Below, one piece after another: positions 1-64,000 of a stretch of 64,000 bases of DNA (its first letter is position 1; each line of letters begins with the position of its first letter). A program made the position numbers and the translations under genes. Where the stretch lies: contig NZ_PPGH01000034.1 in assembly GCF_002958735.1 (NCBI RefSeq), positions 372,001 to 436,000 of the forward strand, written 5' to 3'. The stretch is from Chromatium okenii. Its GTDB lineage: Bacteria; Pseudomonadota; Gammaproteobacteria; Chromatiales; Chromatiaceae. The notes under the pieces are model-generated. The model ran no database searches, was not told the DNA's origin, and was given only the letters and a program-made list of their open reading frames with translations.

Positions 1-428
1 GCTGCTTTAGCAAAAATCCACGCACCCTGATGATTATTAAGTGCGGGACAATGGCTTTCCGCAGTAATCACATCACCAGCGCGATGACAATTTAGATAAC
101 GTGCTTCTAACGTAAGATCGTATTGAAAAATCAAATCTGTCAGCAATTGGCATGGTTCGCCATAAAATGGAATGCTATAAATATGATTGCCTTGACCGAG
201 CATTTCAGAGGCTGGAATGCCCGTCATGGTTTCAATCGCTTTATTCCAAATAATGACGCACTTTTCTTGATTGATTGCAAAGGTCGCGTCGGGCAAAAAA
301 TCAATCAAAGTGTGCGATTGATACTGACTGATCTGCAACGTTTCTTGTGCTTGTTGTTGCTCAAATATCTCCATTGCGATAGTTTGGTCACACATATTTT
401 CAGCAGTGCCGGTAGGTTTTTTCATCAT
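1..428 (-). CDS. PAS-domain signalling protein, N-terminal part (runs off window)
   Basis: Translating the minus strand from the ATG at 428-426 gives an open frame to the window edge. It begins MMKKPTGTAENMCDQ and contains a PAS core with the elements FLPDATFAINQE, VIIWNKAIETMTG and EMLGQGNH. This is the style of the first PAS domain in long sensor kinases or GGDEF/EAL proteins; the output domain lies outside the window. An AAAGG ribosome-binding site sits seven bases before the start. It is divergent from the next gene, with a 436-base gap between them. A cytoplasmic sensory role is inferred from the family; the ligand is unknown. Confidence 0.75.
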   Translation of the reverse strand, partial: MMKKPTGTAENMCDQTIAMEIFEQQQAQETLQISQYQSHTLIDFLPDATFAINQEKCVIIWNKAIETMTGIPASEMLGQGNHIYSIPFYGEPCQLLTDLIFQYDLTLEARYLNCHRAGDVITAESHCPALNNHQGAWIFAKA

Positions 429-864
429 TATTTACCTTTGCGATTAACGTGAGAGGTTACGCATCTCAAAACATAAGTAGTTAATTTTTTAATCAATTAC
501 TTTGCAGAAATTTCCATTTGGAATGGAGGCAGCAGGACATTTGTTCAGGATGGTTGTTATCAACACGAGGCCTGACATGAAAGATAACGATATATCACCG
601 CTTTTTTTTAATCTGAGTAGAGCGTCGCAGTACACGCAAATCAAATTTAGCAAAATCTAATTGGTTGTGTAGGTCACACAAACACAACCAACGCTGAAAA
701 GCGATAACAACTTTTGACAGCGTTGAACACCCTCGTCAGGCATGAAATTTTAGACTTTGGCAAAACAAATAATTCTGACTATTTTACTTGGTGATTGAGT
801 GATATTATTGAACTCATTAAGAGCAGAAAAACAACTACTTTTATGTCATGGAGTTTGAATACTG
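429..864. other. Divergent intergenic region
   Basis: This AT-rich stretch of 436 bases lies between two divergently transcribed genes. I see no convincing coding frame and no structured RNA in it. It should hold the promoters of both neighbours; one candidate is listed separately at 757-785. Confidence 0.5.
757..785 (+). promoter_or_regulatory. Candidate sigma-70 promoter for the NuoB-like gene
   Basis: TTGGCA at 757-762 and TATTTT at 780-785 are separated by exactly 17 bases, which fits the -35/-10 layout. The start codon at 865 would follow a leader of roughly 70 bases. The -10 match is moderate and no transcription start is known. Confidence 0.35.
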
Positions 865-1389
865 ATGTTGCGAATTCTTGAACAATCATTGCGCATTGGC
901 GTCATTACCGAATCACCACCAAATCACGATGACGCCGAATTGACGCGGCTGGGTATTGAATTGCGGCGTGTTATTGATGTGCGTTTTGGACGCAGTCTTG
1001 CTATTCGTCAAGTAGACGCCGGATCATGTAATGGCTGTGAATTAGAAATTCACGCGCTGAATAATTCTTATTATGATGTTGAGCGATTTGGCGTTCATTT
1101 TGTTGCCTCGCCGCGTCATGCCGATGCGCTGCTGGTGACTGGACCGGTATCACGCCACATGGAAACTGCATTGCGTCGTACTTGGCGGGCGACACCATCG
1201 CCAAAATTCGTGATTGCTGCTGGTGAATGCGCGTGTACTGGCGGTGAATTCGGCGTGTCTTATGCCAGCCGAGGCGCAATAGAAAACGTCATTCCGGTTG
1301 ATGTGAAAATTCCCGGTTGTCCGCCAGCACCACTTGATTTATTGAGAGGATTGCTCGCAGCATTAACAACGAGAATTGTTGCGCCGTAA
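865..1389 (+). CDS. NuoB / group-4 hydrogenase small-subunit-like Fe-S protein (orphan)
   Basis: This 174-residue protein belongs to the family of complex I subunit B and group-4 [NiFe]-hydrogenase small subunits (HycG/HyfI type). It has CNGCE (Cys55, Cys58), GPVSRHME, GECACTGG (Cys122) and PGCPP (Cys152), the four expected ligands of one [4Fe-4S] cluster. CxxC spacing instead of the adjacent CC of NuoB points to the hydrogenase branch. Such proteins pass electrons between a large subunit and a membrane module. No large subunit or membrane subunit is encoded nearby, so partners must be elsewhere or lost. A GGAG site precedes the ATG. The family call is strong; the role is unknown. Confidence 0.85.
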   Translation: MLRILEQSLRIGVITESPPNHDDAELTRLGIELRRVIDVRFGRSLAIRQVDAGSCNGCELEIHALNNSYYDVERFGVHFVASPRHADALLVTGPVSRHMETALRRTWRATPSPKFVIAAGECACTGGEFGVSYASRGAIENVIPVDVKIPGCPPAPLDLLRGLLAALTTRIVAP

Positions 1390-1452
1390 TTTGGCAACCG
1401 TGTTTAATTCAAAACTGCTTTTTGAACAGCAATTTCAATCTGAGATATTTTA

Positions 1453-2589
1453 ATGAGAATCCTGAGTCTTTCTGCTGCCGTCACGATTGCATTGACCAGC
1501 CAAAATCCAGCCGTTGCTGATAGCGTGACCACTCGGTTGAACCAATTAGAAACGCAGAACCGTGCACAGGAAGCAACGCTGCAACAGCAGGCAGCGGTGA
1601 TCGCCGAGCAGCAAAAAACCCACATGGCGGAAAGCGATCACAGCGATTGGTATCGTCATATTGAAGTATTCGGTTTGATTGAAGTTGAAGCCGGTTCGTT
1701 TTCGCCGGAAACCGGCAACAGTGAGAGTGACATCTCGCTTGCGACCGTCGAGCTGGGCATCAAATCCAAAGTCAATGCGTGGGTCGAAGCCGGTGCTTCG
1801 CTGTTATACGAGCAAGATCAGACCGATCTGGAAGTGGATACAGGCTACATCACTATCGCCAATACCGACGTGACGCCACTGTTTCTAACCGCTGGGCAGC
1901 TTTATGTGCCGTTTGGCGTGTTTGAAACTAACATGATTTCCGATCCGCTCACGCTCGAAATCGGCGAAACCCGTGAAACGACGCTGCAAATCGGCGCAAC
2001 GCAAGGCGATTTTTCCGGCAGCGTTTATCTGTTTAACGGCGATACGACGATTGACGGCGAAAACCAGATTGATAATTGGGGCGCTAATCTCGGTTATGCG
2101 CACACCGCAAACGATCAGGCGTGGACGGCGAGCGTTGGTTATCTCAACGATCTTGGCGAAACCGACACCATGCAAGCGTTCGTCGGCGACCGTGCCGAAC
2201 GCACTGGTGGTTGGACTGCCAGCGCCAGCGCCACTTGGGGACGGTTCAATTTGATTGGCGAATATCTCGCTGCAACAGATGATTTTGCTGCCGAACATCT
2301 CAGTTTCAAAGCTCAAGGCGCTTGCCCTACGGCGTGGAATCTCGAAGCCGGTTTCACCTTCGCCATCATGGGTAAAAAATCAATTGCTTCAGTTGGTTAT
2401 CAGGGAACTAGCGAGGCGCTGGCGCTGGAATTACCAGAACAACGCTGGTTGCTGGGTTTAGCCGTTGAAATTTTTGATAAAACTTCGCTGAAGTTTGAAT
2501 GGGCACGCAGCACCGATTACGACACCGCTGATGGCGGCAGTGGCGATATTGACAACCGACTGCTCGCGCAGATTGCCGTGGAATTCTAA
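1453..2589 (+). CDS. LbtU-like outer-membrane porin
   Basis: The 378-residue product has a signal peptide ending near AVADS. A short coiled-coil (residues about 28-55, rich in Gln and Glu) follows, then a beta-barrel of alternating hydrophobic strands that ends in Phe (AQIAVEF), as outer-membrane proteins do. The layout and the phrases YVPFGVFETNMISDPLTLE and KFEWARSTDYD resemble the LbtU siderophore porin family first described for legiobactin uptake. Ferric-siderophore import is inferred from that family only; no siderophore synthesis or TonB genes are nearby. It lies 63 bases after the NuoB-like gene on the same strand and one base before sdhE. Confidence 0.7.
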   Translation: MRILSLSAAVTIALTSQNPAVADSVTTRLNQLETQNRAQEATLQQQAAVIAEQQKTHMAESDHSDWYRHIEVFGLIEVEAGSFSPETGNSESDISLATVELGIKSKVNAWVEAGASLLYEQDQTDLEVDTGYITIANTDVTPLFLTAGQLYVPFGVFETNMISDPLTLEIGETRETTLQIGATQGDFSGSVYLFNGDTTIDGENQIDNWGANLGYAHTANDQAWTASVGYLNDLGETDTMQAFVGDRAERTGGWTASASATWGRFNLIGEYLAATDDFAAEHLSFKAQGACPTAWNLEAGFTFAIMGKKSIASVGYQGTSEALALELPEQRWLLGLAVEIFDKTSLKFEWARSTDYDTADGGSGDIDNRLLAQIAVEF

Positions 2590-2590
2590 A

Positions 2591-2860
2591 GTGCCAAACA
2601 CCGTCAAGCATTCGGAAGAGTTTCGTCGATTGCGCTGGCAATGTCGGCGCGGAATGCTCGAACTAGATGATTTACTTGAGCAATTTCTTGATCTCGGTTA
2701 TTCCGAGTTGAATGCGGCGCAGCGTCACACGTTTACAACGCTGCTGGCGGCGCAGGACACACAATTGAGCGATTGGTTAATGGCTCGCGCCACGCCAGAC
2801 GATCCGCAACTGCGCGATTTGGTGGAACGCATCATCGCGGTCGCTCAAGCGCAGTGGTAA
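2591..2860 (+). CDS. sdhE: FAD assembly factor SdhE (succinate dehydrogenase assembly)
   Basis: I start this 89-residue protein at the GTG one base after the upstream stop, which gives VPNTVKHSEEFRRLRWQCRR. The signature RGMLELD near residue 20 is the RGxxE motif through which SdhE promotes covalent FAD attachment to SdhA and FrdA. Length and helical character match the DUF339 family. The ygfX start overlaps its end, the usual sdhE-ygfX arrangement in gammaproteobacteria. A longer frame opening at 2495 would run inside the porin gene and is not used. Confidence 0.9.
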   Translation: MPNTVKHSEEFRRLRWQCRRGMLELDDLLEQFLDLGYSELNAAQRHTFTTLLAAQDTQLSDWLMARATPDDPQLRDLVERIIAVAQAQW

Positions 2861-3294
2861 AACAACCACCGCTGTTGATTCATCCGCATTGGTCATGGCA
2901 ATTGACCTTGTTGATCATTGCAACACACGGGCTGGCGCTCGTGGTCATGTTAATGATTCCATTAGATGTTTATCGCTGGCCGCTGCTGGCGCTGATTGGC
3001 GGGAGCGGCGTTCATGCGGTAATGGCGCAGGTATTGCGCCGCACTCCGTCGTCGATTCAATCTGCGCTGTGGCAAACGGATGGAAGCTGGCTATTAACGC
3101 TGCGTTCTGGTGCGCAGCTTGTGGCGCAGTTGTCACCAGCAACGTTTTTTAGTTTGCGCTTGATTGTGCTCAATTTTCGGATCGGGCGCTGGCAGCGAGC
3201 GGCGTTGCCATTATTTAGCGATGCACTTGATGCAGAGCAGTTGCGGCGCTTGCGGGTGCGCCTGCGCATCAACAGCGCTAATGATAATTTCTAA
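2854..3294 (+). CDS. ygfX: YgfX family inner-membrane protein
   Basis: A GTG at 2854, inside the last codons of sdhE, gives a 146-residue protein VVKQPPLLIHPHW. Two adjacent membrane segments (about residues 15-55) are followed by a soluble domain containing SALWQTDGSWLLTLRSG and FRIGRWQRAALPLFSDALDAEQLRRLRVRLR, typical of YgfX. In Escherichia coli this protein (also CptA) was described as partner of SdhE and as a proposed toxin acting on MreB/FtsZ; the function is still debated. The overlapping start suggests translational coupling to sdhE. Confidence 0.85.
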   Translation: MVKQPPLLIHPHWSWQLTLLIIATHGLALVVMLMIPLDVYRWPLLALIGGSGVHAVMAQVLRRTPSSIQSALWQTDGSWLLTLRSGAQLVAQLSPATFFSLRLIVLNFRIGRWQRAALPLFSDALDAEQLRRLRVRLRINSANDNF

Positions 3295-3312
3295 ATAATC
3301 AATAGCTTATTA

Positions 3313-6303
3313 CTAAACATGTAGCCATTTTTCCAACGCTTCGGCGAGCGCCAGCGGACGCACCGGTTTCGACACATAATCATTCATTCCCGCCGCTAGA
3401 CATTCCTCACGGTCGCCCTGCATCGCATTTGCCGTCATCGCAATAATTGGAATTGCGTGATTATTCAATGGACTCGCTGGATTACGAATCAGCCGCGCCG
3501 CTTCCAAACCATTCATCACTGGCATTTGTACATCCATCAATACGAGATCGTAAGGCAGCGTCGCCAGCGCATTCAGCACTTCTTCGCCATTGGCGACTGC
3601 ATCGGCGCGTAATCCAAATTTCTTCAGAATTCCCAGCGCAAGCTGTTGATTCACTGGATTATCTTCAGCCAGCAAAATTCGCGCTTTACTCTGCGCAAAC
3701 CGTTCCGTAAGCGTTGACGAAGTACTGCGCGATGGTGGTCGTCCCAGCAAGCGCAATGGTGTTTCGGATGTTGATGTTTCGGTAGAAGACAGCAGCGCCA
3801 GCAACAGTTCGCACAATTCCTGCTGGCGCACTGGTTTGGGCAAATGCGCAGCAAAGCCGCTGGCAGCGAATTGCTGCAAATTATTTGGTCGCGCCAGCGA
3901 CGGTAAAATCACCATCTGCAAATCAGCCATCCGCGTATCAGCACGAATGCTGCGCCCCAGCGTTTCGCCATCAACACCCGGCATTTCCAAATCAATCAAC
4001 GCGATACGAAACGGATCATGGTTCATTTGCTCACGCTCCAAGGTGCGCAGCGCCACCAAACCATCGGCAACAGCCAGTGGACGCATGTCCCACGCCCGCA
4101 GCCGTTCACTGAGCAACACTCGACTGGTGGCATTGTCATCAACGATTAACACGCGGATTCCAGCCAATTCAGGCAACGACGGCTCCGGCGGCGCAGCGAG
4201 CTGTTTGCCGAGTTGTGCGGTAAACCAAAATTCTGAACCACGTCCCAGCTCGCTGCTCACGCCGACCGTGCCACCCATCAATTCCGACAGTTGCCGCGAA
4301 ATCGCCAGCCCCAAACCCGTGCCGCCGTAATGCCGCGTAATCGACGCATCTACTTGACTGAACTTGTTGAATAGCAAATTGATTTTATGTTCTGGAATGC
4401 CGATGCCGGTATCGCGCACCGCAAAACGCAGTCGTACTGAATCAATGCTGTCTTCTTCCAACGTGACCTGCATCGCCACTTCGCCGCTGGCGGTGAACTT
4501 GATCGCGTTGCCAACCAAATTGGTCAAAATTTGCCGCAAACGTCCCGGATCGCCGCGTAACTGTGTCGGCACAGCGGGCGCTGCGGCACACAATAATTCC
4601 AAACCTTTTTCATAAGCGCGATGCACAAGGCTGGCAGCGAGATCGTCAAGCAGCGCAGTCAATTCAAAATCGAGGATTTCTAAACTGAGTTTGCCGGCTT
4701 CAATTTTAGAGAAATCAAGAATGTCATTAATGAGCGTTAATAACGCTTCACCGCTAGCGCGAATGGTTTCGGCATAACGATGTTGTTCTTCAGTCAATTG
4801 AGTATCGAGCAGCAAACCAGTCATGCCAATAACACCATTCATTGGTGTGCGAATTTCATGGCTCATATTGGCGAGAAATTCGCTTTTCGCAGCATTGGCG
4901 GCCTGCGCTTGCAGCGCCAGCGCCTGTGCCCGTTCATTCGCTGCTTGCAATTGGCGATTCGATTCTAATAGCGCATCTTTTGCTAAACGGCGCTCGGTAA
5001 TATCTTGATGCGTGCCGAGCATCCATACTGGTTCGCCATCTGGTGTGCGGTCAATCACGCGCCCGCGATCCAGAATCCATACCCAATGCCCGTCTTTATG
5101 GCGCATTCGGGTTTCACATTCATAATCTGCGCATTCGCCCTTAAAATGGCGTTCTAACAATGCTTGACTAATACGCAAATCATCAGGATGAGTAAAACGT
5201 GTCCACGTCTCAATCGTGATGGGTTCCAATTCGCTGAGGCTGTAACCGAGAATCTCTGCCCAGCGTGAATTCAAAATGACTTCACCAGTGCGCACATTCC
5301 ATTCCCAAGTGCCAACGTGAGTGCCGAGCAAAATACCCGCCATACGCTGTTGTTCACGAATTAACGCCTGTTCTGCTGCTTGTTCGTTAGTCAAATCTTT
5401 ACTCATACCAAATAGACAATTTTCACCGCTCCATTGCCCACGCCATGCTCGACTTTCCACTGCGAGCAATTGCCCATTTTTTGCCACCAGCGGCAATGGG
5501 CAGCTTTTGCGCCGACCGCTCAATAGATCAACCAAATTGCGTTTAGCCTCAGCGCGTCGCTCGGCGGGATGTAAATCTAATAGCGAAGTGCCCAGCAATT
5601 CTTCAACGCAATAACCCAATTTGCGGGTGACTGAAGCGTTGATATGGCGAATTTCGCCGCTTGGGGTCGCCACAAAAATCAGATCATCCATGCTCTCAAA
5701 GAACGCACGAAGATTGGTTTCGCTCTCGCGCAATTGCTCTTCAGCGCGCCAGCGATCGGTGATCTCACGACTGAGACCCAGCACTCCAGCGAGTTTGCCG
5801 TTGACATCCCAATACGGTGTTTTCAGAGTGTCAAACAGCGCCTGTCGTCCATTGGGAAAAGTGCACCATTCTTCATTGCGGCGTGGCATCAATGCTTTCA
5901 ACATTTGTTGATCGTAAGCACGAAATGCTTCCGCCACCGGTTTCTTAAACAGCTCGAAATCGGTTTTGCCCAAAATCTCCTCACGGCTGCGCCCGACGAA
6001 TTTCGCAAACATCGGATTACAGCCGAGATAAACGCCCTGTAAATCTTTGAAAAATACCAAATCTGGTGTGGCGTCGAGCAGTGTCGCCACCAGTCCACAT
6101 GGGCGCGGCATATTGTCTTCGGGAATATGCAATTGAATGTCTTCAGGAATATGTAATTGATTGATCAGCCTAGCATCTACATTCGTGTCAGGCGAACGCA
6201 GCCACACCAAATCGGGAATGGCGCTGAGTAAAGTGGCAAGCAATTGTTTTTGCTCGTTTTCAAGTATTTCTCGTTCATGCTGATACGCGCTGTGTTCAGG
6301 CAT
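3313..6303 (-). CDS. PAS hybrid sensor histidine kinase with two receiver domains
   Basis: This 996-residue soluble kinase has three PAS domains (about 70-180, 200-310 and 325-440). A dimerisation domain carries the phospho-accepting His482 in [10 protein letters not shown]. The HATPase domain (585-698) has the N box NLVGNAIKF and the G boxes DTGIGI and GGTGLGL. The first receiver (716-838) has Asp771 in ALIDLEMPG and Lys in LPKPV. The second (874-995) has Asp924 in LMDVQMPV and VSKPV. No HPt domain is present, so a separate phosphotransfer protein is expected. No membrane segment is seen. The gene is convergent with ygfX across an 18-base gap. All catalytic motifs appear intact; the signal is unknown. 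Confidence 0.92.
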
Positions 6304-6420
6304 GATATTCCTCGTAGCGCATAAAAATTATAAGCAATCGGTTGATTCAAGATTCTAGCGATCCTAACAGAGTCAGACCCTAGTCTTAAATAATGTGCGC
6401 TTTAGTTTATTACTTTCCAT

Positions 6421-6573
6421 ATAGAAAACACTATCAGCACTGGCAAAGCTGCAAAATTACTCGGCATTTCCGTTAAAACTCTGCAACGCTGGGAACAGGA
6501 AGGACGCCTAATACTTATTGCCCGCACGAATGAAAATTGCTGCGTTTATAGGGAATCGCAAATTAAAAAGTGA
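6421..6573 (+). pseudogene. Remnant of IS607-family serine recombinase (MerR-like HTH end)
   Basis: The plus-strand frame reads TISTGKAAKLLGISVKTLQRWEQEGRL, followed by RTNENCCVYRESQIKK and a stop at 6571-6573. This is the N-terminal MerR-type helix-turn-helix of IS607 TnpA resolvases. No ATG or GTG starts it in frame and the serine-recombinase catalytic domain is absent, so only about 50 codons remain. No partner tnpB is visible. Confidence 0.65.
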
Positions 6574-6609
6574 TAAGAAAGCTAAAATTAAACGCATCAG
6601 CGAGCAGCA

Positions 6610-6744
6610 ATGCAATTGAGTATAGAACCAGAACAGTTGTCGGATTTAATACGCGCTCAAGAAAAACAGTTTAGTATAGATATGTTAATCACATTGGCAA
6701 CTCATGCGGGTTGCAGAGTTAGATCTCTTACCCGCTTAATTTAA
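6610..6744 (+). CDS. Small hypothetical frame
   Basis: An ATG at 6610 opens a frame of 44 codons beginning MQLSIEPEQLSDLIRAQEKQ and ending at TAA 6742-6744. I do not recognise it. It has no clear ribosome-binding site and sits between a transposon remnant and the next gene, so it may itself be a gene fragment or chance. Confidence 0.2.
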   Translation: MQLSIEPEQLSDLIRAQEKQFSIDMLITLATHAGCRVRSLTRLI

Positions 6745-6776
6745 GTGTATTAAAAACTCACTACTGGAGAATGAGA

Positions 6777-8660
6777 ATGAGAATGTTTGACCGTATTAGA
6801 TTTTTTCATGTTTTGGCGCGTTGGGCTGGAATTGCTGCCTTGCTCGCTTTGACAATTCCCGCATCCGCTGTCGGTTTGAATGACACCGGAATTACTACCT
6901 GCTCAAATGCAACCGAAAACGGTTTGCCGTGTCCGGTCGCCGATTTTCCCGGTCAAGATGCTGAATTCGGCAGCAATAAATTTGATTTCACCAAACTGGA
7001 TGCAGCGGGAAATGAATTGCCCGCTGATGCCACCGATCACACCTGCGTCCGCGATAATGTCACTCGCTTAATCTGGCAAGTGAAAATCAGTGATTCAACT
7101 TTCACCTTCGATCAAACCGCTGGTTATGTCAATAACGTTAATACAACTGGCTTATGCGGTTTCAACGATTGGCGGATGCCAGACCAAAAAGAATTGATGG
7201 GAATTGCCGATCACAGCATTGGTTATCCCAGACCAACAATTGATACCAATTATTTCCCAAATACGCCAAATAGTGAATTTTGGTCGGGTTCTCCGGTTGC
7301 CGACCTCTCGGGCAGCGCGTGGGTCGTGAGTTTTGGCAATGGCCTCGCCTACTACGACGGTCGGAACAACGACAGCCACGTCCGGCTCGTCCGCGGCGGA
7401 CAGTCTTTTGATTCTTTTGTTGATAACGCGGATGGCACCGTAACGCAGTCAAATACTGGGCTGATGTGGGCAAAATGCAGCGAGGGTCAAAACGGCACGA
7501 ATTGCATTGGTGATGCAAAAACGATGAATTGGAGCGCAGCGTTAACAGCCGCGAATAATTCTAATTTGGGCGGTTATGACGATTGGCGGTTGCCCAATAT
7601 CAAAGAATTACAAGCCTTGGTGGATTACAGCCGTTATGTCACTGCTATTGATACCGACTATTTCCCGAATACACCGAATGGTGATTATTCGTGGTATTGG
7701 TCCGGCTCGCCCAACAACGCGGGCAGCGCGTGGTTCGTGCATTTCAGCTATGGCTACGCTAGCTACCTCAATCGGAACGAATACAGCCACGTTCGGCTCA
7801 TGCGGGGCGGACAATCTATTACTTATTTTTCTTTAACTGTTAAAAAAACTGGTACGGGTAGCGGTTCTATTACCAGTGCCGACAATCAAATCAATTGCGG
7901 TACAGCCTGTGCAGCGGATTTTGGAAGTGGCAGCAACGTTATTCTCACTGCTAAACCTGCAAGCGGTTCTGCTTTCAGCGGCTGGAGCGGCGCGTGTTCC
8001 AATACAACTGGCACTTGCACCGTCAAAATGTCTGACGCGCAAACCGTCACTGCTAATTTCAATCTATTGCCCAGCTATAAATTATCAATTAGCAAAAGTG
8101 GCAATGGCACTATCACCAGTTCACCAGCGGGAATTAGTTGCGGCACGACTTGCAGCAAGCAATTCAGTAGCGGCACAATCATTACATTGACTGCTAAACC
8201 GAATACTGGCGCAATGTTTAGTAAATGGACGGGCTGCATTTCGCTTGCCGCCACACCGTTGCAATGCAATATCACGCTAACCAGCAGTAAAACAGTGACA
8301 GCAGTCTTTGGAATAGCAGATATAAAAATCACTGCGATCACACTCACGCCTGCATCACCCGTTGCCAACAGCACATTTAGCGCCAAAATCACGGTAAAAA
8401 ATCAAAGCACCATGCCCGTAAATGGAGGTTATGTAGATGTGTGGACAAATAAACCGACGGTGCAAATCTGCGAAGCGGCTGGTGATAAATGGATTGACGT
8501 GGGTTTGTTGGCTGCCGGAGCGACTAAAACTCTGACTGTTAATTTGCCAACCGGGAACGTTGGCGCGAAAACACTCCGCGCTTTTGTTGATAGCTGGTGT
8601 CAAATACCGGAGTCGAATGAAGCCAACAATCAACTGACCAAAAACTATACGGTCAAATAA
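6777..8660 (+). CDS. Secreted DUF1566 x2 / InlB-repeat x2 / CARDB protein; probable DGR target
   Basis: Three in-frame ATGs occur at 6771, 6777 and 6783; 6777 has the best spacing (seven bases) from GGAG. A signal peptide ends near IPASAVG. Two DUF1566 (Lcl C-terminal, C-type-lectin-like) domains follow, each with an NDWR or DDWRLPN element and a closing VRLVRGGQS or VRLMRGGQS. Then come two InlB B-type repeats (LTVKKTGTGSGSI; LSISKSGNGTITSSPAGISCG) and a C-terminal CARDB adhesion domain. It is predicted to be exported and surface or ligand binding. The ends of both DUF1566 domains differ in a way typical of DGR variable regions (see findings). A related, broken protein lies at 37161-39411. 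Confidence 0.85.
   Translation: MRMFDRIRFFHVLARWAGIAALLALTIPASAVGLNDTGITTCSNATENGLPCPVADFPGQDAEFGSNKFDFTKLDAAGNELPADATDHTCVRDNVTRLIWQVKISDSTFTFDQTAGYVNNVNTTGLCGFNDWRMPDQKELMGIADHSIGYPRPTIDTNYFPNTPNSEFWSGSPVADLSGSAWVVSFGNGLAYYDGRNNDSHVRLVRGGQSFDSFVDNADGTVTQSNTGLMWAKCSEGQNGTNCIGDAKTMNWSAALTAANNSNLGGYDDWRLPNIKELQALVDYSRYVTAIDTDYFPNTPNGDYSWYWSGSPNNAGSAWFVHFSYGYASYLNRNEYSHVRLMRGGQSITYFSLTVKKTGTGSGSITSADNQINCGTACAADFGSGSNVILTAKPASGSAFSGWSGACSNTTGTCTVKMSDAQTVTANFNLLPSYKLSISKSGNGTITSSPAGISCGTTCSKQFSSGTIITLTAKPNTGAMFSKWTGCISLAATPLQCNITLTSSKTVTAVFGIADIKITAITLTPASPVANSTFSAKITVKNQSTMPVNGGYVDVWTNKPTVQICEAAGDKWIDVGLLAAGATKTLTVNLPTGNVGAKTLRAFVDSWCQIPESNEANNQLTKNYTVK
7293..7401 (+). other. Putative DGR variable region 1
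   Basis: This is the end of the first DUF1566 domain, coding SAWVVSFGNGLAYYDGRNND. Its variable codons are almost all NNC or NNT, unlike the AT-rich codon use just upstream. Aligned with 7700-7813, nearly all amino-acid differences come from codon positions one and two while the third base is kept. That is the pattern left by adenine-directed mutagenesis of AAC/AAT template codons. Confidence 0.6.
7700..7813 (+). other. Putative DGR variable region 2
   Basis: This is the end of the second DUF1566 domain, coding SAWFVHFSYGYASYLNRNEY. It aligns without gaps to region 1 from the GCG-TGG codons to the end. Ten of the first 19 codons after TGG encode different residues. No template repeat or reverse transcriptase gene is seen in the window, so it would be a remote target. 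Confidence 0.6.
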
Positions 8661-8726
8661 CCGCACTGGATGTCGTGCTTATGAAAAAACCGTCACATTT
8701 TATGATTAAAGTGCGGCGGTTTTTTA
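8661..8726 (+). terminator. Terminator after DUF1566 gene
   Basis: AAAAAACCG pairs with CGGTTTTTT, and the alternative pair CCGCACT/AGTGCGG directly follows the stop codon. The run of T at the end fits a rho-independent terminator. Confidence 0.7.
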
Positions 8727-8729
8727 TGT

Positions 8730-9549
8730 GTTCAGAAATAAATTATAAAGCAAGCGGCTGATACCCAGCGTTATTCTGTAGTGGTGCAGCGATTACGCAA
8801 CTGTTAAATGATGATCTTCATCGTAAAAGTTACGCAGTTGGCAACAACTCGTACAATGGAACTGACAAATAAAGTCTCACGGCATTACGCACGATTCTAT
8901 TTTTAGCTTCCATGATGCTTATTCCAGTTTGATAGAAGTAGCGTTCTAAATGCACAAAAGCGCAGTGCACAAACCAGTTTCAATAAAAATCAAGCATTTA
9001 GAAATCTAACTACGTAACTCCTATTCTATTAAGCTCCAGTCAAAACATTTTGCAGGAAGCAGTGAGGGTTAGCAGTGCTCCACCGACGCCGAGCGAAGGT
9101 CAGACTTAACCGCTTAACGCGGTTTAAGCACTTTGCGTTGAAGCGTTTAGATGACTGTAGGATGAAATTCGCAACTCATAGCGCAGACGTTCGCGCCGTC
9201 GGACTGTCGCCGTTACTGCAAACACCCTTAATTCTGTTGCATTTTTAATCAAAGCAATGTGGGTTATTCGTGTTTTAGATGGTCATATCAAAAAACAGTA
9301 ATTTCTAAAATACTGGTTTTGCTGGCGCGGTTTATTTCATTAAAGCAATCAATAACAATGTGTTATATGATTTCAACGGTTTGCTGCTGATAAATTGATA
9401 TTGTGCGATTTGATTGCGTGAGCGTTCTCTAAATGCTTATACTCAGTACGCCGTTTACCGGCACTGAAAAACCACGGGCTTCACAGTTGTTGAAAAGAAA
9501 ATTTCTTTTAATCAGCGTGACATATCCACTTACAAAGAGTGCCATAACA
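8730..9549. other. Gene-poor region before the sulfur globule gene
   Basis: About 820 bases hold no convincing gene. A MITE-like element occupies about 8825-9022. An imperfect palindrome (CTTAACCG ... CGGTTTAAG) lies at 9105-9128. A frame opens at 9433 and runs into the sulfur globule gene, but it lacks a start signal there and the signal peptide begins at 9550, so it is not used. The promoter of the next gene should lie near the right end. Confidence 0.5.
8825..9022. repeat. Degenerate MITE-like element, copy 1
   Basis: The left edge AGTTACGCAGTTG (8828-8840) and the right edge CTAACTACGTAACTCCT (9006-9022) form degenerate terminal inverted repeats. The right 60 bases, beginning CAGTGCACAAACCAGTTTCA at 8961, match the element at 46772-46885 closely. 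No open frame is inside and no clear target duplication is visible. Confidence 0.55.
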
Positions 9550-9996
9550 ATGATGAAAACGATAAAAATCGCGGGTTTTGCTGCGGTCATCGGTCTGAGC
9601 TGCACCACCTTCACCGCGAGCGCTTGGTGGAACGGCCCCGGTTACGGTAACAACGGTTACGGCAACAACGGCAGCGGCATGATGGACAACATGGGCGACA
9701 TGTTTGGCGATGGCACTGGCAACGGTGACTTCAATATGAGCATGGGCGGCAGCGGACGCAGCAGTGGTCGTGGTTACGGTCGCGGTGATGGTCGTGGCTA
9801 CGGCTATGGTGATGGACGCGGCTACGGCAATGATGGTTATGGTGCACCTTACGGATATGGCGCTCCTTACGGTGGCGGTTACGGTGTACCGGGTTATGGC
9901 GCAGCACCCTATGGCGCGATGCCTTACGGCGCACCCTATGGAATGCCTCCGCAAATGCCAGTTCCTGCACAACCGCAAGCAGCACCAGTTCGCTAA
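9550..9996 (+). CDS. Sulfur globule protein-like, Gly/Tyr-rich secreted protein
   Basis: Starting at tandem ATGs (9550 and 9553), the product of about 148 residues has a signal peptide ending TASA, followed by [31 protein letters not shown] and many YG, PYG and GYG repeats follow, with a proline-rich tail. This resembles the structural proteins that coat periplasmic sulfur globules in Chromatiaceae (SgpA/B), which share the AWW...GPGYG start and DFNMNM-like core. It would act in the periplasm as an envelope for stored sulfur. It has its own transcription unit. The composition also resembles general Gly-rich structural proteins, so function is inferred. Confidence 0.75.
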
Positions 9997-10164
9997 AACG
10001 CAATAACGACAGCAGGCGCTCCCACTGTGGAGTGCACTGCTTGCACCATCCGCATTTCATCCTGCTTCAAAATTGCCAATTACCATCTTTCTACGCCAGT
10101 TGCTGATGCACTCGTAACCAGTTGCGAGAATAATCACGCCGTCCGACACACCGCTCATAAAACA

Positions 10165-10190
10165 CCGTCCGCTTCGTTGGACGGCTTTCA
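10165..10190 (+). terminator. Hairpin, possible terminator of the sulfur globule gene
   Basis: CCGTCC (10165-10170) pairs with GGACGG (10179-10184) across an eight-base loop, followed by CTTTC. The T tract is weak, so termination is only possible. Confidence 0.35.
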
Positions 10191-10216
10191 AGTGAAACCA
10201 CACGAGGTTTTGTGTT

Positions 10217-10996
10217 ATGGCCGACAAGCATCTTTATCTGTCTTTAATTCCGCAGGCACTCATTGCGTCGATGTTGAAACCGGAGGACTTCGGCAGCTAT
10301 TACGCCATTGGCACCAAGGTTCACGTTCAGGGTGAAGCGATCTTTTTTGAAGTTGATCCCAGCTTCCGCTCGGATGCTTTCCCCTTTCATCTAATCGACG
10401 ACCGCTGCGTTCCCAAACCGGACGGCTCCCTGAAAAACTCAGTGTATCTGTCGATTTACCGCGTGTTATCGCGGATTCCGGTCTCCGCACTCGGCAACCT
10501 ATATCTCGTCACCAACGACGGCAAAACGTTGGAATTGCAGCGCAGCGAATATCAGCGCGATCCCAGTCAACTTCTGCATCTTTATCAAGAATTTTGTCCG
10601 ATCAATCCGATGGTTGCCAGCAGTCTGGAACCACATGAATTTTCGGATTTTATTACCAATCCAGACCATCCAGTTCACGTTCCGCGCTTGGTTTTTTCGC
10701 AATTACAGCTGGGCGCGTTAGCCACTGATCCTGAACACGGTTCGGCACAAGATTTGCCTTACAGTAATCTCGAACATCTGCGCGATGTGCTCGCCGAGTT
10801 GAAACACAATCAGGGAAAACCCAGCAAACTGGTTCTAAAACAAGTACATGAGGGCGTGATCTATCGGACGATCCAAGGCGGTTTTTATGTCGGCGATGAA
10901 ACCGATTTTGCGTTTTACCGCTTCCCAGAACGGTCTGCGCTCGAAAACCAATATCGCAGTTGGTGGCGTTCCGCACAGGTCACGGGTTTGGCATGA
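10217..10996 (+). CDS. Hypothetical protein, 259 residues
   Basis: I do not recognise this soluble protein, which begins MADKHLYLSLIPQALIASML. GAGG eight bases before the ATG supports the start. It has no signal peptide, no membrane segment and no known catalytic motif. Phrases such as YYAIGTKVHVQGEAIFFEVD and a Trp/Arg-rich end (QYRSWWRSAQVTGLA) are notable. Codon use and length indicate a real gene. It lies 52 bases before the pyrophosphatase gene on the same strand, so co-transcription is possible. Confidence 0.7.
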   Translation: MADKHLYLSLIPQALIASMLKPEDFGSYYAIGTKVHVQGEAIFFEVDPSFRSDAFPFHLIDDRCVPKPDGSLKNSVYLSIYRVLSRIPVSALGNLYLVTNDGKTLELQRSEYQRDPSQLLHLYQEFCPINPMVASSLEPHEFSDFITNPDHPVHVPRLVFSQLQLGALATDPEHGSAQDLPYSNLEHLRDVLAELKHNQGKPSKLVLKQVHEGVIYRTIQGGFYVGDETDFAFYRFPERSALENQYRSWWRSAQVTGLA

Positions 10997-11048
10997 ACCG
11001 GCGTTATGCTCAATGTCCCATTTCAATTTCAAATAGGTCGTTAACAGA

Positions 11049-13245
11049 ATGAATCAACTTGTTTTTTGGATTGCACCCATCGCCGCAATTGCGGCGTTGG
11101 TCTACGCATGGCGCTTTTATAAAGAAATGCTCCAGCATGATCAGGGCACGGCGTTAATGCAGGAAATTGGCGGTCACGTCAGTCGCGGTGCGATGGCGTA
11201 TCTCTGGCAACAATACAAAATCATGGCACTGGTGTTCATGGTGCTGGCAGCGATTTTTGCAGTGCTCGCGTATCAATTCCACGTCCAAAGCACTTGGCTA
11301 CCCGTAACGTTTTTATGCGGCGGCTTTTTCTCGGCGCTGGCGGGCTATTTCGGCATGAAAACCGCCACCCAAGCCTCCACGCGCACAGCATCAGCTGCGC
11401 AAACCTCGCTGCCGGATGCACTGCGCATCGCATTTCGCAGCGGCGCAGTCATGGGTTTGGTCGTGGTGGGGCTGGGACTGGGCAACATCGCGTTCTGGTT
11501 CATTCTCGCTAACCTGCTGATTCCAGCCGGCGATCTAGGCGAAACGCATCGCATGGTATTGATTACCACCACCATTCTGACCTTCGGTATGGGCGCATCG
11601 CTGCAAGCCATGTTTGCGCGGGTTGGCGGCGGCATCTTCACCAAAGCGGCGGATGTTGGCGCGGATTTGGTCGGTAAAGTGGAAAGCGGAATTCCCGAAG
11701 ATGATCCACGCAATCCAGCGGTAATTGCGGACAACGTCGGCGACAACGTCGGCGATGTGGCCGGAATGGGCGCAGATTTATTCGAGTCCTATGTCGGCTC
11801 GATTTTGGCGGCGAGTGCCCTCGGCGCGGCAGCGTATATGATTGATCCGGCGCTACAAATGAAGGCAATCGTTGCCCCAATTGCGATTGCTGGGCTGGGC
11901 ATTATGCTGTCGATTTGGGGCGTGTATCTGGTCAAAACCGAAGAAGGCGCCAGCCAAAAACAACTGCTGGATGCACTCGGACGCGGCATTAATTCCAGCG
12001 CGGCGTTGATTGTGGTTGCCTCGCTGCTGTGTTTATGGCTGCTGGGAATGCCCAACATGTGGGGAATTTGGGGCGCAGTGGTGTCTGGATTAGTCGCGGG
12101 CGTCATCATCGGACGCTCGACCGAGTACTACACTTCACCGAGTTATTCACCGACGCGCCAAATCGCCGAACAATCTGAAGGCGGCGCAGCAACCCTCATC
12201 ATCGCTGGGATCGGCGTTGGCATGTTATCCACCGCAATTCCGGTGCTCACCGTGGGCGTCAGCACGATGCTGGCGTATCTGTTCGCGTCCGGGTTCGATG
12301 CCGGGCAGATGAATCAAGGGTTGTACGGCGTGGGCATTGCGGCAGTGGGCATGTTGTCCACTTTGGGCATCACGCTGGCGAGCGATGCTTACGGTCCAAT
12401 TGCTGACAACGCAGGTGGCAATGCGGAAATGAGTGGTTTGGGACCAGAAGTGCGCGAACGCACTGACGCGCTGGATGCGCTCGGCAACACGACGGCAGCG
12501 ACTGGCAAGGGTTTTGCGATTGGTTCTGCGGCACTGACTGCGCTGGCGCTGATTGCGTCCTATGTCGAAGTGATTCGGATGGAGCTGATTAAAGTTGGCA
12601 TCACGACGCTGGAGCTGGGTCACGGCGCAACTATTCCGACCGATACCGCGACCCTCACTGATTTTATGACCTATTACAGCGTCAATCTGCTGAATCCGAC
12701 GGTGTTGGTGGGCGTGATGATCGGCGCGATGGTGGCGTTTGCATTTAGCGGAATGACGGTGCAAGCGGTCGGACGCGCTGCGCTGCTGATGGTCGAAGAA
12801 GTGCGCCGCCAATTCCGCGAAGACCCGGGTATTCTCAAAGGCACGTCGCAGCCAGATTATGAACGCTGCGTAGCAATTTCGACGCTCGGCGCAGCGCGAA
12901 ATGGTGATTCCGGCGTTGATCGCGGTGATTGCGCCAGTGGTAACTGGATTGGTGCTCGGCGTGGCCGGCGTGATTGGCTTGCTGGTGGGCGGATTATCGA
13001 GCGGCTTCGTGCTGGCAGTGTTCTTAGCGAATTCCGGCGGCGCGTGGGACAACGCCAAGAAATACATCGAAGCTGGTAATCACGGCGGCAAAAACTCGCG
13101 GGCGCATCGCGCAGCGGTCATTGGCGACACTGTCGGCGATCCGTTCAAAGATACTTCCGGCCCCAGTCTCAACATTCTCATCAAATTGATGAGCATCGTT
13201 GCGATCATCATGGCGGGCGTGACGGTGACTTACAGCCTGCTCTAG
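11049..13245 (+). pseudogene. hppA: Membrane-bound K+-dependent-type pyrophosphatase, frame broken near 12890
   Basis: HppA couples pyrophosphate hydrolysis to H+ or Na+ pumping. The first frame (from 11049) has the substrate motifs DVGADLVGKVE and EDDPRNPAVIADNVGDNVGD, plus about 15 membrane segments. GNTTAATGKG, with Ala and Gly at the diagnostic sites, indicates the K+-dependent class. At about 12885 the frame shifts: after VAIST the expected [12 protein letters not shown] is disturbed by loss of about five bases between GCG repeats. The second frame (to 13245) supplies the end, including [12 protein letters not shown] and [17 protein letters not shown]. Total length is about 730 residues, normal for the family. 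It may be a sequencing error or a true lesion. Confidence 0.88.
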
Positions 13246-13264
13246 TCGCAGCTCGTCGCTAATC

Positions 13265-13303
13265 AAAACCGCACGGGTGCGCTGCATCCGCTGCGGTTTT
13301 TTT
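13265..13303 (+). terminator. Terminator after hppA
   Basis: AAAACCGCA pairs with TGCGGTTTT and is followed by a T run, directly after the hppA stop. Confidence 0.75.
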
Positions 13304-13324
13304 CAATCTGAGCAATTGGTTATC

Positions 13325-14081
13325 ATGCGCGTCCTGATTGTTGAAGATGATCCTTTGCTCGGCGCTGGTCTGCAAATTGGGCTGGGTCAGGATGGCTACG
13401 TCGCCGAATGGTTGCAGAGCGCCGATCCCGCTGAACACGCGCTGCGGGTTGAGCATTTCGATGTCATGGTGCTGGATTTGGGGCTGCCGGGGCGCGATGG
13501 TCTCAAATTGCTGCGCGATCTGCGCCAGCAGGGAATTGATCTGCCGGTGCTGATTCTCACCGCCCGCGATGCAATTGCGGACAAGGTTGCGGGGCTGGAC
13601 GCTGGCGCAGATGATTATCTCGTCAAACCATTTGATTTAGATGAATTAAATGCGCGGATTCGGGCGCTGCTGCGGCGATTTGCAAATCCACCCAACCCCC
13701 TTTTGCAAAGGGGGCTTTGGCTCCCCCTTTGACAAAGGGGGCGGGGGGATTTCTCAAAGAGGTGTTTACGCACCGGTCATGCGACGGCGTTATTTCAAGC
13801 CGGCGAGCTGGTGGTGGATACGGCGCGGCACACGTGACGCTCGGCGAGCAGCCAGTCAGTCTTTCTCCTAAAGAATACAGCCTGTTAGAGGCGCTGATTG
13901 CTCATGCCGATTGCGTCGTTCCGCGCTCGCGTCTTCAGGCGATGACCTACGGCTGGCACGATGACATCGAAAGCAACGCGCTGGAGTGCATATTCACCAT
14001 TTGCGCCACAAGCTCGGCAAGCAGCGCATTCTCACGGTGCGCGGCGTCGGCTATCAATTGCTCTCGCAGCCAGCGCCATGA
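13325..14081 (+). pseudogene. OmpR/QseB-type response regulator, interrupted by a repeat and two frame errors
   Basis: The receiver domain MRVLIVEDDPLLGAGLQ, with the phospho-acceptor in LDLGLPGRDG and the conserved Lys in LVKPFDLDELN, is complete to ALLRRF. A palindromic element (13682-13770) is then inserted, ending the frame. After it the winged-helix domain resumes: LGEQPVSLSPKEYSLLEALI and SRLQAMTYGW. Two further one-base losses (near 13833 and 13988, each GG to G) break that part; corrected, it ends ILTVRGVGYQLLSQPAP. The stop overlaps the kinase start as ATGA. The point errors may be artefacts, but the insertion looks real, so DNA binding is probably lost. Confidence 0.8.
13682..13770. 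repeat. CCCCCTTT/AAAGGGGG palindromic repeat inserted in regulator gene
   Basis: Two nested palindromes (CCCCCTTTTGCAAAGGGGG and CTCCCCCTTTGACAAAGGGGG) followed by CGGGGGGATTTCTCAAAGAGG lie between the codons for the receiver end and the linker. Related sequence occurs at 18182-18218 and 32636-32761. Removing it joins the expected flanking protein segments. Confidence 0.7.
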
Positions 14082-15394
14082 ATTCCATTCGCTATCGGTT
14101 GCTGTTTTCGCTGTTCGTGGTGCAGGCGATTGTGTGGATCGCGGTGGGACTGGTGGCGTTGGATCGCGCCCAGCATGAAGTTGACGAATTGCTGGATGCG
14201 CAACTCGCGCAAACTGCACACGTTTTGCACCAGATCACCCAAACCGGTCATTTGCCGGATATTGCGGGTACCCGCAAACGCTGTCGCCCATCGGTCATGC
14301 CTACGAATCCAAAATCAGTTTTCAACTGTGGCGCGGCGAGGTGCTGGTCAGCAGCTTTGGCGCAGCGCCAGCCGAACCGCTGGCGCACGGGCTGGGCTTT
14401 TCGGATCAACAGCTTGCCGATACCCGCTGGCGCGTGTTTGGTCTGCCGACGGCGCGCTGGCGAAGTGTTGTATGTCGCCAAAATGACAGCATTCGGCAGG
14501 AACTGATTGAATATCTTACTTTTCAAGCATTGCAGCCGATTCTGTGGTCGCTGCCGCTGACGGCGCTGCTGATTTGGCTGGCAGTGTCGGATGGACTGCG
14601 CCCGCTGATGCGCTTGACCCGCGACATCACCCACCGCTCGGCAGCGCAACTGACGCCAATTGATCTGCGCCGAGCCCCGCTCGAAATCCGTCCGCTGACG
14701 ACGGCGCTCAACGGGCTGATGGCGCGGCTCGAACAGGCGTTGGCAGCGGAGCGTCATTTTGCTGCCGACGCTTCGCATGAATTGCGCACGCCGTTTGCGA
14801 TCATTCGCACCTACGCCCAGATCGCCCGGCGCAGCACCGATGCCGATGAACGCAACGATGCACTGGCAAAACTCATTCGCGGCGTGGATCGGGCGACGCA
14901 TCTCATCGCCCAGTTGTTGATGTTGGCGCGGCTGCAACACCAGACCGGCGCTGCCGCAGCGGGCAGTTGGTCGCTCATCGCCACAGCACGCCAAGTCGTT
15001 GCCGATAAACAGGAATATGCCGACAGCAAGGCGATTGCTCTCAGCCTGCATTTCCCAGATGGCGATCCGTGTTGCGTCGGCGTGGCTCCGGCAGCACTGA
15101 CCGTGTTGCTCGGCAATCTGCTGGATAACGCGCTCAAATTCACGCCCGCAGGTGGACGGTGGCGGTGGCGGTGCAAGCGCGACGCGAGCGGGTGGTGCTG
15201 CGAGTTGAGGATTCTGGACGCGGATTGCGCCGGGCGACCAGATGCGCGTGTTTGATCGTTTTTATCGCCCTGCCGGTCAAACTGAAGCTGGCGCGGGGCT
15301 GGGTTTGGCAATCGTGCAGCGCATTTGCGAATTGCACGATGCTGAGATTGAACTGCTGGATGCCGAACCCAAACCGGGGTTGCTGGTGAAGTGA
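14078..15394 (+). pseudogene. QseC-like sensor histidine kinase with three one-base frame errors
   Basis: The start overlaps the regulator stop (ATGA). The order is: a membrane segment (LLFSLFVVQAIVWIAVGLV), a periplasmic 2CSK-type sensor region, a second membrane segment (ILWSLPLTALLIWLAV) and a HAMP linker. The dimerisation domain has ASHELRTPFAIIR and the HATPase domain has LLGNLLDNALKF, VEDSGRG and GAGLGLAIV. Three losses (CCCC to CCC near 14267, AA to A near 15156 and AA to A near 15224) split the frame. Restoring them gives exactly 440 codons, normal for the family. This suggests sequencing error rather than decay. The signal is unknown; its target may be the adjacent cytochrome gene. 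Confidence 0.82.
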
Positions 15395-15497
15395 ACTTTC
15401 GCAAAGCGGCGCGAGAGTCTTAAGGATTTCTTAAGGCGGCGCAGCTTAGGGTGATGCAGTGAACACTGCGGTTTATCACCAGCGAGAGGACAACATA

Positions 15498-18151
15498 ATG
15501 AGCACATTCAAACCGCGCTGCGCTCCCAGCGCCCCATCATCACAAGATCGCCACCGCACTTGGCGCAGATTGACTTCGATGCTGGCGCTGACGGTCGTTG
15601 GCTTGTTCGCCGTCGGCATGGCGCTGGCGGAAGATGATGAACGGGATGATGAAGCTGGCGCATCAACGTTGACCATTGAACGCGCAGCTTGGGACAGTCG
15701 GGAGCATCGGTTGCGCGTGTCTGGGCAGGGCACGGCGCGGGCAAAGGTGACGGTGGTCAATGCTTATGCCGTCACGCAGAAACTCGGCACGGACTCCGCC
15801 GAACGCAACGGCGCATGGTCAATCAGCAAACAGCTTCCTCGTCCGGTGCCTTGTCGGGTGCGGGCGACTTTGACCGATGGGCAAACCGTTGAACGCGCTG
15901 TGGATAAAGCGCCAGCAGATTGCGCTCCCAAAGCGCCGGGCACCGGCACTCCGCCGCCCGTAACCACCAATCAAGCGCCAACTGCCAAAGCAAACGGCCG
16001 TACAGCGGCAAACCCAGCGTGGCGGTGCGTTTCAGCAGTGCTGGCTCGCTTGATCCAGACGGCAGCATTGCCGCTTACGCTTGGGCGTTCGGCGATGGCG
16101 CGACCAGCAACCAAGCCAATCCCAGTCACACTTATGCAACGGCGAAAACCTATACCGTGACGCTGAAAGTGACGGACAACCTCGGCGCAATCTCGGCACT
16201 TGCCAGCACCAGCGCAGTGATCGCTACCACCGCGCTCCCGCCACCAGCATCGCCGACTGCCTGCACCTCGTCGATTCCAGAGCATTGCAATATCACCGCC
16301 TACACCGGGCCGGAGGTGTGCGTTGCCTGTCACCAAAATCAGGCGCGAGACATGCACGGCTCGGTGCATTACCAACAGGGCGGCGCATTTCCCAACGTCA
16401 CCAACATTCCGAGCAATTTCACCGCTGCCGGTGAGCGCCCGGCAAAAGCGGCCGGCGATTTGGTGGCGACTGGCGTGAACACCTATTGCGGAACCCACGA
16501 GAATTCGCCGCGCTTCACCTGCGCTGGATGTCATGTTGGCAACGGGCGCTTGCCGATGGCGCAATCGCTGTTTGAACAACTCGCGCCAGCATCCGCTGCC
16601 GCGCAAACCCAATTGGCCAATATCGACTGTTTGACCTGTCATCAGGAAGTTTACAAACGCTTCCCAGATTGGACGGCGAGCGGGCTGGGTTTTAGCAATT
16701 TCAGTCTGTTGAATCTGGCAGAAAACTCCAGCGGGGCGCTGGTGCGTTCTGATGGCGGCGCAGTGTTGCGCACCGGCTTTCAGGGCATTCCTAACTTGAG
16801 TGTGGCGGGTGATTTCCTGTTCAAACCAGCGGGATCGGACACGCTGCCAGCAACGGCTCCGCTCACGCCGATGCCGCTCACCACGCTGGCTGCCGCGCAA
16901 AACGTTCACGCCACGACCCGTAAATCCTGCCTCAGTTGTCATGCTGGCGCGGGCGGCGCGGATGGAGCGAAACGCGGTGATTTGTCGCAAGAAGATGTTA
17001 ATCCCAGCGTGACGCACGATCTGCACATGAGTTCTGCCGGAGCCAATTTGACCTGTGCGGATTGTCACACCACGCCCGGCGTGAATGGCGAAACCCATCG
17101 AATGCGCGGACGCGGGCTGGATTTACGGGCGGATGATGTGGCGGAGCGGTTCACTTGCGAAGCTGGCGGCTGTCACAATAATCGCCCGCACGGTGATTTC
17201 AGCAACACCCAAGGTGCGAGCAAAGATAAACACGCGATGAAGGTCGCCTGCCAAACCTGTCATATTCCGGCGTATGCCAAGGCAGCGGTCGGGACAGAAA
17301 TCGCCCGCGATTGGCAAGACCCGCATCCGTCTGATGCGGCTTGCAGCGGGCGCGGTGGCTGGCTCCCGCGTGAAGATAAAGGCGGGCTGGGCAGCGCGGC
17401 GCTGATTCCAAGCTACAACTGGTTTGATGGCACTTCCGAGGTCGTTTATCTGGAAGAGTCGCTGGCTGGCGTTCCGACTGTGCCGTTGGATGCGACGATT
17501 GCTGCCAAGTTTGTCGGTGATTTCGCCGCAGGCGATCCGGCGTATGTGCTGGGACAGCCGAATGGTGATGTGACCAGCGCGACCGCCAAGCTGTATCCGA
17601 TGAAGCAGCACTGGGGCAAGCTGGCGCGGAATGATGCCAATAACAGCTTGGTCGGACATTCCACCTTTGAATTTTTCCGCACTGGCAGCTTCTGCCGCGC
17701 AGTGGCGCTGGGGCTGGGCGATGATCCCGATGCGACCTGCGTCGGGACGCCCGGCAATCTCGAAATGCCCGTCGGCACAACTGCCGTGCCGGTGTTCACT
17801 TACCAAACCATCAATCACGGCGTCGAACCGACGGCCAACGCGCTGGGCGGTGATTCCGCTGGTTGCGGCTCCTGTCATCAAGCGTTGAGCGGCGGCCCGG
17901 CACGATTGGACATGACGGCGCTGGGCTATGGTTTGCGGACGCTGCCGAGCGTGGTGGTGGGTTCTCGCGTGACGGCGCTCAATGGCACTCTCAATACCAT
18001 TTGCACCCAATGCCATGACAATGAATCAGAAGATCGTGATTTCAATTCGGTGCATAGTCGGCATGTGCAAAAAGAAGGCAAAGATTGCGCCGCCTGTCAT
18101 AACTTTGCGCGACCAGAACGGGGATTAACGCTGAGTCGCGGCGATGATTAA
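15498..18151 (+). CDS. PKD-domain multiheme c-type cytochrome (nine CxxCH plus one CX4CH); one frame error
   Basis: ATG 15498 follows GAGAGGA. A long signal peptide (ending GMALAEDDE) leads to an Ig-like region (about residues 50-140) and a PKD domain (DPDGSIAAYAWAFGDG). The heme part has CVACH, CAGCH, CLTCH, CLSCH, CADCH, CEAGGCH, CQTCH, CGSCH, CTQCH and CAACH. One C is missing at about 15999 (GGCCCG expected), splitting the frame; corrected, the protein has about 884 residues. It should be an exported electron-transfer protein or multiheme reductase/oxidase; the substrate cannot be named. The two-component pair lies about 100 bases upstream on the same strand. Confidence 0.85.
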
Positions 18152-18181
18152 AACGCTTTAACCAAGCAGCAAAATGCCATT

Positions 18182-18218
18182 AAAAAATCCCCCTTTTTCA
18201 AAAGGGGGATTTATTTTT
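18182..18218. terminator. Bidirectional terminator between cytochrome and PstS-like genes
   Basis: AAATCCCCC and GGGGGATTT form a strong stem with A and T runs on both sides. It separates convergent genes and overlaps the stop of the minus-strand gene. Its core belongs to the same CCCCCTTT/AAAGGGGG family found at 13682 and 32636. Confidence 0.7.
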
Positions 18219-18627
18219 CACTCAAAACATTGAGTTCTGGAGTACGGTCAACGGCGCTGATATAGCCAATGCCGCCGGGCTGGGATTTCACGAATTCAAT
18301 AATCTCGCGGCTTGTAGAAAATTCTTTCGGTGGTGTTCCTTTACCAATAAAACGGCGCACCACCCAATAAGCCCGATATTGATCTTCGTCCTTGGAAAGA
18401 AAGGTCGCCAAAAATTGCTGCCGCGTGAGACTGCCAGATGCTGCATTCACTACGGTTGCTGGTTGCCCATTCACTTCAATAATGCGCCCCGTAAAGAGCT
18501 TTTCGACGGTGACGCAATCTAATTTCGGCAAATCTGGATTACCAATAATTAATACATTCTCGGCGCTGGCTTGACTAATCACACACGCGATGAGCAGGAA
18601 GGCAAGCGCGATGACTCTATTGTTCAT
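18211..18627 (-). CDS. Small PstS-like periplasmic protein, copy 1
   Basis: I choose ATG 18627 because GAGGAG lies seven bases upstream; a longer frame opens at 18684. The product of 138 residues has a signal peptide (MNNRVIALAFLLIACVISQASA) and a short PBP-like domain. The domain has LFTGRIIEVNGQPATVV, RQQFLATFLSKDEDQYRAYWV, GKGTPPKE and QPGGIGYIS. These match the phosphate-binding PstS-like superfamily but make only about half a usual binding protein. No ABC transporter is nearby. It follows its porin by 10 bases and is about 85-90 percent identical to 20106-20519. It may deliver or sense a ligand, perhaps for the kinase at 21878. Confidence 0.8.
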   Translation of the reverse strand: MNNRVIALAFLLIACVISQASAENVLIIGNPDLPKLDCVTVEKLFTGRIIEVNGQPATVVNAASGSLTRQQFLATFLSKDEDQYRAYWVVRRFIGKGTPPKEFSTSREIIEFVKSQPGGIGYISAVDRTPELNVLSEK

Positions 18628-18637
18628 GGCTTGCTCC

Positions 18638-19927
18638 TCAAAAAACAAAGTTATAAGACAAAGAAAACAGATTGATGTCTTCATTGCTCACATCGCCACC
18701 AACGGGCGAATCCACGAAGCTCGACGTCATGCCAACATGCGTTCGCGCCCATTCCAATTTGAGTTTACTGGTCGGCGTAAGCGCGTAAGAAGTACCCAGC
18801 GCCCAAGTGTGTTGATCGTAAGCAATAAAAATATCAGCAGTGGTACGTTGTAAAGCGTTAATCAACGGTGCACTGGGAAACCACGCAGGAATAGAAGACT
18901 GATTGATCGCCTGATTTAATTCGAGTGCGTTGTCTTCGGAACGTAGCCAAGCGTAATAAAGATAGGACGTCCACTTGCCAATACGCTTGCGCAACGAAGT
19001 GTAGCCACCATTGCTATTGATGCCAAATTCTGCGTATTTAACTAGGCGTCTTACATATTCAGTAGCAAACCGAATGTCGTAACCAAGACCAATATCAGCG
19101 CCCACCACAACAACTGAGAAATCCTCGCTTTTTCCAGTGGAAAATTCTGTTCCTAATCCTAATTCTGGTTGTAACGCGTAATACTGAATACCGGGAAATG
19201 GACTGACCAATGGAATATGATAAATCCATCGTTGTCCATCAAGCAGCTCAATAGATGGTTTATAAAAACTGAAACGAAATAGATTTTCCTGCTCCCGATA
19301 CGACAATACGATGCCTTTAACTTCGACCTGAATGGGAGTGAAGTATGCGCCGGCATCTAAATATCCCGGAACGGAATCGCGCAGGAAATAGCGCCACACG
19401 CTATCGGCGCTGCCCCAAAATAATTCAAGATTCAAATCGCCGCGCACCAATCCCCAAGTTTTGCTAATTGAAATTCCAGTGAAATCGACGGTGGGTGATG
19501 TTGCATACACTTCAACCGGCAGGCGGGCGTAATCAAATGTCCAACCAACATCCATGTTTTCCGAGTTGAGATAGCCCGGCAGTCGCAATTTGCCCAGCCG
19601 CAGCAGCCAATCGTCATTCGGTCGCCATGACAGAAATGCCCATGACAATTTTGGTATCCAACGGTTGTCATCATCATCGGCGGGCGAGATTTGCGCCTGT
19701 ACAGTGGCGCTCCAATGCACATTAAATTTAGCGTCCAATTGCACTCCAAACAGGCTGTCACGGGCAAAAGTGCCTCGGTCAGTAATCACACGCTGATACG
19801 AATAGGGTTGATCGGAACTGACGTAACCGAGCGTGCCATAGCCTGACCATGAACAATCCAGTGCCTGCGCGGAGTTCAGACTGAAGGCGAGAAACGCTGC
19901 CAGCATTAAATTAAAATGATAACGCAT
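18638..19927 (-). CDS. Outer-membrane porin-like beta-barrel, copy 1
   Basis: The 429-residue protein has a signal peptide ending NSAQA and then a barrel rich in aromatic girdle residues ending SLSYNFVF. Conserved phrases include GYGTLGYVSSDQPYSYQR, SPADDDDNRWIPKLSWAFLSW, LGKLRLPGYLNSENMDVGW and TPTSKLKLEWARTHVG. I cannot name a substrate. It is first in a two-gene minus-strand unit with the PstS-like protein, and the unit is duplicated in tandem at 20106-21825. An uptake channel for the small binding protein's ligand is a reasonable inference. Confidence 0.75.
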   Translation of the reverse strand: MRYHFNLMLAAFLAFSLNSAQALDCSWSGYGTLGYVSSDQPYSYQRVITDRGTFARDSLFGVQLDAKFNVHWSATVQAQISPADDDDNRWIPKLSWAFLSWRPNDDWLLRLGKLRLPGYLNSENMDVGWTFDYARLPVEVYATSPTVDFTGISISKTWGLVRGDLNLELFWGSADSVWRYFLRDSVPGYLDAGAYFTPIQVEVKGIVLSYREQENLFRFSFYKPSIELLDGQRWIYHIPLVSPFPGIQYYALQPELGLGTEFSTGKSEDFSVVVVGADIGLGYDIRFATEYVRRLVKYAEFGINSNGGYTSLRKRIGKWTSYLYYAWLRSEDNALELNQAINQSSIPAWFPSAPLINALQRTTADIFIAYDQHTWALGTSYALTPTSKLKLEWARTHVGMTSSFVDSPVGGDVSNEDINLFSLSYNFVF

Positions 19928-20070
19928 AGTTTTCCCAAGACATTTAGAAATTGCGCTGTTGAAAACGCAATTCGCCGATTTGCATAAAAACCTGATTGTG
20001 CTGCGTACAGTTTAGTGCTCAATTTCTTTATAGCAGCTTCATTGAATTACATTGCTCTTGGCGCAAATTA

Positions 20071-20096
20071 TTGGGTTGCCAATAGCGGCAACCCAA
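20071..20096. terminator. Perfect hairpin downstream of PstS-like copy 2
   Basis: TTGGGTTGCC pairs with GGCAACCCAA across a six-base loop, just after the minus-strand stop at 20106. A T tract is lacking, so it may be a transcript-end stabiliser or a dispersed palindrome rather than a classical terminator. Confidence 0.45.
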
Positions 20097-20105
20097 CCTA
20101 CGGCT

Positions 20106-20519
20106 TTATTTTTCAATTAACACATTGAGTTCTGGCGTTCGGTCAACGGCGCTGATATAACCAATTCCACCGGGCTGAGATTTCACAAAATCAATAATTT
20201 CACGGCTGGTGGCAAATTCTTTTGGTGGTGTTCCTTTACCAATAAAACGGCGCACCACCCAATAAGCCCGATATTGATCTTCATCCTTGGAAAGAAAGGT
20301 CGCAAAAAATTGCTGCCGCGTGGGACTGCCAGGCGCTACATTAACCACGATGGCTGGTTGACCATTGATTTCAATAATACGTCCAGTAAAAAGCTTTTCA
20401 ATGGTGACGCCATCCAATTTGGGTAAATCAGAATGACCAATAATTAAAACTTTATCGGCGGTGGCTTGACTAACGGCACACGCAAGAAAAAGGGCAAATG
20501 CGATGAGTTTGTTGTCCAT
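20106..20519 (-). CDS. Small PstS-like periplasmic protein, copy 2
   Basis: The 137-residue paralog of 18211-18627 starts MDNKLIAFALFLACAVSQATA (signal peptide). It keeps all core elements: LFTGRIIEINGQPAIVV, RQQFFATFLSKDEDQYRAYWV, GKGTPPKE and QPGGIGYIS. Differences cluster in the signal peptide and early core (ADKVLIIGHSDLPKLDGV). It lies 13 bases behind its porin. The ligand is unknown; phosphate or another oxyanion is only a family-based guess. Confidence 0.8.
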   Translation of the reverse strand: MDNKLIAFALFLACAVSQATADKVLIIGHSDLPKLDGVTIEKLFTGRIIEINGQPAIVVNVAPGSPTRQQFFATFLSKDEDQYRAYWVVRRFIGKGTPPKEFATSREIIDFVKSQPGGIGYISAVDRTPELNVLIEK

Positions 20520-20532
20520 GTCTTCGATCTCC

Positions 20533-21825
20533 TTAAAAAACGAAGTTGTAGGACAGAGAAAACAGATTGATGTCCTGATTGCTCACGTCACCACCAGCAG
20601 GCGAGTCTACGAAGCTAGACGCCATGCCAACATGGGTTCGCGCCCATTCCAATTTGAGTTTGCTGGTCGGAGTAAGTGCATAAGAAGTGCCCAATGCCCA
20701 AGTTTGTTGATCGTAGGCAACAAAAACATCAGCAGCGGCACGTTGTGCAGCGTTAATCAATAATGCGTTGGGAAACCACTTGGGCACAGAGGATTGATTG
20801 AGTGCCTGATTTAATTCGAGCGCATTATCTTCTGAACGTAGCCAAGCGTAATAAAGATAAGGTGTCCATTTGCCGATGCGCTTGCGTAATGAAGTATAGC
20901 CTCCATTGCTATTGAGACCGTTCTCAGCGTATTTAACGAGGCGTCTTACATATTCGCCAGCAAAGCGAATATCGTGACCAAGACCAATATCCATACCGGC
21001 AATGACAACCGAAAAATCTTGAGCATGTCCGCTGGGAATTTCTGTTCCCAATCCTATTTCTGGGCGCATTGCGTAATAGCTGATTCCGGGAAATGGACTC
21101 ACTAAAGGCATGTGATAATTCCATTCTTGCCCTTCAATGCGATGTTCTGTAGATGGCTTGTAAAAGCTGAAACGATAAAGGTCTTCTGCATTCCGCAACG
21201 ACAGCACCACACCTTTTACTTGAACGCGCATGAGACTGAAATCTGCGCCAGCAGCAAAATATCCCGGAACAGGATCGCGTATAAAAGAGCGCCACGCGCT
21301 GTCTGCTTTACCCCAGAACAATTCAAGATTCAAATCGCCTAATCCTAACTCCCAAATTTTACTGATTGACGCACCAGTAAAATCAACTGTGGGCGATGTT
21401 GAATACACATCAATTGGTAAACGGGCGTAATCAAATGTCCAACCAACATCCATATTTTCTGAATTGAGATAGCCCGGCACTCGCAATTTGCCGAGCCGCA
21501 GCAGCCAATCGTTATTCGGTCGCCATGATAAAAATGCCCACGACAATTTAGGATTCCAAGCGTTGTCGTCATCATCGGCGGGTGAAATTTGCGCCTGCAC
21601 GGTGGCGCTCCAATGCACATTAAACTTGGCGTCCAATTGCACTCCAAACAGACTATCACGCGCCAAAGTGCCACGATTATTAATAAAACGCTGCGTGTTG
21701 TAAGGTTGATCCGAGATGGCGTAACCGAGCGTACCGTAACCCGACCATGAAAAATCCACTGCTCGCGTTGTGCTCTGACCAAATGTGAGAAATGCCACCA
21801 GCATTAAATTGAGGGGATAGCGCAT
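20533..21825 (-). CDS. Outer-membrane porin-like beta-barrel, copy 2
   Basis: The start is set at ATG 21825, which begins a proper signal peptide (MRYPLNLMLVAFLTFGQSTTRA); the frame itself is open up to 21990. The 430-residue barrel is the paralog of 18638-19927, with GYGTLGYAISDQPYNTQR and SPADDDDNAWNPKLSWAFLSW and the same C-terminal SLSYNFVF. The 52 bases between its start and the divergent kinase gene must hold promoters for both, which links them physically and perhaps in regulation. Confidence 0.75.
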   Translation of the reverse strand: MRYPLNLMLVAFLTFGQSTTRAVDFSWSGYGTLGYAISDQPYNTQRFINNRGTLARDSLFGVQLDAKFNVHWSATVQAQISPADDDDNAWNPKLSWAFLSWRPNNDWLLRLGKLRVPGYLNSENMDVGWTFDYARLPIDVYSTSPTVDFTGASISKIWELGLGDLNLELFWGKADSAWRSFIRDPVPGYFAAGADFSLMRVQVKGVVLSLRNAEDLYRFSFYKPSTEHRIEGQEWNYHMPLVSPFPGISYYAMRPEIGLGTEIPSGHAQDFSVVIAGMDIGLGHDIRFAGEYVRRLVKYAENGLNSNGGYTSLRKRIGKWTPYLYYAWLRSEDNALELNQALNQSSVPKWFPNALLINAAQRAAADVFVAYDQQTWALGTSYALTPTSKLKLEWARTHVGMASSFVDSPAGGDVSNQDINLFSLSYNFVF

Positions 21826-21877
21826 AATTTTTCCAAGATAATTTTTGCGTTTCGACGAACAAGTGACGGAAAAGACG

Positions 21878-24689
21878 ATGAATCTCCGTAAAATTTCCGG
21901 TTGGTTTTCAATACTCGTGCTGCTGGCGCTGAGTGCCAATGGATTTCTGTTGTTTCTCATGGCGCAGGCACACGACAGTTTGTTGACCACGCAAGCGCAT
22001 CGTCAACAGGCGCTGACGCTCACGTACGCTTTGCAACAGGAAACCGAGCAACTCGTGCGTTTGGTGCGGGCGTATACCTTCACCGGTGAGCCGCGCTATC
22101 TATTTTATTATTACGACATCATTAGTATTCGCGCAGGCGAAAAACCTCCGCCTACTGAGTTTAATCCGACGACTTACTGGGACGAAGTGATTGCCGGACG
22201 CCACCAGCATCAATTGCCTGAAACAGGAATTCGCTCCTCGCTTGCTGACCGCATGACCTCACTGAGATTTAGTCAAGACGAATTCACAGCCCTCAATCGT
22301 GTTGGCGGCGACCGAGGTAATGAATCAAATCGAACAGATCGCCTTTGCCGCCACGCAGGGACTGTACGACCCAGAAACAGTAGATTTCGTTTCGGATGGC
22401 ACACCCCGACTGGATTTTGCCAGCAAGCTGGTACACGACGCGAAATACAACGGGCTCAAAGCAGAATTATCGACGGCAGTGCTGGCGCTGATGACATTGA
22501 CCGACGAACGCACTTACAAGGAAACCAAGGCTGCTACTCAGCGTCAAAGTCAACTCATCATGTTGTCGTTTGTGTTTATGGCGGGAACCATTTTGCTGGT
22601 GTTATTGGCATCGGAGATCATTCGACGCCAAGTGCTGCTGCCGATTCATCGCCTCAGTGAAGCCGCTCGCCGGTTAGCGAGTGGTGACTATTCCACTCGC
22701 GTGATTACCGCACTTTCCCGCAAATCCGATCACCCGCTCGGCGTCGAAGAGCTGGGCGCACTGGGCGCAACGTTCGACGGCATGGCGCAATCCATTGAAC
22801 ATGAACTGCTGACCCGCGCTGCCGTGCAGCGAGAATTGGAAGCAGCGCGGCAGCAAGCGGAAAACGCCACTCGCGCCAAGTCGATATTCCTCGCCAATAT
22901 GAGCCACGAAATTCGCACACCGATGAACGCGATCATCGGTATGAGTTATCTGGCGCTGCAAACTGCGCTGACGCCGCGCCAGCAGGATTACATCAGCACC
23001 GTGCACACTGCCGCGCATTCGCTGCTGGGAATTATCAACGACATCCTTGATTTTTCTAAAGTTGAAGCAGGCAAACTGGAGTTGGAACAGACAGCGTTTC
23101 GGCTGACTGATGTACTCGACAACACGCTGGCATTGTTGCGCCAGCGGGCAAAAGAAAAGGGTATCGCGCTGATTTTAGACATTATTGATCCTGATCTGCG
23201 CGGCGTGGCGGGTGTGTTATGCGGCGATGCGCTGCGGCTCGGTCAGGTGCTCAACAATCTGCTGTCCAACGCGGTCAAGTTCACCGAACAGGGCGGCGTC
23301 CGTTTGACCGTCACCACTGTGGCGCAATCCGACAGCGGTCGAGAACTGCGTTTCAGTATTCACGATACCGGCATCGGACTGACAACCGCGCAGATCAACG
23401 GTTTATTTCAGGAATTCACGCAAGCGGACGGCTCAACCACGCGCCGTTTTGGTGGCACTGGGCTGGGGCTGGCGATTTGTAAACGCTTGATTGCGTTAAT
23501 GGGCGGCGAAATTCAGGTTGTCAGTGAACCCGACGCTGGTTCCTGTTTCACCTTTACCGCGTATTTTGATGCTGGTGATGTAACCAATTTACGCACCGAT
23601 GCCGCCACTGCTGACGCGGCGCTGCTCACCGGAATGCGGGTGCTGCTGGTCGAAGATCATCCGATCAATCAGCAATTAGCGATTGAATTACTGCAAAGTC
23701 AGGGCGTTGTGGTTGATGTGGCAAATCATGGTCAACAGGCGCTCGACCAGCTTGCAGCGCAATCCGAAACTTATTATCACGCTGTATTGATGGATATTCA
23801 GATGCCGGTGATGGACGGTTACGAGGCGACCCAGCGGCTGCGCGACAATCCGCGTTATGCCGCGTTGCCGATCATCGCCATGACCGCTCACGCGCTGGTT
23901 GAAGAACGGGAACGGTGTTTGGCGCTCGGCATGACCGAACATCTCAGCAAACCGATTGAACCGGCGGCGTTGTACGCGATGTTGGCGCAGCATTATCAAG
24001 CGCCGCTTACCAATCCCGCCCAATCTGCCTTGAAAAAAGCGGGATTTTCTACGTTTCCTGATTTAGCGCAAAACGCTGGAGCATTGCCAGCACCGCTGCT
24101 CACCATTGCCGAACTGGATACCGCAAGCGGTCTGCGGCGCGTGGGCGGCAACATTCAGTTGTATGTGCAACTGCTCGCCAATTTTGTAAATGAATTCAGC
24201 GATGCGTCAGCAACGGTTGCGGCATTATTCGAGGCAGCAGATTGGGCAACGGTAGAACGCTGGGCGCATACGCTCGCAGGTTTAGCCGGCACCATCGGTG
24301 CAGCGCGAGTGCAGGAGTTAGCGCGAACATTGGAAACGGCGTGTCATCATGGCGATGGAAAAGCGGCGCAGATCGCCTTGCCGCTGTTGCTGATGGATTT
24401 ACAACCGTTGTTGATTGCGCTGCGGACGTATTTGGGCAAGCCGGCTGCAACGGAAACATCGCCACCGAATGCGGACGCTGGTCAATTGCCGGAATGTTTG
24501 CCGCAGTTGCGGCAGTTATTGAATAACTGCGACGGCGACGCCATCGCGTTGTGGGAAGCGCATCAACCGGAATTTGCTGGCGTATTGCCGCTGGCGCAGG
24601 TTCAAAAAATCACCCAAGCATTGATGAACATTGATTTTGAAATCGCTTTGCAATTGCTGCCCACTGACAAGTCGGAATCTTCAACATGA
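21878..24689 (+). pseudogene. Membrane hybrid histidine kinase with receiver and HPt domains; frame break near 22300
   Basis: ATG 21878 follows GGAAAAG. Two membrane segments (FSILVLLALSANGFLLFLM; LIMLSFVFMAGTILLVLLA) flank a periplasmic sensor of about 200 residues. A HAMP domain, a dimerisation domain with [13 protein letters not shown] and a HATPase domain (NNLLSNAVKF, DTGIGL, GGTGLGL) follow. Then come a receiver (LLVEDHPINQQ, LMDIQMPVMDG, LSKP) and an HPt domain (His in ERWAHTLAGLAGTIGA). The frame changes at about 22298-22302, consistent with loss of a GT dinucleotide (EFTALNRV then LAATEVMNQIEQ expected). The ATGA overlap with the next gene shows an operon. Confidence 0.88.
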
Positions 24690-25780
24690 GTCCATCTGCT
24701 ATTGAACGTCCCACCATTTTGGTGGTGGACGACACTCCCGCCAATCTCAGCCTACTCAATGCGTTTCTCGGTCGGGACTATCGCATTCTGCTGGCGAACC
24801 ACGGCGTCAAGGCGCTGCAACTGGCCAGTGAACACCAGCCCGATTTGATTTTGCTGGATATTATGATGCCGGACATGGACGGTTATGAGGTGTGTCGCCG
24901 ACTGAAAGCAGACGAGGCATTGCGGCGCATTCCGGTGTTGTTTCTCACTGCAAGAACTGAAATTGGCGATGAAGAACAGGGTTTTGCGCTGGGTGCTGTC
25001 GATTTTATTCACAAGCCAATCAGTTTGCCCATCGTCGCTGCTCGCGTCCGTTCGCATTTGCAACTCAAGGTTTGGCAGGATTTTCTCCTTGATCAAAATG
25101 CGTGGCTGCGGCGCGAAGTCGAAAGGCGTCTATCGGACATTAACCGGTTTCAGGATGCGTCAATTCTGACGATGGTCTCGCTCGCCGAATTCCGCGATGA
25201 ATGCACTGGCAATCATATTCACCGCACCCAAGAATATGTTCGATTGCTGGCGCAGCAACTCGCTCATCTTCCACGTTATCAACACCAATTAACCCAGAAT
25301 CATATAGAGCTAATGAGCAAATCAGCGGCGCTACATGACGTGGGCAAAATAGCAATTCCCGATCACATTCTGCTGAAACCCGGCAAATTGACCGAAGAAG
25401 AATTCATTATCATGCGCACTCATGCCCAGCGTGGTTATGAAATGTTGGCACGAGCTGGTGAACATCTCGGCGAACATGGCGAATTTCTCAAATTAGCCAA
25501 AGATATTGCGCGTTATCACCACGAAAAATGGGATGGTTCCGGTTATCCCAATGGGTTGCAGGGTCACGCAATTCCAATTGCAGCGCGGTTAATGGCAGTA
25601 GCGGATGTCTTTGATGCGCTGCTAACACGCCGCCCGTATAAAGAACCTTTTCCCATGAGCGAAGTGGTTACGATTATGAAACAAGGCAGCGGCAATCATT
25701 TTGATCCTGAAGTGATCGACGCTTTTTTAGTGATTCTGCCGCAATTGGAAGAAGTGGTGCGGTGTGAAACTGATGCTTAA
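24686..25780 (+). CDS. Response regulator with HD-GYP c-di-GMP phosphodiesterase domain
   Basis: The receiver (residues 10-125) has VVDDTPAN, Asp58 in LLDIMMPDMDGYEVC and HKPIS. The HD-GYP domain has HDVGKIAIPDHILLKPG, MRTHAQRGYEML and HHEKWDGSGYPNGL, so all metal ligands of the HHExxDGxGYP type are present. It should hydrolyse c-di-GMP when phosphorylated. Its ATG overlaps the stop of the hybrid kinase by four bases, making that kinase's HPt domain the likely phosphodonor. It is cytoplasmic, and its total of 364 residues is usual for this architecture. Confidence 0.93.
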   Translation: MSPSAIERPTILVVDDTPANLSLLNAFLGRDYRILLANHGVKALQLASEHQPDLILLDIMMPDMDGYEVCRRLKADEALRRIPVLFLTARTEIGDEEQGFALGAVDFIHKPISLPIVAARVRSHLQLKVWQDFLLDQNAWLRREVERRLSDINRFQDASILTMVSLAEFRDECTGNHIHRTQEYVRLLAQQLAHLPRYQHQLTQNHIELMSKSAALHDVGKIAIPDHILLKPGKLTEEEFIIMRTHAQRGYEMLARAGEHLGEHGEFLKLAKDIARYHHEKWDGSGYPNGLQGHAIPIAARLMAVADVFDALLTRRPYKEPFPMSEVVTIMKQGSGNHFDPEVIDAFLVILPQLEEVVRCETDA

Positions 25781-25810
25781 ATGCAGATTTTACGACATCA
25801 GATTGAATAC

Positions 25811-25839
25811 CAGCAGCGGCAATTCAAACGCCGCTGCTG
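25811..25839. terminator. Hairpin between convergent genes
   Basis: CAGCAGCGGC (25811-25820) pairs perfectly with GCCGCTGCTG (25830-25839), lying between two convergent stops. The flanking T runs are poor, so its strength as a terminator is uncertain. Confidence 0.5.
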
Positions 25840-25849
25840 TTCTGTGTTG

Positions 25850-28465
25850 TTATAAAACGTTTCCTGTTCGTAACAACGGCGTAATGACATCAACCGGCAG
25901 CGGCTTTGCGAACAAATAACCCTGCGCGACAAAGCAATGATGGTTAATTAAAAAATCACGTTGTTCCTTGGTTTCTACACCCTCAGCGATAATGTGTAAC
26001 CCAAGATTTGCACCCAAGCCAATAATTGCTTTGACAATCGTTACACTTTGCGTTAGCGCATCTTCAGCACTATTGATTTCGGCAAGAAATGAACGATCAA
26101 TTTTAAGTGCTTGTACTGGCAAACGATTGAGATAACTTAGTGACGCATAACCAGTCCCAAAATCATCTAATGACAATGAAAAACCCTGTTCGCGCAATGC
26201 CGATAAAATCATCACTGCCTTTTCAATTGAGTGCATTGCTGCACTTTCAGTCACTTCAAATTCTAAATCTGCTGGTGTAACGCCAGTATCATGCACGATT
26301 GTTTGAATACGCTGCGCTAAATTATCTTGATACAATTCATTCGCTGATAGATTTACTGCCACCGGCACGACTGGCACACCTTCTGCTCGCCACAGTTTAA
26401 TTTGCTCACATGCTTGGCGGAGCACTAATGGGCCGATTTGTAAAATTAATCCTGTTGCTTCCGCAATTGGAATAAAACGTCCGGGCTGTACCAAACCCCA
26501 TTCAGGATGATTCCAACGTACCAACGCTTCCAGACTTAAAATAGCACCTGTAGCGATATTCACCCGTGGTTGATAATACAAAACCAATTCTTGACGCTCA
26601 ATTGCTAACCGCAATGCTTGTTCTACTTGGAATTGCTCTAAAAGCTGTTGATTTAATGTCGCCGTATAAAAACGATAAGTATGACGTCCATCAGCTTTGG
26701 CAATATGCAATGCTGTATCGGCATGATTAATTAACATGTCGGTCGTTTCAGCGTCTTCGGGATACAGCGCAATTCCCACGCTGGCAGTAATGTGCATTTG
26801 GTTTTCGCCGAGCAGAATTGGCTCATCAAGCGCCGCTTGAATACGCTCTGCCAATCCGGCTGTATCGCGCACTTGACGTACCTGCCCGATTAACAACACA
26901 AAATTGTCACCACCGAGTCGCGCCAGCATGTCTTCTTCTCGTAATAACATGCGTAGTCGCTGGGCGACTGCTTGCAATAAACGATCACCAGTTTCGTGAC
27001 CCAATGAATCATTGATAAATTTCAAATTATCAATGTCAATTGAGAGTAAAGCTAAACGATGGTGTTCCCGCGCTGCGAGAATTAATGCTTGGGTGACACG
27101 CTCACGCATGAGCGTTCTATTCGGTAAACCAGTGAGTGGATCGTAATGCGTGATATAGCTCAATTGCGCAGATAACAAGCGTTTTTCACTGACATCTTCG
27201 GCGAGTTTTACAAAATGAGAAATCAGATGATCTTCATTGCGCAATGGTGTAATCAGTGCTTGTTCCCAATAAATCTCGCCAGATTTTTTACGGTTTTGAA
27301 ACTCGCCGCGCCATGATTGACCATTGCGCAATAACTTCCACATTTCTGCTTCCATGACGGCAGGAGTGCTTTCATTACGCAATAAATTAACTGATTTTCC
27401 AAATACGTCTTCACGGCTGTAGCCAGTTGTTTCACAAAAACATTGATTAACGTATTCGATATTGCCTTCCAAATCAGTGATTAAGACAATGCTGGGGCTT
27501 TGTTCAACCACTAATGCTAAACGTTGAATTTTAGTCGCATGTTGATGTTGTTCAGTGATATTCACTAAACCGCCATACAAACGCCGTGCTGGTGTTTTGC
27601 TAAAATCAAATACGCATTCATTAGTGGTTCGTACCCAACGCAGTGAGCCATCCTGATTTCGTAGTCGCAATTCGCAGGTTTTGGTTTCGCCGGGTTTAAG
27701 CTGTAATACCTGAACATTAAAAATTTCCATATCTTCTGGAATCACTAAAAAGCTCCAGCAACCATGCGCCAGCACTTCATTTAAACTGTATCCAATTAGC
27801 GATTCAACAGAGCCCGTCATCCAATCAATTTTAAATTTACCATCTCCCAATTCAATGCAGGAATACGCAACATCGCTCATAATTGCAGTGAGCTGTTGAT
27901 AGCGGGCTTCTCGTCCAATACGTTCGGTTTGGTCAACGATGGTACACACGAATTCAGCATCTTCACCAACTGGTCCTGGTAAACGAATGAGCATCAGGTC
28001 AGCAATGACAGTGCCATGTTTTGCGCTGTGCAAAGAAATTTCCGTGCATTCAGCTTTGCCTGTGGTGCGTGCTTGTTGAAACGCATTTTCTAAAACCGGA
28101 ACATGATGCGGATTTGCAAGATGACTAAATAGCTGGCGATTGAGTTTTAATAGCGAGGTTGCTGCTGAGTTGGCTTCTTTAACGCGTCCTTGCCAAGAAA
28201 CCAATAGCGTTGGCAATGGCAGATTTTCGTACAGTCGAATAAAACGTGCCAAGGAAAGCTCATTGGCTTCCTGACTTTCATGCAGTGCTTCTTGTTGAAT
28301 TAACAATTCGGCGTGATAAATATGCAATTCTTCTAAAAGCATATCGAGACTGAATTCGCCACGCTTAAATTCAGTTAATGCACTATCAAAAGAATGGTCA
28401 CGCAAAATACGTCGGGCTTGTTCACGTAGGCGCGTCGATTCAACAAGAGTCTTACTGATCTTCAT
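25850..28465 (-). CDS. PAS-GGDEF-EAL c-di-GMP protein with degenerate GGDNF
   Basis: The 871-residue soluble protein has PAS-type domains at about 75-190, 195-305 and 315-430. The GGDEF domain follows, in which the active-site motif reads GGDNF (518-522). The EAL domain has EALVRW (646-651), TESAAMHS, DDFGTGYASLSYLNRLPV and AEGVET. The Glu-to-Asn change suggests no diguanylate cyclase activity, while the EAL motifs look catalytic, so c-di-GMP phosphodiesterase is the likely activity. It converges on the HD-GYP gene, placing two c-di-GMP-degrading proteins side by side. Its promoter lies in the 284-base gap before malQ. Confidence 0.9.
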   Translation of the reverse strand: MKISKTLVESTRLREQARRILRDHSFDSALTEFKRGEFSLDMLLEELHIYHAELLIQQEALHESQEANELSLARFIRLYENLPLPTLLVSWQGRVKEANSAATSLLKLNRQLFSHLANPHHVPVLENAFQQARTTGKAECTEISLHSAKHGTVIADLMLIRLPGPVGEDAEFVCTIVDQTERIGREARYQQLTAIMSDVAYSCIELGDGKFKIDWMTGSVESLIGYSLNEVLAHGCWSFLVIPEDMEIFNVQVLQLKPGETKTCELRLRNQDGSLRWVRTTNECVFDFSKTPARRLYGGLVNITEQHQHATKIQRLALVVEQSPSIVLITDLEGNIEYVNQCFCETTGYSREDVFGKSVNLLRNESTPAVMEAEMWKLLRNGQSWRGEFQNRKKSGEIYWEQALITPLRNEDHLISHFVKLAEDVSEKRLLSAQLSYITHYDPLTGLPNRTLMRERVTQALILAAREHHRLALLSIDIDNLKFINDSLGHETGDRLLQAVAQRLRMLLREEDMLARLGGDNFVLLIGQVRQVRDTAGLAERIQAALDEPILLGENQMHITASVGIALYPEDAETTDMLINHADTALHIAKADGRHTYRFYTATLNQQLLEQFQVEQALRLAIERQELVLYYQPRVNIATGAILSLEALVRWNHPEWGLVQPGRFIPIAEATGLILQIGPLVLRQACEQIKLWRAEGVPVVPVAVNLSANELYQDNLAQRIQTIVHDTGVTPADLEFEVTESAAMHSIEKAVMILSALREQGFSLSLDDFGTGYASLSYLNRLPVQALKIDRSFLAEINSAEDALTQSVTIVKAIIGLGANLGLHIIAEGVETKEQRDFLINHHCFVAQGYLFAKPLPVDVITPLLRTGNVL

Positions 28466-28749
28466 TTGCAGTTAAATCCAACCTTCAAAACATAAAGAAA
28501 TAAAAATGAAATGGCCTAAATTACAATGTAATGACGTTGTGTTCTATTCACCTGCGCTGATGACAACGCTTGCCAAAAAATATGTGGTCTTGCGTATTTC
28601 AAACCACACAACGTTGGCGGATTGTTTCATAGATTCTGCGATTGTTCGATACACCGTTTGTCGCTGTGCGGGATTTCAAGCAGGCTTTTCGCTGGCGCTT
28701 TGGGTAGACTTCACGGGTTTTGAATCAAGCGCCCGACAGAGGTTTCTTC

Positions 28750-30264
28750 ATGCACCGCACCAGCGGCATTTTGCTTCACCCGACTTCACTGCCCAGCCCT
28801 TTTGGAATCGGTGATCTCGGCCCTAGCGCCCATCGTTTCGTCGATTTTCTCGCACAAGCGGGGCAGGGACTGTGGCAGATGCTGCCATTGGGACCGACTG
28901 GTTATCGGGATTCACCCTATCAATGTACCTCCGCGTTTGCGGGTAATCCGCTGCTGATCAGTCCTGAAGGCTTGATGCAAGCCGGTTGGATTTCTGCTAC
29001 AGCACTGGATAATCCGCCGGCATTCCCCACGGATCAAGTCGATTTCGACGCAGTTAACGCGTGGAAATATCACCTGTTACAAACGGCGCTGCGTGGTTTT
29101 AATGACCACGCCAGCACTGCGGATCGTCAAGCCTTTGACGCTTTTTGTGCCGCCGAACAGGTGTGGTTGGATGATTTTGCGCTTTACTGTGCGTTGAAAA
29201 TCTATCACGACCGGCTGCCGTGGACGGCGTGGGAAACCGGTTATGCCCAGCGCGATCCTGATGCGCTCATGCAATGGTGCGCCGATCATCCGGCTGCGTT
29301 GGAATTACAACGGTTTGCGCAATTTGTCTTTTTTCAACAATGGCAGGCATTGCGCACCCATGCCCACGCGCAGGGCGTCCATCTCATTGGCGACATTCCA
29401 ATTTTCGTCGCCCACGATTCGAGTGAAGTCTGGACGCATCCCGAATGGTTTGAACTTGACGCCGACGGACATCCCACCGTCATCGCTGGCGTACCACCGG
29501 ATTATTTCAGCAACACCGGTCAGCGATGGGGCAATCCGCTGTATCGCTGGGAAACACTTGCGGCTGATGGCTACAGTTTTTGGGTAGAACGACTGCGCCG
29601 CATGTTGGAACTGGTTGATTTAGTACGCATTGACCACTTTCGCGGGTTCGCTGCCTACTGGGAAATTCCCGCTACCGAAGATACTGCGATGAACGGGCGC
29701 TGGGTGCAGGGACCGGGATTGGCGCTATTTCACGCGCTGCAAGCGGCACTCGGTGAAAATCTGCCGTTGATTGCTGAAGATTTGGGCATCATCACGCCCG
29801 ATGTCGAAGCCCTGCGCGATGAGTTACAACTGCCTGGAATGGCGGTGTTGCAATTCGGTTTTGAGGGCATTGAAGGTGATTTCGGACGCTCTGCATTTTT
29901 GCCGCATCATCACCGCACACAACTTGCGGTATACACCGGAACCCATGATAACAACAGCTTATTGGGCTGGTGGGCAGAACGCGATTCCGACACCCAGCGC
30001 AAAGTTCGCCATTATCTGAATACCGACGGCGCAGAAATTCACTGGGATTGCATTCGGATTGCGCTGGCATCGGTCGGCGCATTGGCATTATTTCCAATGC
30101 AGGATGTGCTGGGATTAGGCGCAGAATCCTGTATGAATCGCCCCGGCACTGCGACCGGCAACTGGATATGGCGTTACCGCGAGGATCAATTGGATGAAGC
30201 CGCTGCGGGACGTCTGCGCGAATTAACCCGACTTTACGGACGCTTGCCTTATCCCACCGAATAA
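28750..30264 (+). CDS. malQ: 4-alpha-glucanotransferase (amylomaltase)
   Basis: The 504-residue GH77 enzyme transfers alpha-1,4-glucan segments during maltodextrin and glycogen metabolism in the cytoplasm. I start at ATG 28750, with AGAGG eight bases upstream, giving MHRTSGILLHPTSLPSPFGIG. The catalytic regions are intact: nucleophile Asp in LVRIDHFRGF, acid/base Glu in LIAEDLGIITPDV and the third Asp in YTGTHDNNS. It is followed after 17 bases by a CPBP protease gene. pgm, another glycogen-related gene, lies about 2.5 kb downstream. Confidence 0.95.
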   Translation: MHRTSGILLHPTSLPSPFGIGDLGPSAHRFVDFLAQAGQGLWQMLPLGPTGYRDSPYQCTSAFAGNPLLISPEGLMQAGWISATALDNPPAFPTDQVDFDAVNAWKYHLLQTALRGFNDHASTADRQAFDAFCAAEQVWLDDFALYCALKIYHDRLPWTAWETGYAQRDPDALMQWCADHPAALELQRFAQFVFFQQWQALRTHAHAQGVHLIGDIPIFVAHDSSEVWTHPEWFELDADGHPTVIAGVPPDYFSNTGQRWGNPLYRWETLAADGYSFWVERLRRMLELVDLVRIDHFRGFAAYWEIPATEDTAMNGRWVQGPGLALFHALQAALGENLPLIAEDLGIITPDVEALRDELQLPGMAVLQFGFEGIEGDFGRSAFLPHHHRTQLAVYTGTHDNNSLLGWWAERDSDTQRKVRHYLNTDGAEIHWDCIRIALASVGALALFPMQDVLGLGAESCMNRPGTATGNWIWRYREDQLDEAAAGRLRELTRLYGRLPYPTE

Positions 30265-30281
30265 ATTCCATTCCATTCGCC

Positions 30282-31157
30282 ATGCGCATCACCATTGGCT
30301 TTTTCGCTTTTCTATTCCTCTGCTTCATGCTGGCCGCATCAATCGCACCTTCAGTGGTGGCGACAGGCTGGTTTGAGGTAGAGCCGCACCGCGTGATGAG
30401 TCGCCTCGCGCAATTCATCATGTTGATGAGTTTATGGCCGCTGTTATCGGCACTTGCGTTAACCAATCGTGACGCGCTGGGTTACGGCATCAGTGCACGG
30501 AAATGGTGGCGCAACGTGCTCTGTGGCGAAAGTCTCGGCGTCACCACCTTGTTGGTACTGGTGCTGGCGCTGCTGGTGTTGCAGATTCGCGTCCCCGATG
30601 CAGCGGTGCAGTTTTGGTCTGGCATTGTTGGTAAAACCGTACAAGCATTATTTGGCGGATTACTTATTGGTTTAATCGAAGAAACGTTTTTTCGCGGCGC
30701 AGTTTACAGCGCGATTCGTCGCCGTGACGGAGTACGCACTGCGGTCATTGGCTCGGCACTGCTGTACGCCGCAGTGCATTTTCTTAAACCCGGCGCATTG
30801 CCAGTTGGCATGACCTTTGACAGCACCAGCGCGTGGTTAATGTTCGGACAAACGTTCACCGACGCACTGCGTTGGCAACATCTGGACAGCTTTAGCGCCT
30901 TGTTTTGTTGCGGAATTTTGCTGGCGCTGGTGCGCGAACGCAGCGGTCACATCGGCTGGTGCGTCGGCATACACGCTGGCTGGGTATTGGTCATTCAACT
31001 CACGCGCTGGCTCACCGACGGCAATTCTGCGACGCCATTTGCCAGTTTCGTTGGCAATTACGATGGCATTATTGGCTGGCTCGCTGCGCTATGGATTGGC
31101 GTATTGATTATGGTTTATCGCTGGTTAATGCCGAATTTAATGCGCACTGCAAAATAA
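30282..31157 (+). CDS. CPBP-family intramembrane metalloprotease
   Basis: The 291-residue membrane protein has about seven hydrophobic segments and the CPBP/Abi signature. [10 protein letters not shown] (EExxxR) is motif 1, AAVHFLKPG contains the second metal-binding His, and [13 protein letters not shown] holds the third. Family members cleave prenylated or other membrane substrates and some serve in bacteriocin immunity; the substrate here is unknown. It follows malQ closely and precedes argH by 46 bases on the same strand. Confidence 0.85.
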
Positions 31158-31203
31158 CCGTCGTTTTTTAATTCACTTTCAATTCAATTTGCGGAATTTT
31201 TCA

Positions 31204-32607
31204 ATGCACGACACTTCCATCGTCAAACCTTGGGCGGGGCGTTTTAATGCGCCAACGGATGCCTTTGTTGAAGCCTTCACTGCTTCAGTTGCCTTCGATC
31301 AACGTCTTTATCGCTATGATATTCAAGGCTCAATTGCTCATGCAACCATGCTGGCGCAGCAAGGCATTCTGACTGCTGCCGAATGCGACGCGATCATCAG
31401 CGGATTAGAAGCGGTGCAATCTGAGATTGAAGCCGGAACTTTTAAGTGGTCAATTGCGCTGGAAGATGTGCACATGAACATCGAAACCGCATTAACCGCA
31501 AAGATCGGTGAAGCCGGAAAAAAACTGCATACCGGGCGCTCGCGTAACGATCAAATTGCGACTGATGTGCGGCTGTGGCTGCGCGATGAAATTGATTTAA
31601 TTCAATTAGAAATAAAGCGATTACAAACTGCTTTACTTGATTTAGCCGAGCGCGAAGCCGATACGATTTTGCCCGGCTTTACGCATTTACAAGTCGCGCA
31701 ACCAATCACCTTTGGTCATCATTTGCTCGCGTGGTTTGAAATGCTTGAACGCGACCGCGACCGTTTTACAGATTGTCGTCGTCGCTTGAATGTAATGCCG
31801 CTGGGCGCAGCAGCATTAGCTGGCACAACTTATCCCATTGATCGCCAATACACCGCGCAATTATTAGGCTTTGATCGCCCCGCCGAAAACTCATTAGATG
31901 CAGTCTCCGATCGAGATTTTGCGATTGAATTTACTGCTGCGGCAGCGATTTTAATGATGCACCTGTCGCGCTATTCCGAGGAACTGATTTTATGGTCTTC
32001 GGCGCAATTCGGTTTTATTGAATTATCCGACAGCTTTTGCACTGGCTCATCCATTATGCCGCAAAAGAAAAACCCTGATGTTCCAGAATTGGTGCGCGGC
32101 AAAAGTGGACGCATCTTTGGGCATTTAATGGGCTTATTGACGTTAATGAAAAGCCAGCCGCTGGCGTATAACAAAGACAACCAAGAAGATAAAGAACCGC
32201 TATTTGATACCGTGGATAATCTGAAAGGATCACTGCGCGTTTATGCCGATATGATGGGCAATGTTACCTGTCACCGCGAGCGAATGCGTGTTGCAGCAAA
32301 ACAGGGTTTTAGCACTGCAACTGATCTTGCAGATTATTTGGTACGGAATGGCATTGCTTTTCGTGATGCGCATGAAATCGTTGGAAAAGCGGTTGCATTT
32401 GGTGTGCGTGAAGGACGCGATTTAGCAGAATTAACGCTGGCGGAATTACAGCAATTTTCCGTTTCTATTCAGGCAGATGTTTTTGCGGTATTGACTTTGG
32501 AAGGTTCAGTCGCGGCCCGCAATCATCTTGGCGGTACTGCGCCAAATCAGGTGCGATCCGCAATTGTTCGTGCTCGCACCCGATTAAATACTGAAGAACG
32601 CAATTAA
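31204..32607 (+). CDS. argH: Argininosuccinate lyase
   Basis: ArgH splits argininosuccinate into arginine and fumarate, the last step of arginine synthesis. ATG 31204 gives [14 protein letters not shown]; a TTG at 31189 is possible but less likely. The 467-residue length is typical. The catalytic serine loop [21 protein letters not shown] and TRLHLQ-like [14 protein letters not shown] are all present. The other arginine genes in the window (argF, argD) are about 15 kb away on the opposite strand. Its 3' end is followed by a block of palindromic repeats. Confidence 0.96.
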
Positions 32608-32635
32608 ATTTGCGATTCCAAAAAGCGCCCTTTGA

Positions 32636-32761
32636 AAAATCCCCCCCGCCCCCCTTTGCTAAAGGGGGGAGAAGAAAACCCCCTTTGCCAAAGGGAGGAA
32701 AAACACCCTTTGAAAAAGAGGTAGTAAAAGCCCCCCTTTGAAAAAGGGGGGTTGGGGGGAT
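32636..32761. repeat. Block of CCCCCTTT/AAAGGGGG palindromes between argH and pgm
   Basis: Four imperfect hairpins stand in series: CCCCCCTTTGCTAAAGGGGGG, CCCCTTTGCCAAAGGG, CCCTTTGAAAAAGAGG and CCCCCCTTTGAAAAAGGGGGG followed by TTGGGGGGATTT. They fill the gap between convergent genes and may terminate both transcripts. The same family interrupts the response regulator at 13682. Confidence 0.75.
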
Positions 32762-32776
32762 TTAAACAGCAGCGAT

Positions 32777-34439
<1,663 letters not shown>

Positions 34440-34567
34440 CTACACTAGCGAGGCAGTGTTGGCGGCGACCTTGCAGCAAGCGGCTGCAAGTCAGTCATTC
34501 TAGCGTCAAGCTCATGCGACAATGACGCGATTCAATTCAATCGAAAACATGAAGGTAGTAAACGAAA

Positions 34568-36482
34568 ATGACTGTTGAAGCGCATAAGGAAACATTGGAA
34601 TTTAAAGCCGAAGTCAGCCAAGTCTTAGATTTGGTGATTCGGTCGCTGTACTCGAATAAGGAAATCTTTCTGCGCGAGTTGGTCTCGAATGCGTCAGACG
34701 CTGCCGAGAAGCTGCGTTTTGAAGCGTTGAGTGACGGCGGATTGTACGAAGGCGATGCCGAGCTGCGCATTCGCGTCGAAGTCGATAAAGACGCCGGAAC
34801 GTTGACCATTTCCGACAACGGCATCGGGCTAGGTCGGCAGGAAGTGATGGACACCATCGGCAGCATCGCCAGCTCCGGCACGCGGCGTTTTGTGAGGCGC
34901 TATCGGGCGAACAGGCGAAAGACAGCACGTTGATCGGACAATTTGGCGTGGGTTTTTATTCCGCCTACATCGTCGCCGACAAAGTGACGCTGATTTCGCG
35001 CCGCGCTGGGTTGAGTGCCGAACATGGCGTGTGCTGGGAATCTGACGGGCGCGGCAGCTACACGCTTGAAACCGTTGAGAAAACCACTCGCGGCACGATG
35101 TCATTCTGCATCTGAAAGAGACGAGAAGGAATTTCTCGACAACTGGCGGCTGCGTTCGATCATCGGCAAATTTTCCGATCACATCGCGCTGCCGGTGGAG
35201 ATGCGCAAAGAGTTTTACGGCGAGGAAGCAGAAGCGAAAAAGGATGAACCGCCTGAATATGAACAGGTTAATCGCGGCACTGCACTGTGGATGCGCAATA
35301 AAGCGGAATTGACTGAGGCGATTATCACGATTTCTATAAGCACGTTTCGCATGATTTTGAACCGCCGCTGGCGTATGCGCACAATCGCGTTGAAGGCAGC
35401 AACGAATACACAACGCTATTGTATGTGCCGAAAAAAGCGCCTTGGGATTTATTCGACCGCGATCAAAAACACGGCGTGAAGCTATACGTTAAGCGCGTAT
35501 TCATCATGGATGAAGCGGATAAATTAATGCCGCATTACCTGCGCTTTGTAAAAGGTGTCGTTGATTCCGATGATTTACCGCTCAATGTTTCTCGTGAATT
35601 GCTGCAACACAATCGCAAGATTGACACCATTCGGCAGGCCAATACCAAGCGCATTTTGAGTGTATTGGAAACGCTGGCGACTGATGACGCTGAGAAATAC
35701 GGCGCGTTCTGGGATGAATTCGGGCGAGTGGTTAAAGAAGGGCCCGCCGAGGATTTCGCCAATAAAGAACGCCTTGCTGGTTTAATGCGTTTTTCCACCA
35801 CGCACCGCGATGATAATACCCAGCGCGAATCGCTTGATGCCTATATTGAACGCATGAAAGAAGGTCAGGACAAATTTATTACATCACTGCGGATAGCGCC
35901 GCCGCTGCTCGCCACAGTCCGCATTTGGAAGTATTCCGCAAAAAGGGTGTGGAAGTGCTGCTGCTTTCGGATCGCGTTGATGAATGGTTAGTCAGTCATT
36001 TGACCGAATACAAAGACAAGCATTTCCAATCGGTCACGAAAGGCGATCTCAATCTCGGCGAGCTGGCAGATAAGGATGAAAAAGAAGCCAAGGAAAAGGC
36101 TGCTGCTGAACACGGTTCATTGCTTGAGCGATTGAAAACTGCGCTCGGCGAGCGGGTTGATGCAGTGCGTCCGAGTACCCGCTTGGTTGATTCGCCAGCC
36201 TGTTTGGTGGTCGGCGAATACGATATGAGCGCCAATTTAGCGCGTGTATTAAAAGCAGTGGGTCAGAATGCGCCCGATAGCAAACCGACCTTGGAAGTCA
36301 ATTTCGATCATTTGCTGGTCAAACGATTGGAAGCGGAAACTGATGACACGCGCTTTAATGATTTGGCGCTGATTCTGTTCGATCAAGCGCAATTGGCTGA
36401 AGGCGGGCAATTGGATGATCCAGCGGGATTTGTGGGGCGCATCAATCAATTGATGCTGAAAATGATGTTAGCTGACAACTAA
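34568..36482 (+). pseudogene. htpG: Chaperone HtpG (Hsp90) split by five one-base losses
   Basis: The ATP-binding N-domain ([31 protein letters not shown]) and the middle domain ([37 protein letters not shown]) are recognisable. So is the C-domain (SPACLVVGEYDMS), although the frame changes repeatedly. Losses lie near 34890 (T run), 35098, 35125 and 35323 (each GG to G) and 35887 (A run). Restoring five bases gives exactly 640 codons, normal for HtpG. A possible heat-shock-type promoter (CCCTTGAG, 14 bases, CCTACA) lies around 34416-34442, upstream of the start, but is weak. Sequencing error is the likely cause. Confidence 0.9.
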
Positions 36483-36502
36483 CAAACGCTGTTTTCTAGT
36501 AT

Positions 36503-36537
36503 AAAAAAGCCTCGTCCGTTTAGGCGAGGCTTTTTTA
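36503..36537. terminator. Terminator after htpG
   Basis: AAAAAAGCCTCG pairs with CGAGGCTTTTTT across a ten-base loop. It has A and T tracts on both sides, so it can serve both htpG and the convergent Uma2 gene. Confidence 0.85.
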
Positions 36538-36561
36538 TGATTGGGTGTTGCAGTCGATTCT

Positions 36562-37131
36562 CTAGGGCAATACAACATCTTCATACAAATCTGCCAGCGT
36601 AAATTGCAGTTGTAATGGCGGACAATCAAAATGCAATTCGCCAGCGTCTTCATAACAAGAATAAAGCCATTGCCCAACCTCATTGCGCTGATACAGTTCA
36701 ACCTTCTGCTGGGTTTGATCAACCAATAAATAATAGCGCAATGACGGCAGCATTCGATAATTTGCCAGCTTTTCGCGCCGATCTGTTAATTCTGTCGATG
36801 GTGATAACACTTCTGCAATCAAACAAGGTGCGGTTTTATAAAATGGTTTGCGGTCATCAGCGTCACAAGTTAATACTACATCTGGATAATAAAAAATCTC
36901 ACTTGTAGCAATATGCACCTTCATATCACCCATAAATACGCCGCAGTGTGTGCCGCGAGTTGCTGCCCGCAAATGAAAAAACACATTGCCTGCAATCCGA
37001 TTGTGCTTTTCACTTACGCCAGCCATTGCAAATACCTGTCCGGCGATATATTCGTGACGAATTGAACTGAGTTGTTCGCCAGTTAAATACTCATCAGCGG
37101 TGATAGTTTCTATAGCATTTGGAATTGACAT
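36562..37131 (-). CDS. Uma2-family (DUF820) putative endonuclease
   Basis: The 189-residue protein has the Uma2 fold signature. TADEYLTGEQ and HEYIAGQVFAMAGVSEKHNRIAGNV open it, and YPDVVLTCD and CLIAEVLSPSTELTDRREKLANYR carry the PD-(D/E)xK-like acidic residues and Lys. Such genes occur in many copies in cyanobacteria and some sulfur bacteria, often near mobile DNA; the target is unknown. It forms a single-gene unit at the left edge of the accessory zone. Confidence 0.88.
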   Translation of the reverse strand: MSIPNAIETITADEYLTGEQLSSIRHEYIAGQVFAMAGVSEKHNRIAGNVFFHLRAATRGTHCGVFMGDMKVHIATSEIFYYPDVVLTCDADDRKPFYKTAPCLIAEVLSPSTELTDRREKLANYRMLPSLRYYLLVDQTQQKVELYQRNEVGQWLYSCYEDAGELHFDCPPLQLQFTLADLYEDVVLP

Positions 37132-37151
37132 CTTAATGTTCCTCGAAGTAA

Positions 37152-37178
37152 AAGCCCTCTTTAATTAAAAAGAGGGCT
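37152..37178. terminator. Hairpin between Uma2 gene and broken repeat protein
   Basis: AGCCCTCTTT pairs with AAAGAGGGCT-like sequence around AATTAA and carries the stop codon of the minus-strand fragment. It could act as a terminator or be the edge of the truncation. Confidence 0.4.
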
Positions 37179-37410
37179 GAATGAAATGACACTTGCAACG
37201 GCGATGCGCAACAGTTTGGTTCCCGCGCTCGTGGCTTTTAATGGCACGTTTAGCATTTTCGATTCGCCCGCTGCCAACTGACCGATTTCACCGTAGGCGT
37301 CACCGGCGGTGCCGCAATCTTTCTGAGCCGTTGGCTGATCCGCCCACACTTCCAGATAACCCGCATTCATCGTGGTATTTCCCAAATTTTTGACGGTAAT
37401 TGCGATCTTA

Positions 37411-38407
37411 GAGGATGTTTAGGAACTAAACTTCTGATTTTAATGTATAAATTTCTTTATAAGAATTGATTTTATTAAAAATGTGCAGTTTCTATTTGGA
37501 GATTTTGAAATGATCTCAAACAATAGTCATTCCACTAAACGATATCCAAGTGACCTCTCAGATGAGGAGTGGAAAGTCATCAAGCCCATCTTCGAAGAAC
37601 TTGATCCTTATACCACTGGACGCCCACGAACCAGCGATCTCCGTGAAATTTTAAACGCGATTTTTTATCTAAATAAAACAGGTTATCCATGGCGTTATTT
37701 ACCAACAGATTTCCCTTCTTATTCTCTTGTTAATTACTATTACAATAAATGGACTAATAACCGCATACTCGAACAAGTCAATGCAGCACTGCGGAGGCGT
37801 TTGCGCGAAAAAAAAGACCGAACACCAGATCCAACGGGGGCGATTATTGATAGCCAAAGTGTCAAAGGTAGTCCGGAATCAGCGATAGATTCAGGGTTTG
37901 ATGGTGGCAAGTTAGTTAAAGGTCGGAAACGACATATCATTGTGGATACAATGGGTTATCTACTCGTTGTTTGGGTACATGCTGCCAATATCTTCGATGG
38001 TAAAGCAGCATATCAGGTGATTAGCAATTTGTTTTTGTTACTCCATACCGTAAAAATTATTTGGGCTGATGGTGCATATTCCGGTGATGAATTATTTAAA
38101 TGGGTTTTGTCTGAATTTAACTGTACGCTTGAAGTTGTTAATAAGAAAAAAGGGGTTAAAGGTTTCCATGTTTTACCTCACCGCTGGGTGGTCGAAAGAA
38201 CATTTGCTTGGCTTGGACGATCACGTCGATTGAGTAAAGACTACGAGCGCAATCGAAGTTCAAGTGAAGCGCAGGTTTATGTTGCGTCTAGTCGTTTACT
38301 TCTCAGGAATATTTGCAACACTCAGCTGACTTATAAATTAGCCTTGAGCTGATTTTTTGTTAAAAATTGGTTGTTTTTATTTTAGTGGTTGGTTTCTATA
38401 CATCCTC
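37411..38407 (+). mobile_element. IS5-family insertion sequence (complete, 997 bp)
   Basis: The ends are GAGGATGTTTAGGAACTAAAC on the left and, read inward from the right, GAGGATGTATAGAAACCAACC. That is about 17 matches in 21 positions. A 3-base TTA target duplication flanks it (37408-37410 and 38408-38410), as in IS1031/ISL2-type IS5 elements. It carries one intact transposase gene and splits the CARDB domain of the host gene. It is likely active or recently active. Confidence 0.92.
37510..38352 (+). CDS. IS5-family DDE transposase
   Basis: ATG 37510 follows GGAG by eight bases; the open frame extends back to 37483. The 280-residue protein has the IS5 N-terminal domain (YPSDLSDEEWKVIKPIFEE) and a DDE core. 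The core has Asp in AIIDSQSVKG, Asp in IIWADGAYSG and Glu in HRWVVERTFAWLGRSRRLSKDYE. It is uninterrupted and fills most of the IS. Confidence 0.93.
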   Translation: MISNNSHSTKRYPSDLSDEEWKVIKPIFEELDPYTTGRPRTSDLREILNAIFYLNKTGYPWRYLPTDFPSYSLVNYYYNKWTNNRILEQVNAALRRRLREKKDRTPDPTGAIIDSQSVKGSPESAIDSGFDGGKLVKGRKRHIIVDTMGYLLVVWVHAANIFDGKAAYQVISNLFLLLHTVKIIWADGAYSGDELFKWVLSEFNCTLEVVNKKKGVKGFHVLPHRWVVERTFAWLGRSRRLSKDYERNRSSSEAQVYVASSRLLLRNICNTQLTYKLALS

Positions 38408-39411
38408 TTAAAGTTGCCTTTGGCTGCAGGCGTCGCTGGGTTAATGGCAATCGCCATGACCCGCACATCAGCGACGGGCGTGGTGTCCATGCTGAAAGTG
38501 GCGGTTACGGATTTGCCGCTGCTCGGTGTGACTCGGCATTGATTGGGATTGGAGATTGCGGCGGTGCAGCCGTTCCAATGGCGAAAGGTTTCGCCGGTGG
38601 CGGGCAGTGCGGTGAGCATGACGGCAGTGTCGCTGCTAAAACTGGCCGTACAGTTGGTACCAGTACCGCAACTGATTCCCGCCGGGTTGCTGGTGACGTT
38701 GCCATTGCCGACGGTTTTGACCGTGAGATTGCCGCCGGTTGGCGTGGGAATGGTGGCAAAAGTTGCAGTGACGGTTTGCGCTTTGCTCATTTTGAGCGTG
38801 CATTGCAGCGGATTTGCTGCAACTGCGCTACAGCCGCTCCAACTGACGAAGGTCGCGCCGGTGTCCGGTTGAGCGATCAACGTGACCGTTTTGCCGCTGG
38901 CGAAATTCTCCGTGCAATCACTGCCGCAATTGATGCCGTTCGGATTGCTGCTGATTGTGCCGTTGCCGGTTTTCGTGACGGTAAGGCGGAAGGTGGAAAA
39001 TAGTGCTGTGAAATTCGCCGTCACGGTTTTAGTCGCAGTGATATTCGTCAATCTGCAACTCGTGCCGCTGCAATCGCCACTAAAACCCGTGAAGTTATAA
39101 CCAGTTTTTGGCGTTGCCGTGCAATTACTCGAACCACCGTAAGTCACCGGATTAACGCTGCAATTCACGCTGCCGCCGAGTGACGGATTTGCAGTTGCGT
39201 TAATTGGATAAGTGATCGCAGTGAAATTCGCCGTCACGGTTTTATTCGCAGTGACATTCGTCAAACTGCAACTCGTGCCGCTGCAATCGCCGCTAAATCC
39301 ACTGAAGTTATAACCAGTCTTTGATGTCGCAGTGCAATTACTCGAACCGCCATAACTCACTAGATTAACGCTGCAATTCACACTGCCGCCAATTGAAGGA
39401 TTCACAGTGGC

Positions 39412-39907
39412 GTTGATCCGTATTATTTAACGCACAAGGCCGTTGCGCTCGATTATCACCCCGAAGTGATTTTAGCGGGGCGGCGGATTAACGATGGCAT
39501 GGCCGCTTATATTGCCCAGCAAACGGTCAAGTGCATGATTCAACACGGCGACCGCATTAAAGGCGCACAAGTGATCGTATTGGGTTTGACATTCGAAGAG
39601 AATTGCCCTGATTTGCGCAATTCCAAAGTCGCCGATTTAATTACCGAATTGCAATCATTTGGCTGCGCAGTGACGGTACATGATCCGCTGGCAGCAGCGG
39701 CAGAAGCTGACCACGAATACGGCTTGAAATTGACAACATGGGAGCAATTGCCCAATAAAGCTGCGGCAATTGTTGCTGCCGTATCACACCATGAGTATTT
39801 AGAAATGTCGCAGGCATCTCAAACCGGGTGGCGTCTTTATTGATGTGAAGTCGGCGTATGATCCGGCGGCAATTGTTGCGGCTGGTTTTCAGTTGTGGCG
39901 GTTATAA
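39412..39907 (+). pseudogene. C-terminal fragment of a TviB/WbpA-type UDP-sugar dehydrogenase
   Basis: Codons from GTT 39412 read VDPYYLTHKAVALDYHPEVIL, then AGRRINDGMAAYIAQQTVK and IVLGLTFEENCPDLRNSKV. This is the C-terminal substrate-binding region of UDP-N-acetylglucosamine 6-dehydrogenases used for polysaccharide synthesis. A frame error near 39815 is followed by KPGGVFIDVKSAYDPAA and LWRL with a stop at 39907. The NAD-binding half and catalytic Cys are missing; the left end abuts the repeat-protein fragment directly. Confidence 0.85.
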
Positions 39908-39979
39908 AATAAAATCGCGCTCCAAGTCGTCACTTGGGGCGCGGTGGTTGTGAATAGCAATTGAAACCGGAAACACGCA

Positions 39980-40174
39980 ATGAACGAACTCTATTATGGC
40001 GATAATCTGGAAGTGTTGCGCAATAACATTGCACAAAACAGCGTTGATTTGTGTTATATCGACCCGCCATTTAATTCCAAACGCAATTATTTCCAGATTT
40101 ATACCAATATCGGCACAGAAGATCAGGCGCAAGCACAGGCAAGTTTCAATAAAATCATACACTTAGAAGGCTAA
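39980..40174 (+). pseudogene. N-terminal fragment of a site-specific DNA methyltransferase
   Basis: The 64 codons begin MNELYYGDNLEVLRNNI and include LCYIDPPFNSKRNYFQIY, the DPPF catalytic motif IV with its usual context in beta-type N6-adenine/N4-cytosine methyltransferases. Homology ends near QAQASF and the frame stops at 40174, so the rest of a gene of several hundred codons is absent. A possible C-terminal piece of the same family is on the opposite strand at 45740-45970. Confidence 0.75.
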
Positions 40175-40303
40175 CTATTTAATAAAAAGCGTCTATACTT
40201 AACGCTGCTTGACACAAAATTATAAACAGCATGGCATTTTAACAAGCAAACACCATCCACAAAGTGGCTCACCTTAACAAAACTAGCCGTTAGGACGCAA
40301 ACT

Positions 40304-43300
40304 ATGGCAACTAAACCATTTACCGCAAACGCGGATCCAAGAGTTGGCACCCCGGGCGCTGACAAGTTTGATGGATTAGGTGGTGATGACACCATTTCTG
40401 GAATGAGTGGTAACGACACGCTCATTGGCGGTCTTGGTGATGATTCGCTCAACGGCGGCGTGGATAACGATACCCTTATTGGCGACAAAGGCACAGATAT
40501 TCTAAACGGCGACAGTGGCAATGATTCGCTCAACGGCGGTGCTGAAAATGACACTTTAGATGGTGGCAATGGGAATGACAGTTTGGATGGTGGCACTGGC
40601 GCTGACATGATGACTGGCGGTGATGGTGACGATTTATATTGGGTGGATAACGCTGCTGATAAAATCATTGAGGGCGAGTTAGGCGTCGAAACGGTGATTA
40701 GCGCAGTGAGCTTTACACTCGGCGCGAATCTCGAAAATCTTACCCTGCTGAAAACGGGAATGACCGATTTAACGGGAACGGGTAATGAGCTGAATAACAT
40801 TATCATTGGTAATGCTGGCAATAATTATCTGGATGGTAAGGCAGGTGATGATCAATTGCATGGTGGCCCTGGAACTGCCGACGATACGTTAGACGGTGGC
40901 ACTGGTAAGGATACGTTGACAGGCGGTGATGGCAATGATACGTATAAAGTGACCAATACGAATGAAGATATCATCATCGAAACAGCTAAAGATGGTGATC
41001 AGGATGTGGTGGAAAGCAACGTCACCTATGAGTTGGGCAATTATTTGGAGATGCTGACGCTCACAGGAACTGCCGCTATCAATGGTAAAGGCAATGCAGT
41101 TGCGAATGCCATTACCGGTAACGATGCCGCTAATACCCTGAAGGGTTATGAGGGCAACGATACGATTTGCGGGAATGATGGTGATGATAAAATTGATGGC
41201 GGTGAGGGTAATGATGAGATCGACGGTGGTGGCGGTTATGACATCGCTTTCTATCAATTGGGTCAAGAAAACTACACGGTTCATAAGGATGATGAAGGAA
41301 AGTGGACGGTCGAGTACATCGGTTCTGATAGCAAAAAAGATGAGGGCAAGGATTCAATTATTGGCGTGGAAGCATTCGATTTTGCCGGTGTGAAAATGGA
41401 GATTCCCGATCATGGCGGAGAGCTTCTGCCAACGGACACCACGCCGCCAGTATTTGATTCAGCTACCGTCAGCGCCAAAACGCTGGTGCTCACTTATTCC
41501 GATGACAACGCGCTCGATGATGTGAATAAACCAGCGACCACTGCGTTCAAAGTGACGGCTGGTGGCGTGGTCAATGCGGTTAAAACGGTGGCTGTGAATG
41601 CTGATGCGCACACTGTCACGCTCACGCTGACGAGGGCGGTAACAGCCAGCCAAGCGGTGACAATCACTTACGCCGATCCGACGGGCGGCGATGATGACAA
41701 CGCGATTCAAGATGTGGCGGGCAATGATGCCGCCAAGCTGGTGTCTAACATCGCACCAGCAAATCAAGCGCCGGTTATCACGCCCAAAACTTATACCGTG
41801 TCTTCCGATACGCCAGCGGGTCGAGAAGTGGCGCGGTTAAATACGGTGATCAGTGATGCTGATGGCAAGGTGGTCAAATATGCGATTACCGCCAATAACA
41901 CTGATCTTGACCGTGACGGCAAAGCTGCATTTTTATTGAATGCCAGTACTGGTGTTTTGACTGTAAATGATGTCAATGATCTGGCTTTATCTACCAGTCC
42001 TTTCGCTCTAAAAGTGCAGGCAACTGATGATGACGGCGCAACTGCTTCTGGAACAATTACCGTTAAAGTGACGGCACCAGCAAATCAAGCGCCGGTTATC
42101 ACGCCCACGACTTATACCGTGTCTTCTGATACGCCAGCGGGTCGAGAAGTGGCGCGGTTAAATACGGTGATCAGTGATGCTGATGGCAAGGTGGTCAAAT
42201 ATGCAATCACCGCCAATAACAATGATTTTGACCATGACGGCAAAGCTGCATTTTTATTGAATGCCCGCACTGGCGTCTTGACCGTAAATGATGTCAATGA
42301 TCTGGCTTTATCTACCAGTCCTTTCGCTCTAAAAGTGCAAGCAACTGATGATGACGGCGCAACTGCTTCTGGAACAATTACCGTTAAAGTGACGGCACCA
42401 GCAAATAAAGCGCCGGTTATCACGCCCACGACTTATACCGTGTCTTCTGATACGCCAGCGGGTCGAGAAGTGGCGCGGTTAAATACGGTGATCAGTGATG
42501 CTGATGGCAAGGTAGTTAAATATGCACTCACTGCGAATACCACTGATTTTGATCGCGACGGCAAAGCTGCATTTTTATTGAATGCCAGTACTGGTGTTTT
42601 GACTGTAAATGATGTCAATGATCTGGCTTTATCTACCAGTCCTTTCGCTCTAAAAGTGCAGGCAACTGATGATGACGGCGCAACTGCTTCTGGAACAATT
42701 ACCGTTAAAGTGACGGCACCGGCAAATAAAGCGCCGGTTATCACGCCCACGACTTATACCGTGTCTTCTGATACGCCAGCGGGTCGAGAAGTGGCGCGGT
42801 TAAATACGGTGATCAGTGATGCTGATGGCAAGGTGGTCAAATATGCAATCACCGCCAATAACACTGATTTTGACCGCGACGGCAAAGCTGCATTTTTATT
42901 GAATGCCAGTACTGGTATTTTGACTGTAAATGATGTCAATGATCTGGCTTTATCTACCAGTCCTTTCGCTCTAAAAGTGCAAGCAACTGATGATGACGGC
43001 GCAACTGCTTCTGGAACAATTACTGTCAACGTGACGGCACCAGCGAATAAAGCGCCAAGCGCTGAAAATGATTTTGCTGAAACGAGTGCCAATACCACCG
43101 TGCAAATCGCAGTGTTAGCAAATGACAGCGATCCTGATGGTGATTTTCTGACGATAACGAATATCTCCCCGACGGAAAATGGTGAGGTTGAAATTGTCGC
43201 TTTTGAGGATGGAAAGCAAGGAATAAGTTATACACCGTGGGGCAGTGGTTTTACTGAAATCATTAGTTACACCATCGAGGACGGTAATGGCGGAACGGCT

Positions 43301-45607
43301 ACAGCGGAGGTGACGATTGAGGTGTTGATACCAACCTATGCTCTTTTTGCCAATACGTATTCGGTTAACGAAGGTGAATGGGCAACTTTCACCGTTAATA
43401 CAACCAACGTAGCTGATTACACAATGTTGACATACACCCTAAGTGGTGTTGATGCGGCGGACATCGCTGATGAAAATCTGGACGGCGATGATAACGCCCT
43501 GACTGGTATGACAACGGTGATTGAAAACATGGCAACGATTGCGGTTATTTTGGCTGCTGATGAATTCACTGATGGCGAAGATGTGCTGACGGTGATGTTG
43601 GATAACGGCAGCGCTGCTAATTACATCGTTGTCAATGACACCAGTATTACACCGCCAGCAACCTATGCTCTTTTTGCCAATACGTATTCGGTTAACGAAG
43701 GTGAATGGGCAAATTTTACTGTTAATACAACCAACGTAGCTGATTACACAATGTTGACGTACACCCTGAGTGGTGTTGATACGGTGGACATCGTTGATGA
43801 AAATCTGGACGGCGATTATAACGCCCTGACTGGTATGACAACGGTGATTGAAAACATGGCAACGATTGCGGTTATTTTGGCTGCTGATGAATTCACTGAT
43901 GGTGAAGATGTGCTGACGGTGATGTTGGATAACAGCGATGCTGCTAACTACATCGTTGTCAATGACACCAGTACTACACCGCCAGCAACCTATGCTCTTT
44001 TTGCCAATACGTATTCGGTTAACGAAGGTGAATGGGCAACTTTCACTGTTAATACAACCAACGTAGCTGATTACACAATGTTGACGTACACCCTGAGTGG
44101 TGTTGATACGGTGGACATCGTTGATGAAAATCTGGACGGCGATTATAACGCCCTGACTGGTATGACAACGGTGATTGAAAACATGGCAACGATTACGGTT
44201 GCTTTGACCGCTGATGAATTCACTGATGGCGAAGATGTGCTGACGGTGATGTTGGATAACGGCAGCGCTGCTAATTACATCGTTGTCAATGACACCAGTA
44301 TTACACCGCCAGCTACCTATGCTCTTTTTGCCGACACATATTCAGTTAACGAAGGTGAATGGGCAACTTTCACTGTTAATACAACCAACGTAGCTGATTA
44401 CACAATGTTGACGTACACCCTGAGTGGTGTTGATACGGTGGACATCGTTGATGAAAATCTGGACGGCGATTATAACGCCCTGACTGGTATGACAACGGTG
44501 ATTGAAAACATGGCAACGATTGCGGTTGCTCTGGCTGCTGATGAATTCACTGATGGCGAAGATGTGCTGACGGTGATGTTGGATAACGGCAGCGCTGCTA
44601 ATTACATCGTTGTCAATGACACCAGTATTACACCGCCAGCTACCTATGCTCTTTTTGCCGACACATATTCAGTTAACGAAGGTGAATGGGCAACTTTCAC
44701 TGTTAATACAACCAACGTAGCTGATTACACAATGTTGACGTACACCCTGAGTGGTGTTGATACGGTGGACATCGTTGATGAAAATCTGGACGGCGATTAT
44801 AACGCCCTGACTGGTATGACAACGGTGATTGAAAACATGGCAACGATTACGGTTGCTTTGACCGCTGATGAATTCACTGATGGCGAAGATGTGCTGACGG
44901 TGATGTTGGATAACGGCAGCGCTGCTAATTACATCGTTGTCAATGACACCAGTATTACACCGCCAGCTACCTATGCTCTTTTTGCCGACACATATTCAGT
45001 TAACGAAGGTGAATGGGCAACTTTCACTGTTAATACAACCAACGTAGCTGATTACACAATGTTGACGTACACCCTGAGTGGTGTTGATACGGTGGACATC
45101 GTTGATGAAAATCTGGACGGCGATTATAACGCCCTGACTGGTATGACAACGGTGATTGAAAACATGGCAACGATTACGGTTGCTTTGACCGCTGATGAAT
45201 TCACTGATGGCGAAGATGTGCTGACGGTGATGTTGGATAACGGCAGCGCTGCTAATTACATCGTTGTCAATGACACCAGTATTACACCGCCAGCTACCTA
45301 TGCTCTTTTTGCCGACACATATTCAGTTAACGAAGGTGAATGGGCAACTTTCACTGTTAATACAACCAACGTTGCTGACGGCACAATGTTGACATACACC
45401 CTAAGTGGTTATGGCATTGATGAGACAGATATTGCTTATGGATCGTTGGAAGGCAGCATAATGATTGAGGGTGGCTCTGGTTATATTTCAGTAGAACTGG
45501 CAAATGATTTCGTTGATGAAGGAGGAGAGGAAATACTCACGCTCACTGTGCTCGATTATTTAGGCGTATGGCCTTCTGCTAGTGTCACTGTTTACGATAG
45601 CTGGTAA
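40304..45607 (+). CDS. Giant RTX / cadherin-like / Calx-beta-like repeat adhesin
   Basis: The 1767-residue, very acidic protein starts at ATG 40304 after TAGGA. The N-terminal part (about residues 15-115, 170-215 and 265-310) has GGxGxDxL Ca-binding nonapeptides such as GGLGDDSLNG and GGNGNDSLDG. An Ig-like domain (DTTPPVFDSATVSAKTLVLTY) follows, then four 107-residue cadherin-like repeats, a VCBS-like domain (AVLANDSDPDGD) and seven 109-residue Calx-beta-like repeats with YSVNEGEWATFTVNTTNVAD. No Sec signal peptide is seen, as expected for type I secretion, but no secretion genes are nearby. It should be a Ca-dependent surface or matrix adhesin. It is flanked by gene fragments. Confidence 0.9.
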   Translation: MATKPFTANADPRVGTPGADKFDGLGGDDTISGMSGNDTLIGGLGDDSLNGGVDNDTLIGDKGTDILNGDSGNDSLNGGAENDTLDGGNGNDSLDGGTGADMMTGGDGDDLYWVDNAADKIIEGELGVETVISAVSFTLGANLENLTLLKTGMTDLTGTGNELNNIIIGNAGNNYLDGKAGDDQLHGGPGTADDTLDGGTGKDTLTGGDGNDTYKVTNTNEDIIIETAKDGDQDVVESNVTYELGNYLEMLTLTGTAAINGKGNAVANAITGNDAANTLKGYEGNDTICGNDGDDKIDGGEGNDEIDGGGGYDIAFYQLGQENYTVHKDDEGKWTVEYIGSDSKKDEGKDSIIGVEAFDFAGVKMEIPDHGGELLPTDTTPPVFDSATVSAKTLVLTYSDDNALDDVNKPATTAFKVTAGGVVNAVKTVAVNADAHTVTLTLTRAVTASQAVTITYADPTGGDDDNAIQDVAGNDAAKLVSNIAPANQAPVITPKTYTVSSDTPAGREVARLNTVISDADGKVVKYAITANNTDLDRDGKAAFLLNASTGVLTVNDVNDLALSTSPFALKVQATDDDGATASGTITVKVTAPANQAPVITPTTYTVSSDTPAGREVARLNTVISDADGKVVKYAITANNNDFDHDGKAAFLLNARTGVLTVNDVNDLALSTSPFALKVQATDDDGATASGTITVKVTAPANKAPVITPTTYTVSSDTPAGREVARLNTVISDADGKVVKYALTANTTDFDRDGKAAFLLNASTGVLTVNDVNDLALSTSPFALKVQATDDDGATASGTITVKVTAPANKAPVITPTTYTVSSDTPAGREVARLNTVISDADGKVVKYAITANNTDFDRDGKAAFLLNASTGILTVNDVNDLALSTSPFALKVQATDDDGATASGTITVNVTAPANKAPSAENDFAETSANTTVQIAVLANDSDPDGDFLTITNISPTENGEVEIVAFEDGKQGISYTPWGSGFTEIISYTIEDGNGGTATAEVTIEVLIPTYALFANTYSVNEGEWATFTVNTTNVADYTMLTYTLSGVDAADIADENLDGDDNALTGMTTVIENMATIAVILAADEFTDGEDVLTVMLDNGSAANYIVVNDTSITPPATYALFANTYSVNEGEWANFTVNTTNVADYTMLTYTLSGVDTVDIVDENLDGDYNALTGMTTVIENMATIAVILAADEFTDGEDVLTVMLDNSDAANYIVVNDTSTTPPATYALFANTYSVNEGEWATFTVNTTNVADYTMLTYTLSGVDTVDIVDENLDGDYNALTGMTTVIENMATITVALTADEFTDGEDVLTVMLDNGSAANYIVVNDTSITPPATYALFADTYSVNEGEWATFTVNTTNVADYTMLTYTLSGVDTVDIVDENLDGDYNALTGMTTVIENMATIAVALAADEFTDGEDVLTVMLDNGSAANYIVVNDTSITPPATYALFADTYSVNEGEWATFTVNTTNVADYTMLTYTLSGVDTVDIVDENLDGDYNALTGMTTVIENMATITVALTADEFTDGEDVLTVMLDNGSAANYIVVNDTSITPPATYALFADTYSVNEGEWATFTVNTTNVADYTMLTYTLSGVDTVDIVDENLDGDYNALTGMTTVIENMATITVALTADEFTDGEDVLTVMLDNGSAANYIVVNDTSITPPATYALFADTYSVNEGEWATFTVNTTNVADGTMLTYTLSGYGIDETDIAYGSLEGSIMIEGGSGYISVELANDFVDEGGEEILTLTVLDYLGVWPSASVTVYDSW
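40350..40640 (+). repeat. RTX nonapeptide-coding repeat array
   Basis: About ten consecutive nine-residue units of the form GGxGxDxLx code for a Ca-binding beta-roll at the N-terminus of the adhesin. Smaller clusters lie near 40820-40940 and 41130-41240. Confidence 0.8.
41771..43054 (+). repeat. Four 321-bp cadherin-like repeats
   Basis: Units begin at 41771, 42092, 42413 and 42734, each coding 107 residues starting PVITPTTYTVSSDTPAGREV (the first has KT in place of TT). They are almost identical at DNA level, with the few changes clustered around the codons for NNTDFDRDG. Confidence 0.95.
43334..45604 (+). repeat. Seven 327-bp Calx-beta-like repeats
   Basis: Units begin at 43334, 43661, 43988, 44315, 44642, 44969 and 45296, each coding 109 residues from TYALFANTYSVNEGEW or TYALFADTYSVNEGEW. 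Units 4 to 6 are nearly identical. The last unit diverges after LTYTLSG and forms the C-terminus. Confidence 0.95.
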
Positions 45608-45618
45608 TCAGTTCTTCT

Positions 45619-45650
45619 AAAAAAACCCCGCTGTTAATGGCGGGGTTTTA
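45619..45650. terminator. Terminator after the adhesin gene
   Basis: AAAACCCCGC pairs with GCGGGGTTTT across an eight-base loop, directly after the stop. Confidence 0.85.
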
Positions 45651-45739
45651 ACATCTCGTTTAAGTTGTAAATACTTTTCTCACTATGCAGATTAATAAAG
45701 CGACAAATCTGCATTTTTACCAATCTTGACAACGACATA

Positions 45740-45970
45740 TCAAAATAATGCCGGTTGCGCGTTGTCAGTGATCGCCAGCGCCGCTTTTTTGAAATTCAAA
45801 CCGCCAGCGGCGAGATCAGGATAACGTGGGTATTCGGTTTTCTTTAATAAGCCTTCAATCGTTAGAATTTGCAACCGAGGATAACGCTGTGCGGAAAACA
45901 TTGGCGCAGCATAAAAACCAATGGCGGTGGCTTCACTCAGCATTGGTTGAGTTGACACAGTCAAGGTCAC
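45740..45970 (-). pseudogene. C-terminal fragment of a DNA methyltransferase-type protein
   Basis: On the minus strand the frame reads STQPMLSEATAIGFY, then RYPRLQILTIEGLLKK and LNFKKA, with a stop at 45740. This TQPM...EA...GFY and QILTIEELL ending is characteristic of the C-terminal domain found on long site-specific DNA methyltransferases whose N-terminus resembles 39980-40174. The upstream part is replaced by an IS1 remnant. Confidence 0.65.
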
Positions 45971-46370
45971 AAATAAACAATGGATTTGGTTGGCGATCGA
46001 TACTCGTACACGTGAAATTGTTGGCGCGTACATTGGAGATAAAAGTGAGAAATCTGCACGTGGATTATGGAATTCTTTGCCTCCTGTTTATCGCCAATGC
46101 GCAGTAAGTTATACCGATTTTTGGGCAGCTTATGGAATGATATTTCCATTGAAACGCCATCGTGCTGTTGGCAAAGAAAGCGGACGAACAAATCATATTG
46201 AGCGATTGAACTGTACGTTTCGGCAACGCATCTCTCGATTAGTGAGAAAAACCTTAGCATTTTCTAAAAAACTTGCTAACCATATCGGAGCAATTTGGTA
46301 TTTTATACATCATTATAATGCAACGCTATTAACCAGAAAAATAGGCAGAGTTCGCAACTCTACCCTATAG
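45963..46370 (+). pseudogene. IS1-family transposase, C-terminal remnant 1
   Basis: The frame NKQWIWLAIDTRTREIVGAY is followed by LWNSLPPVYRQCAVSYTDFW and NHIERLNCTFRQRISRLVRK, giving two of the acidic residues (in AID and YTD) and the conserved NHIERLNxTxRQR motif of the IS1 DDE domain. The zinc-finger and N-terminal part is missing and the left end abuts the methyltransferase fragment. Confidence 0.85.
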
Positions 46371-46373
46371 ATA

Positions 46374-46505
46374 TGATCACCACACCCTATTTGAATCATT
46401 CGATGATTTCAAGTTTGCCTGTCAATCGTTTTTTAGTAACGCAAATCAATACCACGATGAAATACTGTCGTTAATGAGTGATAAGTTCGCTATTATCAGA
46501 GATTA
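46374..46505 (+). pseudogene. Possible IS630-type transposase C-terminal remnant
   Basis: The frame reads YDHHTLFESFDDFKFACQSF, then SNANQYHDEILSLMSDKFAI, and stops at TAA. The F-x-S-F-D-D-F ... FF ... L-S-L-M-S-D-K-F pattern resembles the tail of IS630 transposases. It is too short for a firm call. Confidence 0.35.
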
Positions 46506-46626
46506 AGAACCGAAAATCTGATATAGTCAATCCAGCATAAAACGACATCTAAAACCAGCGTAACACTTTGTTTTGCAGGGATTAAATTCGATAAATCTAC
46601 TTTAGATCAACTATATTAACTTGGTA

Positions 46627-46948
46627 TATACCGATTTTTGGGCAGCTTATGGAATGATATTTCCATCGAAACGCCATCGTGCTGTTGGCAAAGAAAGCGG
46701 ACGAACAAATCATATTGAGCGATTGAACTATACGTTTCGGCAGCGCATCTCTCAATTAGTGAGAAAACCCTAGGAGTTAAGCAGTTGAAAACTTAACCTA
46801 CTAATTTTTGTGAAAACGCAATTATACAGTGCACAAACCAGTTTCAATAAAATCAGGTATTTATAAATCCAACTGCGTAACTCCTAAAACCTTATCATTT
46901 TCTAAAAAACTTACTAACCATATCAGAGAAATTTGGTATTTCATATAG
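46627..46948 (+). pseudogene. IS1-family transposase, C-terminal remnant 2, split by a MITE-like element
   Basis: This is a second, shorter copy of the IS1 segment (YTDFWAAYGMIFPSKRHRAVG and NHIERLNYTFRQRISQLVRK), in the same orientation as remnant 1. It is interrupted at 46772-46885 by a small element. After the element it continues with sequence matching 46255-46305 of remnant 1. Confidence 0.85.
46772..46885. mobile_element. MITE-like element, copy 2 (114 bp)
   Basis: The terminal inverted repeats AGGAGTTAAGCAGTTG (46772-46787) and CAACTGCGTAACTCCT (46870-46885) match at 15 of 16 positions. Flanks AAAACCCT and AAAACCTT form an 8-base target duplication with one mismatch. It carries no frame and sits inside an IS1 remnant whose uninterrupted sequence is known from copy 1. 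The right 58 bases resemble 8961-9022. Confidence 0.75.
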
Positions 46949-46960
46949 TTTGACAGGCAA

Positions 46961-46993
46961 TAAAAAACCCCGCTATAAACGGGGTTTTTATTT
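46961..46993. terminator. Terminator for the minus-strand SH3-protein operon
   Basis: AAAAAACCCCG pairs with CGGGGTTTTT across a short loop, just beyond the stop at 47003. It has A and T runs on both sides. Confidence 0.85.
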
Positions 46994-47002
46994 CAGGAAG
47001 AG

Positions 47003-47704
47003 CTAAAAACTACTCCAATTGCTTTTCCGTCTTCGGAATGATAAATGCGGAAAAATCAACCCAATTAACATGCCACCAATTAACACGCCAGCACCAATGA
47101 GAAACCATCGCTGTTGAATTTGATGCGTGACATCACTGTGTTTTTGGAGCAATTCTTCTCGCTCGCGGGTTAATTCGCTAACTTGAATTCGCAGCCGGTC
47201 GCGTTCATTGGTGATTTCCAGCACATTTGAAGAAGCATGGCGAATGGTTGCCAGCTCCTGTTCTAATGCCTGTTTTGCTTCTTTTAATGATTGCGCCGTT
47301 TCGGTTAATGAAGCATGTTCTGTTTCCAAAGCCGATAACTTTGCCGACAGTGCTTCTGGTGCTTGCTGCAATTCAGTTAAACGCGCCTGCATTTCCGCCA
47401 ATTGAGTGCGTGTTGCTGCTTCTTTTTGCAATTGATTTGTCAGCACATAACCCTGAGTGCCATTTTCAATACGCACTCGGGCGTATTCGCTTTCTTTATT
47501 GACACTGAGCACTTCTAATGGCGTTCCGCTTTCAAGCATTCGCACAATCTTATAACGTGCACTTTCACCAGCGCGGAGCGGAACCTGAAGTTGATCGGTC
47601 ACGTATTGGGTTTCAGCCTGCACTATTGCGCCATTCAATGCGCTGCCGAGCATGAGGATGAATAACCACCAAAAGCGTCTTATGCGCTGTTCTCTGAATA
47701 TCAC
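47003..47704 (-). CDS. TIGR04211-type SH3-domain membrane protein
   Basis: The 233-residue protein starts at a GTG that overlaps the argF stop (GTGA). A signal peptide ends near AIVQAETQ. A bacterial SH3 domain ([20 protein letters not shown] to GYVLTNQL) is followed by a coiled coil of about 100 residues and one C-terminal membrane helix ([19 protein letters not shown]) with a basic tail. This is the YgiM-like arrangement common in gammaproteobacteria, anchored in the inner membrane and reaching into the periplasm. The role is probably in the cell envelope but is not established. Confidence 0.85.
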
Positions 47705-48627
47705 GATGCGGGTCTCAATAAGAATTCAAGTAATGCTTTCTGCGCGTGCAAGCGATTTTCCGCTTCATCCCACACCACTGATTGCGGGCCGTCAATCACT
47801 GATGCAGCTACTTCTTCGCCGCGATGCGCGGGCAAGCAGTGCATAAACAGCGCATCGCCGGCTGCTCGCGCCATCACGTCATCGTTGACTTGATACGGCG
47901 CAAATAATGCCTGCCGCTGCGCCTGTTCTTCTTCTTGTCCCATGCTTGCCCAAACATCAGTTGACACCAGATGCGCACCGGCGGCTGCTTCTGCCGGATC
48001 GCGGATGATGGTGCAATGATCGGCAGCGGCAGCGAGCAACGCTGCATCCGGTTCAAAACCTTCCGGGCAGGCAATGCGCAGTTCAAAATCAAACAGTTGT
48101 GCTGCTTCCATAAAGGAATGACACATGTTGTTGCCGTCGCCGATCCACGCCACGCGCCGCCCGCGAATGTCGCCGCGATGCTCGTGATAGGTCTGCATAT
48201 CCGCGAGCAATTGGCAGGGATGACAGCGGTCGGTCAAACCGTTAATCACCGGCACACTGGAATAAGCGGCGAAACGCTCCACCGTGTCCTGTTTGAAAGT
48301 GCGGATCATCACTGCGTCCACCATCCGCGATAACACGCGGGCGCTGTCTTCAATCGGTTCACCGCGTCCGAGTTGCGTATCACGCGGCGATAAAAACAGC
48401 GCATGACCGCCGAGTTGCACCATTCCCGCTTCAAAGGAAACGCGAGTGCGCGTGGAGGATTTCTCGAAAATCATCGCCAAAGTGCGATGGGGAAACGGGC
48501 GATAAATCTCGCCGCGTTTTAACTGGCGTTTGAGTTCGCTGGCGCGAGCAATCAGTGTTCGCGCCTCCAGCGGACTCAAGTCAAATAGGGTTAAAAAATG
48601 CCGACAAAGCGTTGGCTTGGCGTCCAT
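47701..48627 (-). CDS. argF: Ornithine carbamoyltransferase
   Basis: ArgF makes citrulline from ornithine and carbamoyl phosphate. The 308-residue enzyme has the carbamoyl-phosphate loop [32 protein letters not shown] and the ornithine-binding [11 protein letters not shown]. It is the middle gene of argD-argF-SH3, with 12 bases from argD and a four-base overlap downstream, so the genes are co-transcribed. Confidence 0.96.
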
Positions 48628-48639
48628 GAGATCACGTCT

Positions 48640-49842
48640 CTATTGGTGGAATGATGCGGAAGTGGCGCTGAGAAATTGACCAATCAGATGCGTGAGTTTC
48701 TGCACGAGTTGTTCCGCTTCCGGTTGCGCCAAAATCAGCGGCGGTAGCAGCCGAATCACGCGCTCCGCAGTCACATTAATCAACAATCCAGCGTCCAGTG
48801 CCGCATTGACCAATTCACCGCAGGGACGATCCAGCTCAATGCCGAGCATCAAACCACGCCCGCGAATTTCGACCACTCCGGGTTGATGTTTCAGCGCAGC
48901 GCGAAATGCGGTGAGCAGCGCTGCACCCTGAGACGCTGCGTTGTCAATGAGTTCTTCATTTTCAATGGTTTCGAGCACTGCTCGTCCCACGCGACACGCC
49001 AGCGGATTACCGCCAAACGTGGAACCGTGTGCGCCGGGCGTGAACACTTCAGCCGCAGCACCACGAGCGAGACAGGCGCCGATCGGAACGCCATTGCCGA
49101 GTGCTTTCGCCAGCGTCATCACGTCCGGCTTGATCCCAGCGTGTTCGTGGGCAAACCAGCGTCCGCTGCGTCCCATACCCGTTTGAATTTCATCGAAAAT
49201 CAGCAGCCAGCCCTCACGGTCGCACAATGTACGCAAACGCGGCAAATAATCCTCAGCAGGAATCCGAATGCCGCCTTCACCCTGAATCGGCTCCACCATG
49301 ATCGCCACGATGTTTGAGCGATTAGCAGCAGCAATTTCAATGGCTTCGATGTCATCGTAGGGAACGCGAACAAAACCCTGCACCAGCGGCTCAAACCCGG
49401 CTTGTACCTTGCGGTTGCCGGTGGCAGACAGCGTGGCGAGAGTGCGCCCGTGAAAACTGTTTTCCATCACTAAAATGGCTGGATTTTCAACGCCACGCCG
49501 ATGTGCGTAGAGCCGCGCCAGCTTGATCGCTGCTTCATTCGCTTCTGCGCCGGAGTTGGCAAAAAACACGCGATCCATGCCAGCGCGTTGCGTCAGCAGT
49601 GCGCCCAGCCGCTCCTGTTCGGCAATGTGGTACAGATTTGAGGTGTGCAGCAATTGTCCGGCCTGCTCGCAAATCGCCGCAGTCACGGCAGGATGGGCGT
49701 GGCCGAGTCCGCACACTGCAATGCCTGAAAGCGCATCCAGATATTGCTTGCCAGCGGTGTCCCACAACCACACGCCATCACCGTGTGCAAAGGTCACTGG
49801 CAAACGTTTGTAGGTGGCCATCAAGGATTCGTAACTGTTCAT
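48640..49842 (-). CDS. argD: Acetylornithine aminotransferase
   Basis: ArgD transfers an amino group to N-acetylglutamate semialdehyde in arginine synthesis (and often succinyldiaminopimelate in lysine synthesis). ATG 49842 is chosen because the protein then begins MNSYESLMATYKRLPVTF, as in homologs; the open frame reaches 49917. The 400-residue PLP enzyme has NSGAEANEAAIKLAR, IFDEIQTGMGRSG and the Schiff-base Lys in LAKALGNGVPIGA. It leads the argD-argF-SH3 operon. Confidence 0.95.
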   Translation of the reverse strand: MNSYESLMATYKRLPVTFAHGDGVWLWDTAGKQYLDALSGIAVCGLGHAHPAVTAAICEQAGQLLHTSNLYHIAEQERLGALLTQRAGMDRVFFANSGAEANEAAIKLARLYAHRRGVENPAILVMENSFHGRTLATLSATGNRKVQAGFEPLVQGFVRVPYDDIEAIEIAAANRSNIVAIMVEPIQGEGGIRIPAEDYLPRLRTLCDREGWLLIFDEIQTGMGRSGRWFAHEHAGIKPDVMTLAKALGNGVPIGACLARGAAAEVFTPGAHGSTFGGNPLACRVGRAVLETIENEELIDNAASQGAALLTAFRAALKHQPGVVEIRGRGLMLGIELDRPCGELVNAALDAGLLINVTAERVIRLLPPLILAQPEAEQLVQKLTHLIGQFLSATSASFHQ

Positions 49843-50212
49843 TAAAATCTCTGCTTTTCTAGTAAAGTGTCGAATTTTATAGCAATTTAACGCGGTTTGA
49901 ACCTTGCGGTCTCTCACGAAGCAGTGCTCTCGCTGACCAACTGATCACTCGATTCGGAAAACAAAAAAGGCGGTTTCTCTGCTTAGGAAACCGCCTTGAT
50001 CGTAGGGCGGAATATAACGTGAAAACCGCGCTTGGCACAAGAATTTGCCTGCCGTGATTGACCAATGATGTCAACAGATTGCGAGCGCGTTCACAGTTGT
50101 TGCCAATACGCAATTTCAGCGCAAAGTGCGTTAATGATAGGCAGCCAGCAGACAGCGCGTTAGCATCAATGATTGATCTCCGTGCCGTAACCTCGAATAA
50201 GAGCCTTAAATT
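49843..50212. other. Divergent region between argD and trkA
   Basis: The 370 bases have no convincing gene. On the minus strand a TTGTGC/TTATAT promoter-like pair near 50005-50035 precedes the hairpin at 49963-49997, which precedes argD. A short leader transcript is possible. A frame of 121 codons covering 49877-50242 lacks any recognisable feature and is not called. Confidence 0.4.
49963..49997 (-). terminator. Minus-strand terminator-like hairpin upstream of argD
   Basis: GGCGGTTTC pairs with GAAACCGCC and, read on the minus strand, is followed by TTTTTT. It has the form of a rho-independent terminator but lies about 120 bases before the argD start, not after a gene. It could end a small RNA or act in attenuation. 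Confidence 0.6.
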
Positions 50213-51622
50213 GTGAAAATCATCATTTTGGGTGCTGGTCAAGTAGGCAGTTCAGTTGCCGAGAGCTTGGTTTCTGAAGCGAATGAAATCAACGTGATTG
50301 ACACCGACACCCGTCGCTTGCGGCAATTACAAAATCGACTTGATCTGCGCACCGTCATTGGCAATGCCGCGCTGCCTTCGGTATTGCGACAAGCTGGCGC
50401 AGAAGACACCGACTTGTTAATTGCGGTCACACAAAGCGATCAAACCAATCTCTGCGCCTGCCGCACTGCCGACACGCTATTCAAAATTCCCACCAAAATC
50501 GCTCGGTTACGTTCAGCAGACTATAGCCGGCATCCCGAATTGCTCGACGCTAAAAACTTTGCGGTAGATTTCAGCATCTGCCCAGAACAGATCGTCACCG
50601 ATTACTTGCTGAAACTGATCGAATTTCCAGAAGCGTTGCAGGTGCTTGAATTTGCTGATGGCATGGTGAGTTTAGTCGCAGCACGAGCGGTCGAAGGCGG
50701 TCCGTTGGTTGGACATCCGGTCAGTGATTTGCGCCGCCACATGCCGGAAATTGACGCTCGTATTGCCGCCATTTATCGCCGCGATCAACCCATCATGCCC
50801 GACGGCAACACGCGGATTGAGGCTGGCGACGAGGTGTTTTATCTCGCTGCGACCCGCGACATGCGGCAAGTGATGACCGAATTGCGGCAAAGCGACCAAC
50901 CCACGCGACGCATTATGATTGCGGGTGGCGGCAACATCGGTTCGCGGCTGGCCGAAGTCGCGCAAGAACGCTATCAAGTTAAAGTGATTGAATCGCAAGA
51001 ACAACGAGCCCGCGAACTGGGTTCATTATTGGATCGAGCGCTGGTATTGGCAGGCGATGCCACCGATGAGAATTTGTTGATTGCGGAAAACATCGACGAT
51101 ATGGACTTTTTTCTGGCGTTAACCAATGACGATGAAAACAACATCATGGCTGCGCTATTAGCAAAAAATCTCGGTGCGCGGCGTGTATTGGCATTGATTA
51201 ATCGCCGTGCTTATGCCGATTTATTACAAGCAGATCGGATTGATATTGCGATTTCACCAGCGCAAGTTTCCATTGGTTCATTGCTGGCGCATGTGCGACG
51301 TGGCGATGTCGCAGCAGTGCACAGTTTGCGGCGCGGCGCAGCGGAAGCACTGGAGTTTGTCGTACATGGCGATGCGTCTACTTCTCGCGTTATTGGACGA
51401 CATATCAGTGAGTTAGAGCTGCCAAGAGGCGCGAGTATCGGCGCAATTGTGCGCGGAGTCAGTCAGGATACACCCGGCGCATCACTGCATTTAGGTCAAG
51501 TGTTAATCGCACACGGTGACACGTTAATTGAACCGGAAGATCACGTTATTTTATTTTTAGCCAGCAAGAGCTTAGTGCCAAAAGTGGAACGTTATTTTCA
51601 AGTCGGACTGGCGTTTTTCTAA
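50213..51622 (+). CDS. trkA: Trk system potassium uptake protein TrkA
   Basis: TrkA is the NAD(H)-binding regulatory subunit on the cytoplasmic face of the TrkH channel. The 469-residue protein, from a GTG start, has two Rossmann RCK-N domains (ILGAGQVGSSVAE at the start and MIAGGGNIGSRLAE near residue 235), each followed by an RCK-C domain. trkH starts one base after its stop, so the pair is co-translated. Confidence 0.95.
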   Translation: MKIIILGAGQVGSSVAESLVSEANEINVIDTDTRRLRQLQNRLDLRTVIGNAALPSVLRQAGAEDTDLLIAVTQSDQTNLCACRTADTLFKIPTKIARLRSADYSRHPELLDAKNFAVDFSICPEQIVTDYLLKLIEFPEALQVLEFADGMVSLVAARAVEGGPLVGHPVSDLRRHMPEIDARIAAIYRRDQPIMPDGNTRIEAGDEVFYLAATRDMRQVMTELRQSDQPTRRIMIAGGGNIGSRLAEVAQERYQVKVIESQEQRARELGSLLDRALVLAGDATDENLLIAENIDDMDFFLALTNDDENNIMAALLAKNLGARRVLALINRRAYADLLQADRIDIAISPAQVSIGSLLAHVRRGDVAAVHSLRRGAAEALEFVVHGDASTSRVIGRHISELELPRGASIGAIVRGVSQDTPGASLHLGQVLIAHGDTLIEPEDHVILFLASKSLVPKVERYFQVGLAFF

Positions 51623-51623
51623 C

Positions 51624-53078
51624 ATGCGTGCACTTTTATCTGTAATGAACGTACTGGGATACCTGTTAATGGTATCAAGTCTCACCTATCTGCTGCCTAT
51701 TATATGCGCATTGATTTATCAAGATGGAACACTCTTCACCTTTGTAATTAGTTTAATCGCCTGTCTTGCGGTAGGTAGCGCAATTACTTTAGCAACCCAT
51801 AAATACCGCACGGAATTAAAAGCACGAGACGGTTTTATTTTAGTCACGCTGTCTTGGGTATTGATTTCAGCGATTGCCACCGTACCGTTGATGCTGCATT
51901 CACACATGTCATTCACCGATGCGTTTTTTGAAATGATGTCTGGGCTAACCACCACTGGCGCTACGGTAATGGTCGGATTGGATACGTTAGCTCCTTCAAT
52001 CAATTTGTGGCGACACGCCATCAGTTGGCTCGGCGGCATGGGTATCATTGTATTAGCGGTCGCAATTTTACCGATGCTCGGCGTAGGTGGAATGCAGTTA
52101 TTTCGTGCCGAAGTACCGGGACCAATTAAAGACGCCAAACTCACTGCGCGTATTGCTGACACTGCCGCAGTGTTATGGGTGATTTATTTAGTATTAACGC
52201 TCGCTTGTATTATAGGACTGTGGTTAGCGGGAATGAGTTGGTTTGATGCGATTTGTCATGCTTTTGTGGCATTAAGTTTAAGCGGCTTTTCCACCCGTGA
52301 TGCCAGCGTTGGCGCATTTGATTCACCTATTATTGAAGCAGTGTTAATTTTTTTTATGGTGTTAGCTGCGCTCAATTTTGCAACACATTTCACCGTGTGG
52401 CGCGACCGCAGTTTGAAAGCCTATTGGCGTGATACAGAAGCACGAGGCGTATTCGCAGTGCTGTTTTTTAGCTGCATCGGCTGCGCTGCTTATCTCTGGT
52501 TCAATGATGTCTACGCCAGCTTTTGGACAGCACTGCGTTTCGTCAGTTTTAATTTAGTTTCAATTGCCACTGACTGCGGTTTTGTCAATACTGACTACGC
52601 GCTGTGGCCAACATTCGTACCCTTTTGGATGCTCTTTTTATCTTCTATTACCGCCAGCTCTGGTTCTACTGGTGGAGGAATTAAGATGATTCGTACCCTT
52701 ATTTTAGTGCGCCAAAGTGGACGGGAATTAACTCGGCTATTGCATCCGGCAATGGCAGCGCCAGTTACGGTAGGCGGAATGATCATTCCCAATAGCGTTG
52801 TAGTCGCTATTCTCGGCTTCATCTTTTTATATTTTATGAGCATTGTTGCGATGACTTTTTTGCTCATTTTCGGCGGATTAGATTTTATTTCCGCACTCAC
52901 CGCAGTTATCGCTTGCATCAATAATGCGGGACCTGGTCTAGGCGTGGTTGGTCCGGCAACCAATTACGGCAGCTTGACCGATTTTGAGACTTGGGTTTTG
53001 AGCTTCACTATGCTATTGGGACGGCTCGAAGTCTTTTCACTGCTTATTCTATTCACACCGATGTTTTGGCGGAAATAA
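51624..53078 (+). CDS. trkH: Trk potassium uptake channel TrkH
   Basis: The 484-residue membrane protein imports K+ together with TrkA. Four P-loops with their selectivity glycines are visible: SGLTTTGATVMVGLD, SLSGFSTRDASVG, ATDCGFVNTDYA and NNAGPGLGVVGP. The helix pairs between them and the GGMGIIVLAVAILPMLG element are as in other TrkH proteins. K+ supply fits with the K+-dependent class of the pyrophosphatase at 11049. Confidence 0.95.
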   Translation: MRALLSVMNVLGYLLMVSSLTYLLPIICALIYQDGTLFTFVISLIACLAVGSAITLATHKYRTELKARDGFILVTLSWVLISAIATVPLMLHSHMSFTDAFFEMMSGLTTTGATVMVGLDTLAPSINLWRHAISWLGGMGIIVLAVAILPMLGVGGMQLFRAEVPGPIKDAKLTARIADTAAVLWVIYLVLTLACIIGLWLAGMSWFDAICHAFVALSLSGFSTRDASVGAFDSPIIEAVLIFFMVLAALNFATHFTVWRDRSLKAYWRDTEARGVFAVLFFSCIGCAAYLWFNDVYASFWTALRFVSFNLVSIATDCGFVNTDYALWPTFVPFWMLFLSSITASSGSTGGGIKMIRTLILVRQSGRELTRLLHPAMAAPVTVGGMIIPNSVVVAILGFIFLYFMSIVAMTFLLIFGGLDFISALTAVIACINNAGPGLGVVGPATNYGSLTDFETWVLSFTMLLGRLEVFSLLILFTPMFWRK

Positions 53079-53104
53079 ATCCGCTTCAATCGCAAATTTA
53101 AATC

Positions 53105-54154
53105 ATGTCCACGATTCTTTTAATTCGTCTCAGCGCCATCGGCGACATCGTGTTTGCCTCGCCGTTAATTGCCGCATTGCGCCGCGCTTATCCGAATGCA
53201 CGAATTGTCTGGTTGGTACAAGCGGAATATCGCGCTTTACTCGATCATCATCCCGATTTAGATGATGTTATTGCCTGTCCGCTGCGCCACTGGCGGCAAC
53301 TGTGGCGCGAGCGGCATTTTGGCGCATTGCTGCGCAGTATTTGGGTGCTGCGAGCGACGTTGCAGAGCTACAACGTTGATTTAGCAATTGATCTTCAGGG
53401 TTTACTAAAAAGCGGGCTGCTCACTTGGCTGTCCGCTGCCCGCGAGCGCATCGGGCTCGGATCACGCGAAGGCAGTCAGTGGCTGATGACGCGCACCGTG
53501 CCACGCGGCGGCATCGCCCGTCAGATCGGTTCGGAATATCGTTATCTCGCCGAAACGCTGCATTTGCCGACCGACGACTGGGCAATGGCGGTGCATTACA
53601 GCGCGACCGAAGCTGCGTTTATCGCCGATATGCTCGTTGAAAAGCGCATCACCCAGAGTTACGCGGTGCTGTGTCCGTTCACCACGCGCCCGCAAAAACA
53701 TTGGTTTGAAGACCGCTGGCTGGCGCTCGCAGCGCGGTTGCACACGGAATTGGGATTAACGCCGTTGCTGCTCGGTGGTGCGGCAGAACATCTGGCAGCA
53801 ACGCGGATGACGGCAGCGAGTAGCGGACAACTGGTTAATTTGGTTGGCAAAACCAGCCTCGCCGAAGCCGCAGCGTTGATTGACCAAGCCGCGCTGGTGA
53901 TCGCGGTAGACACGGGTTTGGGGCATATCGGCATCGCGCTGAATACGCCGAGCCTGTTGCTGTTCGGCTCCACGCGCCCGTATCTCGACACTGGACGCAC
54001 CAACGCGCAGGTGCTGTATCACGCGCTGCCGTGCTCGCCGTGCAAACGCCATCCGACCTGCGACGGCAAGTTTGACTGTCTGCGTCAGATCAGCGTTGAT
54101 ACCGTGATTAACACCGCTAAATGGTTGATAAAAAATGAAAATCCTTCACGTTGA
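53105..54154 (+). CDS. Glycosyltransferase family 9 (ADP-heptose:LPS heptosyltransferase-like)
   Basis: The 349-residue protein starts MSTILLIRLSAIGDIVFASPL, the GT9 nucleotide-sugar signature. It also has AIDLQGLLKSGLLTWLSA, LCPFTTRPQKHW and AVDTGLGHIGIALNTPSLLLFG. Family members add heptose to lipopolysaccharide core on the cytoplasmic face. Its end overlaps the next glycosyltransferase by 20 bases, which supports a shared LPS-core role. The sugar specificity is not certain. Confidence 0.88.
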   Translation: MSTILLIRLSAIGDIVFASPLIAALRRAYPNARIVWLVQAEYRALLDHHPDLDDVIACPLRHWRQLWRERHFGALLRSIWVLRATLQSYNVDLAIDLQGLLKSGLLTWLSAARERIGLGSREGSQWLMTRTVPRGGIARQIGSEYRYLAETLHLPTDDWAMAVHYSATEAAFIADMLVEKRITQSYAVLCPFTTRPQKHWFEDRWLALAARLHTELGLTPLLLGGAAEHLAATRMTAASSGQLVNLVGKTSLAEAAALIDQAALVIAVDTGLGHIGIALNTPSLLLFGSTRPYLDTGRTNAQVLYHALPCSPCKRHPTCDGKFDCLRQISVDTVINTAKWLIKNENPSR

Positions 54155-55214
54155 AGCGGGTCGTCATCTGTACGGCGGCGCGTTGCAGGTGCTGTATTTA
54201 CTGCGCGGACTCGCTGCTCGCGGTCATCACAATCTGCTGGTGTGTCCACGCGGTAGCGCGTTGGCGGAAGCTGCTGCGCCAGTGGCGGAAGTGCATCCGC
54301 TGGCGCTGCACGGTGACGCGGACGTATTGATGATTGGGCGACTGTGGCGGCTGATTCGCGCCACTCAGCCAGAATTGGTGCATCTGCACAGTCGGCGCGG
54401 CGCGGACGTATTCGGCGGAGTGGTAGCGCGACTCGCTGGAGTGCCGGTGATTCACACGCGGCGCGTTGATAATCCCGAACCGCGCTGGCGCGTGGCGCTG
54501 AAATATCGGCTGCATGATCGCGTGATCGCCATTTCTGAAGGCATTGCTAACGTGCTGATTGCTGAAGGTTTACCGGCGGAAAAACTGCGGATGGTGCGCA
54601 GCGCCGTTGATTGGCAACAGGACGCGCCAGCCTGCAACCGCAACGCCATTCGCGCTCAACTCGGTGTGCCGAATGACGCGCTGCTGCTTGGCGTGATTGC
54701 GCAATTGATTCCGCGCAAAGGTCATCGGTTTTTGCTCGCTGCGTTGCCGGAACTGCTCGCTGCGCATCCGAATTTGCAAGTGAAATTTTTTGGGCAAGGC
54801 GCACTGGCGCAGGAATTACAGCGCCAGATCGACGCTGCCGGATTGCGTGAATGTGTGCAACTTGCAGGCTTTCGTGCTGATTTAGCGGAGATTTTGACGG
54901 CGCTCGATGTCGTCGTGCATCCGGCACTGATGGAAGGATTGGGCGTATCGCTGCTGCAAGCTGCCAGTGCCGGAGTGCCGATTATTGCCAGCCGCGTCGG
55001 TGGCATTCCAGAAGCAGTGCGCGATGGCGAAAATGGCGTACTCGTTCCGCCCGGCGATGTTGGCGCGTTGCGCGATGCGATTCACGCATTGTTGGCAGAT
55101 TCCGCCCAGCGCCAGCGATTTGGTGCAAACGGGCAAGCGTTAATGGCACGGGAGTTTTCAATCGACGCAATGGTTGAAGGCAATGTCGCGGTGTATCAGG
55201 AATTGACAACGTAA
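54135..55214 (+). CDS. Glycosyltransferase family 4
   Basis: The 359-residue GT-B enzyme begins MKILHVEAGRHLYGGALQVL. It has the acceptor-side HLHSRRGADVFGG and the donor-binding domain with IPRKGHRFLLAALPELL, HPALMEGLGVSLLQAASAG and ASRVGGIPEAV (the EX7E region). It likely acts in LPS-core or other surface-glycan assembly with the GT9 enzyme whose gene it overlaps. Its stop shares bases with the ribD start (TAATG). Confidence 0.88.
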   Translation: MKILHVEAGRHLYGGALQVLYLLRGLAARGHHNLLVCPRGSALAEAAAPVAEVHPLALHGDADVLMIGRLWRLIRATQPELVHLHSRRGADVFGGVVARLAGVPVIHTRRVDNPEPRWRVALKYRLHDRVIAISEGIANVLIAEGLPAEKLRMVRSAVDWQQDAPACNRNAIRAQLGVPNDALLLGVIAQLIPRKGHRFLLAALPELLAAHPNLQVKFFGQGALAQELQRQIDAAGLRECVQLAGFRADLAEILTALDVVVHPALMEGLGVSLLQAASAGVPIIASRVGGIPEAVRDGENGVLVPPGDVGALRDAIHALLADSAQRQRFGANGQALMAREFSIDAMVEGNVAVYQELTT

Positions 55215-56344
55215 TGAAAGACATGCACTCAGATCACGCGCTGATGGCGCGAGCACTGCAATTGGCCGAACGCGGGCGCTACACGACCGATCCGAATCCA
55301 CGGGTCGGCTGTGTGCTGGCGCATGACGGGCACATCGTCGGCGAAGGTTGGCATCAACGCGCCGGTGAAGCACACGCCGAGCGGCTGGCGCTCGCGCAGG
55401 CTGGTGAAACTGCATGTGGCGCAACCGCTTACGTCACGCTGGAGCCCTGTTGTCATCACGGGCGCACTCCGCCGTGCACCGAGGCGCTGATTGCAGCGGG
55501 CGTAGCGCGGGTGGTGTGTGCGATGAGCGATCCCAATCCGCTGGTGGCTGGGCAAGGTCTCGCGCAGTTGCGCCAAGCGGGAATTGCGACCGATAGCGGT
55601 CTTTTGGAAACCGAAGCGCGGGCATTAAATCCCGGCTTTATCAAACGGATGGAGCAGGGTTTGCCGCGAGTGCGCTGCAAATTGGCGGCGAGTTTGGACG
55701 GACGCACGGCGCTGGCGAATGGCGAAAGTCAGTGGATCAGTTCAGAAGCGTCGCGGGGCGATGTGCAGCGATTACGCGCCGAAAGTTCGGCGATTATGAC
55801 GGGAATCGGCACGATCTTGGCGGACGATCCCAGCTTGAATGTGCGCCTGAGTGCTGCCGAATTGTCGGAAACGGCAACGAATGCGCCGGTGCGCCAGCCG
55901 CTGCGCGTGGTGGTTGATAGCCACTGGCGCTTGCCACTCGATGCGCGGCTGTTGCGACTGCCCGGCGAGACGCTGGTGATTGGCGTTGCGGATGCGCCCA
56001 AACGGATTGCGGCACTGCAAACGGCTGGGGCGCAGGTTTTTCGATGCGCAGCGCGGAATGGGCGAGTGGATTTGCTGGCGCTATTGCACGAGCTGGCGCA
56101 GCGTGAAATCAATGAGGTGTTATTAGAAACCGGCGCAACCTTATCGGGAACGATGCTGGCTGCGGGATTGATTGATGAATTGGTGCTGTATTTAGCGCCG
56201 CATGTTATGGGCGATATGGCGCTGGGATTATTTCAATTACAGCAATTGATCGCAATGAAGCAACGCATTAAATTAGTATTTACCGAAGTGCGACATATTG
56301 GAACGGATATAAGAATTCGCGCACGTCCGCAAAAATTGTGTTAA
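55214..56344 (+). CDS. ribD: Bifunctional riboflavin biosynthesis protein RibD
   Basis: RibD deaminates and then reduces the pyrimidine intermediate of riboflavin synthesis. The deaminase domain (1-145) has the zinc site HAERLALAQ and PCCHHGRTPPC; the reductase domain (150-376) has KLAASLDGRTAL, SEASRGDVQRLR and LLETGATLSG. The 376-residue length is normal. It is the last gene of a plus-strand run with the glycosyltransferases; the combination is not functional in any obvious way. Confidence 0.96.
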   Translation: MKDMHSDHALMARALQLAERGRYTTDPNPRVGCVLAHDGHIVGEGWHQRAGEAHAERLALAQAGETACGATAYVTLEPCCHHGRTPPCTEALIAAGVARVVCAMSDPNPLVAGQGLAQLRQAGIATDSGLLETEARALNPGFIKRMEQGLPRVRCKLAASLDGRTALANGESQWISSEASRGDVQRLRAESSAIMTGIGTILADDPSLNVRLSAAELSETATNAPVRQPLRVVVDSHWRLPLDARLLRLPGETLVIGVADAPKRIAALQTAGAQVFRCAARNGRVDLLALLHELAQREINEVLLETGATLSGTMLAAGLIDELVLYLAPHVMGDMALGLFQLQQLIAMKQRIKLVFTEVRHIGTDIRIRARPQKLC

Positions 56345-56368
56345 TCAATCATTGCATGAATTACCGAT

Positions 56369-58090
56369 TCAATTTGAATGATCTACTTCCGCTTTTAAGA
56401 AACCCAATTCATACACCAACGGCTGCAACTTTTCACTCAAGGCTTTATACGCCACTTCAAAAGCCGTAAAACTCACCGGCGCGTCATAATCACCGCTATC
56501 ATTACGCTTTTTCAAAGCGTTGCGAAGTTGATACCAGCCAACATCAGCGCGATTTAATTTTAATTCACGACGCACAGTGTGATTATCAATTTGCGCAAAA
56601 TATGCTTGCCAGAGTTTTTTGCCTTCTGCGAGCACCGCTGCCGCTTCAATTGATTGCACTTTAGCTTGCAAATAATTCGCCATAAAATTAGATTCAAAAC
56701 GTTCTGGCGCATTCACTTCTTGTTCCATAAAGGGAATAAAATGATTGACGATTGACCACGTTTTGCCATTCCATTCTAAACCATCAGCACTGGCAGTGAG
56801 ATTGCTGCCACTAAACAGCATCCAGATTAAACAGTCATTTTTAAATTCATCGGTGAGTTCGGCAGTCGGTTGCAGAAACTGATCGCGGTCATTCAACCAC
56901 GTCGGTTTAATCAATCGGCGCACTGAAAAGATAATCGCTGCTTGCCAGAGATTATCGGGATTGATATAAAATCCATTACCTCCGCCATAAGGCGATGAAA
57001 ATAAAACAGTTTGCTGGGTTGCATGTTGTATGTCATTAACTCCGCAATACATATAAGCAATTGCTTTATCTGACCAAGTTGATACTCGTGCATTCCCTAT
57101 TGTAGCAACAAGTGCATTCTTCAATGGGATAACTTCAACCTTGTTGGCTCTTGGACGTTTTAACCACACATTCAAAAACCGCTCATTCGGCAAATGATAA
57201 AATTTCTTTTCACCAATTGGTTGTGTTTTTTTATCAAAAACCTCAACTGAAATCTCAGTAATCGACTTTTTATTTTTGGCAGTTTGATTTGTTTTCCACA
57301 CTAAAAAGCCAATTGGAAAATTACCTTTCAAGCCATCAAATGCTTTGCTATGCACCACAAAGCCACCCAGATATTCAGCACTCCAAACCTGTCTAAATTT
57401 CTCAAAGTTGGGCGCGTTGACGTATTTCAGTTTGCTGAATATCGCTATCGTTGCAGTTGGAATTTCTAGCGCAATTCGTGCTAAACACTGCGTAAATAAT
57501 TCATTGCTGGCTTTACCGTAATGACTCATTGCTACAGCGGCAAGTTTTGTTTTTGCGACACCTGTTTTATTTTTAGCACCAGCGCCAATTGCCGTATTAT
57601 CGGTATTTGTTGCTTCTGCATACGGCGGATTAATTAACACCAAAATCTTTTTACCTTCTCGAATGGCATCGCGCAAACTTTGCGGCATTTTATTCGTGAG
57701 ACCGTAATCAATGTTGCCATCATCTGTGATGTCATCGTTTAAATAATCGTATTGAAAACGCGTTGCTGCAACACAGGTTTTCGTTGCCCGCATCACATCA
57801 ATATCTGCAACATCCAACGTACTCATAAACAGATTGCGATGATTGGAATGCTTCACTTCCAAATTGCCAACGCCGCAGCACATATCCCAAACCAGATAGT
57901 TTTTCTGCCAGTTTTTTCCCAACACCTCGGCGAGTTTATTATAAGCCCGATCCACGACATTGAGCGGCGTGTAATACGCACCCTTAAAGCTGCGTTCATT
58001 CAGTGGAATTAAGCTATCGCTGTTTTCTAATAAACAACGCGTCGGCATTTGTGTATTGTAAAAGGCTTTAGAATCAGTCGCTGTTATCAT
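56369..58090 (-). CDS. Adenine-specific DNA methyltransferase, nuclease-less paralog
   Basis: ATG 58090 gives 573 residues, MITATDSKAFYNTQ. After a short unrelated start the protein parallels the downstream half of 58096-60531: motif X GAYYTPLNVVDRAY, motif I DMCCGVGNLE, motif IV LINPPYAEA and a C-terminal target-recognition-like region. Identity is about 85 percent by eye. The nuclease region of the neighbour is missing. It starts five bases after the neighbour's stop, so both are one transcript. Substitutions cluster in stretches of the C-terminal half, which could change target recognition. Confidence 0.88.
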   Translation of the reverse strand: MITATDSKAFYNTQMPTRCLLENSDSLIPLNERSFKGAYYTPLNVVDRAYNKLAEVLGKNWQKNYLVWDMCCGVGNLEVKHSNHRNLFMSTLDVADIDVMRATKTCVAATRFQYDYLNDDITDDGNIDYGLTNKMPQSLRDAIREGKKILVLINPPYAEATNTDNTAIGAGAKNKTGVAKTKLAAVAMSHYGKASNELFTQCLARIALEIPTATIAIFSKLKYVNAPNFEKFRQVWSAEYLGGFVVHSKAFDGLKGNFPIGFLVWKTNQTAKNKKSITEISVEVFDKKTQPIGEKKFYHLPNERFLNVWLKRPRANKVEVIPLKNALVATIGNARVSTWSDKAIAYMYCGVNDIQHATQQTVLFSSPYGGGNGFYINPDNLWQAAIIFSVRRLIKPTWLNDRDQFLQPTAELTDEFKNDCLIWMLFSGSNLTASADGLEWNGKTWSIVNHFIPFMEQEVNAPERFESNFMANYLQAKVQSIEAAAVLAEGKKLWQAYFAQIDNHTVRRELKLNRADVGWYQLRNALKKRNDSGDYDAPVSFTAFEVAYKALSEKLQPLVYELGFLKAEVDHSN

Positions 58091-58095
58091 ATTTT

Positions 58096-60531
58096 TCAAC
58101 GTTTCAAAAAGCCCAATTCATACACCAGCGGCTGCAATTTCTCGGTCAAGGTTTTATATGCCAATTCAAACGCAGCAAAATTGACCAGCACATCATAATC
58201 ACCGCTATCATTGCGCTTTTTCAAAGCGTTGCGGAGTTGATACCAACCAACATCAGCGCGATTTAATTTTAACTCACGGCGCACGGTATGATTATCCACT
58301 TCCGCAAAATAGGCTTGCCAGAGTGTTTTCCCTTCAGCAAGCACCGCTGTTGCTTCCGTTGACTGCACCTTATCTTGTAAATAATTCACCATAAACTCAG
58401 ATTCAAACTGCATTGGTGCGTTGACCTCGGTTGCCGTGAACGGAATAAAATGATTAACGATTGACCACGTTGCGCCATTCCATTCTAAATCATCGGCGCT
58501 GGCAGTGAGATTGCTGCCGTTAAACAACATCCAGATCAAGCAATCGTGTTTGAATTCATCACTGAGTTCACCAGTTGGTTGCAAAAATTGATCGCGGTCA
58601 TTTAACCAAGTGGGTTTCACTAAACGGCGCACGGCAAAGATGACAGCGGCTTGCCAAAGATTGTCGGGATTAACATAAAAGCCATGCCCGCCACTGTATA
58701 CAGAAGAAAATAAAACCGTTTGCTGGGTTGCATGTTGTATGTCATTAACGCCGCAGTACATATAAGCAATCGCTTTATCTGACAAAGTAGAAATCCACGC
58801 CTTGCCAGTCGTCGGCACGATTGCATTCTTTAATGGGATAACTTCAACCTTGTTGGCTCGCGGACGTTTTAACCACACATTCAAAAACTGTTCATTCGGC
58901 AGATGATAAAACTTTTTTTCGCCAATTGGTTGGGTTTTTTTATCAAAAACCTCAACTGAAATTTCGGTAATCAGCTTTTTCTTTTTGGCGGTTTGATTCG
59001 TCTTCCACACTAAAAAACCAATCGGAAAATTGCCTTTCAAGCCATCAAATGCTTTGCTATGCACCACAAAGCCACCGAGATATTCAGCGTTCCAAACCTG
59101 TCTGAATTTCTCAAAGTTGGGCGCGTTGACATATTTCAGCTTGCTGAATATCGCTATCGTTGCCGTTGGGATTTCTAACGCAATTCTGGCTAAACATTGC
59201 GTAAATAATTCGTTGCTGGCTTTACCATAACGACTCATTGCAACGGCAGCAAGTTTAGTTTTTGCCACGCCTGTTTTATTCTTAGCACCTGCGCCGATTG
59301 CAGTATTATCAGCGTTGGTTGCTTCTGCATACGGCGGATTGATTAACACCACAATCTTCTTGCCTGCGTGAATTGCATCACGCAACGCTGGCGGCACTTT
59401 ATTGGTCAAGCTGTAATCAATTTTGCCGTCATCAGTAATATCATCATTCAAATAATCATATTGAAAGCGCGTGGCAGCAACGCAGATTTTCGTTGCCCGC
59501 ATTACATCAATGTCCGCAACGTCTAACGTGCTCATAAATAAATTGCGGTGATTGGAATGCTTGACTTCTAAATTGCCGACGCCGCAACACATATCCCACA
59601 CGAGATAATTTTTCTGCCAGTTCTTTCCCAATACCTCAGCAAGTGTGTCATAAGCGCGATCCACGACATTGAGCGGCGTATAATATGCGCCCTTAAAGCT
59701 GCGCTCATTCAACGGAATTAAACTATCACGCCGTTCCAGTAAATAGTTACGATGTTCTTCTTGCGGCGGACGGTGATAAATTGCCCAAAACCGGCGATAC
59801 CCTTCTTTATTGCCTAGTTCACAAACCTTGCCATCCAACATAAATGCTGGTTTATTTTTTACAAAAATTAATTTAGCGGGAATTTCTTGATAAGAAGACA
59901 CCGTTCCGTCATTCATTATGTCGGCAAAAAATAGCAGCGCATAATCATCGGCGCTGACACCTTCAATCTCAGTGCCAATCATCGTTACCCATTTATCAAA
60001 TACCTGTTTCAAATTATCCGGCGTGATTTGAATCCGAATAATTTCACCGGTTTGAATCGCTGCCTTAATTGTCGCAATGAATTCATCTTCGTGGGTTGCC
60101 AAACGGAATGAAACAAAATAGGTTCCGATATACGCTGAGACTGCCTCCAGTGCTTCTGGCGTATATTTGCTGGCTGATTTACCCCATTTAATCGTCTTCT
60201 TAGCTAAAAACGGCAGCACATCTGCGCTTTTCATTACCGCAGCTTTTTCGGTATCAATCACGGCTAAAAACGGCGGAATGCGCTCACCTTTATTCAACGC
60301 ATCCTGCACATAATGCAGCAACTGCGTAAACATCGCATAACTGGAATGTTTGCCCGTATCTTTCGCTTCAAACCAGATTTCTTTGGTTTGAATATCAATT
60401 AAACCCTTGGTATAACTTTTCAAGCCCAAGGCGTTGATATACGCATCTTTAACATCTTCTTCACTGCGCACTTGTTGCAAATCAGCGTATAGCGTCATCA
60501 GTAGATTATCCAATTGATCTGATGTATTCAA
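58096..60531 (-). CDS. Type IIG-like restriction-modification fusion (nuclease + adenine methyltransferase)
   Basis: The 811-residue frame starts at a TTG (60531); ATG 60498 is an alternative. Residues 20-100 form a PD-(D/E)xK-like nuclease: Asp46, then Glu55 and Lys57 in FEAKD, with Gln70-Tyr74 as a QxxxY motif. A helical linker leads to the methyltransferase domain with GAYYTP (281-286), DMCCGVGNLE (313-322) and NPPY (398-401). The rest should be the target-recognition region. Such proteins both cut and methylate. The neighbouring methyltransferase-only paralog is unusual. Confidence 0.85.
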   Translation of the reverse strand: MNTSDQLDNLLMTLYADLQQVRSEEDVKDAYINALGLKSYTKGLIDIQTKEIWFEAKDTGKHSSYAMFTQLLHYVQDALNKGERIPPFLAVIDTEKAAVMKSADVLPFLAKKTIKWGKSASKYTPEALEAVSAYIGTYFVSFRLATHEDEFIATIKAAIQTGEIIRIQITPDNLKQVFDKWVTMIGTEIEGVSADDYALLFFADIMNDGTVSSYQEIPAKLIFVKNKPAFMLDGKVCELGNKEGYRRFWAIYHRPPQEEHRNYLLERRDSLIPLNERSFKGAYYTPLNVVDRAYDTLAEVLGKNWQKNYLVWDMCCGVGNLEVKHSNHRNLFMSTLDVADIDVMRATKICVAATRFQYDYLNDDITDDGKIDYSLTNKVPPALRDAIHAGKKIVVLINPPYAEATNADNTAIGAGAKNKTGVAKTKLAAVAMSRYGKASNELFTQCLARIALEIPTATIAIFSKLKYVNAPNFEKFRQVWNAEYLGGFVVHSKAFDGLKGNFPIGFLVWKTNQTAKKKKLITEISVEVFDKKTQPIGEKKFYHLPNEQFLNVWLKRPRANKVEVIPLKNAIVPTTGKAWISTLSDKAIAYMYCGVNDIQHATQQTVLFSSVYSGGHGFYVNPDNLWQAAVIFAVRRLVKPTWLNDRDQFLQPTGELSDEFKHDCLIWMLFNGSNLTASADDLEWNGATWSIVNHFIPFTATEVNAPMQFESEFMVNYLQDKVQSTEATAVLAEGKTLWQAYFAEVDNHTVRRELKLNRADVGWYQLRNALKKRNDSGDYDVLVNFAAFELAYKTLTEKLQPLVYELGFLKR

Positions 60532-60556
60532 AAAAAACCCCCTTGATGCAGGGGGC
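60530..60556 (-). terminator. Terminator after the ATPase A-subunit gene
   Basis: On the minus strand CCCCCT pairs with AGGGGG and is followed by eight T residues, immediately before the restriction-modification start. It ends the ATPase transcript. Confidence 0.8.
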
Positions 60557-60581
60557 TTTTGATCAACAGGGGGTTAATGCC

Positions 60582-62381
60582 TCACGCCGGTTCACCCTGT
60601 TTAGCGTATTCAATCCGAATAGATTCCATTGCCTGATCAACCTCGCCACGGAACGCTTGAATCTGCTCCAATTGTTCGCTGGAATACATGGATTTAATGC
60701 GGCGCATTTTTGCCAGCAAGGGCAGATTCTGTAATTCAGAAATCGGGACGCCAAGTTTAATTAACGCTTCGCCGCGTTTATAAATGGTGATGGCTAAATC
60801 CAGTATCGCATATTGTTTTGCAGGTGAACAAAAGGTGTCAATCTCATCGAGGGCGCTTTGTTGCAATACGCCTTCTTTAATTAACGACGCGCCTTCTAAT
60901 TCCCAACGCTGCGCACTAGAAAGTGCTTCGGGTCCAACCAAATTCACAATGCGCGACAATTCCGCATCTCGTGCCAATAGCGCCAGCGCCGTTGCGCGTC
61001 GCTTTTCCCAATCGGGATTTATTTCTTTATGCCACCATTGCGCGGCAGTGTGCACATGACCAGAAAAACTCGTCACCCAATCAATTGATGGATAATGACG
61101 TGCATCTGCCAATTCTTTTGATAACGCCCAAAAGGTTTCAATAATATCTTTCGTATGACTGGTGACGGGTTCCGAGAAATCGCCACCGGGCGGCGAAACC
61201 GCGCCAATTAACGTGACCGAGCCAATGCCTGCGTCGTAGGTTTCCACCCGCCCAGCGCGTTCATAAATCGCCGCCAGCCGCGAGGCGAGATACGCCGGAT
61301 AACCTTCTTCCACCGGCATTTGCCCCAACCGCCCAGACACTTCGCGCAGCGCCTCCGCCCAGCGACTGGTCGAATCCGCCAGCATCACCACGTCATAACC
61401 CATATCGCGGTAATACTCGGCCATCGTCATGCCGACGTAGACCGACGCTTCTCGCGCCACCACCGGCATGTTGGAGGTATTGGCGACCAGCAACGTGCGC
61501 TCCATCAATTTGTGCCCGGAGTAGGGATCGTCGAGCTGCGGGAAAGTTTCGAGCACGTCCACCAGCTCGTTGCCGCGTTCGCCGCAGCCGACATAAATCA
61601 CGATGTCGGCATTCGACCACCGCGCAATCTGCTGTTGCACCACGGTTTTTCCCGCACCAAACGGACCAGGCACTGCGCCTTTGCCGCCTTTGACTTGCGG
61701 GAAAAAGGTATCAATCACGCGCTGCCCAGTAATCAGCGGCGAAATGCCATCGTCGCGGCGCACATAAGGACGTGGTTTCCGCACCGGCCAGCGGTGATAC
61801 ATGTTGAGGGAATGCGTTACGCCTTTGCGATCAAGCACCTGCGCAATTATAGTTTCAATCGTGTAATTGCCCGCTGGCGTGATTTCTGCGAGTTCGCCGC
61901 TGATGCCCGGCGGAACCATGATGCGATGCACGACGGTGTGCGTTTCCTGCACCGTGCCCAGCACGCTGCCGGGGTTGAGTTTCGCACCCAGCGCCAGCGT
62001 CGGATTCGGTACAAATGCCCATTCTTTTGTGCGATCCAACGCCGGAACGCTGATCCCGCGTCGAATATAATCGCCAGATTCTAAAGCGATTTTTGACAGT
62101 GGACGCTGCACTCCGTCGAAAATTCCGCCCATCAATCCGGGACCGAGCTCCACCGACAGCGGCCAGCCCAATCCAACTGCTGGCTCGCCGGGGCGCACAC
62201 CGTCCGTCGATTCGTAGGTTTGCACCACTGCCTGCTGCCCGCGCAGTGAGATCACCTCGCCGAATAAACCGAGTTCGCCAATTTTGACCTGTTCGCCGCT
62301 GCGCACACCGGGCAAATCAATGGTGACAATTGGACCGTTGATGTCGCGGATAACGCCGATTCTCTTGATTTCGCTCATCAT
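60582..62381 (-). CDS. atpA: V/A-type ATPase catalytic subunit A
   Basis: The 599-residue subunit begins with tandem ATGs (62381 and 62378). It has the beta-barrel start (GVIRDINGPIVTIDLPG), the non-homologous insert typical of A subunits (about 110-200), Walker A GPFGAGKT (239-246), GCGERGNELVDVLETFP and LADSTSRWAEALREVSGRL. It hydrolyses or makes ATP in the peripheral sector. It lies four bases after subunit E. No B or D subunit gene follows; a terminator does. Confidence 0.96.
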   Translation of the reverse strand: MMSEIKRIGVIRDINGPIVTIDLPGVRSGEQVKIGELGLFGEVISLRGQQAVVQTYESTDGVRPGEPAVGLGWPLSVELGPGLMGGIFDGVQRPLSKIALESGDYIRRGISVPALDRTKEWAFVPNPTLALGAKLNPGSVLGTVQETHTVVHRIMVPPGISGELAEITPAGNYTIETIIAQVLDRKGVTHSLNMYHRWPVRKPRPYVRRDDGISPLITGQRVIDTFFPQVKGGKGAVPGPFGAGKTVVQQQIARWSNADIVIYVGCGERGNELVDVLETFPQLDDPYSGHKLMERTLLVANTSNMPVVAREASVYVGMTMAEYYRDMGYDVVMLADSTSRWAEALREVSGRLGQMPVEEGYPAYLASRLAAIYERAGRVETYDAGIGSVTLIGAVSPPGGDFSEPVTSHTKDIIETFWALSKELADARHYPSIDWVTSFSGHVHTAAQWWHKEINPDWEKRRATALALLARDAELSRIVNLVGPEALSSAQRWELEGASLIKEGVLQQSALDEIDTFCSPAKQYAILDLAITIYKRGEALIKLGVPISELQNLPLLAKMRRIKSMYSSEQLEQIQAFRGEVDQAMESIRIEYAKQGEPA

Positions 62382-62385
62382 TTAA

Positions 62386-63030
62386 TCATCCGGTAAAGAG
62401 AGAGCCGGTTTCAAAACCACCCGGCAGCAGGCGCTCCAAAATGGTTTGCTGAATGCGCGGACGCAATCGCGCCAGCCGCCCTTCAAACGTTTGATCAACG
62501 CGAATGCGCTCGTCAGCACTGGCAATCAACGCGCCGCCGAGCGTGTCCAGCGCATTTGTAGCGAGCGTCGCAGTTTTGCCTTCCGGCAGCGCCGCCGTCA
62601 GTTCTTCCCAACGCTCGGCGAGCTGGCGCTGATCTGCTGCGTTGACCGCAATCGTCAGTTCGGGCGCTTCAATCAGCGCCACTGCTTCCAGCATCAACCG
62701 CTCCAGCCATGCCTGATAACTCGGCGCATCACTCATAAAGGTGCGCATTCGCTCGGTCAGCATCTGCTCCACTTCTTGCACCAAATCCCAGCGCACCTGA
62801 TCCAAATGGGTTTGCAGCTTCAACTCGCTGGCTTGCACCTGCTGGCGAAAACTGCGCTCCGCCAATGCTTTCGCGGTGCTTTCCTCACGGGATTCGCGCA
62901 GCCGCAACCGCTCCGCTGCCTCGCGCAAAATGCTGTCACGGCTGCGCCCAGCGCGGTCGCGGAACTCAGTCGCCAATCGTTCGGCGCGAGCCAAAATCGC
63001 TCGCTCTAATTCGTCTACCTGATTCCCCAT
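62386..63030 (-). CDS. atpE: V/A-type ATPase subunit E (peripheral stalk)
   Basis: The 214-residue protein has a charged coiled-coil N-terminal half (ERAILARAERLATEFRDRAG and following) and a globular C-terminal half with ALIASADERIRVDQTFEGRL, typical of subunit E of V/A-ATPases. It forms the outer stalk linking the catalytic head to the membrane. It lies between subunit F (two bases) and subunit A (four bases). Confidence 0.88.
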   Translation of the reverse strand: MGNQVDELERAILARAERLATEFRDRAGRSRDSILREAAERLRLRESREESTAKALAERSFRQQVQASELKLQTHLDQVRWDLVQEVEQMLTERMRTFMSDAPSYQAWLERLMLEAVALIEAPELTIAVNAADQRQLAERWEELTAALPEGKTATLATNALDTLGGALIASADERIRVDQTFEGRLARLRPRIQQTILERLLPGGFETGSLFTG

Positions 63031-63032
63031 CT

Positions 63033-63394
63033 CTATCGCTCTCCAGTGGAACTGGCTTGAAGGGTGGCTGCGCCAAACAGTGCCGCGAGACGATTTGCCA
63101 CCTCGCTGGCTAATTTCGGCGGCGCATTGAGCGCGGGAATGGCGATCACCACGATTCGTCCGCCTTCGCGCAGTACCCGTTGCAACTGTGGAATGTCCTG
63201 AGCCATCACCGCATCATCAACCACCAAAACGCCTTGGTCTGACTGCGTTGCAATTCACGCAGCAGTTGATCGACATCGCGGAGTGCGGGATTTGGATAGG
63301 TCTCGAAACCGATCAACCGAAAGCCATCGGCGAGGCACTCCTCACCAAGAAACAGCAATCGCGTCGGGTCGCCGAGTGGATGCACGCTGTCCAT
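63033..63394 (-). pseudogene. atpF: V/A-type ATPase subunit F with one frame error
   Basis: The first frame (63394-63206) reads LLFLGEECLADGFRLIGFETY and continues to QTKAF. The second (63227-63033) continues VVDDAVMAQDIPQLQRVL and IVVIAIPAL, giving a subunit F of about 120 residues. The break near 63229 is explained by loss of one T in a T run. Subunit F is the central-rotor regulator. The small lesion in an otherwise tight operon suggests a sequencing error. Confidence 0.8.
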
Positions 63395-63404
63395 CGAACG
63401 GCGC

Positions 63405-63851
63405 TCAACCGAGCTTGTTCAGCAGCAAGATACTCATGACCAAGCCATAAATGGCGATACCTTCGGCGAGACCGAGGAAAATCAGCGTCCGTCCGAGGGC
63501 TTCTGGGCGCTCCATCACCGCTGCGAGCGACGCCGCGCCGATTGGACCCACTGCGATGCCGGCGCCAATCGTTGATAAACCAGTCGGAATACCGACGCCG
63601 AGAATGGCCAAACCCATGCCAATTGACATTTCTGGCGCAGCCGCAACGGTTTCCACCTGCGCCATTGCGTCAGAAATCCCCATGAATAACAAACCGAGTT
63701 GCGCACCAACGAAAACCACCAATTGGGTGCTCATTGCTGGGCGATACCAACTGCGAATACGGGTGGCGAATGCGGGGCGGAATTCCAGTGCAATACCGGA
63801 CAGAATTAAACCAAAAATTGCGACAGACATCAGTGCAACGAGCCAATACAT
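63405..63851 (-). CDS. atpK: V/A-type ATPase membrane rotor subunit K (c subunit)
   Basis: The 148-residue proteolipid has four membrane segments: WLVALMSVAIFGLILSGIAL, QLVVFVGAQLGLLFMGI, MGLAILGVGIPTGLSTIGAG and TLIFLGLAEGIAIYGLVMS. The ion-binding Glu is in LAEGIAIYG of the last helix, with only one carboxylate per protein. It forms the rotor ring; whether H+ or Na+ is carried cannot be settled by eye. It is 10 bases from subunit F. Confidence 0.9.
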   Translation of the reverse strand: MYWLVALMSVAIFGLILSGIALEFRPAFATRIRSWYRPAMSTQLVVFVGAQLGLLFMGISDAMAQVETVAAAPEMSIGMGLAILGVGIPTGLSTIGAGIAVGPIGAASLAAVMERPEALGRTLIFLGLAEGIAIYGLVMSILLLNKLG

Positions 63852-63921
63852 AACATGCTCCAGTTAAGTGTTTAATAGACAGCGAAGTTGTTATTTATAA
63901 ACAACGAGATTACTCCATTTT

Positions 63922-64000
63922 TTATGCCACCTGCTGCAAAAAATGCGCAACATCCTTACCCGAAGTGGGTGGTGGAAGAGAACGGTGTTCAGCATGATAA
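63922..64000 (-). CDS. C-terminal end of the gene preceding atpK (partial)
   Basis: The minus-strand frame enters the window as YHAEHRSLPPPTSGKDVAHF and ends LQQVA with a stop at 63922-63924. By position it should be the membrane subunit I gene of the ATPase operon, but the short tail has no diagnostic motif. Confidence 0.4.
   Translation of the reverse strand, partial: YHAEHRSLPPPTSGKDVAHFLQQVA

What the first reader, a model, noticed from the sequence alone, without database searches (positions are those of the whole stretch)
7293..7813. Two paired DUF1566 variable regions with a diversity-generating-retroelement signature
The ends of the two DUF1566 domains align without gaps over 24 codons from GCG-TGG. 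Of the first 19 codons after TGG, ten differ in amino acid. In nine of those ten the third base (C or T) is identical while positions one and two vary, for example CTC/TAC, TAC/AGC, GAC/CTC, GGT/AAT and AGT/CAT. Ordinary divergence changes third bases most. This inverse pattern is what adenine mutagenesis of AAC/AAT template codons leaves. DUF1566 has the C-type-lectin fold known from DGR targets. The segment's NNC-rich codons also contrast with the AT-rich codons around it. No reverse transcriptase or template repeat is in the window, so it would be a remote target with two tandem variable domains.
Basis: partly seen in the sequence, partly recalled or inferred. Interest (0 to 1): 0.85.

Follow-up and report, generated by a model that had tools for sequence, protein, structure and literature searches.

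The report
Retroelement-written binding sites, writer missing
A secreted protein of the purple sulfur bacterium Chromatium okenii carries two binding sites whose sequence was scrambled by a mutagenic retroelement; at least 20 more such sites lie elsewhere in the genome, yet the enzyme and template that write them are in neither of two related assemblies, so the array is probably now largely silent in this strain.

Summary
In detail: ten of 19 codons after TGG differ in amino acid and nine of those keep the third base (18 of 52 upstream, p=0.0016). The genome is Chromatium okenii LaCa. It holds about 25 such variable regions in about 15 DUF1566 genes; a sister genome holds 23. A same-genus genome (G003, Thiocystis MAG) has a complete diversity-generating retroelement (DGR) with the same target architecture. 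Its template's adenines are the 18 most variable of 45 columns in 50 C. okenii and sister variable regions, 18 of 18. Variable codons keep the template's third base in 390 of 450 cases; homologous alleles differ at 70/108 template-adenine sites and 9/162 others. No DGR reverse transcriptase or all-A template was found in either assembly. C. okenii scaffolds have decayed as expected without rewriting since the split, and haplotypes 1-2% apart have identical variable regions; the sister's scaffolds look refreshed. These are genuine DGR-written regions in an orphaned, probably largely frozen array. A new circular LaCa assembly (GCA_982375535.1, not available here) would settle it.

The parts
6771..8660 (+). 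Target gene: secreted protein (signal-peptide-like N-terminus by inspection), two Lcl_C/DUF1566 domains, two divergent InlB B-repeats, C-terminal CARDB domain
   Evidence: ORF; Pfam (Lcl_C 3.1e-64, Flg_new_2 2.4e-16, CARDB 9.5e-12)
7044..7394 (+). First Lcl_C/DUF1566 domain
   Evidence: G000:C35:379044-379394, 106 bits
7434..7805 (+). Second Lcl_C/DUF1566 domain (C-type-lectin-like fold)
   Evidence: 117.6 bits; AlphaFold model pLDDT 89; Foldseek best hit Legionella Lcl C-terminal domain 8q4e, then C-type lectins
7278..7400 (+). Variable region 1 (approximate limits); core motif 7317-7364; variable codons start after TGG 7320-7322
   Evidence: limits from the drop of third-base diversity along the domain
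7695..7811 (+). Variable region 2 (approximate limits); core motif 7728-7775; variable codons start after TGG 7731-7733
7379..7400 (+). Conserved 3' end of variable region 1 (CGTCCGGCTCGTCCGCGGCGGA), at the place of an initiation-of-mutagenic-homing site
   Evidence: sequence; template and variable regions of the complete G003 DGR share the corresponding end; homing function inferred
7790..7811 (+). Conserved 3' end of variable region 2 (CGTTCGGCTCATGCGGGGCGGA), diverged from the usual form
   Evidence: sequence; function inferred

Best explanation
The two segments are variable regions written by a diversity-generating retroelement into two tandem C-type-lectin-like (Lcl_C/DUF1566) domains of one secreted protein. 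They belong to a dispersed array of about 25 variable regions in about 15 genes of Chromatium okenii, all written from a template close to GCGTGG AAC GTG AAT TTC AAC AAT GGC AAC GCC AAC AAC AAC AAT CGG. Adenines of the template RNA were misread during reverse transcription and the cDNA replaced the target segment (mechanism inferred from established DGR biology; its sequence outcome is shown here). The template and reverse transcriptase are in neither assembly examined, so the window's regions are remote, probably orphaned targets. In LaCa writing seems to have largely stopped and the array persists as a mostly fixed repertoire of binding variants; this last step is inferred (about 55%; the confidence given is for DGR authorship).
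For: Independent template: same-genus G003:C144 has an RT (IGNLTSQ, YVDD), a template upstream of and reaching into the RT frame, and two flanking DUF1566 variable regions. Its template's 18 A positions are the 18 most variable of 45 columns in 50 variable regions of C. okenii and sister G002; A-site base counts A434 G246 T165 C55. Third base of variable codons equals the template's in 390/450. Third-base diversity falls from about 0.6 upstream to about 0.2 inside the variable region while first- and second-base diversity rises. Homologous pairs: flanks 3.0-7.5% different, variable regions 21-33%; 70/108 differences at A sites against 9/162 elsewhere, p=9e-27. Scaffolds with at most 1 mismatch sit in domains whose upstream DNA differs by 37-42% on average. 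Fold: Legionella Lcl domain and C-type lectins. No RT or template. Freezing in LaCa: 6/22 intact third-base scaffolds, as expected without rewriting since the split from G002, against 15/23 in G002 (p=1.3e-4); identical variable regions in haplotype pairs with 0.8-2.1% flank difference.
Against: No template or RT was found in the genome, so two defining parts of a DGR are missing; the assembly is about 89% complete by CheckM and from early PacBio data. The variable regions lie 310-450 codons before the stop, whereas DGR variable regions are almost always near the 3' end of the gene (PMC7517822). No read-level diversity could be examined. The C. okenii template is reconstructed, not observed.
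Confidence: 0.93

Rival explanations
1. The DGR is still active: RT and template exist in C. okenii but are missing from this assembly (gap, plasmid, prophage, or carried by only some strains). This agrees on DGR authorship and differs on the present state.
For: Assembly completeness 88.7% (PMC6374484); haplotype pair C16/C36 differs 33% in the variable region at 3% flank difference; G002 scaffolds look recently refreshed although its 99%-complete assembly also lacks RT and template; in Thiohalocapsa PB-PSB1 intact and deleted RT/template variants coexist (PMC10907252).
Against: Two independent assemblies lack both parts; C. okenii scaffold decay fits no rewriting since the split; variable regions of recently diverged haplotypes are identical.
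Confidence: 0.4
2. Ordinary diversifying selection on surface residues of a lectin domain, without a retroelement.
For: Variable residues lie in a C-type-lectin-like domain.
Against: Selection on amino acids cannot keep C in some codons and T in others (390/450), lower third-base diversity there, or match the adenines of another genome's template 18 of 18.
Confidence: 0.02
3. Variable regions are shuffled between paralogues by gene conversion rather than rewritten.
For: Many paralogues; tandem duplications at several loci.
Against: Apart from allelic copies, no two variable regions are alike: nearest neighbours differ at 6-18 of 48 bases. Conversion could mix but not create A-site-limited variation.
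Confidence: 0.05

Closest known systems
Complete cis DGR of the same genus (Thiocystis MAG Loclat_bin-17750, NZ_CAIPNF010000144; G003:C144)
   Same: Same genus; same DUF1566/Lcl_C targets; same spacing of variable codons; in the core the scaffold differs from C. okenii at GTC for GCC and AAG for CGG
   Different: Has RT, template and two variable regions in one locus; C. okenii has about 25 dispersed regions and neither RT nor template in the assembly
Thiohalocapsa sp. PB-PSB1 DGRs (PMC10907252)
   Same: Purple sulfur bacterium; several targets, targets diversified in trans, loci that lost RT or template, tandem C-type-lectin domains in one protein
   Different: There nine DGR loci and 15 targets with RTs in the genome, and targets are putative conflict-system sensors; here secreted adhesin-like DUF1566 proteins and no RT found
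DUF1566 DGR targets in general, e.g. Vibrio cholerae and Stenotrophomonas (PMC6642488)
   Same: DUF1566 is reported there as the most common Pfam domain of DGR targets; multiple variable regions per template are known
   Different: Here many regions are internal, about 310-450 codons before the stop, two to four per reading frame, with InlB-like repeats and CARDB after them
Legionella pneumophila Lcl C-terminal domain (8q4e)
   Same: Best structural match of the predicted domain, TM 0.58-0.63
   Different: 22% identity; not known to me as a DGR target

Membership tests
Diversity-generating retroelement (complete system) | Variable regions that differ at template-adenine positions | tested here: met
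   18/18 columns; 70/108 against 9/162 in homologous pairs
Diversity-generating retroelement (complete system) | Template repeat in the genome | tested here: not met
   No all-A copy in G000 or G002 with up to 3 mismatches; exact pattern absent from viral and genome collections, similar template absent from plasmids and phages. Assembly incomplete
Diversity-generating retroelement (complete system) | DGR-type reverse transcriptase in the genome | tested here: not met
   PF00078: 0 in G000; DGR RT protein and profile: 0 in G000; in G002 only non-DGR RTs. Assembly incomplete
Diversity-generating retroelement (complete system) | Homing of mutated cDNA into the target | not testable with these tools
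   Needs cultures or reads; only its sequence outcome is seen
DGR target protein | C-type-lectin-like domain carrying the variable residues | tested here: met
   Lcl_C by Pfam; model pLDDT 89, hits to Lcl and C-type lectins
DGR target protein | Variable region near the 3' end of the gene (usual, not obligatory) | tested here: not met
   447 and 310 codons before the stop in the window gene; other targets in the same genome end 26-36 codons after the motif start

The most novel reading that the evidence does not exclude
C. okenii LaCa has truly lost the RT and template and keeps a fossil library of about 25 DGR-made binding sites that is no longer rewritten but still maintained: the written repertoire outlives the writer.
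Probability: 0.45. Interest if true: 0.65.

Novelty: new variant of a known kind. Interest (0 to 1): 0.55.

Why it matters
DGRs are normally found by their reverse transcriptase, so targets whose writer is elsewhere or lost are missed. Here variable regions were recognised from codon pattern alone and confirmed by a relative's template. Comparing strains of this lake bacterium would show when writing stopped, whether the writer is strain-specific, and whether a fixed repertoire remains useful. A text search of the two C. okenii genome papers found no mention of retroelements.

Tried and rejected
Exact reconstructed template in viral contigs and genome contigs: none. Similar template in plasmids and phages: none. 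Shorter all-A pattern in the genus: only ordinary variable regions plus the G003 template. RT remnants in G000 by profile at E<=1: none. G002 RTs: group II-intron-like and another non-DGR type, by motif. Viral relatives of the RT are many but only about 43-51% identical and were not followed. Rfam in the target region: nothing. Amino-acid selection and cassette shuffling rejected.

Full report
What is there. The window is G000:C35:372001-436000 of an assembly with 45 contigs and 3,784,749 bases, the exact figures published for Chromatium okenii strain LaCa from Lake Cadagno (PMC6374484). The ORF at 6771-8660 encodes 629 aa: a signal-peptide-like start, two Lcl_C (DUF1566) domains, two divergent InlB B-repeats and a CARDB domain.

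Not one pair but an array. The spaced motif TGG-NNY-GTG-NNY-TTY-NNY-NNY-GGY-NNY... occurs at 24 places in this genome and the reversed control at none; 42 Lcl_C matches are present. A relaxed scan of the fetched loci gives 27 distinct sites in 18 stop-to-stop frames, of which a few are degenerate or doubtful relatives, hence 'about 25 in about 15 genes'. A sister genome of the genus, G002 (99% complete), has 23 in 15 frames. Up to four variable regions lie in one frame. In the window gene they lie 447 and 310 codons before the stop; other targets end 26-36 codons after the motif start.

The template test. Same-genus genome G003 (Thiocystis MAG Loclat_bin-17750) has a complete DGR: an RT with IGNLTSQ and YVDD, a template upstream of it that reaches into the RT reading frame, and two flanking DUF1566 variable regions. 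In its template GCGTGG AAC GTG AAT TTC AAC AAT GGC AAC GTC AAC AAC AAC AAT the 18 adenines among the 45 bases are exactly the 18 most variable columns of 50 C. okenii and G002 variable regions (each genome alone: 17 of 18). Bases at these sites are A434 G246 T165 C55. The third bases of the nine variable codons match the template's C or T in 390 of 450 cases, so the pattern follows a template, not amino-acid selection. Along the domain, third-base diversity is about 0.6 upstream and about 0.2 in the variable region, where first- and second-base diversity rises. Variable regions with at most one scaffold mismatch sit in domains whose upstream DNA differs by 37-42% on average: copying from one template has kept the scaffold alike.

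Rewriting between homologues. Co-assembled haplotypes C16/C36: flanks 3.0%, variable region 33% (this alignment also holds a 6-base gap and a shortened upstream part). C14/C17: 7.5% and 28%. C. okenii against G002: 4.4% and 21%, 7.3% and 28%. Over six pairs 70 of 108 template-A sites differ against 9 of 162 others (p=9e-27; the pairs were picked by homology and partly share loci, so the p-value is indicative).

The missing writer. No PF00078 match, no match to the G003 RT protein, none to a three-RT profile at E<=1 and no all-A template in C. okenii. G002 has only non-DGR RTs. In Thiocystis minor (G005; named) the RT has lost its N-terminal part, no template was found near it, and two variable regions remain, so loss of the writer with targets left behind has a parallel in the genus. 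Loss and strain-level presence of RT or template are documented in Thiohalocapsa PB-PSB1 (PMC10907252).

Is it still being written? Reciprocal-best target domains of C. okenii and G002 differ by 0.18 at third positions upstream (six pairs). Without rewriting since the split, 27% of variable regions should keep all 14 scaffold third bases. G002 has 15 of 23 (p=1.3e-4): refreshed. C. okenii has 6 of 22, as expected without refreshing. Three variable regions compared between haplotypes with 0.8-2.1% flank difference are identical (0/102 each), whereas the 3% pair differs. This suggests that writing in the LaCa lineage has largely stopped. Limits: six pairs, selection on codons ignored, and an early PacBio assembly.

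Function. The modelled second domain (pLDDT 89) matches the Legionella Lcl C-terminal domain and, more weakly, many C-type lectins, the fold that carries DGR diversity in known targets. A role as secreted or surface-attached binding protein is inferred from fold and domains; the ligand is unknown.

Verdict. The variable regions are DGR-written (shown by pattern, about 95%). By strict definition a complete DGR is not shown in this genome, because template and RT were looked for and not found. Orphaned and mostly frozen is the slightly preferred reading over an assembly gap or strain-specific writer (about 55 to 40).

Noticed in passing
window 41753-43015 and 43334-45409: Tandem repeats of about 321 nt (4 copies) and 327 nt (7 copies, the last one partial), 92-97% alike; what they encode was not examined
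   Followed up: no
L075:1264-2709 (G005, Thiocystis minor C45): DGR RT with a C-terminal MutS domain I (PF01624, 5.8e-9) and a replaced N-terminus; P0001 and P0002 have a diverged C-terminal part at the same place
   Followed up: partly
L116:2333-6548, L114:1209-3080, L128:1-4545: Arrays of about 213-nt tandem repeats beside DUF1566 targets in C. okenii
   Followed up: no
L114:9053-10283, L122:5107-6335, L123:4573-5806, L129:10132-11368: Near-identical 1.23-kb copies (99.6-100%), insertion-sequence-like, near several targets
   Followed up: no
L113 against L126, L117 against L119, L115 against L121: Small contigs of the assembly are 95-99% identical copies of parts of longer contigs, which would explain the 13.6% 'contamination' and gives allele comparisons
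   Followed up: yes
L145-L189: Templates with a TGGAAC..AAY...AAYGGCAAY core sit just before related RTs in many proteobacteria and in some Chloroflexi, Planctomycetota and other phyla
   Followed up: partly
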